NCBI GenBank assembly: GCA_902787555.1
Contig: CADAGO010000014.1
Span: forward strand, 1 to 56,866
Length of the DNA: 56,866 nt
Direction: 5' to 3'
From: an uncultured Bacteroidales bacterium
GTDB lineage: Bacteria; Bacteroidota; Bacteroidia; Bacteroidales; Bacteroidaceae
This document shows, piece by piece, positions 1 to 56,866 of the stretch (position 1 is its first letter; every line of letters starts with the position of its first letter). The notes below the pieces were generated by a model. That model saw only the letters and a list, made by a program, of their open reading frames with translations, was not told the origin of the DNA and did no database searches. The position numbers were made by a program, and so were the translations under genes.

Positions 1-2
1 CA

Positions 3-56
3 GCTGCATGTACTTTAGGCATGCCGCATAACCATGTCTCTTTCTTGCTGACATAA
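3..56 (+). CDS. 3' end of an unidentified gene (partial)
   Basis: The third forward frame is open from the window edge to a TAA at 54-56, immediately followed by a second TAA and then a strong hairpin at 61-90. The readable C-terminus ends in GMPHNHVSFLLT. The double stop followed directly by a terminator suggests the tail of a real gene, but 17 residues are too few to assign a family. The two other forward frames stop earlier. Confidence 0.35.
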   Translation, partial: AACTLGMPHNHVSFLLT

Positions 57-60
57 TAAA

Positions 61-90
61 CCCCGAAAGTTTTTTGTCTAACTTTCGGGG
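61..90 (+). terminator. Rho-independent-like terminator hairpin
   Basis: Perfect 11-base inverted repeat: CCCCGAAAGTT at 61-71 pairs with AACTTTCGGGG at 80-90, with a T-rich 8-base loop. It starts two bases after the TAATAA that ends the partial gene at the window edge. There is no T-tract on the plus strand after the stem, so its strength as an intrinsic terminator is uncertain. Confidence 0.6.
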
Positions 91-100
91 GTCACTTCAC

Positions 101-438
101 TTAAGGTAGGCTCTAATAATTATTGTTTTCATCTAAACAAAGTACATTGTCTGATAAATAGATTTGTTCTTTATGTTTTTATATGCTTCAGAATTCACTT
201 TGATTCAGTCATGTGGGAGTCACCACACTCCTTCATCAAAAGTAAATTCTGCTTGCATCTCAAATTCATAAATCTACAAAACATAATTAACCCAAATCGG
301 TTATTAGACTGTTATGCACTAACAAACTTTCTTTTTGTCATCTGTTTCACCGCTTTTCAGTTACAATGGAACCCCATTGCGCCTTTTGTTATCATCATAA
401 CGCTAATGACCGATTTGGGTTAATAGAACCTACCTTAA
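101..438. repeat. Outer inverted repeat bounding a 338-bp non-coding segment
   Basis: TTAAGGTAGG plus eight further bases at 101-118 is repeated in inverted orientation at 421-438, matching at 16 of 18 positions. The segment between carries no convincing gene. The right arm overlaps the end of a second, inner inverted-repeat element (286-424) by four bases. No recombinase gene is visible in the window. Confidence 0.5.
286..424. repeat. MITE-like palindromic element, 139 bp
   Basis: The ends ATTAACCCAAATCGGT (286-301) and its exact reverse complement (409-424) form 16-base perfect terminal inverted repeats. With a few mismatches the similarity continues to about 35 bases per arm (shared ATTAG, GTTATG and TAACAAA blocks). 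A small internal hairpin CAATGG-AACC-CCATTG lies near 364-379. There is no coding capacity. The shape resembles a miniature inverted-repeat element or a structured RNA; no clear target-site duplication was seen. Confidence 0.5.
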
Positions 439-465
439 CTCTTGATTGTTAACTGCCTTTCCGTT

Positions 466-1287
466 CTATCCTATGGTTGCATCCTTGATGACTAATCCTG
501 CCAGCATGAAACCAAAGATGGCGGTGATGTGGGCTACGGTACCATTGATTTGGGCTTTTGACGAGCACCATTCATGGTTGAGCAGGTCGGGATTGCCTGG
601 ACCATTCTTCGCCTTGGGGCACATGCACTGCTCAGTGCCGCATGTGGCATTATGCCCTTTGTTCTGCAGCAGTTCATCAGAGAATACGCAAAGGAATTTG
701 TGTTTGGGAAACTGTTTGTCGCGTTTGAAACGGTTTCGCAGCGCACGGGCCAGTGGATCGCCTTTCACTTTCCAGAACTCTGCCACTTGTATGCGGGTGG
801 GGTCCATTTTCAGGGCTGCTCCCATTGAAGAAAAGAATTTTGTTTTCCTCTGGCTCCCTCCAATAGCGGAAGAGGTGGCCATGAGAATAAGCAGAGCCTT
901 GTCTTTCAATGAATCGATGGCATCGATAATATAGTCGTAGTTCTCAAGATTGAAACTCTCGGCCGTTTCAAACGTGAATATTTGCTGCAAGGCGGTAATG
1001 TCGGCAGCCGGATTAATGGTGAGCAGTCGTTCACGCAGTGCTTCCACCTTCACCTGTCCTATGGTTTTCGTTGTCGCCATCAGTTGGCGGTTAACATTGG
1101 TGATGCACACACGATCAGAGTCCACGATGGTAAGTTGTCGGATGCCTGAACGCACCAGACTCTCAGCGCACCATGAGCCGACTCCTCCCACACCGAAGAT
1201 AATCACTCTCTTGCTGTTGAGCCGTTCCATTGACTCATCGCCCAGCAGCAGCTCCGTCCTACGGAATATTGCCTGTTCTATTGCCAT
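466..1287 (-). CDS. tcdA: tRNA threonylcarbamoyladenosine dehydratase (TcdA)
   Basis: A 273-residue protein of the ThiF/MoeB E1-like superfamily. TcdA uses ATP to cyclise the t6A base at position 37 of ANN-decoding tRNAs to ct6A, in the cytoplasm. The nucleotide-binding glycine-rich loop GVGGVGS (about residues 32-38) follows a hydrophobic strand, and the VDSDRVCITNVNRQL segment is the usual dinucleotide-fold acidic/NxNRQ signature. A Cys pair (QCMCP) lies in the C-terminal third and the hydrophobic tail (FGFMLAGLVI) is typical of the family. It is the last gene of the xylan operon, 39 bp after the secreted GH43; it is probably a housekeeping gene that shares the transcript rather than a partner in xylan use. 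Confidence 0.9.
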   Translation of the reverse strand: MAIEQAIFRRTELLLGDESMERLNSKRVIIFGVGGVGSWCAESLVRSGIRQLTIVDSDRVCITNVNRQLMATTKTIGQVKVEALRERLLTINPAADITALQQIFTFETAESFNLENYDYIIDAIDSLKDKALLILMATSSAIGGSQRKTKFFSSMGAALKMDPTRIQVAEFWKVKGDPLARALRNRFKRDKQFPKHKFLCVFSDELLQNKGHNATCGTEQCMCPKAKNGPGNPDLLNHEWCSSKAQINGTVAHITAIFGFMLAGLVIKDATIG

Positions 1288-1326
1288 GCTGTTCTATTCT
1301 CTATAACAATCTTGTGGCGCAAAAGC

Positions 1327-2316
1327 TCATTCTTTCGCCTTGATGTCAATCTTAGGGATGCGGCCGTCTTTCTGGCGCTTGAACTCGCGGATAGCAGTCG
1401 TGCGACGGAAACCGTTACCTCCAGATGGGATGCCGTCGTGATAGAAAAGATACGACTTTCCTTTGAAGTCGATGGTACCGCCATGAATTGTGAACGAGCC
1501 AGGCGATTCGTCTGTGATGCGGCCCTCATAGTGCCATGGACCATGTATGCTCTTCGCTGTCGAATAAGCCCAGTGCTCGGGTACACCTCCCGCTGCATAC
1601 TCGAGGAAGTAGGTATCACCTATTTTATAAATCCAAGGAGCCTCCTCAAAGTTGGTCTTCATCACCCTTCTGTGGAGCTGGTAATCCATCTTCATGCATT
1701 TAGGGCCGAATTGTGCTTCGTCATCGAGCATAGGTCGCATGTCGCAGATGCCGTTATTGGCAAAGCTTTTGTCGATCGAAATCATGTCTTTGTTCAACTT
1801 GGCATACCAGCAGCCGTTATTACCCCAGAAAAGCCAAGCCTGTCCGTCATCATCGATGAAGACCGTTGGGTCAATAAAGCCCCAGTCACCAGGGATGAGA
1901 GGTTTCCCAAGTGCGTCTTTCCAAGGTCCTTCGGGACGGTCGGCTACAGCCACACCGATACCATGCAGATGCTTGGTGGTATCTTCTGCCGCCACATACC
2001 AATACCACTTCCCGTTACGCTCAATGGCTTGTGATGCCCAAGCGTTGTCGCCTTGCTTCGCCCACTTGAAATGAGCGGTGCTCAACACGATGCCGTGATC
2101 GGTCCAATGCTCCATGTCGGTAGTAGAAAACACCTGCCAGTCGGGCATACGGAAGTAAGTAGCTGTGTCGAGGTCGTGACCTGTGAACACATAGAGTCGG
2201 TCGCCCGATACCACGGGAGCGGGGTCGGGTGTATATGCACGTTTGGTGACACGTGTTTGTGCTTGTAATGAGATGGTTAGCAAAAGCACGATTGCTGTGA
2301 GGATTGTTCTTTTCAT
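1327..2316 (-). CDS. Secreted glycoside hydrolase family 43 (arabinofuranosidase/xylosidase type)
   Basis: 329 residues. A type I signal peptide (about residues 1-20, ending SLQAQ) exports it to the periplasm or surface. The five-bladed GH43 propeller motifs are present: catalytic base Asp31 (TPDPAPV), pKa-modulating Asp149 (GFIDPTVFIDDDG) and acid Glu225 (EEAPWIYK). The repeated GVAVADRPEGPWKD and hydrophobic WYxxA strands are typical. The likely role is removal of arabinose or xylose side groups from arabinoxylan fragments. It lies 71 bp after the DUF389 gene in the xylan operon and differs in sequence from the cytoplasmic GH43 at 5764. The exact substrate cannot be read from sequence. Confidence 0.85.
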   Translation of the reverse strand: MKRTILTAIVLLLTISLQAQTRVTKRAYTPDPAPVVSGDRLYVFTGHDLDTATYFRMPDWQVFSTTDMEHWTDHGIVLSTAHFKWAKQGDNAWASQAIERNGKWYWYVAAEDTTKHLHGIGVAVADRPEGPWKDALGKPLIPGDWGFIDPTVFIDDDGQAWLFWGNNGCWYAKLNKDMISIDKSFANNGICDMRPMLDDEAQFGPKCMKMDYQLHRRVMKTNFEEAPWIYKIGDTYFLEYAAGGVPEHWAYSTAKSIHGPWHYEGRITDESPGSFTIHGGTIDFKGKSYLFYHDGIPSGGNGFRRTTAIREFKRQKDGRIPKIDIKAKE

Positions 2317-2387
2317 ATAGAGTAATGAGGTGATTTATGAGTTGAAAGTTGAGTGTTTAGAGTTGAGATGAAGGGAAAGAACGCGAA

Positions 2388-3704
2388 TTACTCAAATAGT
2401 TCTAACTGTTGGGTTCCCAGACGTGCCTTGAGCCAATCGGTCAGTTTCTGATAGTCTGCACTATTCAGTTTTTTTGTTTGGTACAACCTTACCTGACAAA
2501 TCGTGTCGGCTGTTGAATCGGCAACATAGGAACGGACTGACTGACCGATGGAAACAGATGCAATGGTTGGGAATAGTGCATGTAGTTCTTGCGTGACAAC
2601 TTCAGACAAATCAGCATATTTACGATATGAGGCAGTTTCCTGCTCTAACGCCGACAGGCGGAATCGCAATTCGTCAATCGTTTGTTCGTCTTGCTGATAT
2701 AGAGCTTCGATTGCTGCATTCTCGAGTGAAAGCAGGCTTAGGGAGTCGGAATCAAATCCTTGCGTGACAGACAAACTGGTTTCACCCAGATGGTAATACC
2801 TCATGTTGGCTCGTGCTGAATCAATCTGGGATTCATGAACCTTCTTTCCAATAAGAATGACCTTGATGGCATTGCGACTCCAAGAGATGTCGCGCTGTAT
2901 GACTTGTGTGCCTGAAAAATCCAGCTCGTTGCTGATAAAGCTGTTTGCCCTATTTTGGAACATGGATTCTCGGACAATGCGTACGGTGGTAAAGACGGCA
3001 GGAATGATGGTAGCAATCACAATGGCCATGATATATCTATTCACCAATTTCCCACGCTTCTTGTCTATGTATGTCTGGCGCTGGAACCGGAAGAAACGGA
3101 CACCGAGGAAGGTTGCAAGACTGATGAAAACGGTATTGATAAAAAAGAGGTAGAGCGCCCCAAAGAAAAACATCCACTCGCCTTGTGCCAATCCGAAACC
3201 TGCAGTACAGAGAGGCGGCATCAGGGCTGTTGCAATGGCTACACCCGGGATGACATTACCTTTCTCCTTTGCACAGATAGCCACGACACCAGCCATTCCA
3301 CCGAAGAAGGCGATGAGCACATCGTAGATGTTAGGGCTGGTTCGTGCTAACAGTTCGGACTGCACCTCGTTGATAGGCGACAGTAGAAAATAGATGGTTG
3401 CTGTGACTACGGATACTCCTGCACTCAAAGCATAGTGCTTGAACGAACGTTTCAGCATGTCGAAATCGGAGATACCGACCGCCAGTCCCATACCGATAAT
3501 CGGCCCCATGAGGGGACTGATAAGCATGGCACCAATGATGACAGCTGTACTATTGACATTGAGTCCTAACGATGCAACGAAAATAGCAAAGACAAGTACC
3601 CAAAGGTTAAATCCTTTGAATACAATGCCTTTCTTGACGGATTCAATGATTTCCTGTTCGTCGCTACTTGTAATGCTGATGTAGAAATATTTCCGTATGT
3701 CCAT
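2388..3704 (-). CDS. DUF389 family multi-pass membrane protein
   Basis: About 438 residues from ATG at 3704; a GTG two codons upstream (3710) is the alternative start. The N-terminal half has several hydrophobic segments with conserved STAVIIGAMLISPLMGPI and ATALMPPLCTAGFG motifs, which mark the DUF389 family of uncharacterised inner-membrane proteins. The C-terminal half is soluble, with a coiled-coil-like stretch around LSLENAAIEALYQQDEQ. It starts only a few bases after the GH67 stop, so it is very likely translated from the xylan transcript. Family function is unknown; a transport or sensor role in pentose or uronate use is only a guess from position. Confidence 0.85.
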   Translation of the reverse strand: MDIRKYFYISITSSDEQEIIESVKKGIVFKGFNLWVLVFAIFVASLGLNVNSTAVIIGAMLISPLMGPIIGMGLAVGISDFDMLKRSFKHYALSAGVSVVTATIYFLLSPINEVQSELLARTSPNIYDVLIAFFGGMAGVVAICAKEKGNVIPGVAIATALMPPLCTAGFGLAQGEWMFFFGALYLFFINTVFISLATFLGVRFFRFQRQTYIDKKRGKLVNRYIMAIVIATIIPAVFTTVRIVRESMFQNRANSFISNELDFSGTQVIQRDISWSRNAIKVILIGKKVHESQIDSARANMRYYHLGETSLSVTQGFDSDSLSLLSLENAAIEALYQQDEQTIDELRFRLSALEQETASYRKYADLSEVVTQELHALFPTIASVSIGQSVRSYVADSTADTICQVRLYQTKKLNSADYQKLTDWLKARLGTQQLELFE

Positions 3705-3713
3705 ATACACTTA

Positions 3714-5762
3714 TCAATCTGGGAGTTGGTCGATGGGTGCTGCTGTATAGTTATCCATCCTCAGATGATACTGCATCAGGGTCTGCAAGTCGTGGCGTAC
3801 AGGTGGGCAGTCTTGTGGGAACGGCAACTTGGAGAACGTCTGGAAATAGAGCAGGCAGGCATCGCGCCACCACCATGCATCCTTGGCCTGACGATCGAAC
3901 TTCACCCTCAGAGCCTCGTAGCGCTCTTCATCGATATAAGGCTTGAGACGCTCCCATGTGCGAACAAAACCTTCTGCCGCACGTACACCTTCATCATACT
4001 TATGACAAAGACGATCCCAAAGGGTTTCGCCACAGGGCAGTTTCTGTGTCCATCCGACATGATGGAACCACAGGAGATACTTCTCAGGGCAGGTATTCAC
4101 ATTATTATACAACTTGGCCAACTTCTTAGGGTACTGCGATACGTTGTTTGACCCCTTGGTTGTACGATCGAATCCCATACCGAATGCATCTGCTTTATGA
4201 TAATAAGGAGGTGTCCAGTCGACTCTCACTCCGCGAGGAGCGTACCAAGGTTCTGGTCCATAGTGGTGTCCACCTGCAAAGATATGATGGATACCCATCG
4301 GCATCATGTAGTTGACACACGCTTCGTGGGTGGCGAGCATCAAGTCGGTAAGTGTCTGCACACCTTGGTCTTCTTTTGTAAAGGTCTGACGCACGAATTC
4401 ATCGGCTATCTGCTTCGATGAAAGTCGTTTGTTCCATGCCAGACGGCCATAGGCATACCAGTTGGCCTGAATCAAATCGTTGCCACACCAATTTTGAGAG
4501 TTACCCACGTTTGAAACACCTGCAACACCGACACTCATATCGATTTCATCGGTCACTTCCTTCCACATTGGAGCCAAATAGACAGAGTGTACTGACTCAC
4601 CAAGGTATTCTTGTGTGATCTGAAACTCCGGCATCACTTTGGTACGCTTCATTGAGAAAAACAACGGATGAATCGGTTCACGAGGCTGGAAATCTACTGG
4701 ACCGTTCTTCACTTGTAGGATGACATTATCGCGGAACTTACCATCGAAAGGCATGAATTCATCGTAAGCTTGGTTTGCACGGTCGGGACTATCGGCTGCA
4801 TAGACGAAAGCACGCCACATAACAATACCACCATAAGGTTTGAGTGCATCTGCCAGCATGTTGGCACCATCGACATGGGTGCGTCCGAAATCCTGTGGGC
4901 CTGGTTCGCCCTCACTATTGGCCTTGACGAGGAATCCTCCGAAGTTAGGGATGGCATCATAGATTTCCTTTACTTTGTTCCCCCACCAACGGATTACATC
5001 TGGGTCAAGAGGGTCGGCTGTCGAGACATCGCCCAATGCCCGGGGCGACGCAAAGTTGACAGAGAGATATACTTTGATACCATAAGGAGCAAGAATACGG
5101 GCAATTCGCCTGACCTGATCAAGACGCTCAGAGGTCAACATCTGAGGACTGGCATTCACATTGTTGAGAACGGTACCGTTGATACCGATTGAAGCATTGG
5201 CACGTGCATACAGTTGAATACGCGCACTATTTTCGTCAACGATATCTCCTTTGCTGCTCCAAAAGATGGAACGACCTGCAAAACCACGTTCAATGGTGCC
5301 GTTGAGGTTATCCCAATGGTTGAGGAGACGGTATTTGGACATAGGCCTCTCTTTGATGGTCTGTCCGTTCTTAGGCAGATGTCCCGTCTGCTGGAGACGA
5401 AGCAGGTGGTAAGCACCATAAAGCACACCAACAGCTGATGCAGACTTAATGTCAATACGATTAGCTCCGTATTTGATCGTAAAACCGTCGTCTGCAGGAG
5501 CCTTGGCATCGATGGCAAGATGTACATCCCTACCTGTATTATGGAGGAAGGTATTCAACTCACTACGTGAGATGGCAATAGGGGCGAACTGCGGGTCGAA
5601 ATTGCCTGTTTCAGGGATTTGAGGATTATCGATTGTCACTTTAGCTCCATCTGTCACCATAGGCATTCTTAACCATAGGTCATACCCATCGATGGCATGT
5701 GCACCAATAACCTGTAAAACCAAGAGGGTGGCGATTGCCACCCTTTTATAAAACTTCATCAT
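3714..5762 (-). CDS. aguA: GH67 alpha-glucuronidase
   Basis: Removes 4-O-methylglucuronic acid or glucuronic acid from the non-reducing end of xylo-oligosaccharides. The ATG at 5762 is chosen over an in-frame TTG at 5771; it lies one base after the stop of the upstream GH43. A signal peptide (ending GAHA) suggests a periplasmic enzyme. Family signatures are present: ANSEGEPGPQDFGRTH with the general acid Glu284, NGPVDFQPREP with Asp357, and FQITQEY with Glu385. The spacing of these three matches characterised GH67 enzymes as I recall them. At about 682 residues it is the usual length. It works with the neighbouring GH10 and GH43 enzymes on glucuronoxylan. Confidence 0.93.
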   Translation of the reverse strand: MMKFYKRVAIATLLVLQVIGAHAIDGYDLWLRMPMVTDGAKVTIDNPQIPETGNFDPQFAPIAISRSELNTFLHNTGRDVHLAIDAKAPADDGFTIKYGANRIDIKSASAVGVLYGAYHLLRLQQTGHLPKNGQTIKERPMSKYRLLNHWDNLNGTIERGFAGRSIFWSSKGDIVDENSARIQLYARANASIGINGTVLNNVNASPQMLTSERLDQVRRIARILAPYGIKVYLSVNFASPRALGDVSTADPLDPDVIRWWGNKVKEIYDAIPNFGGFLVKANSEGEPGPQDFGRTHVDGANMLADALKPYGGIVMWRAFVYAADSPDRANQAYDEFMPFDGKFRDNVILQVKNGPVDFQPREPIHPLFFSMKRTKVMPEFQITQEYLGESVHSVYLAPMWKEVTDEIDMSVGVAGVSNVGNSQNWCGNDLIQANWYAYGRLAWNKRLSSKQIADEFVRQTFTKEDQGVQTLTDLMLATHEACVNYMMPMGIHHIFAGGHHYGPEPWYAPRGVRVDWTPPYYHKADAFGMGFDRTTKGSNNVSQYPKKLAKLYNNVNTCPEKYLLWFHHVGWTQKLPCGETLWDRLCHKYDEGVRAAEGFVRTWERLKPYIDEERYEALRVKFDRQAKDAWWWRDACLLYFQTFSKLPFPQDCPPVRHDLQTLMQYHLRMDNYTAAPIDQLPD

Positions 5763-5763
5763 A

Positions 5764-6801
5764 TTAGTCAATGCCGTCGATTGTCTTAATCAAATCTCCA
5801 TCGAATTCCAGTTCACAAATCTTCAATGAACGAAGCCATGTTTTACCATCAGATGGAACACAATCGTGATGGAAGAGATACCACTTGCCTTTGTACTCTA
5901 AGATACAATGGTGGGTTGTCCATCCTACAACTGGAGTCATGATGATACCCTGATAAGTGAATGGGCCATAAGGATTGTCACCGATAGCGTAGCACAGGAA
6001 GTGACTGTCACCTGTAGAGTAGGTAAAGTAGTACTTTCCGTTCTTCTTGAATACCCAACTTGCCTCGAAGAAACGATGTGGGTCGCTGACTTTCAATGGC
6101 TGACCATCCTTGTCAAGAACAACAACTCGACGTGGTGCTTCTGCAAACTGAAGCATATCATCACTCATCTTCACTACAAAGCTTGGCAGAGCAGGAGCAT
6201 CGGGCTGTGCAAAGAGTTCGTCCTTACGAGTCGGAGCAGAACCCATATCTGTGAGTCCATTTTCATCACCATGCTTGCCTGTGATAGGTGCAAAACCTGG
6301 AGCAAGTGGCTGCCACCATTGGAGCTGTCCGCCCCAAAGTCCACCAAAATAGGTGTAGATGGTACCGTCATCATCCTTGAAAACACAAGGGTCGATACTG
6401 AAAGAACCACGTATAGGCTGTGCCTCAGGTACGAAAGGACCTTCAGGTTTATCGGCTACTGCTACACCAAGACGGAATACACCGTCGTAGCCCTTTCCAG
6501 AGAATACATAGTAATACTTGCCATTCTTTTCAACGACATCGCTATCCCACAGCTGCTTTTCTGCCCATGGCACATCCTTTACATCAAAGATGACACCAAG
6601 GTCTGTTGCCTCTCCATTCTCTGGGTCCTCAAGTAATAATGCATGATAGTCTTTCATCTGGAAGTGACCACCATCGTCGTCTTCTTCTGCACCTGCCTCC
6701 CAGTCATGAGATGGGTAGATGTAGAGTTTGCCGTTAAACACGTGTGCCGCAGGATCGGCCATGTAATCAGAAGGGAAAAGATAATGTTTTTTAGGTTTCA
6801 T
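5764..6801 (-). CDS. Cytoplasmic GH43 beta-xylosidase/arabinofuranosidase
   Basis: 345 residues with no signal peptide, so predicted cytoplasmic. Catalytic triad of GH43: Asp16 (YMADPAAH), Asp137 (FSIDPCVF) and Glu246 (FFEASWVF). The DDDG turn and GVAVADKPEGPF blade motif also fit. It probably splits xylo-oligosaccharides brought in by the symporter at 7965 into xylose, or removes arabinose. It lies 30 bp downstream of the GH10 xylanase and its stop is one base from the GH67 start, so the three are co-translated. Similar GH43/GH10/GH67/transporter sets are known from Prevotella and Bacteroides xylan loci. Confidence 0.9.
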   Translation of the reverse strand: MKPKKHYLFPSDYMADPAAHVFNGKLYIYPSHDWEAGAEEDDDGGHFQMKDYHALLLEDPENGEATDLGVIFDVKDVPWAEKQLWDSDVVEKNGKYYYVFSGKGYDGVFRLGVAVADKPEGPFVPEAQPIRGSFSIDPCVFKDDDGTIYTYFGGLWGGQLQWWQPLAPGFAPITGKHGDENGLTDMGSAPTRKDELFAQPDAPALPSFVVKMSDDMLQFAEAPRRVVVLDKDGQPLKVSDPHRFFEASWVFKKNGKYYFTYSTGDSHFLCYAIGDNPYGPFTYQGIIMTPVVGWTTHHCILEYKGKWYLFHHDCVPSDGKTWLRSLKICELEFDGDLIKTIDGID

Positions 6802-6831
6802 TGTTTCTAATGTTTAATTGTAATAATTTGA

Positions 6832-7929
6832 TTATTTAGCTAATTTTATGATTTCTTCCACAAATGGTTTGGGATTGTAATTGCGGTCGATAGCCAAAGG
6901 ATAATCTGTTCTGCCTGCCATAGGCCATCCGTTCTTCCAACTGTCGCCATCGGTAAGTCCCCAGAAAGTGACACGATCGATGACATCGGCATGCTTGAGA
7001 TAAATCTTGAACAGCTTCACAAAGAAATCGGTCTGCTCCTTTGCCTTGTCAGCAGGAAGGCCGTCGGTATATGGATTCATCGACTTCTGGTATTCAAAGT
7101 TGGTCTCAACCGCAGCACCATAATTGCCACTTGGCCAAGGAAGTACACTAAGGTCGAGTTCTGTCACCATCACCTTCACACCTTCAGCAGCAAAGGTCTC
7201 GATACTCTTCTCATATTCTGCAAGGTTGGTAGAGAACGATACGTGAGACTGCATTCCCACACCATCAATTCTGCATCCATGAGCCTTCAAGTCGCGAATG
7301 ATATTGACAACAGTCTGACGCTTTGCCGGATTATCCATGCTGTAGTCATTATAGTAAAGTTCTGCATTAGGATCTGCTTCGTGGGCAAACTGGAAGGCAA
7401 GGCGAATATATTCAGGCCCGATGGTATTATAGAACTGGGTATTGCGCATCTGCCCATTGTCGAGGATGGCTTCGTTCACCACATCCCATCCTTTGATTTT
7501 TCCTTTGTATCTACCAACCACGGTATGAATATGGTCACGCATACGATTTATCAACTCTTCCTTGGTGACTGGCTGAGCCATATCGTCCTTGAAGAACCAG
7601 TAAGGAACCTGTGAATGCCATACCAGACAGTGACCTGTGATGGCCTGCTTGTTTTTCTGAGCTAACTTAACTATCGCATCAGCATCGCTGAAGTCCCACA
7701 GATATTGCTTCGGGTGTATTTCCTCGGGCTTCATACAGTTTTCGGGCACCAAAGCGCTAAACTGCTCTTTAATGACCTTCTGAATCTTCGGATCTTTACT
7801 TTTAACCTGACGCACATTCACTGCAGCTCCAATCAGGAACTTATCCTTGAATGCCTCACGCATGGTGGTCTGAGCCAATAATGACTCAGCCACCAGTGAA
7901 AGACATATTGTTATTAAAAACTTGTTCAT
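6832..7929 (-). CDS. xynA: GH10 endo-1,4-beta-xylanase
   Basis: 365 residues with a signal peptide (about 1-20, ending SLLAQ) and then a single GH10 barrel with no carbohydrate-binding module. The acid/base is Glu153 in WDVVNEAI and the nucleophile is Glu257 in VTELDLS; GHCLVWHSQ and FWGLTDGDSW are the standard GH10 substrate-binding motifs. It cuts the xylan backbone with retention and tolerates substituents, giving aldouronic and arabinosylated oligomers for the GH67 and GH43 neighbours. It lies 35 bp downstream of the symporter gene. Without a lipobox or secretion tag it is probably periplasmic, which implies that larger xylan is trimmed elsewhere. Confidence 0.95.
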   Translation of the reverse strand: MNKFLITICLSLVAESLLAQTTMREAFKDKFLIGAAVNVRQVKSKDPKIQKVIKEQFSALVPENCMKPEEIHPKQYLWDFSDADAIVKLAQKNKQAITGHCLVWHSQVPYWFFKDDMAQPVTKEELINRMRDHIHTVVGRYKGKIKGWDVVNEAILDNGQMRNTQFYNTIGPEYIRLAFQFAHEADPNAELYYNDYSMDNPAKRQTVVNIIRDLKAHGCRIDGVGMQSHVSFSTNLAEYEKSIETFAAEGVKVMVTELDLSVLPWPSGNYGAAVETNFEYQKSMNPYTDGLPADKAKEQTDFFVKLFKIYLKHADVIDRVTFWGLTDGDSWKNGWPMAGRTDYPLAIDRNYNPKPFVEEIIKLAK

Positions 7930-7964
7930 TCTTATAAAAAAGTAGTATTTAGATGTTCGGATGA

Positions 7965-9383
7965 TTATTTATTTGCTGCAGCGTTACGTGCTTCAATTTC
8001 GCGGTTTATTTCATCAAGTTTCTCATCAGTAAGAGGATACTGATAAACAAGATAGCCTACAACGACAAGTAGAATGGCAGGGATGATACATGTGAACCAC
8101 AAGATTGCATTCTGTGCTATTTCAGAATAATTAGCCAATTTTGTATAATATGCATTTACCGGTCCGCTGATAAATGACGCCAGGAATACCACAACAAAGA
8201 TGCCGAGCACGAGCTGTAGGCACTTGTTGGCCTTGAACTCCTGCCACATCTCACCGAATGAAACAGGTTTTTCGGGTGTAGTGGTGATATTCTCCTTACT
8301 GCCTAAGAAGCAAAGAATCAAAAGCACAAAGCCTACGAGGGCAAAAATACATGTAACTGTAAACCATGCATTAGGATCGGTAGGCAGGGCAGACTCCTCG
8401 CTGGCAAAGTTAAAGCCAATCAATCCCATGACCCATGGAGTGATCCAACCTGCAATAGAAAAACCTGCCTTGAAAGCAACACCGGCAAGTGCATTTACTG
8501 TGGCAGCAGGTCTGTTGCCGGTACGATATTCTGCCTCTGTGATTACTTCAGGAACCAATGCCCACATCAATGAACCTACGAGCAGTCCGACTCCTGTCAT
8601 CACCTTGGCAATCTGAATAATTGTATTGCATTGTTCAACATCAAAGAATTTACCGATAATGAACAAAATGGCAAAACCGATTAAGCCGACTGAGAGAAGC
8701 GTATAATACAGTCCTTTCTTACCTAACCATTTCTTCAGAATAGGCAGAGAAGGCAGGATAATGAAAGCAGGAATGGTACCAATAGCCATAAATGTTGCTT
8801 GCTTCCAGTCGATTGCTGAATGAAGGAACATAGCAAGTCCAATTGGGAAACCAGCCTGAACAACAATCTGACCAATATTAGCACATACCATACGTGTAGA
8901 AGTAAGAATCAGCACTTCATCGTTGTCACGTGTCATACTGGCCATAATAGAACCATAAGGTATGTTTACCACTGAATATATCATACTCAGTACAGTGTAA
9001 CTAACTGTAGCATAGACAATCTTCATTGACATAGACCAAGTAGCAGCCTGAGGAAGCATTAATAAGCAGGCAGCAATGGTCAGAGGAATACCTCCATAGA
9101 GCAGATAAGAACGATACTTACCCAACTTTGGATTGCGATTATCAATATAGCGCCCTACAACAGGACTCCAAAAACAGTCGATGAGTCGGACTGCGAGAAT
9201 CAGTCCACCGACAAAGGCTGGGTTAATTTTTAATACTGTGGTAAGATAAATCATTAAGTAACATGCAACCGTCTGGAATATTAAATTCTGTGCCAAGTCG
9301 CCTGTTCCAAAACCGATGCGTTGCATCCAATTCAGCTTGTAAAATCCTTTTGAGCTGTTTGCATTAATTTGATTTGTTTCCAT
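7965..9383 (-). CDS. MFS sugar symporter, GPH (glycoside-pentoside-hexuronide) family
   Basis: 472 residues with about twelve hydrophobic helices. The N-terminus (GFGTGDLAQN), the RLIDCFWSPVVGRYIDN loop after helix 2 and the YRTGNRPAATVNALAGVAFKAG segment are characteristic of GPH cation symporters such as XynP/MelB relatives. It is the first gene of the xylan operon, so the likely cargo is xylo-oligosaccharide or aldouronic acid across the inner membrane. The following genes include one cytoplasmic GH43 able to use such imports. No SusC/SusD pair or hybrid two-component regulator is present in the window. Confidence 0.9.
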   Translation of the reverse strand: METNQINANSSKGFYKLNWMQRIGFGTGDLAQNLIFQTVACYLMIYLTTVLKINPAFVGGLILAVRLIDCFWSPVVGRYIDNRNPKLGKYRSYLLYGGIPLTIAACLLMLPQAATWSMSMKIVYATVSYTVLSMIYSVVNIPYGSIMASMTRDNDEVLILTSTRMVCANIGQIVVQAGFPIGLAMFLHSAIDWKQATFMAIGTIPAFIILPSLPILKKWLGKKGLYYTLLSVGLIGFAILFIIGKFFDVEQCNTIIQIAKVMTGVGLLVGSLMWALVPEVITEAEYRTGNRPAATVNALAGVAFKAGFSIAGWITPWVMGLIGFNFASEESALPTDPNAWFTVTCIFALVGFVLLILCFLGSKENITTTPEKPVSFGEMWQEFKANKCLQLVLGIFVVVFLASFISGPVNAYYTKLANYSEIAQNAILWFTCIIPAILLVVVGYLVYQYPLTDEKLDEINREIEARNAAANK

Positions 9384-9424
9384 GTGAAATTGATGATTAT
9401 TTGATTTGTATTAATTTCAGTTTG

Positions 9425-9432
9425 CAAAGTAA
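9425..9432 (-). promoter_or_regulatory. Probable -7 element of the xylan operon
   Basis: On the minus strand TTACTTTGC lies 42 bases before the symporter start; it fits TAnnTTTG except at the second base. No clear TTTG -33 box is seen at the expected distance. A 16-base sequence at 9476-9491 upstream also occurs at 36987-37002 near another promoter and could be a shared regulator site. Confidence 0.35.
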
Positions 9433-9506
9433 CTTTTTTTCTTTAGAAAAACATTGCTGAAATGTTAATTCTTTTTGCAGATTTGTAACATCGTGCCATA
9501 AAACTG

Positions 9507-10571
9507 CTATTTCTCCGATAAAACGGCTGGTTTTTTATGGAATCGCCCACTCAACCACGGGATTTTTTCAACATATGGGACCAACCATGCACATATAACG
9601 AAAGTGAGTATCGTCATGATAATCAGGTCGTCAACTTTCCCTTTGATTGAATGAACATGAGCCGATCGTAACATCTTATAGAACGTGAGCACTGGATAAT
9701 GTGCTACAAAGAACACCATGGAGTGCTGACCAATATAATTGACAATGGGAACGCGAGGAAAGTGGAATGATAGGAAAAGACCTGACAATCCACAACTCGA
9801 AAGTATCAGTTTCGTAAACAAGATGGGGAAATTGCCTTCCCATTCGTTCGAACTCATCGTATATTCACTGCTGTCAACAATGTTCAATATGATGAATGCC
9901 AAAATCATGATACTTGAAAGGACAATCATCTTGCGAGGACGGAGACGTTCGATAGCGACCCTCCATACTCTACCTAAGAAAAACAGGAAGATGCCCCAGA
10001 ACACATTATTAAGATTCAGCCATAACGGATTACCCTGCTCATAGAGAAGATAGCTGACAAATGGGAACAAAAAGACAAGCCAGTGTATCTTGATACGAAA
10101 ACTACGGTTGTGAGTTATCGGGAAAGCAATCGATGGACACTTACTGAACAGATGCATCGCGATATAAGCCACAAAGAACGAGAACAAGAACCAGCATGGT
10201 CCATTACCGTAGAAGCCACTGGTGCTCCATATATGTGACAGGGTTACACTTTTGACCATTACATTTCTTGGATCCAAAATGAACCAAGCGAACGTAAAAT
10301 ACACTAAGCACCCAATGAACCCCCAAACAAAATAAGGAATCATTAACTGCCTGAATTTCTTTTTGGTAAACTCCCATGAGTTACCATCTACAGTCTTGTT
10401 GAAATAGCCGGCTTTGAAAAAGAAGAACGACATAAAGAAAAACGTCCAATGCATTACGATTGTCCACCCCTCCTCTTCGGCCATGTAGCAGAATCCTGTA
10501 ATGTGGTAGAGAATCATTCTGATGATACAGATGCCACAAAGAAAGTCAAATGCATGATTACGTTCTTTCAT
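9507..10571 (-). CDS. Acyltransferase 3 family membrane protein
   Basis: 354 residues, highly hydrophobic, with about ten predicted membrane helices. The N-terminus has the family arrangement of a charged start (ERNHAFDFLCG), then ICIIRMILYHI with the Arg and His expected for acyltransferase 3, then FFFFKAGYF and LIPYFVWG. Such proteins O-acetylate or otherwise acylate sugars of cell-surface polymers at the inner membrane. It starts 20 bp after the glycyl-radical activase and may be the last gene of that operon, although nothing links it to hydroxyproline metabolism. The substrate is unknown. Confidence 0.8.
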   Translation of the reverse strand: MKERNHAFDFLCGICIIRMILYHITGFCYMAEEEGWTIVMHWTFFFMSFFFFKAGYFNKTVDGNSWEFTKKKFRQLMIPYFVWGFIGCLVYFTFAWFILDPRNVMVKSVTLSHIWSTSGFYGNGPCWFLFSFFVAYIAMHLFSKCPSIAFPITHNRSFRIKIHWLVFLFPFVSYLLYEQGNPLWLNLNNVFWGIFLFFLGRVWRVAIERLRPRKMIVLSSIMILAFIILNIVDSSEYTMSSNEWEGNFPILFTKLILSSCGLSGLFLSFHFPRVPIVNYIGQHSMVFFVAHYPVLTFYKMLRSAHVHSIKGKVDDLIIMTILTFVICAWLVPYVEKIPWLSGRFHKKPAVLSEK

Positions 10572-10591
10572 ACTACGCTTGTATTGCTTAT

Positions 10592-11500
10592 TTATCCACC
10601 TATCGTTGCCTTGATGCCATATTGCTCGAACTGTGCTACACAGCGTTGCTGTGTTTCCTGCGACGGAGCAGCCATCGGAATCGAATCAGGATTATACTGC
10701 GTTCCCAATTTTTCATGCTTCCCTTTGCCAATATCATGATAGGGCAACAGATTGACAACCTTGCGTTTCCAGGGAATAGAAGAAAGAAAACGTGCGGATT
10801 CATCGATATTCCTATCATCTGCATTCACTCCTTCAATCAGCGGAATACGGACGAAGAAATCACAACCATTCTCGGCAATCATACGGATGTTGGCAAGAAT
10901 GGTTTCATTGGGGACCCCTGTAAAGAACTTATGCCGCTCTGAATCCATCAGTTTCAAATCGACAAGGAACAATTCACAATTAGCTGCTATCTCTGCAACT
11001 ATCTTAGCACTGGAGAACAAAGTCGTGTCAACTGCCCGATGAAATCGGCGTTTTTTCAATTCTTGAAGCAATTCAAGGGTGTACTGACTGTGCATCAAAG
11101 GTTCGCCTCCACAGATAGTGACACCACCACCGCTGTCTTCCATCACTTGGCGTTCTTTTTCAATGACTGACATCAGTTCATCCATCTTCCACTCTTTTCC
11201 GCCAAACTTCATGGCAAGCGAAGGACAAACATCAGCACATTGTTGACACAGTACACACTTGCTTTCATCTGCTTTGATACCATCAGAAGTAAGTGTCAGG
11301 ACATCATGTTTACACACTTCTATACAACTCTTGCATCCTATACACTTCGACTTGGTGTACATCCGTTGAGGTTTGGTGTCCAGACCCTCTGGATTATGGC
11401 ACCACACACACCTCAGCGGGCATCCTTTCAGAAAGATGGTGGTCCTGATTCCAGGACCATCATTCACTGAATAACGCTTTATGTCGAAAATCAACGCCAT
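10592..11500 (-). CDS. Glycyl-radical enzyme activase (radical SAM, two extra 4Fe-4S clusters)
   Basis: 302 residues. The radical-SAM cluster motif CxxxCxxC is Cys27, Cys31 and Cys34 (GCPLRCVWC). An inserted ferredoxin-like domain carries two further Cys4 sets at 53/56/59/63 and 82/85/88/92, as in activases of the non-PFL glycyl-radical enzymes. GGGVTICGGEPL is the SAM-binding GGE region. It generates a 5'-deoxyadenosyl radical that abstracts hydrogen from the glycine of its partner. Its start overlaps the stop of the glycyl-radical enzyme gene by one base (TAATG), so they are translationally coupled and the partner is the enzyme at 11500-13899. Confidence 0.95.
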   Translation of the reverse strand: MALIFDIKRYSVNDGPGIRTTIFLKGCPLRCVWCHNPEGLDTKPQRMYTKSKCIGCKSCIEVCKHDVLTLTSDGIKADESKCVLCQQCADVCPSLAMKFGGKEWKMDELMSVIEKERQVMEDSGGGVTICGGEPLMHSQYTLELLQELKKRRFHRAVDTTLFSSAKIVAEIAANCELFLVDLKLMDSERHKFFTGVPNETILANIRMIAENGCDFFVRIPLIEGVNADDRNIDESARFLSSIPWKRKVVNLLPYHDIGKGKHEKLGTQYNPDSIPMAAPSQETQQRCVAQFEQYGIKATIGG

Positions 11501-13899
11501 TAGAGTTCGTCGTTTTCCGTTCTGGCGATGACTTCGTTCTGCAACTGCAGGTTCATATCGTTGAAATAATCAGAATAGCCAGCCATACGCACCAACAAGT
11601 CTTTATAATCATCTGGATTTGCCTGAGCATCCAATAGCGTCTGGGTATCTACGATGTTGAACTGGACATGATGCCCTCCGTAAGCAAAATATGTACGGAT
11701 GAGTGAAGCAAACTTCTTCAAGTCATCATCACGTTGCAACAATTTAGGTACAAATCGCAGATTCAACAACGTGCCGCCGCTCTTTGTGTGATCAAGCTTA
11801 CCTAATGATTTGATAACACAGGTAGGACCATTCGAATCACCTCCATGAGAAGGAGAAGTGCCGTCGCTGATAGCAAAATGTGCCAATCGGCCATTAGGAG
11901 TAGCACAACATACAGAGCCAAAATAATTGTGACATGTGGTGCTGAGCATATTCAGATAGGTCTTTCCTCCACGAGTGTTTGGATGTCCCTCAATAGCACC
12001 TACCAAGTCGTTGTAAACACGAACAGCTATATCATCAGCCGCATCATCATCATTGCCGAAGAATGGAGTGTGGTTGCGAATATACAAGCGCATCTTCTCT
12101 TCTCCCTCAAAGTTTTTGTCAACAGCTTTCAGCAGTTCGTCCATTGTGTATCGTTTATCTTCAAATACGTGCTTCTTGATGGTAGAAAGACTATCTGTAA
12201 TCGTTCCTAATCCTGTGCACTGAATGTATTGAGTGTTGTAGCGAGCACCACCGCTGTAATAGTCTTTTCCGTTTTTTATGCAATCATCGATAAACAAACT
12301 GAGGAATGTAGCAGGTGCATAGAGCGAGAACATACGTTCGATGTAGTTGTTTACCGCGAGCTTCATGTTAACGAAATAAACCATCTGCTTTTTCCATGCA
12401 TCATAGAGTTCCTCGTATGTCTTGAAGTTACGAGGATCGCCTGTTTCCAATCCAAGTTTCTTGCCTGAGTTGGGATCCACACCATTATGCAGGGTTATTT
12501 CCAAAATCTTTGGTGTGTTGAGATAACCTGTCAGCAGATAAGCTTCCTTGCCGAATGCACCTACCTCGATACATCCGGAGCAACCGCCTTCACGTGCATC
12601 TTCTAATGATTTGCCTTGGCGCACCAACTCCTGAACATAGACATCAGGATTGAATACTGATGGGTATCCGTTTCCCTCGCGGATGACTCGACAACCTGCC
12701 AACAGGAAGTCATCGTTGGTTACCTTGCTGATATGAATGGACAATCCTGGTTGCAATTCATGCAACTCTTCCTGAATCTCCAAGATCATATACGACAACT
12801 CATTCGAAGCATCGTTACCTTCTTTATCGATACCACCGATATTGATATTCGTGAAGTCATTATAGGTACCTGACTCCAATGCGGTGATACCTACCTTTGG
12901 AGGTGCAGGCTGGTTGTTGAACTTAATCCATAGGCACGACAACAACTCTTTCGCCTTATCACGTGTCAGAGTACCATTTTCTATCCCCTTCTCATAAAAA
13001 GGACGCAGATGTTGGTCAATATGTCCTGGGTTCATGCTGTCCCATCCATTAAGTTCAGTCACGGTTCCCAGATGCACAAACCAATACATCTGAATGGCTT
13101 CCCACATATCTCGGGGGGCATGTGCAGGCACCCATCGGCACACTTCGGCTATCTTTTCCAATTCTGCCTTCCGCTCAGGATTGCTGCATTCACGAGCTTT
13201 TTGCTCTGCTAGTTCTGCATGACGTTCTGCAAACAGGATAGCAGCATCACAACTGATGGACATTGCAGTCAGTTCATGCTCCTTGTCTGTTGCCTGTGGA
13301 TCATTGATATAATCCAATGAAGCAATCTCGTCAGCGATGATTTGTTTCACATCCAACAAACCGCGATGATACATCTTGCCGTCCATTGCTGTGTGTCCTG
13401 CTGCTCGCTGTTCCATGAACTCAGTGAATACGCCATTGTGATAGGCTTCTTCCCATTCTTTGCTTACATGGTTGAAGATTCGTTCGCGCTGTGTCTTTCC
13501 CTTCCAAAAAGGAATCACGACCCGTTCATACGTATCGATATCTTCTTGACTGATATAGTAGGGCTGCAACTCACGTGTATTTAATACATGTAGGTCTTCC
13601 ACACTATGACAAGTCAGTTCGGGGAATGTAGGTACAGCCTTAGGTACAGGACCGCGCTCACCTACAATCAGCTCATCGTCGCCAATATATATCGTCTTTT
13701 TCTTACAAATCTCGTAGAAGTTACGTGCTCGTAACACTGCAATCGGCATTTTTCCTTCATTCTCTTTATAGAAGGCTGTTTCAATCAGTGCACGTTCGAT
13801 TGTCAAGGTAGCAGGAGTGTTCAAACTCTGTTCATGAAGTCGCTTGATGCGTTCGTTCATGCCACCATTGTTTTCTGGATACTTAATGGGAAAATTCAT
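11500..13899 (-). CDS. hypD: Glycyl-radical dehydratase, probable trans-4-hydroxy-L-proline dehydratase
   Basis: 799 residues of the pyruvate formate-lyase-like superfamily. The glycyl radical is Gly774 in RMAGYSDYF and the thiyl radical is Cys443 in SGCIEVG, with Glu445 two residues on. Residues I recall from the Clostridioides difficile HypD structure (F152, H160, D278, S334, D339, F340, C434, E436, Y450, T645, G765) all find the same amino acid here at a constant +9 offset (F161, H169, D287, S343, D348, F349, C443, E445, Y459, T654, G774). That predicts dehydration of trans-4-hydroxy-L-proline to 1-pyrroline-5-carboxylate. The activase follows directly. No proC is nearby. The symbol here means the hydroxyproline enzyme, not hydrogenase maturation HypD. 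Confidence 0.85.
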   Translation of the reverse strand: MNFPIKYPENNGGMNERIKRLHEQSLNTPATLTIERALIETAFYKENEGKMPIAVLRARNFYEICKKKTIYIGDDELIVGERGPVPKAVPTFPELTCHSVEDLHVLNTRELQPYYISQEDIDTYERVVIPFWKGKTQRERIFNHVSKEWEEAYHNGVFTEFMEQRAAGHTAMDGKMYHRGLLDVKQIIADEIASLDYINDPQATDKEHELTAMSISCDAAILFAERHAELAEQKARECSNPERKAELEKIAEVCRWVPAHAPRDMWEAIQMYWFVHLGTVTELNGWDSMNPGHIDQHLRPFYEKGIENGTLTRDKAKELLSCLWIKFNNQPAPPKVGITALESGTYNDFTNINIGGIDKEGNDASNELSYMILEIQEELHELQPGLSIHISKVTNDDFLLAGCRVIREGNGYPSVFNPDVYVQELVRQGKSLEDAREGGCSGCIEVGAFGKEAYLLTGYLNTPKILEITLHNGVDPNSGKKLGLETGDPRNFKTYEELYDAWKKQMVYFVNMKLAVNNYIERMFSLYAPATFLSLFIDDCIKNGKDYYSGGARYNTQYIQCTGLGTITDSLSTIKKHVFEDKRYTMDELLKAVDKNFEGEEKMRLYIRNHTPFFGNDDDAADDIAVRVYNDLVGAIEGHPNTRGGKTYLNMLSTTCHNYFGSVCCATPNGRLAHFAISDGTSPSHGGDSNGPTCVIKSLGKLDHTKSGGTLLNLRFVPKLLQRDDDLKKFASLIRTYFAYGGHHVQFNIVDTQTLLDAQANPDDYKDLLVRMAGYSDYFNDMNLQLQNEVIARTENDEL

Positions 13900-13915
13900 A
13901 GTGTAATTAGTTCTT

Positions 13916-15508
13916 TTATTGTTTTTTGTCTAATGCATGTTTCTCGTAATCTACCGTAAAGTGCAAACCACGACTCTCTTTACGCTCCAAAGCCTGACGA
14001 GTAATCAGATAACCTACGTTAATCATATTACGCAGTTCGCAGATATCTCTCGTGGGCTTTACGCGCTTAAACAGATGTTCTGTTTCTTCATAGAGTAAGT
14101 CAAGACGTTCCCAAGCACGATGCAGACGCAGGTCACTACGAACGATACCTACATAAGTTGACATAATCTGTCCCACCTCTTTCACGTCTTGTGCAATCAA
14201 CACCTTCTCTTCGTTGGTCATCGTGCCTTCATCGTTCCAGGCAGGTATCTTTGTATTAAATGTATAGTTATCGATGACTTCCAAAGAGTGCTTAGCTGCC
14301 TTGTCGGCATATACCACAGCCTCGATGAGTGAATTGCTAGCCAAACGGTTGCCACCATGCAGACCTGTACATGAACACTCTCCGAGTGCATAAAGCCTAC
14401 GGATACTGGTTTGACCATCGAGGTTCACCTGAATGCCACCACACATGTAGTGCGCACTTGGACAAACAGGGATATACTCTTTCGTGATGTCTATACCTAT
14501 CGACAGACATTTAGCATAGATATTGGGGAAATGATGTTTGGTTTCCTCTGGGTCTTTATGTGTCACATCCAGACATACATGATCCAAACCATGAATCTTC
14601 ATCTCCTTATCGATAGCACGAGCTACAATGTCACGTGGAGCCAGACTCAATCGTTCGTCATATTTCTGCATAAACTCCTCTCCGTTTGGAAGTCGGAGGA
14701 TACCTCCATAACCACGCATCGCCTCTGTGATGAGGTAAGCTGGATGGGTCTCTTTAGGGTTATAGAGTACAGTTGGGTGGAACTGTACGAATTCCATATC
14801 CTTCACCTTTCCCTTTGCACGATACACCATAGCGATTCCGTCTCCCGTTGCTATATTCGGATTAGAAGTCGTCGCATAAATGGCTCCTGTACCTCCTGTT
14901 GCCATCACTGTTACTTTTGAGAGGAATGTATCTACCTTTCCTGTATTCGGATTGAGGATGTATGCTCCATAGCATTCGATATCAGGTGTACGACGTGTGA
15001 CACGGATGCCCAAATGGTGCTGGGTGATGATTTCCACAGCAAAGTGGTTTTCGAAAATCTCAATATCGGGATTACTGCGGATAGCAGCCATTAATCCACG
15101 CTGGATTTCTGCACCCGTATCGTCAGCATGATGCAGAATACGGAACTCTGAGTGTCCGCCTTCTTTATGGAGGTCGAAGCTTCCGTCTTCTTTCTTATCG
15201 AAATTTACTCCCCATTCCACCAGTTCCCGAATACCGTCGGGCGCGTTTCTCACCACTTGCTCCACAGCTTCGCGGTCGCTGATATAGTCGCCCGCAATCA
15301 TGGTGTCTTCAATATGCTTCTCAAAGTTGTCGACCAACATATTGGTCACAGAAGCAATACCCCCTTGCGCCTTCGCTGTGTTGGCTTCTTCAAGGGTGGT
15401 CTTACAGACAATGGCAATCTTACCTTTTTTTGCTCTTGCTACTTTCAGAGCATAACTCATACCAGCTACTCCAGAACCGATAATGAGGAAATCAAATTTT
15501 CGAGTCAT
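13916..15508 (-). CDS. nadB: L-aspartate oxidase (NadB)
   Basis: 530 residues, a flavoprotein that oxidises L-aspartate to iminoaspartate for NAD synthesis; in anaerobes fumarate can serve as electron acceptor. The FAD-binding IIGSGVAGMSYA motif is at about residues 9-20, the active-site EGGHSEFRILHHADDTG motif and the HYMCGGI...GECSCTGLHGGNRLASNSL flavin motif are intact, and there is a C-terminal helical domain (VRSDLRLHRAWERL). It is 21 bp after the outer-membrane barrel gene and 16 bp before the glycyl-radical enzyme, so it is part of one long operon. nadA and nadC are not in the window. Confidence 0.95.
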   Translation of the reverse strand: MTRKFDFLIIGSGVAGMSYALKVARAKKGKIAIVCKTTLEEANTAKAQGGIASVTNMLVDNFEKHIEDTMIAGDYISDREAVEQVVRNAPDGIRELVEWGVNFDKKEDGSFDLHKEGGHSEFRILHHADDTGAEIQRGLMAAIRSNPDIEIFENHFAVEIITQHHLGIRVTRRTPDIECYGAYILNPNTGKVDTFLSKVTVMATGGTGAIYATTSNPNIATGDGIAMVYRAKGKVKDMEFVQFHPTVLYNPKETHPAYLITEAMRGYGGILRLPNGEEFMQKYDERLSLAPRDIVARAIDKEMKIHGLDHVCLDVTHKDPEETKHHFPNIYAKCLSIGIDITKEYIPVCPSAHYMCGGIQVNLDGQTSIRRLYALGECSCTGLHGGNRLASNSLIEAVVYADKAAKHSLEVIDNYTFNTKIPAWNDEGTMTNEEKVLIAQDVKEVGQIMSTYVGIVRSDLRLHRAWERLDLLYEETEHLFKRVKPTRDICELRNMINVGYLITRQALERKESRGLHFTVDYEKHALDKKQ

Positions 15509-15529
15509 ATCAATAGTTTGTTAATGTCG

Positions 15530-17173
15530 TCAGAAGGTAATGGCTGCACCTGCCAGGAAGTTGATACCTGGGGTACGATACATAACATACTGATCATATT
15601 TTTTGTTCAGCAGATTATCTCCTTTCGCATAAAGAGTGAGACGGAAGGGGAATGTATAGCTGATGCTTGCACCAAGATTCACGGTGTTCGGACGTTCATA
15701 GCGGTTTGTCTTCTTCTCGAAAGATTCAAACAGGAAGTCTGCACCGATGGTCAGCTGTTCAATCGGCTTCACCATAAGGTTACAGCCGAGTTCCAACTGT
15801 GGCCTCCATACAATCTTATCCCAATTCGTAGTATTCACACCAGGAATATTTGCTTCGAAATCGGTCGACCATTTGTGATAGCTGGCATCAAGACCTGCCA
15901 TCACTTTGTTCCGATAGTTGTATCTCAGATTTGCATTTGCATAGAAATGTGTTCCGTCAGCAAACATTATCGGGGCATATGTGCAGCTCAGTGCTGGCGA
16001 CATGTTGAAATCAGCTATCTCTGCTCTGTCTTTTGAGATGTCATACCCAGCACTCAGGTCAGCATAAAACCCCTCAAACGGTTTCGTCCGGATACCTCCG
16101 CGTGCTCTCAGTTGGTCAAATTGGTCCCCAAAGTCGGCATCAGCAATGTTCATGCACCAATAAGGTGTCATGTGGGCAAAACGTCTGAAATCGTTACACA
16201 CCCTGCCCCCTTCTGCCTGCAGATAGAGGTCAAAACGAGGATGCAAATGGAAAGTGACATCTACATCTGGCGCCACATTCAAGTCATTATCCACATATAC
16301 TCCAGCCTTTAAATCAATTTCATCGCTCTTCCAATATACATGCGGTGTGAAATCGAATGTTGTGCCATCACCGAACCCCGTCATACTATAATTAGTATAA
16401 TCAATACATGCCTCCAAATCGATGCTGATGTCGTCGTTTAGCTGGTAAGTTGGAGTAAGCGACCCACTGACTCCTACCTCTTTTGCCTGATCGGCCAAAG
16501 ATGTGACATATTTCTGGTTGAACATCGAAAACTCGACTGAGGCTCCAAGTCCAAACTTACCAAAGGAATAAGGAGTGAGTTCGGCACTTAAATCTAACAA
16601 ATCGTTTTGCTGTTTGTCTGTATAGCCCAATCCTCCTACGGGCGACTGATAGTTGAATACATCCGTCCCATAGCAGCCATCGATGCTGAGGATGGCATCC
16701 GTATCAAAACGGTGCTCATAGCCGGCTTTCAGACGGTTGGTAAAGAAGCGGTTGTCCCATTTCCGATTACCCGTGATATGATCCACCTCGCTATTGTGGC
16801 CTCTCGAAAAGAATTCCAGATTCAACTCATCGTTGTCAGACAAGTCTAATCCGTATGCCACACGTCCAAATATATTATTGTCTATTCCGTAAGCAGCTGT
16901 GGCAAATCCCTTCTTATCACTGCGTATCAGCTGTTCATTCTTGGCTGCCCACATCGGTTGGAACACATAGTTTGTCGTCGGAATCGCTGCTGTGGTGTAG
17001 TTCACATTATAGTGACTTACCTGTGGTTGCTCAATCTCAGGCAGTGTATTGATTTTGTTGGCATCCTTTACCACTGGGCGGTAGTTATTTTCCACTTCCA
17101 CCACATTATCCATCTGGGCGAATGCTGTAGCCGACACGATGGAAGCCAATCCTATGAATATTGTTTTTCTCAT
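15530..17173 (-). CDS. Outer-membrane beta-barrel protein, plugless TonB-receptor-like
   Basis: 547 residues. Signal peptide about 1-19 (ending ATAFAQ). A short periplasmic N-terminus (EVENNYRPVVKDANKINTLPE) is followed by alternating amphipathic strands through to a terminal Phe (LAGAAITF). The LYAKGDNLLNKKYDQY segment before the last strand is the usual end of TonB-dependent receptors, but there is no plug domain and no TonB box. It lies 41 bp after a large TPR protein with which it probably functions at the outer membrane. The cargo is unknown. Confidence 0.75.
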   Translation of the reverse strand: MRKTIFIGLASIVSATAFAQMDNVVEVENNYRPVVKDANKINTLPEIEQPQVSHYNVNYTTAAIPTTNYVFQPMWAAKNEQLIRSDKKGFATAAYGIDNNIFGRVAYGLDLSDNDELNLEFFSRGHNSEVDHITGNRKWDNRFFTNRLKAGYEHRFDTDAILSIDGCYGTDVFNYQSPVGGLGYTDKQQNDLLDLSAELTPYSFGKFGLGASVEFSMFNQKYVTSLADQAKEVGVSGSLTPTYQLNDDISIDLEACIDYTNYSMTGFGDGTTFDFTPHVYWKSDEIDLKAGVYVDNDLNVAPDVDVTFHLHPRFDLYLQAEGGRVCNDFRRFAHMTPYWCMNIADADFGDQFDQLRARGGIRTKPFEGFYADLSAGYDISKDRAEIADFNMSPALSCTYAPIMFADGTHFYANANLRYNYRNKVMAGLDASYHKWSTDFEANIPGVNTTNWDKIVWRPQLELGCNLMVKPIEQLTIGADFLFESFEKKTNRYERPNTVNLGASISYTFPFRLTLYAKGDNLLNKKYDQYVMYRTPGINFLAGAAITF

Positions 17174-17214
17174 CTTTTTTATTCTTCTAAAGCCTAACGT
17201 CTAAAAACTAACAC

Positions 17215-19989
17215 CTATTTCAGTCTTTCCTTAATCATTGCATTGATTTCCTCGTTTTCGTTGTAATTGCTCTTCAACGATAACAGGTACTCACGTGCTT
17301 CCACCTTTCGATCGGTCTTCATATAGACATCCGACAGTAGTATGAAAGCGCGAGCCAACCAATACTGGTGTGAGGTTCCTGAATCAATGAACTTCTGAAG
17401 TATCTGTTCGGCAGCTTGATACTGGGATGTATCGTATGCATACTGAGCGAGTCGCACATTGGCTTGAGCACCATAGCTGGTCTTGGTGTCCTGACTCAAT
17501 TCTTGCAGATCCTTAATGCCATCAGTTGCGTTCCCTAATGCTAGCAAACTTTCTGCTCTGTAAAGCAATGCTTCAGCTACCAGATTGGGTGACGATTTTC
17601 GGTCTTGGATAATCAGGGTGGCTACATCGACCACAGCATCGTGGTCTTTAGCTGAAAATGCGCTACGCAGACCTCCTTCCAGCGCACTGGCCAGCATCTC
17701 TGTCGATTGAGTTTGCTGCCTCAGCTGGTTGTAGTACTCATAGGCTTTTGCATAGTCACCATTATTCATCGAACGTACAGCAGCATCGCTAATCATCTGA
17801 TCCAATTCAGCAGCATCCATTCCCTTTCCTGCCTTGCGGGCGAGTTCGGCATATTCATTCACTTTACCCATATCTGTATAGATGTCTTTCAGATTGGCAA
17901 GTGCTGTCTGGGCTTCTGTTGTATTCGGATAGCTCTCAATCACCCTATTATAGGCTTGCAGGGCTTCTTCTGTCATACCCGACTCAAAGTAAATCAGTCC
18001 TATTTCATTGCCTGCACTACGTGCTTTCTGGCTATGAGGATACTTTTCGATAAGTTTGTTGAAAATCTGCAATGCCTGATTCTTGCCGCCTGTCTGTATG
18101 TAGGCACGTCCTTGCTCATAGAGGGCATCTGCTCCATATTGAGAATCAGCATATTCACCACCCATCCTGCTGAGCAGTTCCACCTTCGCCTGGTTGTTGC
18201 CTCTCAATCCTTCGATGAATGCTTGCTGATACAATGAGTAGTCACCCATTCGCTTGTCTGTCTCTAACGCCCGCTGATAGATGGCATAAGCCTCGTCGTA
18301 CTTGCGGTCTGTATATAGGCAGTCAGCCAAACGGTTCAGCGCATCTGCTTTCAGCGATTTGTTATTGTTGGCTGTCGATGTGCCGATAAAATTATTGAAA
18401 TACGTGTTCGCGTTATTGTATTGTTTCTGCTTGAAATAAGCATACCCCAACGTGTATAATGCCTGTCCGTAGTTGCTCTGATTGCGGGCAGTCACACTAA
18501 TGTACTGCTTCAGGTCGTTAATGGCCTGATTGTATTTACCCTGACGATACTCCGATTCGCCTTTAATATAAATGGCTTCTTTCGAACCTAATGACATGGC
18601 CTGACTGGTGTAAGAGTCTGAATTGCTATAGTTGCCGGCAATGAATTCCTGCACACCGAGGTTGTATAGCACTTTCTGCTTGGCCTGCAGAATCTCTGCA
18701 CTTGGGTTCTGAATCTTGTTGATGGATGCTAACGCTGCCGGGTAATTCTTCGTAGAGAAATACACTTCAGCCAGATGTTTGCTCACACTGGATGTATATT
18801 GCGACTGAGGGAACATATTGAGGAACCGCTCGAACACATTGACTGACTCACCAAATCCCATCGTATTGCCCTCGTGAAGGGTGAGTGCATAATTGTAAAG
18901 TGCTTCTTCCTGCAGTTTCTTGTCGTAGGTCATCTCCGAAGCTTGCTGGAATGCTATCTGCGCCTGCTTTTTGTTCTGACTATGAACATAACTGATACCC
19001 GCATTCAACCATGCATTCTGTGCCATCGCATCGTTAGCCGTCGATGTACTACTGCTGAGGGCGTTAGCTGCTTTCTGGTATTCCTGAATATTGAAGTAGC
19101 TCATACCCAACTTATATAGCGCAGTACGTCGAGGCACCTCTACGTTATAGACATACTGACTCAGGGCCTCTACCGCTTTCGTGTAGTTCTTCTGGTCGTA
19201 ATAGGCCTCGCCTCTGATGCGGTTTATCTCGTTCGTATATTTGTTGTCAATCGATGATAGCTTCTTGCTGACGAGCGGCAACTGGTTGTTCAGTAGCGAC
19301 AGCGACTTGGCAGGCTCACCTGTATGCAGGTAGCAATCGGCCATATACACAGGGATATTCTGGGCATAGTCGGTATTGTTCTGCACAATTTGAAAATCCT
19401 CCAATGCACCCTTGTAGTCACCCCTCACATATTTGATATAACCATCGCAGTACACCATATCCATCTGGTGGGTTTGGCAGTTCTGCATGGATTGGATGAT
19501 GAGATCAGCCTCATCTATTTCGTCGTTGTTAATTAGCGCAATCGCATAACAGATCATTGTCTCCTCCAATTCGGCTTGCTCCATGTCGTAAATCCTGTCT
19601 GTATGCCTGCGATACACGCTCTGCGCAGCGGTATACTGCTCCTGTTTAACCATCAGGTTGGCACGCAACAGAGCCAGTCGCTCTGTACCTAATGCCTGTG
19701 GATGCTCCTCCATCCAGTCATAGATCTGGTCGGCTGTTCCTGGCTTCTGCAGGTAGTAGTCACACACCAGCAACAATTCCTCAGCGGCAATCTGCTGAGC
19801 TGGCGACAACTGCGATTGTGATAAGTATGCCTGCAAGCTCCGACTTGCTGCATAGTAATGATGATCGTTCATCAGTCGCACAGCCTCTGCATAGTCGATT
19901 GATGGTTTACTCTCTGGCATGTATTGCTGTGCAGAGGCGGTCATGCCCCACACAACGAATGCCGCAAATATCATTAGCTTATAGTTCAT
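17215..19989 (-). CDS. Large secreted tetratricopeptide-repeat protein
   Basis: 924 residues with a signal peptide (ending MTASAQQ) and then tandem TPR units almost to the C-terminus, for example YGQALYTLGYAYFKQKQYN and ALNRLADCLYTDRKYDEA. The late repeats (KYPHSQKARSAGNEIGLIYFESG) resemble the TPRs of YbgF/CpoB-type envelope proteins. It is predicted to be periplasmic or attached to the outer membrane. It is the first gene of the operon with the barrel, nadB and the glycyl-radical genes, driven by the promoter at 20017. It probably acts as a scaffold for the barrel protein; the function is otherwise unknown. Confidence 0.8.
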   Translation of the reverse strand: MNYKLMIFAAFVVWGMTASAQQYMPESKPSIDYAEAVRLMNDHHYYAASRSLQAYLSQSQLSPAQQIAAEELLLVCDYYLQKPGTADQIYDWMEEHPQALGTERLALLRANLMVKQEQYTAAQSVYRRHTDRIYDMEQAELEETMICYAIALINNDEIDEADLIIQSMQNCQTHQMDMVYCDGYIKYVRGDYKGALEDFQIVQNNTDYAQNIPVYMADCYLHTGEPAKSLSLLNNQLPLVSKKLSSIDNKYTNEINRIRGEAYYDQKNYTKAVEALSQYVYNVEVPRRTALYKLGMSYFNIQEYQKAANALSSSTSTANDAMAQNAWLNAGISYVHSQNKKQAQIAFQQASEMTYDKKLQEEALYNYALTLHEGNTMGFGESVNVFERFLNMFPQSQYTSSVSKHLAEVYFSTKNYPAALASINKIQNPSAEILQAKQKVLYNLGVQEFIAGNYSNSDSYTSQAMSLGSKEAIYIKGESEYRQGKYNQAINDLKQYISVTARNQSNYGQALYTLGYAYFKQKQYNNANTYFNNFIGTSTANNNKSLKADALNRLADCLYTDRKYDEAYAIYQRALETDKRMGDYSLYQQAFIEGLRGNNQAKVELLSRMGGEYADSQYGADALYEQGRAYIQTGGKNQALQIFNKLIEKYPHSQKARSAGNEIGLIYFESGMTEEALQAYNRVIESYPNTTEAQTALANLKDIYTDMGKVNEYAELARKAGKGMDAAELDQMISDAAVRSMNNGDYAKAYEYYNQLRQQTQSTEMLASALEGGLRSAFSAKDHDAVVDVATLIIQDRKSSPNLVAEALLYRAESLLALGNATDGIKDLQELSQDTKTSYGAQANVRLAQYAYDTSQYQAAEQILQKFIDSGTSHQYWLARAFILLSDVYMKTDRKVEAREYLLSLKSNYNENEEINAMIKERLK

Positions 19990-20016
19990 ATCCTTCTATT
20001 TTGCATATTTTTCCTG

Positions 20017-20024
20017 CAAAAATA
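20017..20024 (-). promoter_or_regulatory. -7 promoter element of the TPR/nadB/hypD operon
   Basis: Minus-strand TATTTTTG followed by CAGG matches TAnnTTTG. It would start transcription near 20011, leaving about 20 bases before the ATG at 19989. No TTTG box is found at the usual upstream distance, so the call rests on the -7 box and position. Confidence 0.5.
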
Positions 20025-20122
20025 CGAAATAATTACCATTTACCCCATAGCATTTACCCTTTTTCTTGCATTTCTTGAGATTAATTAATGCTTTTTAGGG
20101 TTAATTGGATTGAAAAACCCAT

Positions 20123-20854
20123 CTAACGCCCCTGCGTCTTCATCCTATCCTGAGCTTGTCGAATGGACCTCTCCCTTGCTTCTTCATGTCCCAGCTCTGC
20201 CGCTTTCTTATACCATTCTATCGCTTCCCTCTCGTCTTTCACTACACCGATTCCGTTTTCAAGACATACGCCCAGTTGATACTGCGCCATTGCATTCCCT
20301 TGATTGGCAGCCTTTTGGAACCATACGACCGCCGTCTTCACGTCACGTTCCACCCCATTGCCCGTGTAATACATAAAGCCCAATTCGTATTGGGTATCCG
20401 CATCGCCCATCTCCGCTGCTTTCCGATACCATCGAAATGCCTGTTCACTATCTTTTGTCACTCCTAACCCGAAGAGGTAGCAGTCGCCCAACACACGCGT
20501 TGCCTTCACGTGTCCGTCTGCAGCCGCACGCTGATAGAGTTTCATTCCTTTCTCTACATCCTGCTCCACACCCTCACCATTCATATAACAGGTTGCAAGG
20601 TTATACATCGCATCCAGGTCGCCTCCCTCAGCAGCCTTACCAAACCACTTTGCTGCCTCAGCATAGTCCTGCTTCACACCCTGTCCCTTCAGAAAACTCA
20701 CGCCAAGGTTATACTGAGCTGCCGCATCCCCCTGCTGCGCCCCAGTATACCATGCTTCTACCTGTTCCTTCATCAACACCTCATCCGACTGGGCAACCGC
20801 ATGAGCCGCTCCCAGCAACAGCAATACTAACAAACTTAGAAATCGCTGCTTCAT
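20123..20854 (-). CDS. Secreted Sel1-like repeat protein
   Basis: About 243 residues from ATG at 20854, chosen over 20881 because it begins the signal peptide (MKQRFLSLLVLLLLGAAHA), has AAGGA upstream, and 20881 would sit almost at the predicted transcription start. Five Sel1 repeats of about 36 residues follow, each with the pattern AQYxLGxxxxxGxGVxxDxxxAxxWYxKAA. Sel1 proteins are solenoid scaffolds for protein contacts in the periplasm. The last residues (SIRQAQDR) are encoded by a copy of a short repeat at 20149-20166 and are probably not ancestral. Confidence 0.85.
   Translation of the reverse strand: MKQRFLSLLVLLLLGAAHAVAQSDEVLMKEQVEAWYTGAQQGDAAAQYNLGVSFLKGQGVKQDYAEAAKWFGKAAEGGDLDAMYNLATCYMNGEGVEQDVEKGMKLYQRAAADGHVKATRVLGDCYLFGLGVTKDSEQAFRWYRKAAEMGDADTQYELGFMYYTGNGVERDVKTAVVWFQKAANQGNAMAQYQLGVCLENGIGVVKDEREAIEWYKKAAELGHEEARERSIRQAQDRMKTQGR
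20149..20166. repeat. REP-like repeat at the 3' end of the Sel1 gene
   Basis: CCTGAGCTTGTCGAATGG, one base different from the CCTGAGCTTGTCGAAGG core that recurs at 24018-24037. Here it lies inside the last codons of the Sel1 gene and is translated as part of SIRQAQDR. Variant copies with GAGCTCACG in the centre are at 26315-26343 and 36893-36921. Confidence 0.6.
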
Positions 20855-20889
20855 GAATATGTCCTTTTCTTCGTATGTCATATCGCATG

Positions 20890-20897
20890 CAAAGATA
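20890..20897 (-). promoter_or_regulatory. -7 promoter element of the Sel1 gene
   Basis: Minus-strand TATCTTTGC fits TAnnTTTG exactly. Transcription would start near 20884, giving a leader of about 30 bases to the chosen ATG at 20854. The rest of the 251-bp divergent gap to the gene at 21133 has a TACTTTGCACTCGAAAA sequence at about 21026-21042 on the plus strand that could drive the other gene. Confidence 0.55.
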
Positions 20898-21132
20898 CAA
20901 AAAATAAATAATTAAGCGTTATGAGATATAGGAAAAAACGATTCCTGAGGGATTTCCCCGCACATGTTTAGGGATTTACGATGTTCGGTTTAGGCAAAAT
21001 CCTTTTGCCATGACACGGGAAATGCCGTACTTTGCACTCGAAAACAAAACGGTGCTGAGTTACATCACGTTTCTTGAGGCGCCGCAACAAAAAAAACGAA
21101 TGTTTAACAATTAAAGTAAAGGAGACAAGATT

Positions 21133-21738
21133 ATGAAAAAAATGATGATTATGGCAGTGATGATGGTCATGACTATCTCGGCCAATGCAATGAGCTACAG
21201 AATGGCAAAGAGCGAGGCTCTGTTCCTGAGCGACAAGATGGCTTACGAACTGAACCTGACAGCTGCCCAGTACGAAGCAGTCTATGAGATCAATCTGGAC
21301 TACCTGATGAGTGTTGACTCTCCTTCCGACGCATACGGCAGATGGTGGAAACGTCGCAACTCTGACCTTCAATACGTATTGACTGTATATCAGTATAATA
21401 AGTACATCGGTATTCCTTACTTCTATCGTCCCATAAGCTGGAAGTCCGATCGCTGGGCATTCCATGTTTACAACCAATACACCAACCGGAAGCACTTCTA
21501 CAAGGATCGCCCAAAGGTGTATGCAAACTACAAGGGTGGTAACAACCGCAAGGCAGACCACTTCTACGCTGACAAGCGCTTGAACGTGCATGTTGCTGCC
21601 CCGACTACTCATCATGCTAACAGGACGATTGTCAACAAGGGAAAAGGCCACATCAACAGCCAACCCGCCAACAACCGCCAGATTGCTAAGAATACGACCA
21701 AAAACCATAGTCAGAAAATCATCGTAGGTCGCAGGTAA
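21133..21738 (+). CDS. Small secreted basic protein, function unknown
   Basis: 201 residues. Met-rich signal peptide (about 1-19, ending SANA). The mature part begins with a helical segment (ALFLSDKMAYELNLTAAQYEAVYEI) and an aromatic, Tyr/Trp-rich middle (RPISWKSDRWAFHVYNQY), and ends in a basic Asn/His/Lys-rich tail ending VGRR. AAAGGAG lies 9 bases before the ATG, an unusually good Shine-Dalgarno for this phylum. I do not recognise a family; the helical LTAAQYEAVYEIN motif is reminiscent of periplasmic stress-binding proteins. It is monocistronic and divergent from the Sel1 gene. Confidence 0.7.
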   Translation: MKKMMIMAVMMVMTISANAMSYRMAKSEALFLSDKMAYELNLTAAQYEAVYEINLDYLMSVDSPSDAYGRWWKRRNSDLQYVLTVYQYNKYIGIPYFYRPISWKSDRWAFHVYNQYTNRKHFYKDRPKVYANYKGGNNRKADHFYADKRLNVHVAAPTTHHANRTIVNKGKGHINSQPANNRQIAKNTTKNHSQKIIVGRR

Positions 21739-21766
21739 AAGTTTTCAATCGATGATTCATGCGAGG

Positions 21767-21796
21767 TCGGGCGATTCCTATCACGGGGTCGCCCGA
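21767..21796. terminator. Hairpin between convergent genes
   Basis: TCGGGCGA at 21767-21774 pairs with TCGCCCGA at 21789-21796 around a 14-base loop. It lies between the plus-strand gene ending at 21738 and the minus-strand gene ending at 21832, where a two-way terminator is expected. No T-tract follows, so the call is tentative. Confidence 0.4.
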
Positions 21797-21831
21797 TTGT
21801 CAATCAGCTATTTCCCCCCCCGCTGGTGAGG

Positions 21832-22995
21832 TCAGTCGTACTCAAATTCCATATTGTTGGAACTATGGATGGTTTGCCATTTTAGTGGGTACAACAATTC
21901 TCCTCTTGTTACGAAGAACAGCAGGTGCCATTTGCCGGCTTCGCTATCGCGGACAATGTGTAGCTCAAGCTGTTTGGCAAATCGCATCTCGTACATGGTG
22001 CTGCGTGAAAACATGCTGCGGAATAACAGTTGATGACCTCTGCCCCATGTGATACCAGGATAGAATTCAATCCCTTCATCTGGATTTAGCCTGATGTATT
22101 GTGCGATGGATTGCTTCAAGTTCTGCAGGGCTTGTTCTGCCTTTTCCTGCGTATTGAAGACAATGTCCATCCCTGTCGTTTCTCCACTCTGTTGTGCGAT
22201 ATTTCCGTTAAAGAACTGTGCTACCTGCCTCCACGTGTATTTCTGGTACATCGTTTCGTCGTGCTGGTAGTGAAGCAACCGTCTTTTATCGGATAACGGC
22301 TCAACGGCGGGACTGAGCATCGTCAGGAACTTCTCGATATCCAACATCTTGTTCGCCTTGACGGTATCTATGACACAGGTATAAGAAAGAAAAAAGCTAC
22401 CATGTGATACTCGTGTCTTGTCGTTTGTTCTTGTATAAGTAAATAGTATATGCTCGGAAGCATTATCGATATACGGAACACGATATGCTCTTGCAACACT
22501 GGTCTCAATTTCATCGCTTCCCATTCCACCATTCAAAACCATACTGATATGGATGGTGTCGGCATCGTCCTCATGATATTCCCATCGGTTGTACTGACGA
22601 GCATCTTGTTTCAGTTCCTCTATAGTCGCTAAGACTTTTTCGTAGATTGCCTGTGTCTGCTTGTATGTCAACGTGACACTTCTTCCGTCTTGGTAACTGG
22701 TAGTAACACCATGATTGCCGATGTATTCGCCTGTCACGGGATCAACGGTAGGGTAAACCGACTCAGAGAAATGGTAATGCAATAGAAGTTCATGGTCACC
22801 ATTCGGCCGACTTCCTGCGTTTACGAATCTGGGATCAATTCTTATTCTATACGACTGAAAGAAATCCTTCAGCGCCTCAATCTTAGGATTCGTCAAGCCC
22901 TCTCCGAGCGACTGGCCATAAACTGCATTTGGCAAAAGGCAAATGCCTATAACCAATAACCTATAACCAATAACCTTTATTACATGCCTGTTCAT
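21832..22995 (-). CDS. Secreted protein of unknown function, paralog family 1
   Basis: 387 residues. The N-terminus (MNRHVIKVIGYRLLVIGICL) acts as a signal peptide ending VYGQ, and its DNA is a repetitive ggttattggttatagg-type phrase. The mature part starts NPKIEALKDFFQSYRI and ends with a strand-rich HLLFFVTRGELLYPLKW region. The same start and end are seen in the proteins at 24134 and 31269, defining a family I cannot name. Its start overlaps the stop of the gene at 22992 by four bases (ATGA). It is the last gene of the sigma/anti-sigma operon beginning at 26360. Confidence 0.7.
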   Translation of the reverse strand: MNRHVIKVIGYRLLVIGICLLPNAVYGQSLGEGLTNPKIEALKDFFQSYRIRIDPRFVNAGSRPNGDHELLLHYHFSESVYPTVDPVTGEYIGNHGVTTSYQDGRSVTLTYKQTQAIYEKVLATIEELKQDARQYNRWEYHEDDADTIHISMVLNGGMGSDEIETSVARAYRVPYIDNASEHILFTYTRTNDKTRVSHGSFFLSYTCVIDTVKANKMLDIEKFLTMLSPAVEPLSDKRRLLHYQHDETMYQKYTWRQVAQFFNGNIAQQSGETTGMDIVFNTQEKAEQALQNLKQSIAQYIRLNPDEGIEFYPGITWGRGHQLLFRSMFSRSTMYEMRFAKQLELHIVRDSEAGKWHLLFFVTRGELLYPLKWQTIHSSNNMEFEYD

Positions 22996-24083
22996 TTTAC
23001 AACTTTGCTATTAAAGGGTTGCACAAGATACTGGTTCGCCAACAACTCTGAGACAGGTAGTGTGGCAGTCTTATAGAAATCGATGAGAATTGATATATTC
23101 TGCGTTGTGAGGGGTACTGGGGGGTATTTCAAGATGAACGCAATGCAGTCGCCTGATGTTCCGTCCAAATAGAAATATTTACTCATTGGGTAACCTTCTG
23201 CAGAAATGAGCGTCAACTTGTCTCCACCGTCAGCCTGTATATACGAACCACTAGGAAAACAATATCGTGAGGTTTCGTTTGCTCTGCGGCAATCGATATA
23301 AGCGATGTAGGTAGCATCAGCAGTGAACCAAGCTGCATATTTGACGTTTGGCTCTTCTGTGAAGTATGGCCGGATGCGGATAGGATTTGAATAGTGTGGC
23401 CATGTTTCCACTTTCGGACTTTCATAACCTTCAGGCTCCAAAGTCAGTTTCGGTTTTTGCTTGGGAGGCAATTCCTTTGAATACCATCCCACCTTGATGC
23501 CTGGCTTCCCAGTGAAATATGATACCAAGGCCAGCAGCGTCGGTTCATTCTCACGTTTCGTTTCATATTGCTTCATGTCATACAGCTCGCTCAACGTGAA
23601 AGTGTGTTTCTGATATTGAGTGACCTCGTCAAACAAATCGGGCAATCCATAAAGGCATATCCGCTGCGTATGGCGAGGAAGCGGTGGGAACTCCAGCTGG
23701 AATTTCAGTACTTTACCTTTCAAGTTGCGCACAATGTTCTTGCAACTCAGCTTCGCATCGCAACCGATGATACCTCTGAGCAGATACTGAATACCTGTTC
23801 GTGGGTCCATGATGACGGTCTCCTCGTTTGCCACTTCGATATGTTCCTCGTTCGTCTTGCTGAGGTGGTAGAACGTCAGGATGGTGTTCTTTTCGTTGGC
23901 TTCCAACTTAAAAGGCCGCAACAATAGGTTGAACTCATTGGCGTCCATCGGAGTCACAATGGGGTTACGCAACTCATAGTCGGAGGCTTCTACTGTATTT
24001 TGGCCTTTCGCACACAACCCTTCGACAAGCTCAGGGGACAACAGCCAACAGCCGACAGTCATTATAATCAATAATCGTTTCAT
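22992..24083 (-). CDS. Secreted protein of unknown function with repeat-derived signal region
   Basis: About 363 residues from ATG at 24083 (an upstream in-frame TTG is the alternative). The hydrophobic start (MKRLLIIMTVGCWLL) is followed by SPELVEGLCAKGQ, where SPELVEG is encoded by a perfect 20-base repeat copy at 24018-24037. The rest is strand-rich, with two similar halves: each has a NPIxxxP..E/ANE start, a CDAKLS/GDKLTL turn and a LPRHTQRICLYG or VPLTTQNISILID segment, which suggests an internal duplication of an Ig-like domain. No known family recognised. It is the fourth gene of the operon starting at 26360. Confidence 0.65.
   Translation of the reverse strand: MKRLLIIMTVGCWLLSPELVEGLCAKGQNTVEASDYELRNPIVTPMDANEFNLLLRPFKLEANEKNTILTFYHLSKTNEEHIEVANEETVIMDPRTGIQYLLRGIIGCDAKLSCKNIVRNLKGKVLKFQLEFPPLPRHTQRICLYGLPDLFDEVTQYQKHTFTLSELYDMKQYETKRENEPTLLALVSYFTGKPGIKVGWYSKELPPKQKPKLTLEPEGYESPKVETWPHYSNPIRIRPYFTEEPNVKYAAWFTADATYIAYIDCRRANETSRYCFPSGSYIQADGGDKLTLISAEGYPMSKYFYLDGTSGDCIAFILKYPPVPLTTQNISILIDFYKTATLPVSELLANQYLVQPFNSKVVK
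24018..24037. repeat. REP-like repeat inside a signal-peptide coding region
   Basis: Exact 20-base copy CCCTTCGACAAGCTCAGGGG; the reverse complement is the CCTGAGCTTGTCGAAGG core. It is read in frame on the minus strand as SPELVEG within the N-terminal region of the gene at 22992-24083. Confidence 0.65.
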
Positions 24084-24133
24084 CAATCTTTACATTTTAT
24101 AATTATTACATTTTTACATTCTTCTAAATCTTC

Positions 24134-25246
24134 TTATCTGACTCTTACTTCATTTCCATCAACAATCCTGCTGTACTGGATCCAATTGATAGGCAACAAG
24201 CGATCACCTTGGGTTACCGCTACTAACAAATTATGTTCCATCCCCCAATCGCCCATTCTGATATCAAGCTTCAGCGTATTCTCGTCCAACCGAGGAAAAC
24301 GAGAATTGGTGGCATAGAACAATCTTTCATCCTGTCCTCCCCATCTTTGATTCGGAATATAGATGTATGGCAAGTCGAAGTGGGTAGCCGTATACTCCTG
24401 AATGACTTCCTTTATTTTCGATAGTACCTCGTTGGCTAGTTTATCGTCCTGCATCATAAAAACAAAGCCATTCGTTTCGCCCTTACCACATGGTTCCTCA
24501 TCTAAATCTACATAAAACATATATGCAGAATGCCTCCACATGTCAGAGCTATGCGACAGGTAGATGCTTCTGCATTCGATGTCGGGCCGCTCCAAAATAG
24601 GGCTGAGCAGTTTCAAGAATTCCTCAAAGTCGAAATGCTGATACTTCGTTTTGACCGAGTCAAGCAGGCAGGAATAGAACAGATAACCTTCATGCCGGAC
24701 GGCAACCTCTTCTTTTTCGTGCATCGAATAATATGAGGAAGTCAGATACTCAGCAGCATCCACCATCGTATTCTTATTGTCGTTAAGTGGTATGGGCTCA
24801 TCTGTGTCGGCAAATACCAATGAATACATCATGGTATCAACGCTACCTGCACGACTTTCCCATTTGTCCTTCTCTTTTGCTATGTTCATAAGAGCTTCAA
24901 TGGTTGCGATGGATTGCATACCGACGTTATACGAGCGTCTGTACCAGCTCAGGTCAGCTTGAGCATACGTATAGACAGCTTTTGTTGTATCCTTTTTGAA
25001 TCCATCATTTCCGAGTCCCATTGACTCCAGAATACTGTCTGAAACCACGATATGAGTTGGTATTCTGAACTTGTATTGCTTGAGCAGGCCCACATCGGGT
25101 ATGTTCTTGTAAATCAAATCGACATTATACTCCATGTGGTATTTCTTCCAATACCCATACAGGCTGTCTATCTCAGCCATCGCTACTTGTGCTTTCACCT
25201 GAAAGCAGCAGAAGAGCAATACTATTGAAAATACTATATGTTTCAT
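24134..25246 (-). CDS. Secreted protein of unknown function, paralog family 1
   Basis: 370 residues with a signal peptide (about 1-19, ending QVKAQ). Related to the proteins at 21832 and 31269: similar length, a middle repeat of SLVFADTDEPIP-type strands, SCLLDSVKTKYQHFDFEEFLKLLSP matching SYTCVIDTVKANKMLDIEKFLTMLSP in the 21832 protein, and a C-terminal HNLLVAVTQGDRLLPINW. It starts three bases after the anti-sigma gene and is therefore the first effector of that operon. No enzymatic motif is seen. A role in the envelope is inferred from the signal peptide only. Confidence 0.7.
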   Translation of the reverse strand: MKHIVFSIVLLFCCFQVKAQVAMAEIDSLYGYWKKYHMEYNVDLIYKNIPDVGLLKQYKFRIPTHIVVSDSILESMGLGNDGFKKDTTKAVYTYAQADLSWYRRSYNVGMQSIATIEALMNIAKEKDKWESRAGSVDTMMYSLVFADTDEPIPLNDNKNTMVDAAEYLTSSYYSMHEKEEVAVRHEGYLFYSCLLDSVKTKYQHFDFEEFLKLLSPILERPDIECRSIYLSHSSDMWRHSAYMFYVDLDEEPCGKGETNGFVFMMQDDKLANEVLSKIKEVIQEYTATHFDLPYIYIPNQRWGGQDERLFYATNSRFPRLDENTLKLDIRMGDWGMEHNLLVAVTQGDRLLPINWIQYSRIVDGNEVRVR

Positions 25247-25249
25247 ACC

Positions 25250-25834
25250 TCAATTCTCCTGTTTGTTCCGAATTCGGATGTTTGCTGTGAATACCCTGAC
25301 ATTCATGTGCCTATATTCATCTTCAGCAGATATCGCAGATTGGTTAGATCGCACACTGTTCAATATCGCCTCCAACTCATCATTATCTTGCACATCAACT
25401 GGGGTTGCACGTTCTTCTACCGTTTCCAACAATTCTTCTTGATGGGAGACCTCGACAGCAGTTTTATGGGGCACAGTTTGCCGCCTAACATGTTTTCGCG
25501 GTTTTGGCGATTCAGTCACTTGAGCTACAAGTGGATTATCCTGCTTTGGCTCTTCCACTGACGAAGGGATAGTAGGACGAATAGCCGGTGAGTTGGTTGA
25601 CGACTGATGGTGATTAGCCCTATCGTGAGAGGTATGGGGGAGGGTCTGTAGTATCACACCAGCCACAATCAGCAGCGATGCAGCAATGCCTATCCACCAC
25701 CATTTCAGGTTGTTCCCATGCTTTGGGGCGGTCGTTTTCGCCGCTTCAGCCATCACTCGTTCCTTCATACTGGGCGAGGCATGATATTCCGCTTGCGGTT
25801 TCAACCATTGTTCTATGTCATTTGCTGTCTTCAT
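25250..25834 (-). CDS. Probable anti-sigma factor, single-pass membrane protein
   Basis: About 194 residues from ATG at 25834; an ATG nine codons upstream is possible. The short cytoplasmic N-terminus (MKTANDIEQWL...MKERVMAEAA) is followed by one membrane helix (WWWIGIAASLLIVAGVIL) and a low-complexity Pro/Thr/Gln-rich periplasmic part. It overlaps the 3' end of the ECF sigma gene by 17 bases, the classic sigma/anti-sigma arrangement. It has no FecR domain and no zinc anti-sigma HxxxCxxC motif, so the assignment rests on topology and coupling. Confidence 0.7.
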   Translation of the reverse strand: MKTANDIEQWLKPQAEYHASPSMKERVMAEAAKTTAPKHGNNLKWWWIGIAASLLIVAGVILQTLPHTSHDRANHHQSSTNSPAIRPTIPSSVEEPKQDNPLVAQVTESPKPRKHVRRQTVPHKTAVEVSHQEELLETVEERATPVDVQDNDELEAILNSVRSNQSAISAEDEYRHMNVRVFTANIRIRNKQEN

Positions 25835-26360
25835 AAGCTTTTCTGATTTTATCGATTGCATATCTGTATCTTGATTTCACGGTAGCCTCAGGCATGTCCA
25901 ACACCTCCGCAATCTGTCGGAAAGTCAGTCCGTCGGTGCAATGCAGTCTGACGATTTCGGCCTGTTCCGAGGGAATCATCTGCAACAACTTGTTGATACG
26001 TTCATATTCATCATGGATTTCCTTGTCTGCATCGCCATCTTCCGTAATCTGTGCAGCACCCTCCAAAGCTGTCATCACCACAGGAGGTCGTCGACGGATG
26101 TAATCGATGCAGGCATTCCTCAACGCGCGAACCAAATAACGCTCCACATCATCAATATGCGTCAGCCTTTCCTTCGAACAATATAGCCTCAGCAACACAT
26201 CCTGCACAATGTCTTCTGCATCCTCTCGCTTTCCCACACGCAGGTAAGCAAAACGGAACAACCAATCTTGTTTAAGACCGATGATTCGTTCCAGTTCCTT
26301 CACTCTGTCCGCCGTTCGGCCTGAGCTCACGACGAAGGCTGTCTGTTCTGCTGTCTGCAT
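25818..26360 (-). CDS. ECF sigma factor, first cassette
   Basis: 180 residues. Sigma region 2 is seen as FRFAYLRVGKREDAEDIVQDVLLRLY and region 4 as SEQAEIVRLHCTDGLTFRQIAEVLDMPEATVKSRYRYAIDKIRKA, with an acidic linker between. It directs RNA polymerase to its own operon and perhaps other genes when released by the anti-sigma product. The first 25 residues (FVVSSGRTAD) are partly encoded by a repeat copy at 26315-26343; a GTG within or just after the repeat (VKELERI) may be the original start. Confidence 0.9.
   Translation of the reverse strand: MQTAEQTAFVVSSGRTADRVKELERIIGLKQDWLFRFAYLRVGKREDAEDIVQDVLLRLYCSKERLTHIDDVERYLVRALRNACIDYIRRRPPVVMTALEGAAQITEDGDADKEIHDEYERINKLLQMIPSEQAEIVRLHCTDGLTFRQIAEVLDMPEATVKSRYRYAIDKIRKAYEDSK
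26315..26343. repeat. 29-base repeat at the 5' end of the first ECF sigma gene
   Basis: TTCGGCCTGAGCTCACG followed by (A)CGAAGGCTGTC. It matches 36893-36921 at 28 of 29 positions and shares the CCTGAGCT...CGAAGG ends with the repeats at 20149 and 24018. Here it is translated (on the minus strand) as part of the sigma factor N-terminus. Confidence 0.6.
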
Positions 26361-26372
26361 CTGTTCACTTCT

Positions 26373-26440
26373 ATGGTTTTGAGGTTTTGAGGTCCTGAGG
26401 TTTTGAGGTCTGATAACCTAATGACCTGACAACCTATTAC
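26373..26440. repeat. Short tandem GGTTTTGAGG / AACCT phrases in the sigma leader
   Basis: Three near-copies of GGTTTTGAGGT separated by GGTCCTGA, followed by ACCTAATGACCTGACAACCT. They fall in the roughly 95-base 5' leader of the ECF sigma gene. They are of low complexity, like the other repetitive intergenic phrases in the window. Confidence 0.45.
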
Positions 26441-26461
26441 CCTTTTTCATTTATTATGACG

Positions 26462-26495
26462 CAAAGATAAGAAAAAAGATTTAAATCCACCCAAA
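26462..26495 (-). promoter_or_regulatory. Housekeeping-type promoter of the first ECF cassette
   Basis: Minus-strand TATCTTTG (26462-26469) with TTTG at 26492-26495. The spacing is 22 bases, two more than at the best promoters in the window. Predicted leader about 95 bases. Confidence 0.5.
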
Positions 26496-26577
26496 GAAAT
26501 GCGAAAAAACGAACCTGTACTTTCTACCATAGTTAGTTAAGTTTTTTAGTTAGTTAATAATTTGTTAATTATTTGTG

Positions 26578-26750
26578 AACCTCCCCCGCCCCCTCCCAAG
26601 GAGGGGAGTACAAATCTTCTCCCCTTGGGGGTTTCTGTCCCCCGATAACGGGGAAACCGAAAGGGGTGCAAAGACCATTGAATAAGAGAGGGGTTTGGTT
26701 TTTATTTTTGTTCCCCTTAAGGGGAAATTTTGTAACCCTTAAGGGCTGCA
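26578..26750. repeat. Cluster of GC-rich and AT-centred hairpin repeats
   Basis: Successive palindromes: CCCCTCC-CAA-GGAGGGG (26590-26606), CCCCTTGGGG (26621-26630), a GTTTC...CCCC...GGGG...AAAC stem (26631-26660), TTCCCCTTAAGGGGAA (26711-26726) and CCCTTAAGGG (26736-26745). Related hairpins are at 31235-31252, 32814-32834 and 32889-32904. Any open frame through here is repeat-derived and not credible as a gene. They could act as bidirectional terminators or be mobile repeats. Confidence 0.6.
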
Positions 26751-26751
26751 A

Positions 26752-26830
26752 AAAAATGCGATTAAGCCGAACATAATTCTAAGTTTACTTGAGCATTATT
26801 GAGGCGTAGCATTTTGCACGAAGTGAAATC
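26752..26830. repeat. Diverged copy of the higBA leader sequence
   Basis: This stretch aligns, in the same sense, with the minus-strand leader of higB (37716-37820 reversed). Shared blocks are AAAATGCG, TTAAG, GAACATA, and then an exact 27-base block from TTGAGCATTATTGAGG to GTAGCATTTTG (26792-26818), followed by CGAAGTGAA. No toxin gene follows, so it may be the scar of a lost toxin-antitoxin unit. Confidence 0.5.
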
Positions 26831-26836
26831 ACGCGC

Positions 26837-26996
26837 TGTCACGACTGTCACGACTGTCAATTGTCATTAAGAGTTTTGAACACGAAAAAATGTTCATATA
26901 ATATATATTATTATAATAATATATATTATATGGCATAAAAAACCAATCCGAAATCCTTAATGACAGTCATGACAATGACAGTGATGACAACGTTCA
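26837..26996. repeat. Inverted TGTCA repeats flanking a 38-bp perfect palindrome
   Basis: 26895-26932 is a perfect 38-base AT-only palindrome apart from its terminal C and G. It is flanked on the left by repeated CTGTCACGA and TTGTCATTAAG (26837-26873) and on the right by TTAATGACAGTCATGACA and AATGACAGTGATGACAA (26959-26993), which are the inverted counterpart. The arrangement resembles iterons around an unwinding element or a large cruciform. No gene lies within it. Confidence 0.6.
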
Positions 26997-27057
26997 ATAA
27001 AAATTGGGCTTTGTCTTTTCCTGAATAAGGTTGACTTTTGACTGACAACTAGAACAA

Positions 27058-27090
27058 TGCAAGGTTTCATCACGAACCCTTGCACTTTTT
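27058..27090 (+). terminator. Intrinsic terminator, plus strand
   Basis: TGCAAGG (27058-27064) pairs with CCTTGCA (27078-27084) and is followed by CTTTTT on the plus strand. There is no plus-strand gene upstream, so it may end a short transcript from the palindromic region at 26837-26996 or be a leftover. The rest of 26997-27195 shows no other feature. Confidence 0.5.
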
Positions 27091-27195
27091 ATCTCGTTCT
27101 ATCTAGAATCAAACCGAGAACGAAAATTACTCTTGTATATTAACTAAGACACCTATTATGTAATCAACACATTTGAATTGCTATACTATACACGA

Positions 27196-28044
27196 TTAAT
27201 CATTATAAAATATCTCGTCTAATTGGAAAGGGAAGAACGAACGTACCCACAAGGTTGAAGTTGTGACGTCTAACATTCCCGAATAAGAAAGAATGATGGT
27301 ACTATCGTCAATCCATTCGATGGTGTACTCCACACCTGGTATATTTATCTTATTCTTTTTCGGTTGTAGAAACGGTGCTAGTGTCAACTGGGTTGAATAT
27401 CTGGAGCCAGAACTATAGTTATAGGTCATGAGTAGCGCGTCATTACCTTTAAATATGTAATATTGCGGTTGCTGGTCGTACAGCCCTAGTATGCTACTGA
27501 TTACACGCTTTCCCTCCATCTCTTTCACTAACCCAACACATCTCCAACAACCTTCCACCGTCCGTTTCTTCGATGCCTTACAAACAGGAGTTTCAAGTAT
27601 GTCGAATACCTTTCGCACATCATCCTCGACCTCTTTCTTTGCATCGTAGAATTCGTCAATAAATTCATTGGGCGGAAAAATCGTACTGTTGTTGGTGGAG
27701 TTATACCATCGCATGGTGAAATGGTCCTTATTGCTGTCGTAAACCTGTGTCCCTCGTCCGTCTTCTCCTCGTGCTCTTTGTCCTGTAAACAACAGCGGTT
27801 CTTTGTCGTTTACGCCCATATTCAGGTTTAACTTCGACCCACTACGGTTGAGTACTGAAACGGTCAGAGTAGCTATCGGAGAACAATACTTATACTGCTC
27901 AAACGGAGCCTCTCTGTCAGGATGTCTGCCGTCATAGCCAAAGCGCTGCAGGCGATACAATCCCTGCGGATTCTCCGTCTGTGCCTTACACACCAATGTG
28001 CCTACTAAACATATCAGAACAATAATTCTCGCTTTCATTATCAT
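27196..28044 (-). CDS. Secreted protein, paralog family 3 module alone
   Basis: 282 residues. Signal peptide (about 1-21, ending LVCKAQ). Apart from that it is one module homologous to residues 563-835 of the protein at 28684: GLYRLQRF / GLYHLTKV, FEQYKYCSPIATLTV / FEQYKYCARAITLTS, GRGTQVYDSNKDHFTMRWYNS / GRGIRIYDSNQQHFTLKWFNS, FPPNEFIDEFYDAK and VEDDVRKVFDILET. The pattern of strands suggests a lipocalin-like barrel such as DUF4488, but I cannot name it with certainty. It is the last gene of the second ECF cassette. Confidence 0.7.
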   Translation of the reverse strand: MIMKARIIVLICLVGTLVCKAQTENPQGLYRLQRFGYDGRHPDREAPFEQYKYCSPIATLTVSVLNRSGSKLNLNMGVNDKEPLLFTGQRARGEDGRGTQVYDSNKDHFTMRWYNSTNNSTIFPPNEFIDEFYDAKKEVEDDVRKVFDILETPVCKASKKRTVEGCWRCVGLVKEMEGKRVISSILGLYDQQPQYYIFKGNDALLMTYNYSSGSRYSTQLTLAPFLQPKKNKINIPGVEYTIEWIDDSTIILSYSGMLDVTTSTLWVRSFFPFQLDEIFYND

Positions 28045-28081
28045 TTTTTATCTGGCCATAAATAATCTTTCAATCTTTCAC

Positions 28082-28672
28082 CTATCCTCCGATATACTGC
28101 TCAATATTTCTCGAACTGACAGGAAAAGAAACTTGGGTCTCTCCATTCGGATAAGGATAGCTATCTTTCAGCTCACGATAGTGTGGAAAATTGAATTTCG
28201 ACTTCACGTTCTTTAATAAGTTATAGATAGTTTCATTACCGACAATCGTATCGTCACAACTGAAAGTAATCATCGTATTGTCAATGCTTCCCTCTTTGTT
28301 GATGAACAAAGATACAAGAACGAAGGCTTTAGGATTCTCCTTTATAAGTGCCCTCAGTTTCTTATTTCCAATCTGCTGTAAAACATATCTTATTATATCT
28401 ACTTGCATTGCTGTTGTTCGCGGGTCAGCAGCAAATGTACGAGTCTTAGCATCAAAATTCTTACTATCTTTTTCCGACAATTTCCATACAGGTGCCCGCT
28501 TCTGCAGGTAATACGCACGCCACTTGGACATCTGTGACCAATAGATAGTATCATTGGCCACACAGACAGGATTGTAGTGCGTGGTATCTTCTTTCATCTC
28601 AGTGGTGAAGTCTTGTGCGGTTGCGAACAAGGTTGCAAACAGCACCAATAATACTAAAAATGTTCGTTTCAT
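28082..28672 (-). CDS. Secreted protein with a TonB_C-like C-terminus
   Basis: About 196 residues from ATG at 28672, preceded by GGAG; the in-frame codon at 28681 is a TTG. The signal peptide ends FATAQ. The C-terminal half (VSLFINKEGSIDNTMITFSC...IYNLLKNVKSKFNFPH) resembles the strand-helix-strand core of TonB C-terminal domains, with the usual KEG(S/T)I turn, although SFPV replaces the last strand. It has no transmembrane TonB anchor. It begins within the last codons of the upstream 835-residue gene and lies 37 bp before the family 3 gene. Confidence 0.65.
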   Translation of the reverse strand: MKRTFLVLLVLFATLFATAQDFTTEMKEDTTHYNPVCVANDTIYWSQMSKWRAYYLQKRAPVWKLSEKDSKNFDAKTRTFAADPRTTAMQVDIIRYVLQQIGNKKLRALIKENPKAFVLVSLFINKEGSIDNTMITFSCDDTIVGNETIYNLLKNVKSKFNFPHYRELKDSYPYPNGETQVSFPVSSRNIEQYIGG

Positions 28673-28683
28673 ATTCTCCAATT

Positions 28684-31191
28684 TTATGGTTGTACTTTGT
28701 TTTTACTTGCAAAGATATTTGTTATTCGCTCTGGCAATTGGGAATACTCATAGAGTTCAGCGTATTCAGTGCCGTCATCCTCTGTGGCATATGGCAACAG
28801 GAAGGTATCTGATGCTTTCCAATCTATGTGAGTCGTACGTTTGCCTTCTGTCAGTGTTTGTGCGCTACTGTCGTAACGGAAGGGGCGAATACGGGTGGTG
28901 AGATGGTATGCCACTTCCTCTGTATATCTAGACGATGTTTCGCTATACATTGTGTAAAGATCCACAACCTGCTGATGGTCAAACAGTTTGTATTTCTGGT
29001 TTTCAAGGGTTGGTAAGAACTTCTCTATCACTCCATTGCGCATTTTTATGATGCCAACGCGAAGCCAGACTCCTGTAAGTGAAGAAGCCTCCTCTGAAGT
29101 GGGAAGGTTTGAATAAGTCTCGAGTATATCCATCATTTGCCTTACATCGGGTTCTACACCTTCCTTAGCATCATAGAGTTCGTTGATGAACTTATCCCGT
29201 GGGAATAATTCCGACTCTGCACGATTGCTGTTGAACCACTTCAAGGTAAAATGCTGTTGGTTGCTGTCGTATATTCGGATGCCGCGCCCGTTGGTGCCCA
29301 CTGCCACGTTGCCTGTATGACGGAATGGGACGTGATCGTTGTCTACGAACTGTAATGTTGGCACTCCATCATCAGTATGCTCTAATTGGGACGTTAATGT
29401 GATAGCACGGGCACAGTATTTATATTGCTCGAAATCGGGTACAGTTTCTACTGTTCCATCGTCGTAGGTCACTTTCGTGAGATGATACAACCCTATCGGG
29501 TCGTTCTCGGTCAGTTGAGCCAATGGCGGCAATTCGTAAACGGGCTGTTCGGGTATATTACCTGTTTGGTTTTTTACATAATGGTTTCCCAACGCTATCG
29601 ATTTAGGCTCTATGATGTTCATTTTTGTCTGGCAGTCTGAACGATAGAAGGCAAAGTTGCCTATGTAACCTACGTTGGCAGGAATTGTCACTTCGTCAAT
29701 CTGAGTCTCGAAAAATGCACCCTCGCTAATCATGAGGGTTTGGTCGGACATTGGGGGAATCGTCACAGACTGAAGCGCTGTATTGGCAAAAGCAAAGTCG
29801 TCGATGAGAATCAGGTTGGGAGGGAGGGCAACAGAGGTCAGCTGACTGCATCCCATAAAGGCAAAGTCGCGTATGCTCAGCAGGCTCTTCGGCAACTGGA
29901 TGCCAGTGAGCGACTGACATTGATAGAACGCATAAGGCCCGATATGACGAATCCCTTCCGGAATAGTACTTGCTTTGCATCCACGCACCACCATGCGGCG
30001 ATCGGTATCGATGATGGCATTACTGCCTTCTCGCGAATCAAGCACTGAGTTCTGACCATCGACCACTATCTGTTCCAGGTTATCGCAATTCGTAAGGGCA
30101 TGTATGCCGATACGATTTACCGTTGCAGGAATATAGACGGCTTTCAGCCGAGGATTGTTGCTCAAGGCTTTGTCGCCAATTGTTGTCACTTTGTATTGCT
30201 GTCCTTTGATGCTGACAATCGCAGGGATGTGCAATGTTCCTGAAATATCAGCATCGCGCTTTTCGTTATAGGTAAGAGCTACTGTCGACTCCGTCATCTT
30301 GATAAAGTCGAGTTTCACTCCGTCTTCGTTCTTGATGGTATAGATGCCCTTATCGCTATCTGATGTGTCTAATACCAGGCGGATGCCATCATAATGATTT
30401 TTAGTGATCCAGCGCGATAACACCCTGCATCCGGTAGCAAATCCATTCGCCATGCTTCCTCCACGAAGAGCATATCCTCGCGTCACATACACTTCATCGG
30501 GATTGACACGAAAATCCGGACGAATCAGTTCTGACTTACGATTGTTCCAAACAGCACTTTCGTCACCACAACGTTCGCCAACATTTCCACTCATATCATA
30601 GAGGCCCAGCTCGTTTGGCTGCTTGGTCGCTACAGCATGATAGCGTCTTCCGCCATGTCCCACGCCCCACCAAGCCACATCGTCGGGATAGTCGCTCCCA
30701 GAGTATCGATAGCCTTTGCTCTTGATACCTCCGCGAGCAGCAAACTCCCATTCGGCCTCAGTAGGCAAACGGAAATGAAGCTTGGTCAGTTGGTTGAGGC
30801 GGTCGATGAACTCGATACATCCTTCATAGTTCAAGTCTAATATAGGCAAAGAATCACCAACAAAAGGCGGGTCTGTCATGGTTGTATTACGTCCCATCAC
30901 CGCCTTCCATAGCTGCTGAGTCACTTCGGTCTGCCCAATGAAGAAGGAATTGACCCGCTCTTCGTGTATTGGCATCCCTCCAAGAGGCGGAACGACACCG
31001 ACTCCAAGCAAAGTCTGATCGGGTTCTGCCCCCATATCGTAAATACCACCCTCCACTTTCACCATCTGGAAACTGACACCACGAACTTTTATCGTATAGA
31101 CCCTCTCTCCGCTCTCCCTGAAAGGGCGAGAATTTATAGAAAGAGACGAACATAAAACCGCAATTATTATAATCAATATTCTTTTCATCAT
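28684..31191 (-). CDS. FGE-sulfatase-fold / leucine-rich-repeat / family 3 fusion protein
   Basis: 835 residues. Signal peptide 1-21; formylglycine-generating-enzyme-like (SUMF1) domain about 35-275 with EVTQQLWKAVMG, FRLPTEAEWEFAARGG and GGSMANGFATGCRVLSR; BspA-like LRR_5 repeats about 320-520 (IPEGIRHIGPYAFYQCQSLTGIQLP); and from 563 the module also present alone at 27196. The usual GNVWEWC is GNVGERC (202-208), and the GGS...CR stretch holds one Cys where true FGE has two, so formylglycine synthesis is unlikely. It is probably a surface adhesive or scaffold protein. It is the fourth gene of the operon starting at 33823. Confidence 0.8.
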   Translation of the reverse strand: MMKRILIIIIAVLCSSLSINSRPFRESGERVYTIKVRGVSFQMVKVEGGIYDMGAEPDQTLLGVGVVPPLGGMPIHEERVNSFFIGQTEVTQQLWKAVMGRNTTMTDPPFVGDSLPILDLNYEGCIEFIDRLNQLTKLHFRLPTEAEWEFAARGGIKSKGYRYSGSDYPDDVAWWGVGHGGRRYHAVATKQPNELGLYDMSGNVGERCGDESAVWNNRKSELIRPDFRVNPDEVYVTRGYALRGGSMANGFATGCRVLSRWITKNHYDGIRLVLDTSDSDKGIYTIKNEDGVKLDFIKMTESTVALTYNEKRDADISGTLHIPAIVSIKGQQYKVTTIGDKALSNNPRLKAVYIPATVNRIGIHALTNCDNLEQIVVDGQNSVLDSREGSNAIIDTDRRMVVRGCKASTIPEGIRHIGPYAFYQCQSLTGIQLPKSLLSIRDFAFMGCSQLTSVALPPNLILIDDFAFANTALQSVTIPPMSDQTLMISEGAFFETQIDEVTIPANVGYIGNFAFYRSDCQTKMNIIEPKSIALGNHYVKNQTGNIPEQPVYELPPLAQLTENDPIGLYHLTKVTYDDGTVETVPDFEQYKYCARAITLTSQLEHTDDGVPTLQFVDNDHVPFRHTGNVAVGTNGRGIRIYDSNQQHFTLKWFNSNRAESELFPRDKFINELYDAKEGVEPDVRQMMDILETYSNLPTSEEASSLTGVWLRVGIIKMRNGVIEKFLPTLENQKYKLFDHQQVVDLYTMYSETSSRYTEEVAYHLTTRIRPFRYDSSAQTLTEGKRTTHIDWKASDTFLLPYATEDDGTEYAELYEYSQLPERITNIFASKNKVQP

Positions 31192-31234
31192 TTATAATTT
31201 ACCATTTAAAATTTATAATTTACCATTCACCTTC

Positions 31235-31252
31235 CTCCCCTTAGAGGGGGAG
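31235..31252. repeat. GC-rich hairpin repeat
   Basis: CTCCCC...GGGGAG hairpin in the 77-bp gap between the genes at 28684 and 31269. The gap also has two copies of an ATTTATAATTTACCATT phrase just before it. It is related to the hairpins at 26590, 32814 and 32889. Confidence 0.5.
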
Positions 31253-31268
31253 TTAGAGGGGGTCTGTT

Positions 31269-32558
31269 TTATTCTCTATCTTCTTCATAATACGTCACCA
31301 CGCCATTATCATAATCATGGATAGTTTCCCATCCCTCAGGCAGATTATATAATCTATATCCATCTGTCTTCAATAGCAGTATATGGTAATAACCCATACT
31401 GTATGCGGTCCTTACATCAAACATGTCACATTCGCTGCCATCCCATTCCATCGGATACTCCCGACTTGCAAGTTTTCCATCAAAAATGATTTGAGGTCTT
31501 GCATCGAAACTCCATCGATTAGGGTTATTGGCATAACAACTCTCATGAGGATGTGTCATCATGTAATCAATCGTTGCTTTCCAATAGTCACGCATCACCG
31601 CCTCAGCAACTTCTTTCGACTGAATGATATAGTGCAGTCCATAAGTGTCGCCCTCCTGAATACGGGGCTTTTTTTGAGTAAAATTCGTTTGTTTCGCTTC
31701 AGCATAAGATATAGAAAGGGTATAATCTTTTACTTCCCCTTTCATGGAATAGTAATGCACTTTTCGCATGGTGACACCCGAGCGGTTGAAAACATTCATG
31801 ACAGCATCACAATATGCATCAGCATGAAATGGTGTGGCCTCTAACTGTACCCCTCGTTCGTTGGGATCGTTGACAAAAGCAGAATCCAGATAGTAGGTAT
31901 AACGAAGAGATGCACTGGCAACAAACTGAGAAGCAACCACAGAACTATCGACGGAGACAATATTCCTGCCTGTCTCCTCATCCCTTGTGTAATTTCTCAA
32001 TGGATAGTATGGAATATCACGGGCAGCAGTATAACTCATGTTGATAAACTCCCCACCGAAAGCTGCACTCGGGCTATATCTGGAATTGGTGGAATTCCGT
32101 AACGAAAACATACTTGAACCTGGACGCAGATAAATGGCATAGTTGAGTGTGTCGGCATTCTGTCCATGTATTTCCCAATGAGTCGCTTCGATAGATTTTC
32201 GGGAAAGGCGATCTAATGTCTGAAGAACCCGCTCTAGCATTTCTGCTATCTTTTGTTTTCCTATTGATATTGTTTCAGGTGATGCTCCAATGAAATTATC
32301 TGGAAGACCATCTGTGTATGAATGTTGAAACGATATTCGGCCTTGACATTCAAGCCCGTAACGTCCTACTCCGAAACTCATCTGGGCGGATGGATTAATA
32401 TACGTTTTTTCATTCTTCATCGAATCCACGTATGCCATCAGCGCCTCAATCTCTGGATTGATTTGTGCATTGACCGTTGAACATTGAACATTGACCACTA
32501 GCCAATAACCTATAACCACTAGCCAATAACCTATAACCTTTATTACATACCTGTTCAT
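31269..32558 (-). CDS. Secreted protein of unknown function, paralog family 1, longest member
   Basis: About 429 residues from ATG at 32558; an in-frame TTG at 32585 lies inside the anti-sigma gene. The signal region VIGYWLVVIGYWLVVNVQ is encoded by a 24-base tandem repeat (about 32498-32540) and followed by a second low-complexity phrase, read as CSTVNAQ. The mature protein starts NPEIEALMAYVDSMKN like its relative at 21832, has YYLDSAFVNDPNERG and EAVMRDYWKATIDYMMTH matching relatives, and ends HILLLKTDGYRLYNLPEGW. It is the first effector of the second ECF cassette. Confidence 0.7.
   Translation of the reverse strand: MNRYVIKVIGYWLVVIGYWLVVNVQCSTVNAQINPEIEALMAYVDSMKNEKTYINPSAQMSFGVGRYGLECQGRISFQHSYTDGLPDNFIGASPETISIGKQKIAEMLERVLQTLDRLSRKSIEATHWEIHGQNADTLNYAIYLRPGSSMFSLRNSTNSRYSPSAAFGGEFINMSYTAARDIPYYPLRNYTRDEETGRNIVSVDSSVVASQFVASASLRYTYYLDSAFVNDPNERGVQLEATPFHADAYCDAVMNVFNRSGVTMRKVHYYSMKGEVKDYTLSISYAEAKQTNFTQKKPRIQEGDTYGLHYIIQSKEVAEAVMRDYWKATIDYMMTHPHESCYANNPNRWSFDARPQIIFDGKLASREYPMEWDGSECDMFDVRTAYSMGYYHILLLKTDGYRLYNLPEGWETIHDYDNGVVTYYEEDRE
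32498..32540. repeat. Tandem 24-base repeat in a signal-peptide coding region
   Basis: Two consecutive copies of CCACTAGCCAATAACCTATAA, encoding GYWLVVI and GYWLVV on the minus strand. A related AACCAATAACCTATAACC phrase encodes the matching part of the paralog signal peptide near 22951-22978. Confidence 0.55.
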
Positions 32559-32565
32559 TGTATTA

Positions 32566-33327
32566 TCAATTTTGCAGTTCTTCAATTCGTTTTCTCAATC
32601 GCTCACCTTTAGCTTTGATAGTAGTCATATCCTTATGAATATCGTTGGCAGCCCATTCTGTTCCAACTTCTGAAGTTGGAACCTCTATACCTTCCTTGAG
32701 AGAAGGCTCTTTGTCTTTCATCGCTATCGACTTCGAAAACGCTTCGTCTTCATGATAGGATTCGATAAGCGAATGAGCCCAAGCATAGTGAGGGTCAAGA
32801 CCCACCCCTTTTGCCCCTCCCTGCGAGGGAGGGGAATAATAACTAGAAGATGTAGTCGGCTTATGGTGACTATTTCCCCTTTGGTTCTCTCCCCCTTGGG
32901 GGAGTTGGAGGGGGCTGGTCTGAATGGTCTTCTTTGTCATCTCCTTCTCAGTCGGTATTTGCTGCGAGACAGCTTCTGCTTGCTTCGGCTGCTCTGAAGG
33001 CTCTGTGTCATAATTCCAACCAAACAGCACCACCAGCACCACAGAAGCAGCAACTGCAAGGGTTGCAAGGGCGGCATAACGCCAATAGCGAGTACGTCGA
33101 CTTTGGAGAATCGAGCGGTATTCATCCGTATGGTCTTCGGCCAAGATATCCTCAGTATACTCCACCTGCATAGGGGTCAGCATCAGCAGCAATGCTGCTT
33201 CTTGTTTGCTGCGCTCTGCCACAGGAACCTCTATGAGTAGCCGTCGTAGTTGCCGCTCCTCTTCCTTCGAGGTCTCGTTCGCTAGATATTTGTCAATCAG
33301 TTCTTGTTTCACCATTATATTTTCCAT
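32566..33327 (-). CDS. Probable anti-sigma factor with repeat-derived insertions
   Basis: 253 residues. N-terminal cytoplasmic helical part (ELIDKYLANETSKEEERQLRRLL) of the kind that precedes FecR-type anti-sigma domains, one membrane helix at about 84-104, then a disordered periplasmic tail. Residues about 138-151 (PLQLPQGGENQRG) and 164-178 (SPPSQGGAKGVGLDP) are encoded by GC-rich hairpin repeats at 32889 and 32814. It lies 13 bp after its ECF sigma gene and its stop precedes the ATG of the next gene by seven bases. Anti-sigma role inferred from topology and position. Confidence 0.7.
   Translation of the reverse strand: MENIMVKQELIDKYLANETSKEEERQLRRLLIEVPVAERSKQEAALLLMLTPMQVEYTEDILAEDHTDEYRSILQSRRTRYWRYAALATLAVAASVVLVVLFGWNYDTEPSEQPKQAEAVSQQIPTEKEMTKKTIQTSPLQLPQGGENQRGNSHHKPTTSSSYYSPPSQGGAKGVGLDPHYAWAHSLIESYHEDEAFSKSIAMKDKEPSLKEGIEVPTSEVGTEWAANDIHKDMTTIKAKGERLRKRIEELQN
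32814..32834. repeat. Perfect GC-rich hairpin inside the anti-sigma gene
   Basis: CCCCTCCCT (32814-32822), GCG loop, AGGGAGGGG (32826-32834). Translated in frame as the SPPSQGGA peptide. Confidence 0.6.
32889..32904. repeat. Perfect GC-rich hairpin inside the anti-sigma gene
   Basis: CTCCCCCTTGGGGGAG is self-complementary with a two-base centre and is followed by GGAGGGGG. Translated as part of PLQLPQGGE. It is the second such unit within the same gene, about 75 bp from the first. Confidence 0.6.
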
Positions 33328-33340
33328 TTAACATTTACCA

Positions 33341-33823
33341 TTACTTCATCGCTTCCATCAACTTCCGTTTTGCTGTCGATAGAATTGTGCTTGCCGACCT
33401 CGGGGTCATTCCCGTTATGGCGGCTATTTCCTGAACGCTAATTCCATCGAACAACATCAGTTTGATGAGCCGCTGTTGTGATCGCGTTAACTGCTCTATG
33501 CATTGCTGGAGCTGCTCCATCTGCTCATTTGCTATCAGCTGCTTGTCAACTGGAGTGCTTTCATCAACGAGCATATCATCCACAAGCGGAACAATACGTT
33601 TCACTTGCTTCTTGCGCCACCAGCTGACACACAGATTCCGTGTAGCCTTGCACGCAAGCGCAGTAACATTATGCCCCAGCTCCTCTCGTCGTATCCATAG
33701 CCGCAACATTACCTCTTGCACGATATCTTCCGCGTCATCCTTGTCGCGACAGAATCTCATTGCGATTTGCATCAACTGCGACCTCAACCCAAACGCAATA
33801 TGCTCGAATTCTTTTGACGTCAT
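33341..33823 (-). CDS. ECF sigma factor, second cassette
   Basis: 160 residues. Region 2: QLMQIAMRFCRDKDDAEDIVQEVMLRLWIRREEL; region 4: LTRSQQRLIKLMLFDGISVQEIAAITGMTPRSASTILSTAKRKLMEAM, both complete. The sequence differs clearly from the sigma at 25818, so the two are not a recent duplication. It heads an operon of anti-sigma, family 1 protein, FGE/LRR fusion, TonB_C-like protein and family 3 protein. No convincing -7 box lies close upstream; an ATACTTTG on the minus strand near 33890 is a weak candidate. Confidence 0.9.
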   Translation of the reverse strand: MTSKEFEHIAFGLRSQLMQIAMRFCRDKDDAEDIVQEVMLRLWIRREELGHNVTALACKATRNLCVSWWRKKQVKRIVPLVDDMLVDESTPVDKQLIANEQMEQLQQCIEQLTRSQQRLIKLMLFDGISVQEIAAITGMTPRSASTILSTAKRKLMEAMK

Positions 33824-33906
33824 CTGCCCTATATACGCATAACCCTATCAAATGTTAACGATTTTTTTTACTTTTTTTTGGAAGATACAAAGTATCTTCG
33901 GCGAAA

Positions 33907-34767
33907 TTACTTTTGGCTGACTGGTTTCCTGAACTGCACAGGTACGGTGTACTTTACACGTATAGGTTTTCCACATACCTTACCTGGTTTCCATTTCGGC
34001 ATTGTTTTGAGGACTCGGATGGCTTCGGCATCACAGTCTTTGTGGAGTGAACGAACGACTTTGAAATCCGATAACGTTCCGTCCTTCTCAACCACCATCT
34101 CAATGATGCTGCGCCCCTCCACTGAAGCGTATGTTACACACTTTGGCACGCGGACGTTTTCAGCGATGAATTGGAGCATTTTATCGATGCCGCCTGGAAA
34201 TTCGGGCATTTCTTCGGTATGGGAAATATTTTCGCTCTCTGAATAAATCGGACCTTGTGGCTCAGAGGGCACACAGTTGTGCACCTGTGTATCAACAACC
34301 TCTTTCTGCTGCTTTGGCTTAAACGGCACAGGTACGGTATATTGCATACGTACAGTTTTCCCTCTTAGTCTGGCTGGTTTCCAGCGAGGCATTGATTTCA
34401 GCACACGGATGGCTTCTGAATCACAGTCTTTGTGGAGTGAACGAACGACTTTGAAATCCGATAACGTTCCGTCCTTCTCAACCACCATCTCAATGACGCT
34501 GCGCCCCTGTACTTTTCCGTCTGTCACACACTTTGGCAAATGGGTGTTTTCTTCGATGAATTGGATCAGTTTTTCCATACCTCCTGGAAATTCGGGCATT
34601 TCCGCAATGACTCCTGGATTGATAGGGTCTTGTGGTTCAGAGGACACACTTTTGTGTTCCTGTGTATCAACCACCTCTTTCTGCGGCTGACTATTGGCGT
34701 CTTTACACGCTACAAACATGGTAGCTATCAGGCACAGGGTGCCAAATTTCTTCAGTAATGTTTCCAT
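33907..34767 (-). CDS. Lipoprotein with two tandem TonB C-terminal domains
   Basis: 286 residues. Lipobox FVAC with the lipidated Cys at residue 21. Then two TonB_C domains (about 60-152 and 185-280), each with EMPEFPGGxxKxxQFI, GRSxIEMVVEKDGTLSDFKVVRSLHKDCD and MPxWKPxxxxGKxxRxxYTVPV. There is no transmembrane anchor or Pro-rich spacer as in real TonB, so it probably does not transduce energy. The coding DNA shows 77 bases of perfect identity between copies (34030-34106 and 34420-34496, offset 390). Gap of 83 bp to the sigma gene at 33823; its own promoter is not evident. Confidence 0.85.
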   Translation of the reverse strand: METLLKKFGTLCLIATMFVACKDANSQPQKEVVDTQEHKSVSSEPQDPINPGVIAEMPEFPGGMEKLIQFIEENTHLPKCVTDGKVQGRSVIEMVVEKDGTLSDFKVVRSLHKDCDSEAIRVLKSMPRWKPARLRGKTVRMQYTVPVPFKPKQQKEVVDTQVHNCVPSEPQGPIYSESENISHTEEMPEFPGGIDKMLQFIAENVRVPKCVTYASVEGRSIIEMVVEKDGTLSDFKVVRSLHKDCDAEAIRVLKTMPKWKPGKVCGKPIRVKYTVPVQFRKPVSQK

Positions 34768-34842
34768 AATTTCATTTATAATTTGATTATTTACGATTTA
34801 TCAATTGGTTTCATTGAACTGTTCCTTGTTGAAGTATTTTTC

Positions 34843-36771
34843 TTAACTCTTAATTCTATAATTTTTTATATAAGTGATTCGGATATCGTTACCTTGAACA
34901 TCGATATAAATAGGTTCTCGTGTAGTCGCATTATAGATGGTTACTACGGCCTGATGCTGCTCCTTGTTGCCAGTTTGCGTAGGACGCTCACGGGTGCGAT
35001 AGTCGCCTGCACATAGCTGCATCACAGGTACTATATTATTATCCTTGTACGAATTAAGGTAAATACCTTCGTCAGACTTGGTTATCAGGTAGATTTGTTC
35101 ATTCCAGACGAAAGCGTTGAGTATCATTGAATTGTCCAGCTCGGACAACAAATGGGGCTTTGTATATCTATTCCAATCCATTTGTGTATAACGTTCACCT
35201 CCGTAGGCCTTTCCCTGTTCAGGATGCTCAATCTTCGATATGAGCCTTCTGCCAAAGAGATAATAGCTGTTGCCTAACTTGAGAACCCTTCGTGCCCCCT
35301 CAGTCATTTGTTTCGACAACCCCTCCATAGTAGAGATGTCTCCTATGTCACACATAAATACGTGCCTGAGTCCTGTCAGCTTATCCTTGAACATATTGAA
35401 CCAACCCCATTCGCCGATATCGTAAGTGTTCACTTGAAAGCGGTCGTCTTCATAATACAGGTCGTCAGCCAACACTCTGTCGCGGATGCTCCAGCTGATG
35501 GTGTCGAGGTAATAATCGTGGATGTCGGCAGGAGTGCGGATAGGCTTTTTGCCGAAGGAGATACTATCCTCGTATTGTCTTAATTCAAAATAATCACCGA
35601 TAAAGTCGCTATTCCGTTTCAATATGAGCGAATCGTTACGAACAAACAAACATCTTACGTCGTGGTATGCATAGGGCAGCTTTGGCACGAGCAAGTCTTT
35701 CACCAAGTTTCCACGATCATCTAATGCGAAGAGATGCAGACGATGATCGGAACGATAAGACAGAAAAAACCAACGATCATGGTATCGCGTAAGCCAGTCA
35801 ATCATCATTGGCTGTTCAAACTCGTATTGTTTCACATTCTGTAGCTCTTTGTCAATCGTAAGCGTATCACGCGTTACGGTGAAGGCTGATGGAGAAGTGC
35901 TTTTCTTGTCTAAATCGTAAGCAAACCAAATGCTGTCGTGATAATGGTCTGAGACGTATTCACCATTGATATAGAGCGTTTTCCAAGGACGGATTTGTTT
36001 GAGTAAGGTCTTCATCTCCTGCTCCAACCCTTCGATACTTTCTTTAAGTTTGCCTCGATGCGTCACCTTGACGTAGCAATCCACAAAGTTACCCTTTTCG
36101 TCCAACTGCACGTTCCCGATGGTGATGATAAGCCGTTTCACACCAGCCAGTTCAGGGTAGTTCTGGGTGTGTAGAGGGAAGAGACGATGAAGATCTTCTC
36201 TATTCTTGTTGTCGAACGAAAACCCATCTTTCACAACCACACGATTATGATACTCCTGGCGGTTGGTGATCTTCCCTTGCTTAATGGTCAGCAACTGCTC
36301 ATACTCCAGATTGCGGATATATTCGGAGTGAACATAATAGAGGGTATTTCCTTTTGCAGCCCTGATTTCCGCTGTGAACCACGTAGCCACGATCTCCTTT
36401 TGCTGGTAGTACTTGCCGAACACCTTGCGCATATCAGCTTCAGGGATGTTTTCCACATGCGAATGCTTTGTTTCCTTATCATATAGTTCTATTTCGATAT
36501 GGTCGAGACACAGGCGGTTGTTCTTGATGCTCCAATAGCCCCTGTACCCGTCCCAGTTGGCAGTGCTGATTGACCTGTCCTTCGGTAACACTTCCAACAG
36601 ATGATGATAAAGCACGGAATCGTAGTCAATGGGTTTCCCCAATAGGTTCCACCGTTCCCCATCGATCATAATCACATCACCTTCCTGACCTGTAGCTGAT
36701 GCACAGAGTGCCATCACGAAAAGAAAAGCACAAGCGAAAAGTCGCTTCGTTGTTCTGAAATTTTTACCCAT
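34843..36771 (-). CDS. Secreted protein of unknown function, paralog family 2, longest member
   Basis: 642 residues. Signal peptide (about 1-29). Residues about 30-290 are unique to this member and include a TonB_C-like ITIGNVQLDEKGNFVDCYVKVTH stretch. From about 297 it is homologous to the whole of the proteins at 39618 and 40702: FTVTRDTLTID, CLFVRNDSLILKRNS, YYEDDRFQVNTYDIGEWGWF, LISKIEHPEQGKAYGGERYTQMD and a C-terminal QGNDIRITYIKN. The repeated strand pattern and dirigent GEWG motif suggest a beta-propeller. It lies 75 bp upstream of the TonB_C lipoprotein. Confidence 0.7.
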   Translation of the reverse strand: MGKNFRTTKRLFACAFLFVMALCASATGQEGDVIMIDGERWNLLGKPIDYDSVLYHHLLEVLPKDRSISTANWDGYRGYWSIKNNRLCLDHIEIELYDKETKHSHVENIPEADMRKVFGKYYQQKEIVATWFTAEIRAAKGNTLYYVHSEYIRNLEYEQLLTIKQGKITNRQEYHNRVVVKDGFSFDNKNREDLHRLFPLHTQNYPELAGVKRLIITIGNVQLDEKGNFVDCYVKVTHRGKLKESIEGLEQEMKTLLKQIRPWKTLYINGEYVSDHYHDSIWFAYDLDKKSTSPSAFTVTRDTLTIDKELQNVKQYEFEQPMMIDWLTRYHDRWFFLSYRSDHRLHLFALDDRGNLVKDLLVPKLPYAYHDVRCLFVRNDSLILKRNSDFIGDYFELRQYEDSISFGKKPIRTPADIHDYYLDTISWSIRDRVLADDLYYEDDRFQVNTYDIGEWGWFNMFKDKLTGLRHVFMCDIGDISTMEGLSKQMTEGARRVLKLGNSYYLFGRRLISKIEHPEQGKAYGGERYTQMDWNRYTKPHLLSELDNSMILNAFVWNEQIYLITKSDEGIYLNSYKDNNIVPVMQLCAGDYRTRERPTQTGNKEQHQAVVTIYNATTREPIYIDVQGNDIRITYIKNYRIKS

Positions 36772-36789
36772 AGTTGTTACATTTTTTTT

Positions 36790-36840
36790 AGGAGTGTTAG
36801 GAGTGCAGGAGTAGAGGAGTAGAGGAGTAGAGGAGTGTAG
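36790..36840. repeat. Tandem AGGAGTAG short repeats
   Basis: Four to five imperfect units of AGGAGTAG/AGGAGTGT in the leader of the gene at 34843. Low complexity, comparable with other repetitive phrases in this region. Confidence 0.5.
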
Positions 36841-36892
36841 CCAGCACTATGCTGTTGTTGTTCACGTCCTGTGGTATCGTCTGCCACTCACA

Positions 36893-36921
36893 TTCGGCCT
36901 GAGCTCACGTCGAAGGCTGTC
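36893..36921. repeat. Intergenic copy of the 29-base GAGCTCACG repeat
   Basis: Matches 26315-26343 at 28 of 29 positions, in the same orientation. Here it lies in the non-coding leader of the gene at 34843, whereas the other copy is inside a sigma factor gene. Confidence 0.6.
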
Positions 36922-36956
36922 ACTACTTTTCACTCCTGTCACTACTTTTTCGACTG

Positions 36957-36964
36957 CAAAGTTA
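36957..36964 (-). promoter_or_regulatory. -7 promoter element of the family 2 gene
   Basis: Minus-strand TAACTTTG followed by CAGTCGAAAA, the same extended pattern as at 46718 and 47327. The leader to the ATG at 36771 would be about 175 bases and contains the repeats at 36790-36921. Upstream are the shared 16-mer (36987-37002) and a GTACAC-CTT-GTGTAC palindrome (37006-37020). Confidence 0.5.
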
Positions 36965-37046
36965 CGGCAAAAAAATGTAACATCCTTGCAGATTTGTAAC
37001 ATTGCGTACACCTTGTGTACACATTAACGAGGGGAAAACGGGCTAA

Positions 37047-37391
37047 TCAGAAAACTGCAGCAATTCTTGGTATTTTCTTGAGGTGCTCAAAGAATGATTT
37101 ATTGCGTTTTGCAGATAATAGATTGTATTTCATCTGAAGAGAGAGAAGTGGTTCTGCATCCAAATCAAGAGCTTGACCAATAAGTAAAGCCATTTCAGCA
37201 CTCAAGGGGCGCTTTGCATTCAACACCTCATTCAACTGACTGGCAGGCACACCAATCTCTGCGGCCAAACGTCGCTGACTGATGCCACGAAATACCAATT
37301 CATCCTTAATCACTTCTCCAGGATGAGTCAGGTAGTGCGGCTCCAAGTTGTTGGCAATTATCTTATCTTCTTTTCCCTCTACGTGTACCAT
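37047..37391 (-). CDS. higA: HigA-family antitoxin
   Basis: 114 residues. HTH_XRE fold with the HigA family signature: HPGEVIKDELVFRGISQRRLAAEIGVPASQLNEVLNAKRPLSAEMALLIGQALD, followed by a helical C-terminus. It neutralises the neighbouring HigB RNase and represses the operon by DNA binding. It starts six bases after the toxin stop, the toxin-first order typical of higBA. Confidence 0.92.
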   Translation of the reverse strand: MVHVEGKEDKIIANNLEPHYLTHPGEVIKDELVFRGISQRRLAAEIGVPASQLNEVLNAKRPLSAEMALLIGQALDLDAEPLLSLQMKYNLLSAKRNKSFFEHLKKIPRIAAVF

Positions 37392-37397
37392 AATTCT

Positions 37398-37715
37398 TTA
37401 TTTATAATGGTTTGACAATTCTGTGATACTTACCACCTCTGCAATAGTCTTTTCATCTTCGATAATCTCTCGGAATTCTATGCGATATTGGTCATTTACC
37501 CTAACGGAAGAAAGTCCTTCTTTATCACCATGCAGATGTTCGTAATGAAGCCCTCCATAACGAGCCAAATCCATCACGTTCGACTGCACCATCATCAAGT
37601 CTACAACACGTGTATACTTCTTAACGATATGAGGTTGGAAGCGATATTTCTTATCGCGAGTCCTTCCACTCTCATAGAGCTCCCTCAGATAGTCTTCTTC
37701 AAAAGTGACAATCAT
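37398..37715 (-). CDS. higB: HigB/RelE-type toxin
   Basis: 105 residues. RelE superfamily fold: FRFQPHIVKKYTRVVDLM helix, GGLHYEHLHGDKEGLSSVRVNDQYRIEFRE core strands with basic catalytic-face residues, and the final VVSITELSNHYK. HigB toxins cut mRNA at the ribosome and stop growth when the antitoxin is lost. It is the first gene of the pair, with a perfect promoter at 37884 and a leader of about 160 bases. Nothing nearby suggests which element it maintains. Confidence 0.9.
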   Translation of the reverse strand: MIVTFEEDYLRELYESGRTRDKKYRFQPHIVKKYTRVVDLMMVQSNVMDLARYGGLHYEHLHGDKEGLSSVRVNDQYRIEFREIIEDEKTIAEVVSITELSNHYK

Positions 37716-37877
37716 ACGCTATTCACTTCGAGCAAAATGACTACGTCCAAAATGCTACGCCTCAATAATGCTCAAATATACATTTGACACTATGTTCAAC
37801 TTAAACGCATTTTTATCTACCGCTCGGCAATTTAAGCAAGCTGTATTGCTCTCACTTAATCGCATTTTTCCGTAATT
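37716..37877 (-). promoter_or_regulatory. Long higBA leader with repeated motifs
   Basis: About 160 bases between the predicted transcription start and the higB ATG. It contains two copies of AAAAATGCG(A/T)TTAAG (37806-37820 region and 37855-37869) and two CATTTTG-type direct repeats near the start codon. Its lower half is homologous to 26752-26830. These may be HigA operators. Confidence 0.45.
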
Positions 37878-37883
37878 TTGTGG

Positions 37884-37915
37884 CAAAGGTACAAATGTTT
37901 TTCAATATTCACAAA
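37884..37915 (-). promoter_or_regulatory. Promoter of higBA
   Basis: Minus-strand TTTG (37912-37915), 20 bases, TACCTTTG (37884-37891): an exact match to the Bacteroidetes TTTG / TAnnTTTG promoter with optimal spacing. Confidence 0.7.
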
Positions 37916-37994
37916 TTTGAGAACACTTTTTTAATCATATTCAAGTTCCGAAGTTCGATTTGACCACGAATTGAACAAATTGAACGATTTTTTA

Positions 37995-38681
37995 TCATTG
38001 TTCTACGATTTTCTTGAAGTCTTTCCACCCTTCTGCTTGCTGATAGCGGGCTTTGCATCCCTTGGGAACATAGAGGGTGCATTGAGCCGGACTAAACAGA
38101 TCAAAACACCTTTCATGGGTTTGGGGTGGTTTTGCACTATTGATATAGAAACAAGTCAGACTACGACAATAGCCAAACACACAATCTCCCAGATAACGAA
38201 TTGTGGAGGGTAAGCGGATGGTTTTGATGTCTGAACACAGAAAGAATGAATATGAACTAATACTGTCGATTGTTGCCGGGAGAACGACTTCTTTTAAATC
38301 CGGACAACCGCCACTAAATGGTGGGAGTGCTTTAAACAGATAACCTATATCTGGGAATTCATCTTCTGAGCTGACCAACCCTTTTACTTTGTAGACTGTT
38401 CCTTGATACGTCACCTCTTCTGGAATTCGAATGGTTCCCGTATCGTGCAATCTCGCATCCCCATGAGCCGTTACATACACGTTGTTATTCGAGTTGATTC
38501 TGTAATAGATGACCTTTCCGTCCGCATTCTTCGCCTCAAAGTCGTATGCCTGTGCAGACAATCTGCTATAAAACTCCTGATAATAGGATTCCGGCATATT
38601 GAACGAGTCTGTATCGATTGTCGTGGATTTACAGCCATACAGACACACAAGTGTGCATATCGTTATCAGTTTCTTCATCAT
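37995..38681 (-). CDS. Lipoprotein with BspA-like leucine-rich repeats
   Basis: About 228 residues from ATG at 38681 (or the adjacent ATG at 38678); the longer open frame upstream would bury the signal peptide. Lipobox VCLYGC. Mature part: a strand-rich N-terminal domain (YYRINSNNNVYVTAHG), then LRR_5 repeats (PDLKEVVLPATIDSISSYSFFLCSDIKTIRLPSTIRYLGDCVFGYC) and a final CTLYVPKGCKARYQQAEGWKDFKKI cap as in BspA proteins. Probably surface-exposed, with a binding role. Last gene of the operon from 41808. Confidence 0.8.
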   Translation of the reverse strand: MMKKLITICTLVCLYGCKSTTIDTDSFNMPESYYQEFYSRLSAQAYDFEAKNADGKVIYYRINSNNNVYVTAHGDARLHDTGTIRIPEEVTYQGTVYKVKGLVSSEDEFPDIGYLFKALPPFSGGCPDLKEVVLPATIDSISSYSFFLCSDIKTIRLPSTIRYLGDCVFGYCRSLTCFYINSAKPPQTHERCFDLFSPAQCTLYVPKGCKARYQQAEGWKDFKKIVEQ

Positions 38682-38697
38682 ACAGTTGGGTATAACC

Positions 38698-39603
38698 TTA
38701 TCGATTCCGTTCGTGAAGATACTGGTCAGGAAGAATGAGGGTGCGGTAGTAGGCAATGAGGTCGTTGATGGTAGGACGCAGGGCTTCAATTCCTTCCTCG
38801 TCGTGTTCCTCTACACATTTGTACAGTTGTCCGAAGGTTCTTGCCAACAAGCGCGCGTGGTCATCGAGATCTTGGGTAAATCGCATCTGTCTGCCATTAT
38901 TGATGATAAAGACCCTTGTTCCATCGAGCACGATGATACTTTCGTCCATATTCAAAGCGGTGTAGTGGACGAACTTTGTAAGGGTGCGTATGGAGTCGAG
39001 CAGCACGTCATCTACTTTCATGTGTATGGATGTCATCTCGGGCTTGGTGGTGTGGTCGTAATGGAATATGATGTTACTCTTCATCGCTATCAGTTCGCAG
39101 TTCCAACTCTCATTCGTCATATCTTCTGATTCATCTTTAATCCATTTCCTATAGGCCAACGCATAAGGTGGGTCGAACGATGGGTCGACGAAATAGAGCA
39201 ACGTGTACTGCACATACATGCTGTCACCCTCATAAATGCGTGCTTTAAGTTGGTCGCGTTTCTTGTAATACCGTTCACGATACATATCGTATTGTTTGGA
39301 TAGTTTTTTGTCAAATTCATCTTCTCCTTTTGCCTTAGTCTTCTCGGCTAGCTTCTTGTATTGCTTATTGTATTTGTCACTCAACATATTCCGTTGCCTT
39401 TCAAGCTTTACACGCTTTTCGGTATACCATTTTTCTGTTTCCGGATTTCCTCCGCACAGAAAGAAGTTATATTTCCTGCTACCCTTCTCAATGGTGACGT
39501 AACCACTATTTATCAGCCTCGATGTACTGAATCGCTGCTGCTGTGCCTGGCTGCCCAATGTACAAAGGGCGATTGCCATAATCATTGTGATGAATCGTTT
39601 CAT
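38698..39603 (-). CDS. Secreted coiled-coil-containing protein of unknown function
   Basis: 301 residues. Signal peptide about 1-20 (ending GSQAQ). Residues about 58-120 are highly charged (KLERQRNMLSDKYNKQYKKL) and likely to form a coiled coil; the rest is mixed strands and helices with no motif I recognise. It lies 16 bp after the family 2 gene at 39618 and 16 bp before the LRR lipoprotein, so it is co-transcribed with both. Confidence 0.65.
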   Translation of the reverse strand: MKRFITMIMAIALCTLGSQAQQQRFSTSRLINSGYVTIEKGSRKYNFFLCGGNPETEKWYTEKRVKLERQRNMLSDKYNKQYKKLAEKTKAKGEDEFDKKLSKQYDMYRERYYKKRDQLKARIYEGDSMYVQYTLLYFVDPSFDPPYALAYRKWIKDESEDMTNESWNCELIAMKSNIIFHYDHTTKPEMTSIHMKVDDVLLDSIRTLTKFVHYTALNMDESIIVLDGTRVFIINNGRQMRFTQDLDDHARLLARTFGQLYKCVEEHDEEGIEALRPTINDLIAYYRTLILPDQYLHERNR

Positions 39604-39617
39604 ATATTATCCTATTT

Positions 39618-40700
39618 TTAGTTTATTTCCAAATACCATATATGTATTTTCGAGCCTTCGACGGTGAGGATGACAGGATTGTCAGTCGTTACGTCCTCGC
39701 ATTGAAGAAATGCCTGATTGTCGGGATGGTTGTTCACCCTGAGCAGATGGCCTCTCCAATTCTCTGTGTTGTAATTAAAACCAAGGTCCATCTCTTTATG
39801 TAGCGCTCCGTCTTGATACGAGGCTATATACATGCCTCCAGGGGACCTCACGATGCAATAGAGTTTGTCGTCATGGGTGAATGCTGTGCAGATATATGTA
39901 CGCGGATCGTTCAGCAAATACTCCTTTGTTATTGTTATGATACGGCTTTCAGGGGGTGTTAACTGAAGTACTTTCTGAGGTAGAGTGTAGTCTTCGCGGC
40001 CCAGTTTGTAATATTTCTTTCCACGATATACTTTTCCTTGACGAGGATTGTCTATTTTATTGATGCTATATGTACTGACAACATAATAACTGCCATCCAG
40101 TTTCAATAGACGACCTGCTGCCATAAACAAATGCCGTTTGTGATTCTTCCGTTCTTGAAATACCATATAGTCGCCCCATTCGCCGCACTCCCAATAACAC
40201 ACCTTGTATTGATCGTCTTCATAGATTAAGTCGTTCGTTGATTTCACTGGCTTCCACTGACCTGTATGTGTATTTAGTGTAAAATTCAAGTTCTTCTTCA
40301 TATCTTCTTTATCGTGATGCTCGCGTGCCCATCGATAGAAACTCACATCGCTTTCGTGATATGCATGGACTTTCAGTATCAAGGAGTCGTGACGAGTGAA
40401 TATATTGCCATACGATAATTGGTCACTTATAGGGCTATCTGGCAAATCAATGTGAGTGACCTTGTGACTATCTTTGTCAACACAGAGAAGAATATCTTTC
40501 CCCCAACTTTCCATTGATTCTCTATGGTACATCAACAGATACAATCCCTCACGGCTGTCTGCTGCTCGTAAATGGATATTCATCTTAGGCGTTTTGCCAA
40601 ACAAGCCGGCATCAATATGTATCGTGTCGCGAGTCACCGTAAACTGCTGTGCTGAAGCTGGAAGAGCCAAACACAAGAGAAGATAAACAAGTTTTTTCAT
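39618..40700 (-). CDS. Secreted protein of unknown function, paralog family 2
   Basis: 360 residues. Signal peptide about 1-17 (ending ASAQ). Full-length relative of the protein at 40702 and of the C-terminal half of the one at 34843: QQFTVTRDTIHIDAG, GNIFTRHDSLILKVHA, DLIYEDDQYKVCYWECGEWGDYMVF, SYYVVSTYSINKIDNPRQGKVYRGKKYYKLG and the closing VEGSKIHIWYLEIN. The blade-like repetition suggests a six- or seven-bladed propeller. It starts one base after the stop of the gene at 40702, pointing to a tandem duplication. Confidence 0.7.
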   Translation of the reverse strand: MKKLVYLLLCLALPASAQQFTVTRDTIHIDAGLFGKTPKMNIHLRAADSREGLYLLMYHRESMESWGKDILLCVDKDSHKVTHIDLPDSPISDQLSYGNIFTRHDSLILKVHAYHESDVSFYRWAREHHDKEDMKKNLNFTLNTHTGQWKPVKSTNDLIYEDDQYKVCYWECGEWGDYMVFQERKNHKRHLFMAAGRLLKLDGSYYVVSTYSINKIDNPRQGKVYRGKKYYKLGREDYTLPQKVLQLTPPESRIITITKEYLLNDPRTYICTAFTHDDKLYCIVRSPGGMYIASYQDGALHKEMDLGFNYNTENWRGHLLRVNNHPDNQAFLQCEDVTTDNPVILTVEGSKIHIWYLEIN

Positions 40701-40701
40701 A

Positions 40702-41808
40702 TCAACAATAGATTATGTATCGTATATGTATTTTCGACCCTTCAACAGTGAGAATGGCATCCTTGCCTGCCTTGCGATCTGTGAGGAGGAGCAGGGTGTG
40801 GTCCTTCGGACTATCACAATCGCGCATATAGTTCTGATAGACGTAAGGGGTATAGTTGCAGTCTATATCCATTACTTTGCTGATGGTACCGTCTCGATAG
40901 GTAGCAACGCAGATTCCTGACGCAGACTCCATGATGAAGTAGAACTGCTTTTTAAGCATAAAGCAAGCGTAGATGTTACTCTGAGAAGTGACCAGCTCAG
41001 TGAACTCAGAATAAAGGTGTTTACTATCGACATCTGCATAGGATTCTCCTTGATAGACGTGTCCTTCCGATGGGTCGCTGATGCGGATCATGCTTTTCGG
41101 AGTAATCAGATAGTATCCGTCAGTTTGCTTGAATACACGAATGGGGACATCGGTGAAGCTACCTATCATCGTCATCCCATTTTTCTGCTCGTTCTTGATA
41201 ACGTATTTACACCTATAGATGTAATCCTTATGCGTCTTCTTCGACAGGAACCTTACGTATGTACCCCATTCACCACATGACCATAGCGATATCTTATAGT
41301 CTTTGTCTTCGTAGATATGATCATCAGCAAAGGGAATGTCAACCCAGCGGGACGACTTGCTATCCCAATAATAATCGCACGTCTTTCCTATCTCTTCGTC
41401 TGTATAATCATGCTCTTTCTCCCATGCAACATGGAACATTGCATGGTGATAGGAACGATAGCGACGGAGGATGAGTGAGTCGTTGCGGACAAACAACCCT
41501 TCTCCAACATCCATGTCTTCTTTGATGTCGTCTGGTAACGGAAATCGTGATATTTTCCCCATTTCATCGATAGAAAGCAGATGATTGTAAGGACATTTAC
41601 CAACCATTACCTGTATCGTGTTTTTATACAGACAATAGATTTTGTCGTTCCGATTGGCGATATATGCCAACCTGAGTTCAAATTTACCTTCGCACATCAT
41701 ATCAGTAGTATCAACTTTGACGGTATCTACTGTAAGCGTGAACTGCTGTGCATGAAGTACCAAGCACAATGTAAATACGCAGAAATGTAAAAATGCAAAT
41801 CGTTTCAT
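40702..41808 (-). CDS. Secreted protein of unknown function, paralog family 2
   Basis: About 368 residues from ATG at 41808, which begins the signal peptide (MKRFAFLHFCVFTLCLVLHA); upstream in-frame codons lie before the promoter. Same family as its neighbour at 39618: FTLTVDTVKVDT, GLFVRNDSLILRRYRS, HIYEDKDYKISLWSCGEWGTYVRF, MIRISDPSEGHVYQGESYADVDSK and VEGSKIHIRYIIYC. Divergence between the two copies is high, so the duplication is old. First gene of a four-gene operon that runs to 37995. Confidence 0.7.
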   Translation of the reverse strand: MKRFAFLHFCVFTLCLVLHAQQFTLTVDTVKVDTTDMMCEGKFELRLAYIANRNDKIYCLYKNTIQVMVGKCPYNHLLSIDEMGKISRFPLPDDIKEDMDVGEGLFVRNDSLILRRYRSYHHAMFHVAWEKEHDYTDEEIGKTCDYYWDSKSSRWVDIPFADDHIYEDKDYKISLWSCGEWGTYVRFLSKKTHKDYIYRCKYVIKNEQKNGMTMIGSFTDVPIRVFKQTDGYYLITPKSMIRISDPSEGHVYQGESYADVDSKHLYSEFTELVTSQSNIYACFMLKKQFYFIMESASGICVATYRDGTISKVMDIDCNYTPYVYQNYMRDCDSPKDHTLLLLTDRKAGKDAILTVEGSKIHIRYIIYC

Positions 41809-41855
41809 CTTTCTTTGTTTTTTAATGTTAATACTGTTTTCGCTGTTTTGCGCTG

Positions 41856-41863
41856 CAAAGTTA
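41856..41863 (-). promoter_or_regulatory. -7 promoter element of the family 2 operon
   Basis: Minus-strand TAACTTTGCAGC fits TAnnTTTG. The expected -33 position has a one-base mismatch to TTTG (41884-41887, CTTG on the minus strand). The leader to the ATG at 41808 would be about 42 bases. Confidence 0.55.
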
Positions 41864-42043
41864 GAAAAAGCAATCAAAACCACCAAGAAAAACAGTTTAC
41901 AAATAATTTACATTTTCATTTGTTTCAAATTAACAATTTACAAAAAATTCACAAATCTGCCTCACAATAGGTTCTAGGCACTTTTTATGAAAAAGGGGAA
42001 CGCAAATGTTTCAAATCGTAAAAAACGACAACATACACTCCCC

Positions 42044-42079
42044 AAAAACAGGGCCATTGATATCTACAGCCCTGTTTTT
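42044..42079. terminator. Bidirectional intrinsic terminator
   Basis: AAAAACAGGGC (42044-42054) pairs exactly with GCCCTGTTTTT (42069-42079) around a 14-base loop, with an A-tract on one side and a T-tract on the other. It closes transcription from the truncated sigma gene on the minus strand. Between 41887 and 42044 there is only AT-rich sequence. Confidence 0.7.
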
Positions 42080-42110
42080 TATGCTACCACTAAAAAATCT
42101 TTACGAATTA

Positions 42111-42142
42111 TTTGGAAAAGGAGAATTCTTTTTGTATCTTTG
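42111..42142 (+). promoter_or_regulatory. Orphan plus-strand promoter
   Basis: TTTG (42111-42114), 20 bases, TATCTTTG (42135-42142): exact consensus and spacing. It fires toward the 3' end of the truncated minus-strand sigma gene; no plus-strand gene follows before 45557. It may be the promoter of a gene lost in the same rearrangement, or it may give an antisense RNA. Confidence 0.55.
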
Positions 42143-42198
42143 TGGTGAAATTACGCATACTGTTCCCATTCCACGATTATAAGTTCGAGGGTAGTCGA

Positions 42199-42684
42199 CT
42201 AAAGGCAGACGACCGGATGACTATAGGCAATCTCCCGATGGCTCTTGCCTTCAAAGACATAGAGGTTCAGCACTGTGCGGTAGCCAACAGGAAGGCGATT
42301 CAGCATTCGTTGGATAACATCGGGTGGTATATCGCTGATAGGTGAATCTTCATCGTCAACCTCTTCAGATATGTCTTCGTCCAATAATACAAACTCATGT
42401 CGTTGTTTCGTCCGTAGGTACTTCAGCGACTGGTTGACCATCACCTTCGACACCCACGCTTGCAGGGAACCTGCCCCTCGATATTGGAAATCGTCTATGT
42501 GAGTAAAGATATGGATTAATGCGTCTTGGAAGACGTCTTTGAGGTCATCTTCATCGTCAATATAGCGTGAACAAATTCCTGTAAGATAATCTGCATAAAG
42601 GGTATAGAATTTGCGGGCGGCTGACTTTTCGCCGTCCTGCATACACTTTACCAAGTGCTGCTCTATAGTCCCTGAAATGATCAC
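42199..42684 (-). pseudogene. 3'-truncated ECF sigma factor gene
   Basis: The open frame has 161 residues and begins with a GTG at 42684. Region 2 is intact (YTLYADYLTGICSRYIDDEDDLKDVFQDALIHIFTHID). Region 4 begins normally (MLNRLPVGYRTVLNLYVFEGKSHREIA) but then changes to YSHPVVCL and stops, so the recognition helix and the last 20 or so residues of a sigma factor are missing. Without it -35 recognition should fail. No anti-sigma gene follows. An orphan promoter and a terminator lie just beyond the break. Confidence 0.75.
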
Positions 42685-42717
42685 ATGTATCTAATTCCCT
42701 GCGTATATGGTTTGAAG

Positions 42718-43332
42718 TTAATAATGTCTTTCAACTAAATCGAATGGCGTATAGCTGTTCCTTACCTGTTCCAATTCAGCAGCAGTCAGTCGCTTTAGTG
42801 TCACATAATGATATACCGGCCTCAACTGATTACTGTCTCTATTAGCTTTCCACCCAGCTCTCTTAATAATTGTCACTTCCGTAGAACTTGCACAGACGAT
42901 GCTGAACCAGAAATTACCGCCGTTAGTATAGTAGACAGAGTTTGTCGTTTCGTAATTATAGCAGACAGAGTTTGTCGTTTCGTCATAGGTATATTTATAA
43001 GGGACAGACACGTTGGCTGGAATAGCATCTGCATAAAAATAGTCAATGATTACCGTATCAGTGAATTCATATATGTGGGGGCCTCCACCAACCATATCCT
43101 CCCAGTAATCTTCCTTATTGATGGTACCGTCTATATTGATTTCATGAGTCTCCGCTTCCTTCCATCCATAGCCGAAAAAGAGGTTTTTGAATTCCGTAGC
43201 CGACACTTTGTCGTATTTCGAAGGCACAGGGCGTGTGTCGTCTAATATCTGAAACAGAAGTTCATCATCGTCCTTGCTACAAGATGCTAACATCAGGCAT
43301 AATGCCGAAACAGCTATTAACAGGTTCTTCAT
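42718..43332 (-). CDS. Lipoprotein of unknown function
   Basis: About 204 residues from ATG at 43332; an ATG three codons upstream is possible. Lipobox LASC followed by SKDDDE, the acidic +2/+3 signal used for surface export in Bacteroidetes lipoproteins. The mature domain is strand-rich, with a short internal repeat (ETTNSVCYNY / ETTNSVYYTN) encoded by a near-perfect DNA tandem duplication near 42930-42990. I recognise no family. It lies 33 bp upstream of the truncated sigma gene. Confidence 0.65.
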   Translation of the reverse strand: MKNLLIAVSALCLMLASCSKDDDELLFQILDDTRPVPSKYDKVSATEFKNLFFGYGWKEAETHEINIDGTINKEDYWEDMVGGGPHIYEFTDTVIIDYFYADAIPANVSVPYKYTYDETTNSVCYNYETTNSVYYTNGGNFWFSIVCASSTEVTIIKRAGWKANRDSNQLRPVYHYVTLKRLTAAELEQVRNSYTPFDLVERHY

Positions 43333-43441
43333 ACACGTCATTTATTTGTTCGTTTTGTTGCAAAATTACTAAATTCTACGACAATAAAATCCAGCATATA
43401 TGAAAATCTTGCATGAAAACAACTAAAAATTTTGTTTTTCC

Positions 43442-43573
43442 TTACAAAAATAGGAAAAATAGAAACATGTTTGCAGTCTCTGCCCGTTCCAGCAAAGCCC
43501 TCACCTCCCTGTCACCCGTACAGGCAACAAGGAGTAACAACAGCAGCCCGATGATATAGAATCCTTTGTGTAT
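43442..43573 (-). pseudogene. Remnant of a TPR-type lipoprotein
   Basis: An open reading of 43 residues, IHKGFYIIGLLLLLLVACTGDREVRALLERAETANMF..., looks like the signal peptide, lipobox (LVAC) and first helix of the CTGDRE-ALLERAE lipoproteins common in Bacteroides and Prevotella. The expected start codon is ATA, and a TAA ends it after 43 codons. A perfect promoter lies just upstream, so the site is transcribed but the protein is lost. It fills most of the 285-bp gap between 43341 and 43627. Confidence 0.55.
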
Positions 43574-43589
43574 AGCAGTTTTTTTGTTG

Positions 43590-43621
43590 CAAAGATACAC
43601 AAATTAACCTAATCTGGCAAA
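43590..43621 (-). promoter_or_regulatory. Perfect promoter upstream of the lipoprotein remnant
   Basis: Minus-strand TTTG (43618-43621), 20 bases, TATCTTTG (43590-43597). Transcription would begin about ten bases before the ATA codon at 43573. It now may serve the lipoprotein at 42718. Confidence 0.65.
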
Positions 43622-43626
43622 ATCAT

Positions 43627-45393
43627 TTAGATAGGTTGAGTGACCTGACGCAACCATGTTTGATGTTCACTATCAAGTCGGGGTGAAAGCCGATCGTAAA
43701 CGGTTTGTTGGTAGTGATTGAACCACTCGAGTTCTTCTTTTGTCAACATGTCCTTGATAATAGGGCTAGTGATAACAGGACAAAGAGTGAGGTGTTCGAA
43801 AGTATAGTACGGACCGAAGGTGATGCCTGGGGTAGCATCGACTACGAGCATCGTGTTTTCGTGGCGTACTCCGTGGCTACCTTCAATATAGATGCCCGGT
43901 TCGTCTGTAATGACCATACCCGGCAGAAGTGGTGTAGGCCGCCACTGCATGCGGAACTGATGAAGGTCGATGTTCTCATGAACAGAACCAAACTGCCCCA
44001 CACCATGTCCGGTTCCGTGTAGGTAGTTGATACCATAGCGCCACATGGCTACTCGGGCGAGGGTGTCGAGTTGGGTGCCGCAGGTGCCTTTGGGGAATAC
44101 AGCACTGCCAAGACCAATCCATCCTTTGAGCACCAAAGTGTAATCGCGGCGCATCTCCTCGGTGAGCGGTCCTAACGGTAGGGTGCGAGTGATGTCGGTG
44201 GTGCCATCGAGGTATTGCCCGCCTGAGTCGATGAGCAATAATCCTTCAGGTTTGACAGGGATATCGGTTTCGAGTGTAGGATCGTAATGTACGATGGCTC
44301 CATGATGGGCATAACCCATGATGCTTTCAAAACTGATGCCCATACAGAGTGGCTGTTCGCGGCGGAATGCTTCCAGTTTGGCAGCCAACGATAACTCGGT
44401 CTGTCCACCCTTAGGTACGTTCTCTAATGTCCATTTCATCCACTTCACCATTGCCACACCGTCTTTCTCCATCGCATTGCGGTAACCCTTGATTTCCGTA
44501 GGATTCTTGAACATCAGCATATGAGGGATGGGAGATGCTTTCGCAATAGGCTGACGGATGGCCTTGTATGTGGTATAGTTGGTCTTATCGAGTTGCACTT
44601 CAACAGGCAATTCACATGCTTTCAAGTCGTCAATGATAGCCTCATAAGGGCGAATACCAACACCCTCTTCCTTGAGATATGCCTCAACTTCTGTTGGTAC
44701 TTTTTCCTTATTTATATATAAGGTGGCGGTAGTAGGGGTGATGATGAGGTAGCTAACGAAAAATGGCGTGTAGAGGATATCGTCGGCACGGAGGTTGAGT
44801 GTCCATGCAATGTCTTCAAGGAAGGTAGTAAGCAGAGCATGGGAACCAAGTTGCTCACGGATGCGCTGCAGTTTGTGAGCAGCGGTCTCACCCGCATACT
44901 CTACCCCATGAACGAACACTTTACTGTCGGGGATACCTGGACGGTCTGTCCAAATAGTATCGTAGGGGTCAAGGTCTGTAGTCAGTTGCAAACCATAGGG
45001 CTCTAGGTCTGCCTTCATCGTGTTGACTTCAGCAACGGTATTTACCCATCCGTCAACAGCCACAGTATCGTCCTTTTTTAATATACTACCTAACCACTCA
45101 GCTATAGTAGGAGTACCTTCTATTTTCTCTTTCATCAACTGAAATCCTGTATCCTTGAGTTGTTCAGTTGCCTGAATGAAATAGCGGGAATCTGTCCAAA
45201 GGGCTGCTTGGTCGGATGTTACTACTGCGATACCTGCGCTCCCAGTAAAGCCAGAAATCCATCGACGTGATTTCCAACGTTCGGGAACATATTCACCACA
45301 ATGCGGATCGGTACTTGGAGTGATGAATGCACTAATGCCGCGAGCCGACATTAAACGGCGCAAATCGTAAAGTCTACTTTCTATTTTGTTCAT
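43627..45393 (-). CDS. pepP: Xaa-Pro aminopeptidase (M24B, aminopeptidase P)
   Basis: 588 residues, the long eukaryote-like form with two creatinase-like N-terminal domains and a C-terminal pita-bread domain. Dimetal ligands are visible: LLIDSGGQYLDGTTDITRT (two Asp), HGTGHGVG (His), DEPGIYIEG (Glu) and RHENTMLVV (Glu). It releases N-terminal residues before proline in cytoplasmic peptides. No signal peptide. Its start is divergent from the malate dehydrogenase gene with an 163-bp intergenic region; the minus strand has a near-consensus TACCTTTA at about 45425-45432. It is a housekeeping gene that bounds the accessory region. Confidence 0.92.
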   Translation of the reverse strand: MNKIESRLYDLRRLMSARGISAFITPSTDPHCGEYVPERWKSRRWISGFTGSAGIAVVTSDQAALWTDSRYFIQATEQLKDTGFQLMKEKIEGTPTIAEWLGSILKKDDTVAVDGWVNTVAEVNTMKADLEPYGLQLTTDLDPYDTIWTDRPGIPDSKVFVHGVEYAGETAAHKLQRIREQLGSHALLTTFLEDIAWTLNLRADDILYTPFFVSYLIITPTTATLYINKEKVPTEVEAYLKEEGVGIRPYEAIIDDLKACELPVEVQLDKTNYTTYKAIRQPIAKASPIPHMLMFKNPTEIKGYRNAMEKDGVAMVKWMKWTLENVPKGGQTELSLAAKLEAFRREQPLCMGISFESIMGYAHHGAIVHYDPTLETDIPVKPEGLLLIDSGGQYLDGTTDITRTLPLGPLTEEMRRDYTLVLKGWIGLGSAVFPKGTCGTQLDTLARVAMWRYGINYLHGTGHGVGQFGSVHENIDLHQFRMQWRPTPLLPGMVITDEPGIYIEGSHGVRHENTMLVVDATPGITFGPYYTFEHLTLCPVITSPIIKDMLTKEELEWFNHYQQTVYDRLSPRLDSEHQTWLRQVTQPI

Positions 45394-45476
45394 AATTGTA
45401 AGGATTGTTTAGTAATAATGGGTGTAAAGGTACAAAAAAAAGCATAATTCATAATGCATAATTCATATTTTTGTTG

Positions 45477-45484
45477 TATATTTG
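45477..45484 (+). promoter_or_regulatory. -7 promoter element of mdh
   Basis: TATATTTG followed by CCGAAAA. Transcription would start near 45490, leaving a leader of about 65 bases to the ATG at 45557. No TTTG box at the ideal upstream distance. The upstream sequence has two GCATAATTCATA repeats. Confidence 0.5.
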
Positions 45485-45556
45485 CCGAAAATTAATGCAA
45501 AACATTGCATTTGGACAGAGATAATCATAAATTATCATTACATAAAACAAGTAATT

Positions 45557-46555
45557 ATGGGATTTTTAACAAACGACAAATTAGTGATTGTCGGAGCTGG
45601 TGGTGCTATCGGCTCAACAATGGTTCAGCTTGCATTGACCATGAAGTTGACACCAAACGTATGTCTTTACGATGTGTATGCTCCAGGTATGGAGGGAGTG
45701 ATGGAAGAGATGTTCCACTGTGGTTATGACGGCGTGAACCTCACAGCTACGACTGATGTAGCAGAAGCATTCAAGGATGCCAAGTATATCATCTCATCGG
45801 GTGGTGCTCCACGTAAGGCAGGTATGACCCGTGAAGACCTCCTTGCAGGCAACTGTAAGATTGCAGAGGAACTTGGTAAGAATATCAAGACTTATTGCCC
45901 TGACGTAAAGCATGTGACAGTTATCTTCAACCCAGCTGACCTGACAGGTCTTGTAACGCTGCTGTATTCTGGTTTGAAACCAAGTCAGGTGACTACCCTC
46001 GCCGCACTTGACTCAACCCGTCTGCAGAGTGCTCTTGCCAAGAAATTCGGATGCAAGCAGTACGAAGTAACAGGTTGTGCTACGTACGGAGGTCATGGTG
46101 AGCAGATGGCAGTATTTGGCAGTGCAGTGAAAGTGAACGGCAAACCATTGAACGACCTTATCGGTACCCCCGCATGTACAACAGAGGAATGGGAGCAGCT
46201 GAAGGTAGATGTCACTAAGGGAGGCGCTAAGATTATCGAGCTGCGCGGACGCAGTTCTTGGCAGAGTCCTGCTTACTGCTCAGTAGAGATGATACGCTCA
46301 GTGATGGGCGGCGAGAAGTTCCGCTGGCCTGCAGGTACGTACGTATGCAACGAAAAGTACAACCACATCATGATGGCAATGGACACAACCCTTGACACCA
46401 ACGGCTGTACTTACAAGATGCCAACAGGCAATGCTGAAGAATTGGCAAAACTCGATGCTTCGTATGAGCACCTCTGCAAGATGCGCGACGAACTTGTTAC
46501 ACTGAACATTGTCCCACCAATTTCGGAATGGAATAAAATAAATCCAAACCTGTAA
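45557..46555 (+). CDS. mdh: Malate dehydrogenase (NAD-dependent)
   Basis: 332 residues from ATG at 45557; longer in-frame starts fall within the leader. Rossmann motif VGAGGAIGS (about 12-20) and the NAD-selecting Asp at the end of strand 2 (CLYDVY). Substrate-binding Arg in GGAPRKAGMTREDLL, the FNPADLTGLVTL loop, and the catalytic His in YGGHGEQM. It interconverts malate and oxaloacetate; in Prevotella it runs in the reductive direction toward fumarate and succinate. Monocistronic, with a terminator at 46585. Confidence 0.93.
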   Translation: MGFLTNDKLVIVGAGGAIGSTMVQLALTMKLTPNVCLYDVYAPGMEGVMEEMFHCGYDGVNLTATTDVAEAFKDAKYIISSGGAPRKAGMTREDLLAGNCKIAEELGKNIKTYCPDVKHVTVIFNPADLTGLVTLLYSGLKPSQVTTLAALDSTRLQSALAKKFGCKQYEVTGCATYGGHGEQMAVFGSAVKVNGKPLNDLIGTPACTTEEWEQLKVDVTKGGAKIIELRGRSSWQSPAYCSVEMIRSVMGGEKFRWPAGTYVCNEKYNHIMMAMDTTLDTNGCTYKMPTGNAEELAKLDASYEHLCKMRDELVTLNIVPPISEWNKINPNL

Positions 46556-46584
46556 TATTTTTAACAACGGGTTAGAGTTTTTTT

Positions 46585-46620
46585 AATAAGCCTTTTATTC
46601 ATTTGAATGGAAGGCTTATT
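46585..46620 (+). terminator. Terminator of mdh
   Basis: AATAAGCCTT (46585-46594) pairs with AAGGCTTATT (46611-46620) around a 16-base loop, 30 bp after the mdh stop, with TTTTTTT just before the stem. Confidence 0.7.
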
Positions 46621-46693
46621 GCTATTAATTAAGGTGGAAAACACGTTAATACCATGTAAGGAAAACGAAAAACCCTAAAAAAAGTAAAAAAAA

Positions 46694-46725
46694 TTTGGTT
46701 AATAATAAAAGAACACGTAACTTTG
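46694..46725 (+). promoter_or_regulatory. Promoter of the response-regulator gene
   Basis: TTTG (46694-46697), 20 bases, TAACTTTG (46718-46725), then CAGGCCGAAAAG. Exact consensus and spacing. Leader about 43 bases to the ATG at 46775. Confidence 0.75.
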
Positions 46726-46774
46726 CAGGCCGAAAAGATTACTATTTTTTATTACTCATATTTAACTCACACTC

Positions 46775-47188
46775 ATGAACTCAAATATTAATCCAAACAT
46801 TAATGTTGACAAACTGAAGGTGTTGATTGTTGATGATGTGCCATTAAACATACTGCTTGTACGTAAGATGCTTGGGCAGTTCACATTTAAAGTTGAAACG
46901 GCAGCCAACGGTCAGCAAGCACTGGACATGATTAGTAACGAAGCACCAGATCTGATGTTGCTCGATTTGATGATGCCTGGTATTGATGGATTTGAAGTTA
47001 TTAGACGTGTACGTGCTTCCGAGAATACGAAAGATATGCCAATCATTATCCTTTCAGCGTTGAACTCTGAAGCCGATATCGTAAAAGGTATGGAACTTGG
47101 TGCTAATGACTTTGTCAACAAACCAATTATTATGGAAAGGCTTATTAATAGTGTAGTAAAACAAATCAATAAACTAGGTGAGAAATGA
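46775..47188 (+). CDS. Stand-alone response regulator receiver protein
   Basis: 137 residues, a single CheY-like receiver domain. Acidic pocket Asp20/Asp21 (LIVDDVP), phospho-acceptor Asp64 (LLDLMMPG), switch Ser94 (LSALNS) and Lys116 (NKP). There is no DNA-binding or output domain, so it must act by protein contact. A short Asn-rich N-terminus precedes it. It lies 204 bp upstream of the membrane protein of the exopolysaccharide-like cluster, with separate promoters; phosphorylation-controlled polymer synthesis is a reasonable inference. No sensor kinase is nearby. Confidence 0.92.
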   Translation: MNSNINPNINVDKLKVLIVDDVPLNILLVRKMLGQFTFKVETAANGQQALDMISNEAPDLMLLDLMMPGIDGFEVIRRVRASENTKDMPIIILSALNSEADIVKGMELGANDFVNKPIIMERLINSVVKQINKLGEK

Positions 47189-47326
47189 CAACCCCATAAC
47201 CACATTTTCTTCCAATCGTTTGGGGGGATTTGCGATAAATAACAATAATTTTGGGCTTTTTTGATTCTTAACGATTGTTTTTAGTATAAACTAGTGTTTA
47301 TTTCATTTTTGGGGACTTTTAAATTG

Positions 47327-47350
47327 TAATTTTGCACTCGAAAAGTGCAA
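47327..47350 (+). promoter_or_regulatory. -7 element overlapping a start-site hairpin
   Basis: TAATTTTG (47327-47334) is a -7 box. It runs into a hairpin TTGCACT (47332-47338), CGAAA loop, AGTGCAA (47344-47350) that spans the predicted transcription start. A TTTG lies only 15 bases upstream, short of the usual spacing. Confidence 0.5.
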
Positions 47351-47392
47351 TGTGTAAGAATTACAGACAAATATAATTGCAGATATTAATAA

Positions 47393-48607
47393 ATGACAGA
47401 TTTTATGTTTTCTCAAGTTGATGGTCCTATTGCAGAATTTTATGGTTGGGAAGTGATTGGGTATTACATCAACAACATACAAAACTATTTAGCGGAATAT
47501 TCTTGGCAAGTACGTACGGCTTACGGTCTGATTGTGGGTTGTATTTTCGTAATGATTATTCTTTTCATATTATTTGTTTTGATGATTAGAAAAACCACGA
47601 AATATAAGAAAGGTTACCATCAATTAGAAGAGAAGTTCCGTGAGCCGCTGTATCAAATCATGATTCTACCCGAACCACCTACAGTACAGGAAATAGAAGA
47701 GTTAATGGGTTGTAACTTTAACGAACTGAAGCAGTATGATTCGAGCATGTTTGCACAACTTATTTCTTCCCTGCGTATGGAACTATGTGAGGTCTTATAT
47801 TTGCCCAACATGCAGTATATCTGCGAAATCACAGGAGTGAAAGACTATTTCGAACGTTGTCTGACAAGCCGGAAAAAAGTGTTTGAAGTATTGCAAATGG
47901 TGGTTAATCTCAATATCCGCATCAATGAAGGAGAGTTGGCAATCTATCTCAACCACCACAATGCCAACATTCGCCTTATGGCACGTTTAGCTAATATCAT
48001 CTGTACAGAAAATGAGCCTTACAAATATCTGGAAGAGGACTTGAATCAGCGGATGCTGCCTTGGCGTCCAATGCTTACCCATCGACTATTCGGATGGTTA
48101 CAGGAATGTGGGCGTCCTATGCCATCGTTTATTGTTCTCGCTGAGTCACTTGAGAACGAACAAGCCTCTGCTTTCCTCATTGAAGAAGTGGCTTATTGGG
48201 GCAACGATACCGAGAAAGACGAATTGGCCAAGTTTTTCCAGGCTCCTCGTCACATCATCCGTCTGGCAGCCATGCGGGCTACTGCTCAATTGGCACGTGA
48301 AGCAAACGAGCCTGCATTGGTAGCATCGTATGACCATCAACCTGAGCCGATTAAGCGTGAAGTTATCAAGACTGTTCTTGCTATTCATTCTGGCAAACAA
48401 GTGGACTTTTTTGAGCGAGCATATCATTCAACATCATCCAAAGAAACCCAAGAACAAGCGATGTCTTGTCTATATATGTATGGCAATGAAGGTCGTCGCC
48501 GATTTGAAATGATTCGCTCAAGCTATCAACTGGGCGACGAGAACAGAACATTGCTTGACCAAATCGATGCGGCTAACTTGCTGAAACAGATGCAGCAGTT
48601 CTCTTAA
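47393..48607 (+). CDS. Membrane-anchored HEAT-like repeat protein
   Basis: 404 residues. Short extracytoplasmic N-terminus, one strong membrane helix (about 43-65, GLIVGCIFVMIILFILFVLMI), then a cytoplasmic all-helical domain with HEAT-like units (ANIRLMARLANIICTENEPYKYLEED; PRHIIRLAAMRATAQLAREANEPAL). It would be well placed to bind the response regulator and the glycosyltransferase on the cytoplasmic face. It lies 63 bp upstream of the glycosyltransferase. Related proteins sit beside similar glycosyltransferases in Bacteroidetes as far as I know, but they have no assigned function. Confidence 0.7.
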   Translation: MTDFMFSQVDGPIAEFYGWEVIGYYINNIQNYLAEYSWQVRTAYGLIVGCIFVMIILFILFVLMIRKTTKYKKGYHQLEEKFREPLYQIMILPEPPTVQEIEELMGCNFNELKQYDSSMFAQLISSLRMELCEVLYLPNMQYICEITGVKDYFERCLTSRKKVFEVLQMVVNLNIRINEGELAIYLNHHNANIRLMARLANIICTENEPYKYLEEDLNQRMLPWRPMLTHRLFGWLQECGRPMPSFIVLAESLENEQASAFLIEEVAYWGNDTEKDELAKFFQAPRHIIRLAAMRATAQLAREANEPALVASYDHQPEPIKREVIKTVLAIHSGKQVDFFERAYHSTSSKETQEQAMSCLYMYGNEGRRRFEMIRSSYQLGDENRTLLDQIDAANLLKQMQQFS

Positions 48608-48670
48608 TAGCAGTTCTCTTAATATTAATACAGACAATAAAGGATGATTAAATCATAAAACCCAACAATT

Positions 48671-50089
48671 ATGCTGAACTTTCTACTTTTATTCTACGGC
48701 TATATCATTTTCTTCTATTCGTTGGCGCTCATCACGTCATACGTGGCGTTACTGATTATGGCCTACATTTACAGTTCAAACTACAAACGATGGTCGGATG
48801 ATTATATCAAGCACATGGTTGATAGTACGCCTTATGTACCAGGGGTATCAATCGTGGCTCCTGCATACAATGAGGAAAAAACAGTAGTGGACAACATACG
48901 CTCGTTGTTACGTCAGGATTATCCAAACTTCGAAATCGTGATTGTGAACGATGGTAGCAAAGACCGTACATTGGAAACGATGATTGAAAATTTCGATTTG
49001 GTGGAGGTACCGTACGACTATATAGAACGCATCCATTGTCAACCATTTAAACGACTGTTTCGTTCGACCAGCCTAAAATACTCGAAATTGGTGGTTGTTG
49101 ACAAAATGAATGGAGGTACAAAGGCGGACGCAGTAAATGGCGGACTGAATGTGGTATCGAATCCCTATTTCATCAATACCGACGTGGACTGCATCCTGTC
49201 GAATGATGCCATTTATCATTGTATATTCCCTGTACTGCTTGACGACACTGTGATTGCCGTGAGTGGTACGATGAGTATGAGTAATGGTGCGACTATTGAA
49301 AACGGTGAGATTGTGGAACTCAAAACATCCACCAGACCTATACCTCTATTCCAAGACTTGGAATACAAACGAAGCTTCCTTATCGGTAAGATGGGATGGT
49401 CGTGTATTAACGCAATGAATAACGTGTCGGGTGGTTATGGACTCTTTAATTTGCAAATAGTTATTGCTGCTGGAGGATATGGATCTAAATCATTTGCTGA
49501 GGATATGGATATGTTATTCCGCATGATTGGATATTGCTGCGATTTTAACCGTCCATACCGTGTGGTTCAGATTCCTCATAACTGCTGTTGGACTGAAGGT
49601 CCATCGAATGTAAAGACATTGATTCGCCAGCGTGTACGTTGGGGACGTGGGCTGATTCAGGTAGTATGTGACCACTCACGTATGCTATTCAATCCCAAAT
49701 ACAAGACCTTGGGTATGCTTACATTCCCCTATACATTCTTGTTTGAGTTCCTAGCGCCGATGATTGAAGTAGTGGGTATTTTCCTGATTATTTATCTCGC
49801 CCTCACTGGAGGTGTGAACTGGGATACCTTCTTTATAATGTTCGGAGCAATCTTCCTCTTTAGTGTGATGCTCAGTTCGTTTGTGGTGTTCTACGATTAC
49901 CTGCTCGGTAGTTCATATCATAAATCAAATAGTTACGCATTGTTGATTTTAGCCGGTATCTTTGAACCGATTTTTTATCATCCTATTGTGGTGTTTTCTA
50001 CCATTCGTGGCTATTACAACCACCTGACTCGCAAGAAAGCTGTTTGGGGTGATATGAACCGTCAAGGTACCAAGAAAAAGAAAAAATAG
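48671..50089 (+). CDS. Processive family 2 glycosyltransferase (PgaC/NodC-like synthase)
   Basis: 472 residues. One or two N-terminal membrane helices, a GT2 domain, then about three C-terminal helices (FLAPMIEVVGIFLIIYLAL). All signature motifs of processive beta-glycosyl synthases are present: VAPAYNEE, VNDGSKD, DxD at Asp171/Asp173 (NTDVDC), the catalytic ED at Glu277/Asp278 (FAEDMD) and QRVRW at 320-324. It is predicted to polymerise a nucleotide sugar and push the chain across the inner membrane. The polymer is unknown; a beta-linked hexosaminan or glucan is possible. Translated just upstream of the TPR/barrel protein. Confidence 0.9.
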   Translation: MLNFLLLFYGYIIFFYSLALITSYVALLIMAYIYSSNYKRWSDDYIKHMVDSTPYVPGVSIVAPAYNEEKTVVDNIRSLLRQDYPNFEIVIVNDGSKDRTLETMIENFDLVEVPYDYIERIHCQPFKRLFRSTSLKYSKLVVVDKMNGGTKADAVNGGLNVVSNPYFINTDVDCILSNDAIYHCIFPVLLDDTVIAVSGTMSMSNGATIENGEIVELKTSTRPIPLFQDLEYKRSFLIGKMGWSCINAMNNVSGGYGLFNLQIVIAAGGYGSKSFAEDMDMLFRMIGYCCDFNRPYRVVQIPHNCCWTEGPSNVKTLIRQRVRWGRGLIQVVCDHSRMLFNPKYKTLGMLTFPYTFLFEFLAPMIEVVGIFLIIYLALTGGVNWDTFFIMFGAIFLFSVMLSSFVVFYDYLLGSSYHKSNSYALLILAGIFEPIFYHPIVVFSTIRGYYNHLTRKKAVWGDMNRQGTKKKKK

Positions 50090-50107
50090 TAATTGAATTT
50101 ATAAGTA

Positions 50108-53074
50108 ATGGAAATGAAACAGTATATAATAGTGAAGGTTTTTCTCTTCATAGTGGTATGCACAGCAATGAGCCTTTGCACATCGATACCGATGATGGCA
50201 CAGGTAAAGCGTAATAGCATCACAGACTTGATTGAAAAGAATCCTGGATACTATGAAGAAACAGTGCGTAGCCATTTCAAACAAGGACAATGGGCTGCTG
50301 GAAAGAAACTATTGGACGAAGGAATGAAGGAGTATTCGTATGTGTCAGCACTTAACGAGCTGATGGGACAATACTACTATCACTTCAAACAATATGACAA
50401 GGCAAGATACCACCTCATCAATTCACTGAAGGATGATAATTCCAACCATCAAGCACGAGAGCTGTTGGTGAAAGTAGAAGAAGAAACCAAAAACTACTCA
50501 TCAGCCATTGTTTATGTAAACGAGCTATTGGAAGTAAGTCCATATAGTGAACCCTTATGGCGTAAGAAGATTGCCCTCTATCGCTATTTGGGCAACGACC
50601 ATGAGGCGGACCTCTTGTTGGAACGACTGAGAAGCATTTACCCCGACAATGAACGCATACAAAATGACTGGAATTATCGTGTGGAGATGAAATATCTGAA
50701 ACAGCACAGAGAAGGGGATGCACAGGCACAGTTTGAAACGTTGAGACAACTGATTCAGATAAGTCCTAAGAATCCAGAATACTATTTGGCACTTTCGAAC
50801 CTGCTGTTGCAATATGGACACGATGCTGAAGCTGCCGAGATTGCTGGTGAGGGTGCAGCGACAACCAACTCGCCTGCATTGGTAGAGAAGAAAGTGGGTA
50901 TCTTGGCAGGAATGAACCATTTTGATGAAGCACGCGCATTTCTTACTTCACTCAAAAACACCCATTATTCTGCATTGGCTACACGATTGAACAAAAACCT
51001 GCAGATGGATGCAGCCAGGGCGTCACAGATGAATGACCCTTATATCCAATATGCAAAGGCGTATGATGCAAATCATTCTCCTGAAGCTCTCACCTTCTTG
51101 CTCAACACCTCTATTTCACGAGGATATTACGATGATGCTTTGGAATATATTGCTGAAACAAAGAAACAACAGGGAAACAAAGAGACTCCCGAACTATTGT
51201 ATAAGGAATATTTGGTGAACCGTCGTTTGGGCAATGTAACAAAGGCCAACAATCTACTCAACAAGCTGTATGCTCTCAATCCGGATAATGAGGAAGTAGC
51301 AACCGAATTGGCACGTATCAATAACGACAAAGCCCAAGAATTTATGCGATACGAACAATATGATGAGGCTATACCATTATTGATAACAGCATCGCAAGAT
51401 AAGGTGGATCCAGAGTTGAGAAAAGCATCGATGCTTAAACTGTTTAACTGTTACATGCTTTCAAAACACTATCCCGAAGCACAACAGACACTCGATGATT
51501 ATAACCGATTATTCAACTACAACGCATACCGGCAGCTGAAGGCGCGTCTATATAACGAACAGGGATTGCCGACTAAGGCTTTGGATGTGCTGCGTGAGGG
51601 CTATATGTACGGACCTGACTCCCTGAAAGCCGACTATGCGGGCACTTACGAGGAAATTGCAACTCCATATATCAAATCTTTGATTGCGGAAGGTATGCTC
51701 TTTGTTGCAGACAGCCAAATCAAAGATGCAATCGAGATATGTCCCAACAGCAACAGCATCCTGAGAATGGGTATTACCACCTCTCAACTACTGAGGAATG
51801 AACAGCAAGCTGCACAATATGTACAAATAGGCAGGGAAGTATTTCCCGACGATCCGTTCTTTATCATCAAAGAAGCTCAGACATATCAGGCAAAAGGCGA
51901 AGACCGTCATGCCATCGATATCATGTCCCCCCTATTGGAGACATATATCGGCGATTCAACTGTAATCGGCACTTATGTGACAAGTTGTCAATCCCTCGCC
52001 CAGAAGTATATGAAGCACAAGCAATATGACAACGCTATGGCGTTGGTGGATTCAGCACTGACGATCTGGCCGACTCATTCTGAGTTACTTTACACGAAAG
52101 GATTGATTTACAAGGATATGCACGAGTACAACAAGGCATTCGAGTACCTAAGTATGTATAAGCCGTCGTTAGCTGAACAGACTGCGCATCATCGTTTGCT
52201 CAATGATGTACTTAACAAGACCTATCGCAATACATTGGTATTTGAATACCAACAAGCTCGTCATGGAGCATCGGCAAGTATCTCTGCCAATGCTGCAGCA
52301 AGCTATACCCGACGAACAGAAAAGAATGAGTACACCTTCGATGTGAATTACTTAGGGCGTGACGGTACGGCTGCAGAAGGAGCAAGCGAAATGGTAGAGG
52401 GTGGTACTGGTGTAATGATTGGAGGGCAATGGAAACACAACTTTTCCAAGAAATTCAATGCTTACGGAAAAGTGGCATGGGCCAACAAGTATTTCCCTGA
52501 GTGGACGTTCAAGGGGGGAATATCGCAAGAACTTCCTCGAAATTGGACGGTGAACATCGATGGGTGTTTCCGCAGAATCCAAACATACGAAGGTGTATTT
52601 GAACAGAGAGTAGATAAATATGTACTGTTGGGATGGCTAAGAAAATTCAAACGTTTGTATTCTGCCTCGCTTGGGGTGACCAAATCGTACGATCAGTTTA
52701 TCTTGTCGGGAGGTGTTAATGGTTTTATCTTGACAAAAAACTTCTTCTTCAGCGGACAGGCAAAAATGCAGTTCTTTCCTGTAGAAGGTGATCGAAGCCA
52801 TATTTTTGCCGCTGCAGGACTTGGAACAGCACCAGAGAATTCCATCATTGATAGATCGTTACCTTCTACTTTCGATCATCTGAATACTTTTGTAGGCCTT
52901 GGGGGGTATTATACTTACAATCAGCATCTGGGATTCACGTTGTCTGGCACATGGTACACGATGTACACCCAGAATGAAGAGCAAACATCTGGATTGTTGG
53001 AAACAAACCCAAGTTTCGGTACTATATACATCAATATGTTCTATATAAATGCCTCAGTTGTTATCAACTTTTAA
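50108..53074 (+). CDS. TPR plus outer-membrane barrel protein (PgaA/YaiO-like exporter)
   Basis: 988 residues. Signal peptide (about 1-32, ending MMAQ). Residues about 35-700 are TPR repeats (KAMKYLYHFKQYDKARYHLINSL-type helices, for example AQKYMKHKQYDNAMALVDSAL). Residues about 715-988 are beta strands resembling the YaiO family barrel (YTRRTEKNEYTFDVNYLGRD, WKHNFSKKFNAYGKVAWANKYFPEWTFKGG) and end in INASVVINF with a C-terminal Phe. The layout is that of PgaA, which exports poly-N-acetylglucosamine. It starts 18 bp after the synthase gene and should form the outer-membrane port. Confidence 0.85.
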   Translation: MEMKQYIIVKVFLFIVVCTAMSLCTSIPMMAQVKRNSITDLIEKNPGYYEETVRSHFKQGQWAAGKKLLDEGMKEYSYVSALNELMGQYYYHFKQYDKARYHLINSLKDDNSNHQARELLVKVEEETKNYSSAIVYVNELLEVSPYSEPLWRKKIALYRYLGNDHEADLLLERLRSIYPDNERIQNDWNYRVEMKYLKQHREGDAQAQFETLRQLIQISPKNPEYYLALSNLLLQYGHDAEAAEIAGEGAATTNSPALVEKKVGILAGMNHFDEARAFLTSLKNTHYSALATRLNKNLQMDAARASQMNDPYIQYAKAYDANHSPEALTFLLNTSISRGYYDDALEYIAETKKQQGNKETPELLYKEYLVNRRLGNVTKANNLLNKLYALNPDNEEVATELARINNDKAQEFMRYEQYDEAIPLLITASQDKVDPELRKASMLKLFNCYMLSKHYPEAQQTLDDYNRLFNYNAYRQLKARLYNEQGLPTKALDVLREGYMYGPDSLKADYAGTYEEIATPYIKSLIAEGMLFVADSQIKDAIEICPNSNSILRMGITTSQLLRNEQQAAQYVQIGREVFPDDPFFIIKEAQTYQAKGEDRHAIDIMSPLLETYIGDSTVIGTYVTSCQSLAQKYMKHKQYDNAMALVDSALTIWPTHSELLYTKGLIYKDMHEYNKAFEYLSMYKPSLAEQTAHHRLLNDVLNKTYRNTLVFEYQQARHGASASISANAAASYTRRTEKNEYTFDVNYLGRDGTAAEGASEMVEGGTGVMIGGQWKHNFSKKFNAYGKVAWANKYFPEWTFKGGISQELPRNWTVNIDGCFRRIQTYEGVFEQRVDKYVLLGWLRKFKRLYSASLGVTKSYDQFILSGGVNGFILTKNFFFSGQAKMQFFPVEGDRSHIFAAAGLGTAPENSIIDRSLPSTFDHLNTFVGLGGYYTYNQHLGFTLSGTWYTMYTQNEEQTSGLLETNPSFGTIYINMFYINASVVINF

Positions 53075-53084
53075 TGTTTGAAAC

Positions 53085-54404
53085 ATGAAAAAGAAAACAA
53101 CATTTAAAGCTATATATAATTTCTGTCTGTGTTTAATCGGCTTAACCTCATGCTACGCACAGAACAAGAATGTACACCCTGCTTCTCCATTTGAATTTAG
53201 GGGCATATATAGTCCTACCAATGCCCTTGATAACATTCGCGACCAATATGGAACACATCATGTGGATTACGATTGGGGATTATGGGGGCATAATCTGCAT
53301 AAAGTAGTGGGAGAGAATCCCGATGAAAGTATTGTTGCAACAATTGATGGGAAAAAAGATAAAGATCAGTATTGTTTCAGCAGTGATAAGATGTACAGCC
53401 AGCTGGTGGAATATATCATTGATAATTTTGGAGACGGTGAAACTCCTGGTTCGTCCACACGTATCAGCATTATGCCTCGCGACAATAAGAAGTCATGCAC
53501 CTGCAAGCAGTGTATTGCTGCGGGTAATACAGCCACAAATGCCACACCTGCTGTCACCAATATGCTGCGCAAATTGGCAAAACGGTTCCCAAAACACCAA
53601 TTTTTCACTTCTGCTTACCATTCCACACGTATGGCTCCAACGGAGAAGTTGCCAGCGAATGTTGGTGTATTCATCAGTGCTATCGACTTGCCGATGAGAG
53701 TTACATTCACAGAGACTAAAGGATATAGGACATTTATGGGGTTAGTGAAAGAGTGGAAGGAAAAAACAGATCTCATTTATGTGTGGGATTACTCCAGAAA
53801 CTTTAGTGACTACCTTTCTCCATTTCCCTGTTTGAAAGTCATGCAACGTCGATTACAATTATTTAATCGTTTGGGGGTTAAAGGTATTTTCCTAAATGGA
53901 AGTGGGGACGATTATGCCACATTCGATGATATGCAGACCTGCATTCTTGCGAAGATGATGTACGACTTGGCTCTTGATGTAGATGCAGAAATACAAAAAT
54001 ACTATAAGACGAACTACCCAGAGACAGGGAAGCTAATTGCTGACTACTATCTACAATTGGAACACAGAGTGGATGAGAGCAATCACATCATTCCATTGTA
54101 TGGTTCTATGGAAGAGGAAGTCGCCTCTTACCTCAATGTCAAAGCATTTACTGAATTCCGCTCACGTTTGGAAGATGCTTCTAAGAAAGCAACTGGCGCA
54201 GAGAAAGAAAAGTTACGTTATATGCTGACCGCACTGAGTTTTACTCATTTGCAAATGTTAGCGATGAAACCATCCGACGACAACCAACAGCTGAAAGCTC
54301 AATTGATTGAACAATTGAAAGGGCATAAACAGTTGAAAGGGATGAATAACTATGGAGAGACTGATGCTGTGATAGATACATATATTCAGAAAATAGATAA
54401 CTAA
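53085..54404 (+). CDS. DUF4838-type lipoprotein, glycoside-hydrolase-like
   Basis: 439 residues. Lipobox GLTSC at about residue 23, so an outer-membrane lipoprotein. The SIMPRDNKKSCTCKQCIAAGN motif (CxC-x2-C) and LIYVWDYSRNFSDYLSPFPCLKVMQRRLQLFNRLGVKGIFLNGSGDDYATFDDMQ-type region are DUF4838 features; such proteins have barrel folds related to GH20/GH67 enzymes. The C-terminal 100 residues are helical. Ten bp after the exporter gene, it could trim, modify or release the polymer, the place PgaB holds in the pga system. No polysaccharide-deacetylase motif is present. Confidence 0.75.
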   Translation: MKKKTTFKAIYNFCLCLIGLTSCYAQNKNVHPASPFEFRGIYSPTNALDNIRDQYGTHHVDYDWGLWGHNLHKVVGENPDESIVATIDGKKDKDQYCFSSDKMYSQLVEYIIDNFGDGETPGSSTRISIMPRDNKKSCTCKQCIAAGNTATNATPAVTNMLRKLAKRFPKHQFFTSAYHSTRMAPTEKLPANVGVFISAIDLPMRVTFTETKGYRTFMGLVKEWKEKTDLIYVWDYSRNFSDYLSPFPCLKVMQRRLQLFNRLGVKGIFLNGSGDDYATFDDMQTCILAKMMYDLALDVDAEIQKYYKTNYPETGKLIADYYLQLEHRVDESNHIIPLYGSMEEEVASYLNVKAFTEFRSRLEDASKKATGAEKEKLRYMLTALSFTHLQMLAMKPSDDNQQLKAQLIEQLKGHKQLKGMNNYGETDAVIDTYIQKIDN

Positions 54405-54424
54405 ATATAGAGTTTAAGTATATT

Positions 54425-55420
54425 ATGATGGCCAAAAAAAGATATTATGCATTCGCGTTCACGATGCTTATATTGCCCACATTCGTGTTCTTTACATCTT
54501 GCAAAAAGATACTAGGTCCTACAAAAGTAGAAATCGAAGACTCCGTCCGCCATTATTTACCTGTTGTGCTAGGTGATGATGTCAGGATGATTTGGGTTAT
54601 CAAAAACGTTGGAAACGAGAATCTTGTAATCAAAGACATTCAACCATCTAACGGTTCTATTGAATTCAAGTCTTTAGAAACAAGTCTTATTCCGCCAGGA
54701 GGTGAGGAGAGTTTATTCGTTGTCTTTCATTCTACAAAAAATGTTGGATATGCCGAGCATAAGATTCGACTATTTGGTAATATTGAACCAAATGGTGTTG
54801 CTGAAATGAAGTTCGATATCCATATAGTACGTCCTACACTTGACCGAACAGATTATGAAGAGATCTATTTTGATAAGGAAGCTAATCGTATTGATGAGGA
54901 GGCCTTCAAGAAGGCCCGATTGAACAAGGCATACTACACAGATGACGATCCTGGAGACCTTATCTACGTACCTGAGAAAGAAGATTCCACCCAACACTCT
55001 CGTTCCGTTAGAGAATTGAATAGAGTTGGAGAGTTGAGGCAGAATGACAATAGTGTGACAGAAAAGACTATCGCCTACAAAGAATTCCAAGCAGGAGAAT
55101 CGAATGGAATGTATAAAGATGTTATTTTCTTCTTGCCTCGCAAAGCAGATGTCAATAACGAGAACATCATTGATGAAGTTGTAATCTGGTATAACAATCA
55201 TCCAAACAAAACAATTTATTTAAGAGGTTATGCCGACAAAGAAACTGGAAATAAACAATTGAACCTTCAATTATCCAACATGCGCGTCAATAATATTACA
55301 GACCTCTTGACACGCAAAGGAGTTCCTGCCGACAAGATAAAAACACATGCCTATGGTGATACGATTCAGCCATTTACAGAGAGTGGTCGTAACCGATGTG
55401 CGATTATTGACATTAAATAG
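54425..55420 (+). CDS. Lipoprotein with DUF1573-like and OmpA-like domains
   Basis: 331 residues. Lipobox-like FFTSC at about residue 26. The N-terminal Ig-like domain (IWVIKNVGNENLVIKDIQPSNGSIEF...SLIPPGGEESLFVVFHS) fits DUF1573. The C-terminal domain (LRGYADKETGNKQLNLQLSNMRVNNITDLLTRKGVPADKIKTHAYGDT) is OmpA-like, normally a peptidoglycan anchor; a disordered acidic linker joins them. It starts 20 bp after the DUF4838 gene and probably fixes the export machinery to the cell wall. Confidence 0.85.
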   Translation: MMAKKRYYAFAFTMLILPTFVFFTSCKKILGPTKVEIEDSVRHYLPVVLGDDVRMIWVIKNVGNENLVIKDIQPSNGSIEFKSLETSLIPPGGEESLFVVFHSTKNVGYAEHKIRLFGNIEPNGVAEMKFDIHIVRPTLDRTDYEEIYFDKEANRIDEEAFKKARLNKAYYTDDDPGDLIYVPEKEDSTQHSRSVRELNRVGELRQNDNSVTEKTIAYKEFQAGESNGMYKDVIFFLPRKADVNNENIIDEVVIWYNNHPNKTIYLRGYADKETGNKQLNLQLSNMRVNNITDLLTRKGVPADKIKTHAYGDTIQPFTESGRNRCAIIDIK

Positions 55421-55523
55421 AGAAATTGTATCCTTATTATCTATTTATCAACAAAAAACAATAAAAAAATATAATTATTATTAATTATAATAAACAAAAA
55501 GCTGCGCAGAAAAAGATTATTCC

Positions 55524-55531
55524 TATTTTTG
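55524..55531 (+). promoter_or_regulatory. -7 promoter element next to a start codon
   Basis: TATTTTTG fits TAnnTTTG and ends only four bases before the ATG at 55536, predicting a leaderless or nearly leaderless mRNA. The 115-bp gap upstream is AT-rich with no TTTG box at the right distance. Confidence 0.5.
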
Positions 55532-55535
55532 CAGC

Positions 55536-56183
55536 ATGAAGCAGTTGGGACTCTATAGATGGATCAAAGTAATAGTGCTTTTGCTGATGAGCAATAGTGC
55601 TATTGCACAGCAAATTGTTGTTGACGAAACAACGGATCCCGTGGCTGGTGCACCTATTTTCCAACATGCTGCAGGATATGCAGGAATGGTCGTTTATGAC
55701 GGAGAGGAAATACCATGGGTGGTTCTTTCTGATGTCTATATTTTCAACAAGCTTGTGTTTAAAAACGAACGTCAGGCAAAAAAGTATTACAAGATTGCAG
55801 CAAATATCAAGAAAGTGTATCCGATAGCAGTCGATATACAAAAGACAATCAATGCCTGCGTGGCGCATCTCGATTCACTGCCTACTAAGGCGGAGAAAGA
55901 TGAGTACATGAAACAGGTAGAAAAAGACTTGCGTAAACAATATACACCCCGACTGAAAAAACTGACATTTGCACAAGGGAAACTACTCATAAAGCTGATT
56001 GACCGTCAATGTGGGCAAACCAGTTACCAATTAATTAAAACATATATGGGTAAGTTTAAGGCCGGATTATCCAATGCCATTGCAACCTTGTTTGGTGCCA
56101 GTTTGAAGAAACAATATGATCCTGAAGACGATGACCGACTGACTGAACGATGTATTCTACTCATTGAGTCGGGACAAATGTAA
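55536..56183 (+). CDS. DUF4294 family secreted protein
   Basis: 215 residues. Signal peptide about 1-25 (ending SAIAQQ). The mature domain has the DUF4294 signatures: YDGEEIPWVVLSDVYIFNKLVFKNERQAKKYYKIAANIKKVYPIA and LTFAQGKLLIKLIDRQCGQTSYQLIKTYMGKFKAGL. The family is widespread in Bacteroidetes and of unknown function. It has its own promoter and may lie in the same transcript as the gene at 56257. Confidence 0.88.
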   Translation: MKQLGLYRWIKVIVLLLMSNSAIAQQIVVDETTDPVAGAPIFQHAAGYAGMVVYDGEEIPWVVLSDVYIFNKLVFKNERQAKKYYKIAANIKKVYPIAVDIQKTINACVAHLDSLPTKAEKDEYMKQVEKDLRKQYTPRLKKLTFAQGKLLIKLIDRQCGQTSYQLIKTYMGKFKAGLSNAIATLFGASLKKQYDPEDDDRLTERCILLIESGQM

Positions 56184-56256
56184 TATACTTCCGCTTTACG
56201 AAATAAACAATAGTATCAAGATGAGATTATTCAATATCATATCTCCCAACAACGAC

Positions 56257-56866
56257 ATGAAAACAAAAGGGTATCTAAGTACACTCTTTGTAAGTGTAAT
56301 GATGATTCATTTCCTTTCATCTCAAGCACAGGAAATTACCCCATCCGTTTCAGATACCTCTCATGTATCTCAAATGATTGATTACCTTCAGAAAGCCATG
56401 CGGTTCAACCTTTACACTCCACAGGAAAAGGTGTATCTTCATTTTGACAACACGGGCTATTTCAAGGGCGAATACATCCGCTTTAAGGCCTACGTCACAC
56501 GTTGTGATACTGAGCGGAAGACCGACCTGAGCCATGTGCTCTATGTGGAACTGGTGAATCCGTCAGGTGATGTCGTGGAACGCCGTAAGCTGAAAATTGT
56601 GGACGGTGAGGCTGACGGTGACATCAAGGTGGACAGTATCCAGACAACAGGATTCTATGAGGTGCGTGCCTATACACGCTATATGACCAACTGGGGAAGT
56701 CATGCCTGCTTCTCACGCGTCTTTCCTATTTTCAAGTCACCCAAGCGTGAGGGGGACTACAGCCGTTTGGAACTGGACAAGATCAGTTATCAGAAACGTC
56801 TGCCAAACACCCGAAAGGATGAGGACAGCGTGATTGTCGATACATACACCCATGCGATGACCATGC
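56257..56866 (+). CDS. Large secreted MG2-like protein (partial, runs off the window)
   Basis: At least 203 residues from ATG at 56257, which begins a signal peptide (MKTKGYLSTLFVSVMMIHFL, cleaved after SSQA); an in-frame ATG at 56221 would add 12 residues. The visible part has the macroglobulin MG2-type strand pattern (PQEKVYLHFDNTGYFKGEYIRFKAYVT...HVLYVELVNPSGDVVERRKLKI), as in large Bacteroidetes surface proteins that often continue into carboxypeptidase-regulatory or TonB-plug domains. The rest is beyond the window. Confidence 0.75.
   Translation, partial: MKTKGYLSTLFVSVMMIHFLSSQAQEITPSVSDTSHVSQMIDYLQKAMRFNLYTPQEKVYLHFDNTGYFKGEYIRFKAYVTRCDTERKTDLSHVLYVELVNPSGDVVERRKLKIVDGEADGDIKVDSIQTTGFYEVRAYTRYMTNWGSHACFSRVFPIFKSPKREGDYSRLELDKISYQKRLPNTRKDEDSVIVDTYTHAMTM

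Follow-up and report, generated by a model that had tools for sequence, protein, structure and literature searches.

The general plan of the Pga system comprises a membrane family 2 glycosyltransferase (GT2) synthase, a TPR-barrel exporter and an envelope protein with a glycosidase-like barrel. GT2-centred operons have also been associated with extracellular polysaccharide or with biofilm in Xanthomonas (xagABCD) and, as xag-like genes, in stalk-forming iron oxidisers (PMC3609779, PMC4643136, PMC8250860), and a BcsB-like gene adjoins an xagB-like gene (PMC4643136). The accessible portions of these sources mention no HEAT protein for xag (PMC3609779, PMC4643136, PMC8250860); the likeness of xag to the cluster reported here is one of description. 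The accessible text on Clostridium perfringens lists an adjacent HEAT protein (CP4_0467, 377 aa) and GT2 (CP4_0468, 466 aa), annotated ‘chitin synthase’; there the authors call the relevance of the pair unclear and do not discuss the pairing (PMC2879425). Its sizes match those of the HEAT–GT2 pairs described below, of which it appears to be an earlier listing, likened by size and adjacency. Other papers (PMC12419801, PMC3071791, PMC10434189) deal, in their accessible portions, with other HEAT proteins or with HEAT not linked to GT2. No description of a cluster combining HEAT–GT2, TPR-barrel and DUF4838 proteins was found in the literature searched, and control of polymer secretion by HEAT protein and phosphorelay is apparently undescribed.

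The window analysed here is a stretch of 56,866 nucleotides from an uncultured Bacteroidales bacterium (contig CADAGO010000014.1). ORF calling on the forward strand gives six co-oriented open ORFs at 46775-55420 (Table 1); these, with their Pfam matches, bear out the gene content and common orientation given in a preliminary description of the locus. The gaps of 10-63 bp also quoted there hold from the HEAT gene through to the DUF1573 gene (HEAT/GT2 63, GT2/TPR 18, TPR/DUF4838 10 and DUF4838/DUF1573 20 bp), but the receiver gene lies 204 bp before HEAT and is therefore outside that range. The two putative lipoproteins carry lipobox-like LTSC and FTSC, by pattern match only. The ‘perfect promoter’ said to precede the receiver gene is an exact pattern match and putative: TTTG-N17-22-TANNTTTG is found five times in the window against a shuffle mean of 1.5 and, since 4 of 100 shuffles reach at least five, a single match is suggestive only. 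Scans of the window for sigma-70-type promoters and for terminators found sites no commoner than in shuffles. Genes for DUF4294 and MG2-domain proteins, which follow the cluster, were not retained as members because, of 93 loci, none was found to carry them apart from the window and near relatives in the same genus.

Table 1. Features of the cluster, with positions in the window and the evidence for each
Feature	Position	Strand	Evidence
Promoter match, Bacteroidetes-type TTTG-N20-TAACTTTG (putative)	46694..46725	+	Exact pattern match, 5' of receiver gene
Stand-alone receiver, CheY-like, 137 aa	46775..47188	+	Pfam PF00072 Response_reg 3.3e-31
HEAT-repeat membrane protein, 404 aa, one TM helix (47-65); proposed synthase partner	47393..48607	+	ORF, Pfam, topology; neighbourhood and reciprocal test
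Processive-type family 2 glycosyltransferase (GT2), 472 aa	48671..50089	+	Glycos_transf_2 1.2e-18; motifs
TPR superhelix and C-terminal YaiO-like β-barrel, 988 aa, last residue F; proposed exporter	50108..53074	+	TPR_19 3.6e-26; hhalign; 14-strand model
DUF4838 protein, lipobox-like N-terminus, 439 aa; modelled TIM-barrel, glycosidase-like	53085..54404	+	DUF4838 3e-39; model, Foldseek, conserved residues
DUF1573 and OmpA-domain protein, lipobox-like N-terminus, 331 aa; proposed anchor	54425..55420	+	OmpA 7.1e-11, DUF1573 1.4e-7

Conservation of the cluster was assessed over loci drawn from the best 80 among the matches listed in a scan. The preliminary description had made its reading depend on conserved neighbours, and the order GT2, TPR-barrel, DUF4838, DUF1573, with its HEAT partner, is indeed retained across loci. 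Because it persists at only ~20-50% protein identity, the order goes beyond chance, and a chance neighbourhood is ruled out by locus comparison together with the reciprocal test described below. The window-type version, with long TPR-barrel, DUF4838 and usually DUF1573, falls within one GT2 clade that is nearly all Bacteroidota. Culturable environmental species such as Flavobacterium suaedae, Flavobacterium saccharophilum and Massilia alkalitolerans are among the relatives identified. Among the loci listed, the long TPR-barrel accompanies DUF4838 in 33 of 35 cases and a DUF1573 neighbour is seen in 23 of the 29 DUF4838 loci testable, the ~330-aa form of the latter being confined to the same genus.

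By these sequence comparisons the HEAT–GT2 pair is a widely conserved core, a point absent from the preliminary description. Among 91 distinct GT2 loci listed, 79 have enough flank, and a HEAT ORF lies directly 5' of GT2 in 75 of these; the pairs listed span eight phyla. In the reciprocal test, which covered 149 genomes of the order, a GT2 match directly follows 14 of the 17 HEAT matches, and 14 of the 16 GT2 matches above 500 bits have HEAT. The window HEAT protein is itself sub-threshold for HEAT_2 (16.2 bits, cut-off 27.7, E 0.013), a profile that exceeds its cut-off in all five relatives scanned, while most of the scores for HEAT proteins from distant phyla are low (26-108 bits).

The place of the receiver is less uniform. 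Of 75 testable loci, 45 have a receiver-domain ORF in the 2.5 kb before HEAT (by a count with a single-domain profile that includes locus L104 and passes over L035) and the other 30 have none there, so that the receiver is not a universal member of the cluster. Thirty of the loci with DUF4838 are testable: 10 of them have a receiver upstream and three others have one downstream. It could then be that the window receiver is an unrelated neighbour particular to its genus and that the HEAT–GT2 and export genes run without phosphorelay control, a view consistent with the receiver's wide gap, its own promoter match and its absence from same-genus loci with more distant clusters (L026 has none upstream of HEAT). 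We consider this unlikely. Receivers are some five times denser just upstream of HEAT (54 per 237 locus-kb) than in the flanks (39 per 932), although the Fisher test on this association ignores kinship among the loci, which are the best 80 among the matches listed. In nine loci (L070, L095, L100-L103, L105, L109 and L110) the HEAT ORF follows immediately on the receiver ORF, with an offset of 0. Receivers more than 43% identical to that of the window follow the cluster in L035 and L036; in L035 two histidine kinases stand upstream of HEAT and the receiver comes after DUF1573.

The nature of the upstream regulators also bears on c-di-GMP. It had been suggested that the phosphorylated receiver and HEAT protein replace c-di-GMP control, and for the family as a whole this fails: of the 16 long regulator ORFs that precede HEAT, 8 carry GGDEF. 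Synthase-dependent systems can be broadly characterised by a membrane GT2 with DxD, ED and QxxRW motifs, by a co-encoded TPR protein and outer-membrane barrel, and by post-translational control through c-di-GMP binding. The window cluster has the first and, by homology and modelling, the second; as for the third, a search of the window genome (82% complete) yielded neither GGDEF nor PilZ, and GGDEF-bearing relatives exist.

In having a membrane GT2, a TPR-barrel exporter and an envelope protein whose barrel is predicted to be glycosidase-like, the cluster resembles PgaABCD; it differs in its YaiO-like barrel, its HEAT protein and, often, phosphorelay genes, and in lacking a deacetylase and PgaD. 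The latter two had been reported missing, and neither is found within the cluster by ORFs and Pfam; the one Polysacc_deac_1 match over cut-off in the window genome is on another contig (C31), outside the cluster. A divergent Pga system making poly-β-1,6-GlcNAc, in which GT2 is PgaC, the TPR-barrel PgaA, DUF4838 stands in for PgaB and HEAT for PgaD, draws on the fact that, among curated NCBIfam families, PgaC/IcaA (TIGR03937, 1.8e-35) matches the GT2 best and that residues 103-247 of the exporter match the TPR part, and only that part, of PgaA (TIGR03939). At 122.7 bits against a cut-off of 422.3 and 40 against 366.65, however, both scores are far too low for the kinship with Pga drawn in the preliminary description, and direct membership of PgaABCD is ruled out by these curated cut-offs. 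With the barrel siding with YaiO, PgaB-type GHL13 absent from the window genome (82% complete), the deacetylase missing from the cluster and PgaB absent among the best 50 Foldseek matches listed for DUF4838, a divergent Pga system seems improbable.

The exporter has the 988 residues and terminal Phe previously described, its barrel resting on homology and a model. Its C-terminal half aligns with the TPR-YaiO (PF19413) proteins of sister loci (hhalign probability 100, E 1.6e-39), four of which (L051, L068, L070 and L104) score over the YaiO cut-off. Unlike these, the window exporter is twice as long and has no Pfam YaiO match, and it reaches only 18.4 bits with TIGR04390 (cut-off 32). The structural model has 14 strands (pTM 0.48) and, since the best 50 Foldseek matches listed for it include TPR-type proteins, the barrel class rests on hhalign and the strand model, which point to a barrel related to YaiO.

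For DUF4838, a model (pLDDT 91.7) suggests a TIM barrel like those of the GH138, GH115 and GH20 glycosidases. These are its top Foldseek matches, at 3.3e-6 and weaker, with ~10% identity and modest TM-scores by query length (0.36-0.47 in the ten best rows). Two aspartates, D133 (33 of 33 rows) and D235 (32 of 33), are conserved and are candidate catalytic carboxylates. A PDB search with the single sequence retrieved nothing; the family profile gave one strong match, to a β-hexosaminidase (6q63, 1e-15), and other weak ones, but the 6q63 match falls in long DUF4838 forms, outside the barrel and outside the part that the window protein has. Profile comparison of DUF4838 with the recurrent partner groups c9, c10 and c11 gave nothing. 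Its position and its modelled, glycosidase-like fold make plausible the earlier proposal that DUF4838 substitutes for PgaB.

We consider that the cluster probably directs polysaccharide secretion of the synthase-dependent kind, in a form where the synthase has HEAT as its partner and where input from a phosphorelay is frequent. The complete processive motif set claimed earlier is present (DVDC at 171, EDMD at 277, QRVRW at 320) and, together with the TPR-barrel and conserved order, it supports secretion, export being what we infer. The inner-membrane GT2 would polymerise a sugar nucleotide and extrude the chain. HEAT, with one TM anchor and cytosolic repeats, would serve the synthase as a partner subunit and is where the phosphorylated receiver would probably dock; we propose that, through this docking, a histidine-kinase signal would raise or lower synthesis. 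In the periplasm the DUF4838 lipoprotein, with its glycosidase-like barrel, may bind or trim the chain, which the TPR superhelix would guide and the YaiO-like barrel release across the outer membrane; the export complex would be anchored by the DUF1573(-OmpA) lipoprotein. The PgaC-like score and GH20-like fold hint, weakly, at an amino-sugar polymer. An alternative in which GT2 modifies a lipid or surface glycan with no secreted polymer, TPR-barrel and DUF4838 serving glycan uptake or envelope upkeep, might appeal to the putative nature of GT2's substrate and product, to the lack of any characterised DUF4838 member found in the literature and to the Bacillota loci that keep HEAT–GT2 without an outer membrane, but it is a poor prospect given Q..RW in 93 of 93 GT2 rows of the window's relatives, DxD-like motifs in 91 (ED, by the same strict patterns, in 80), a predicted C-terminal multi-helix membrane region and recurrent pairing of GT2 with TPR-barrel exporters of two sizes.

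More tentatively, HEAT–GT2 could represent an ancient polysaccharide synthase of two subunits that occurs in eight or more phyla. Its cytosolic HEAT scaffold would bind phosphorylated receivers, either free or fused to GGDEF, and gate the synthase, giving polymer secretion a control principle that operates alongside the direct binding of c-di-GMP. The core would stay constant while modules for export and trimming are swapped around it: the long TPR-barrel together with DUF4838, the short TPR-YaiO, and sulfatase proteins. Should HEAT prove to be a synthase partner in general, a single protein pair would explain surface-polymer switching in many bacteria, including Bacteroidota genomes without detected GGDEF. 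There would be a role for GT2 genes now labelled ‘PgaC-like’ or ‘chitin synthase’, and a concrete setting for DUF4838 and DUF1573 proteins.

In one further locus, L098, which adds to the 75 with adjacent HEAT and GT2, a single ORF of 967 aa has a long N-terminal helical half ahead of GT2. That half is scored by neither Pfam nor the HEAT profile, and when the ORF was aligned with HEAT and GT2 sequences entered as rows of their own, the HEAT rows landed on the GT2 half; from its predicted architecture we regard it as a probable HEAT–GT2 fusion. This probable fusion, with the loci that unite kinase, receiver and synthase, makes the idea of a HEAT-gated synthase directly testable.

The six same-orientation ORFs at the end of the window (table below), a single entire contig of 56,866 bases in an assembly 82% complete, are best read as a synthase-dependent polysaccharide secretion cluster in a form of its own. 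Their domains and the GT2 motifs bear out the preliminary description, and the cluster is both real and conserved. The gaps, in cluster order, are 204, 63, 18, 10 and 20 bp: the tight spacing proposed there holds after HEAT (63-10 bp) but not for the receiver, which is set apart by the longer gap. Upstream, a terminator-like stem of 17 pairs separates a malate-dehydrogenase-like gene from the putative promoter of the receiver; stems of this kind are no more frequent in the region than by chance (5 found against 6.4 expected). The DUF4294 and MG2-domain genes after the cluster, the latter truncated by the contig end, adjoin it only in same-genus loci.

Features of the window cluster and of related loci (L numbers, loci around GT2 relatives)
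Feature	Location	Strand	Length	Remarks
Terminator-like stem	window 46584-46621
Promoter pattern TTTG-N20-TAACTTTG	window 46694-46725			exact match
Six-ORF cluster	window 46775-55420
Receiver			137 aa	first of the six ORFs
HEAT protein			404 aa	single TM helix; HEAT similarity weak
GT2			472 aa	DVDC at 171, EDMD at 277, QRVRW at 320
TPR-barrel protein			988 aa
DUF4838 protein			439 aa
DUF1573-OmpA protein			331 aa
DUF4294 gene, then MG2-domain gene	window 55536-56865
HEAT-GT2 fusion (probable)	L098:8522-11422	+	967 aa	N-terminal TM helix, long helical stretch, then GT2
Tandem GT2 pair after HEAT	L052, L054, L057 (~8.4-11.5 kb); L062 (7.8-10.8 kb)
Genes surrounding operon	L035:5558-8580; L036:17218-21406			histidine kinases (L035) and receivers
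Protein group c9	L031:3299-5932; L065:459-3089			large; Ig-like domains, type IX secretion tail

The near relatives of the window are Bacteroidales, Prevotellaceae being common among them, and GT2 is present at E <= 1e-40 in 12 of the 61 searched. The neighbours are conserved: five more distant relatives (L025, L026, L028, L029, L030) retain the order GT2, TPR-barrel, DUF4838, DUF1573 despite protein identities of ~27-50%, and HEAT precedes GT2 wherever their contigs are long enough. A GT2 profile scan of one genome per species gave at least 466 stretches with a relative. The best 80, with 12 relatives' regions and the window, make up the set of 93 loci (91 distinct) used below, and per-gene profiles were searched over all of its 3,327 ORFs regardless of position.

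In this set (best 80 of at least 466, plus 13), a same-strand HEAT ORF adjoins GT2 upstream in 75 of the 79 distinct loci whose sequence extends 1 kb or more on that side. By name, the 75 include Bacteroidota, Bacillota, Pseudomonadota, Acidobacteriota, Gemmatimonadota, Elusimicrobiota, Fidelibacterota and Rhodothermota. Four of them (L052, L054, L057, L062) carry a second GT2 between HEAT and GT2, as if the synthase had been doubled. Of the four loci with no adjacent HEAT (L033, L088, L096, L098), the Nitrospirota L088 and L096 have a HEAT ORF ~6 kb upstream, preceded by a receiver, and in L033 the GT2 match is weak. Outside Bacteroidota the HEAT profile scores mostly 26-108 bits (192-212 in three loci); both such proteins scanned (L101, L097) pass the Pfam HEAT_2 cut-off. 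The L098 ORF, from a Bacillota MAG and immediately preceded by a receiver/degenerate GGDEF ORF, is probably a natural HEAT-GT2 fusion, its first half being called HEAT from reading of the sequence because neither the HEAT profile nor Pfam scored it.

The pairing is also reciprocal. The HEAT profile matches 17 of 149 genomes of the order, once per genome, and directly precedes a GT2 match in 14; of the other three, two score 43 bits and one, in G058 (71 bits), is at the end of its contig. Conversely, HEAT accompanies 14 of the 16 GT2 matches above 500 bits. One exception, in G049, begins at contig position 7; the other (G160:C59) has no HEAT match, nor do five GT2 matches of 322-349 bits in these 149 genomes. 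A pair so patchy (14/149 genomes), yet nearly always complete, is as expected if HEAT and GT2 act jointly.

Regulatory genes recur upstream. A single-domain receiver profile, applied to the coding strand of HEAT over the 2.5 kb preceding it, finds a receiver-containing ORF in 45 of 75 testable loci of the best-80-plus-13 set and none in the other 30. Between -4 and -2 kb from GT2, receivers number 54 in 237 locus-kb, compared with 39 in 932 for the flanks (Fisher p ~4e-17, counting loci as independent despite kinship), and in nine loci of the set the receiver and HEAT ORFs abut. Receiver domains occur in 15 of the set's 16 long regulators encoded upstream of HEAT, GGDEF in eight and Hpt in four; the sixteenth is a histidine kinase of L035. 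DUF4838 loci have an upstream receiver in 10 of 30 testable cases and a downstream one in three others (L035, L036, L069). L035 and L036 are among the window's nearest sister lineages. In the former, two histidine kinase genes lie upstream of HEAT, and DUF1573 is followed by a receiver sharing 44% identity with the window's; in the latter, two receivers (56% and 53%) occupy that position, then a 1,109-aa ORF. Given this placement around the operon, the kinase of the window receiver may be encoded elsewhere in its genome. Neither GGDEF nor PilZ was found in the window genome (82% complete). Found across phyla and accompanied by phosphorelay genes, the HEAT-GT2 core is a larger result than the window cluster alone.

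The PgaABCD system, which synthesizes and exports PNAG, works on a similar general plan. That likeness stands, but membership does not: the window GT2 and exporter miss the PgaC (122.7/422.3 bits) and PgaA (40/366.65 bits) cut-offs, the window genome (82% complete) contains no GHL13 and, as claimed, no deacetylase is found among the cluster's ORFs. A 2010 paper on Clostridium perfringens lists neighbouring genes for a HEAT protein of 377 aa and a GT2 of 466 aa, possibly comparable with the window's, under the names 'putative heat repeat' and 'chitin synthase', their relevance unclear to the authors (PMC2879425). The main text of a synthase-dependent operon classification (PMC7112194) gives no hit to Bacteroidetes, Bacteroides, Prevotella, HEAT or response regulator, and the Xag papers, in the excerpts consulted, concern other GT2-centred operons (PMC3609779, PMC4643136, PMC8250860). 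In the literature searched, neither the cluster nor a HEAT-GT2 system is described; 'undescribed' is valid only within it, since subscription papers and preprints fall mostly outside.

The sequences themselves establish the parts, their order, the HEAT-GT2 pairing and the enrichment of receivers. In the mechanism we propose, GT2 would synthesize and extrude a polymer, HEAT would be its partner and receive the phosphorylated receiver, DUF4838 would trim the chain, the TPR-barrel would export it and DUF1573(-OmpA) would provide anchoring. The HEAT repeats are predicted to be cytosolic because a basic flank follows the single TM helix. We regard the scheme as a whole as fairly probable, polymer secretion being likelier than the HEAT/receiver gating step.

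The window DUF4838 protein gives a confident structure model (pLDDT 91.7, pTM 0.88) whose predicted fold best matches GH138 (3.3e-6), GH115 and GH20 enzymes in a Foldseek search of the PDB. The ten highest-ranking rows are ~10% identical to it, with TM 0.36-0.47 by query length. A search with the family profile adds β-hexosaminidase 6q63 (1e-15), aligned over a C-terminal stretch without counterpart in the window's short form. Across 33 aligned rows, H69, D133, Y178 and three cysteines never vary, and D235 is kept in 32 rows and replaced by E in the other. This protein, the sole DUF4838 match in its genome, likely trims or binds the polymer chain.

In the best-80-plus-13 set the long TPR-barrel occurs in 33 of 35 distinct DUF4838 loci; of the 29 whose sequence continues for 900 bases or more past DUF4838, 23 have DUF1573. 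The ~330-aa OmpA-bearing form of DUF1573 is limited to same-genus loci, other DUF1573 neighbours having 167-252 aa. All 33 long-barrel loci fall inside one 37-row set (SH-aLRT 99) of a quick, midpoint-rooted GT2 tree of 89 rows from these loci; one of the 33 is L057, whose Beijerinckiaceae label is perhaps a binning error. A short TPR protein replaces the long one in 23 loci of the set, 20 of them Bacteroidota; those scanned (L051, L068, L070, L104) are above the YaiO cut-off or YaiO-grouped by score. Over profile positions 540-937, their C-terminal portion, the long exporters match the short ones with hhalign probability 100 (E 1.6e-39), and the window model comprises a TPR superhelix and 14 strands, a predicted barrel (pLDDT 83.4, pTM 0.48). 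Two further protein groups recur near HEAT-GT2 loci. No Pfam match was obtained for the Bacillota members of c9 scanned. The other, c10 (~570-810 aa), lies downstream of GT2 in L066, L070, L073, L078, L086 and L087, and its two members scanned (L070, L086) match Sulfatase PF00884.
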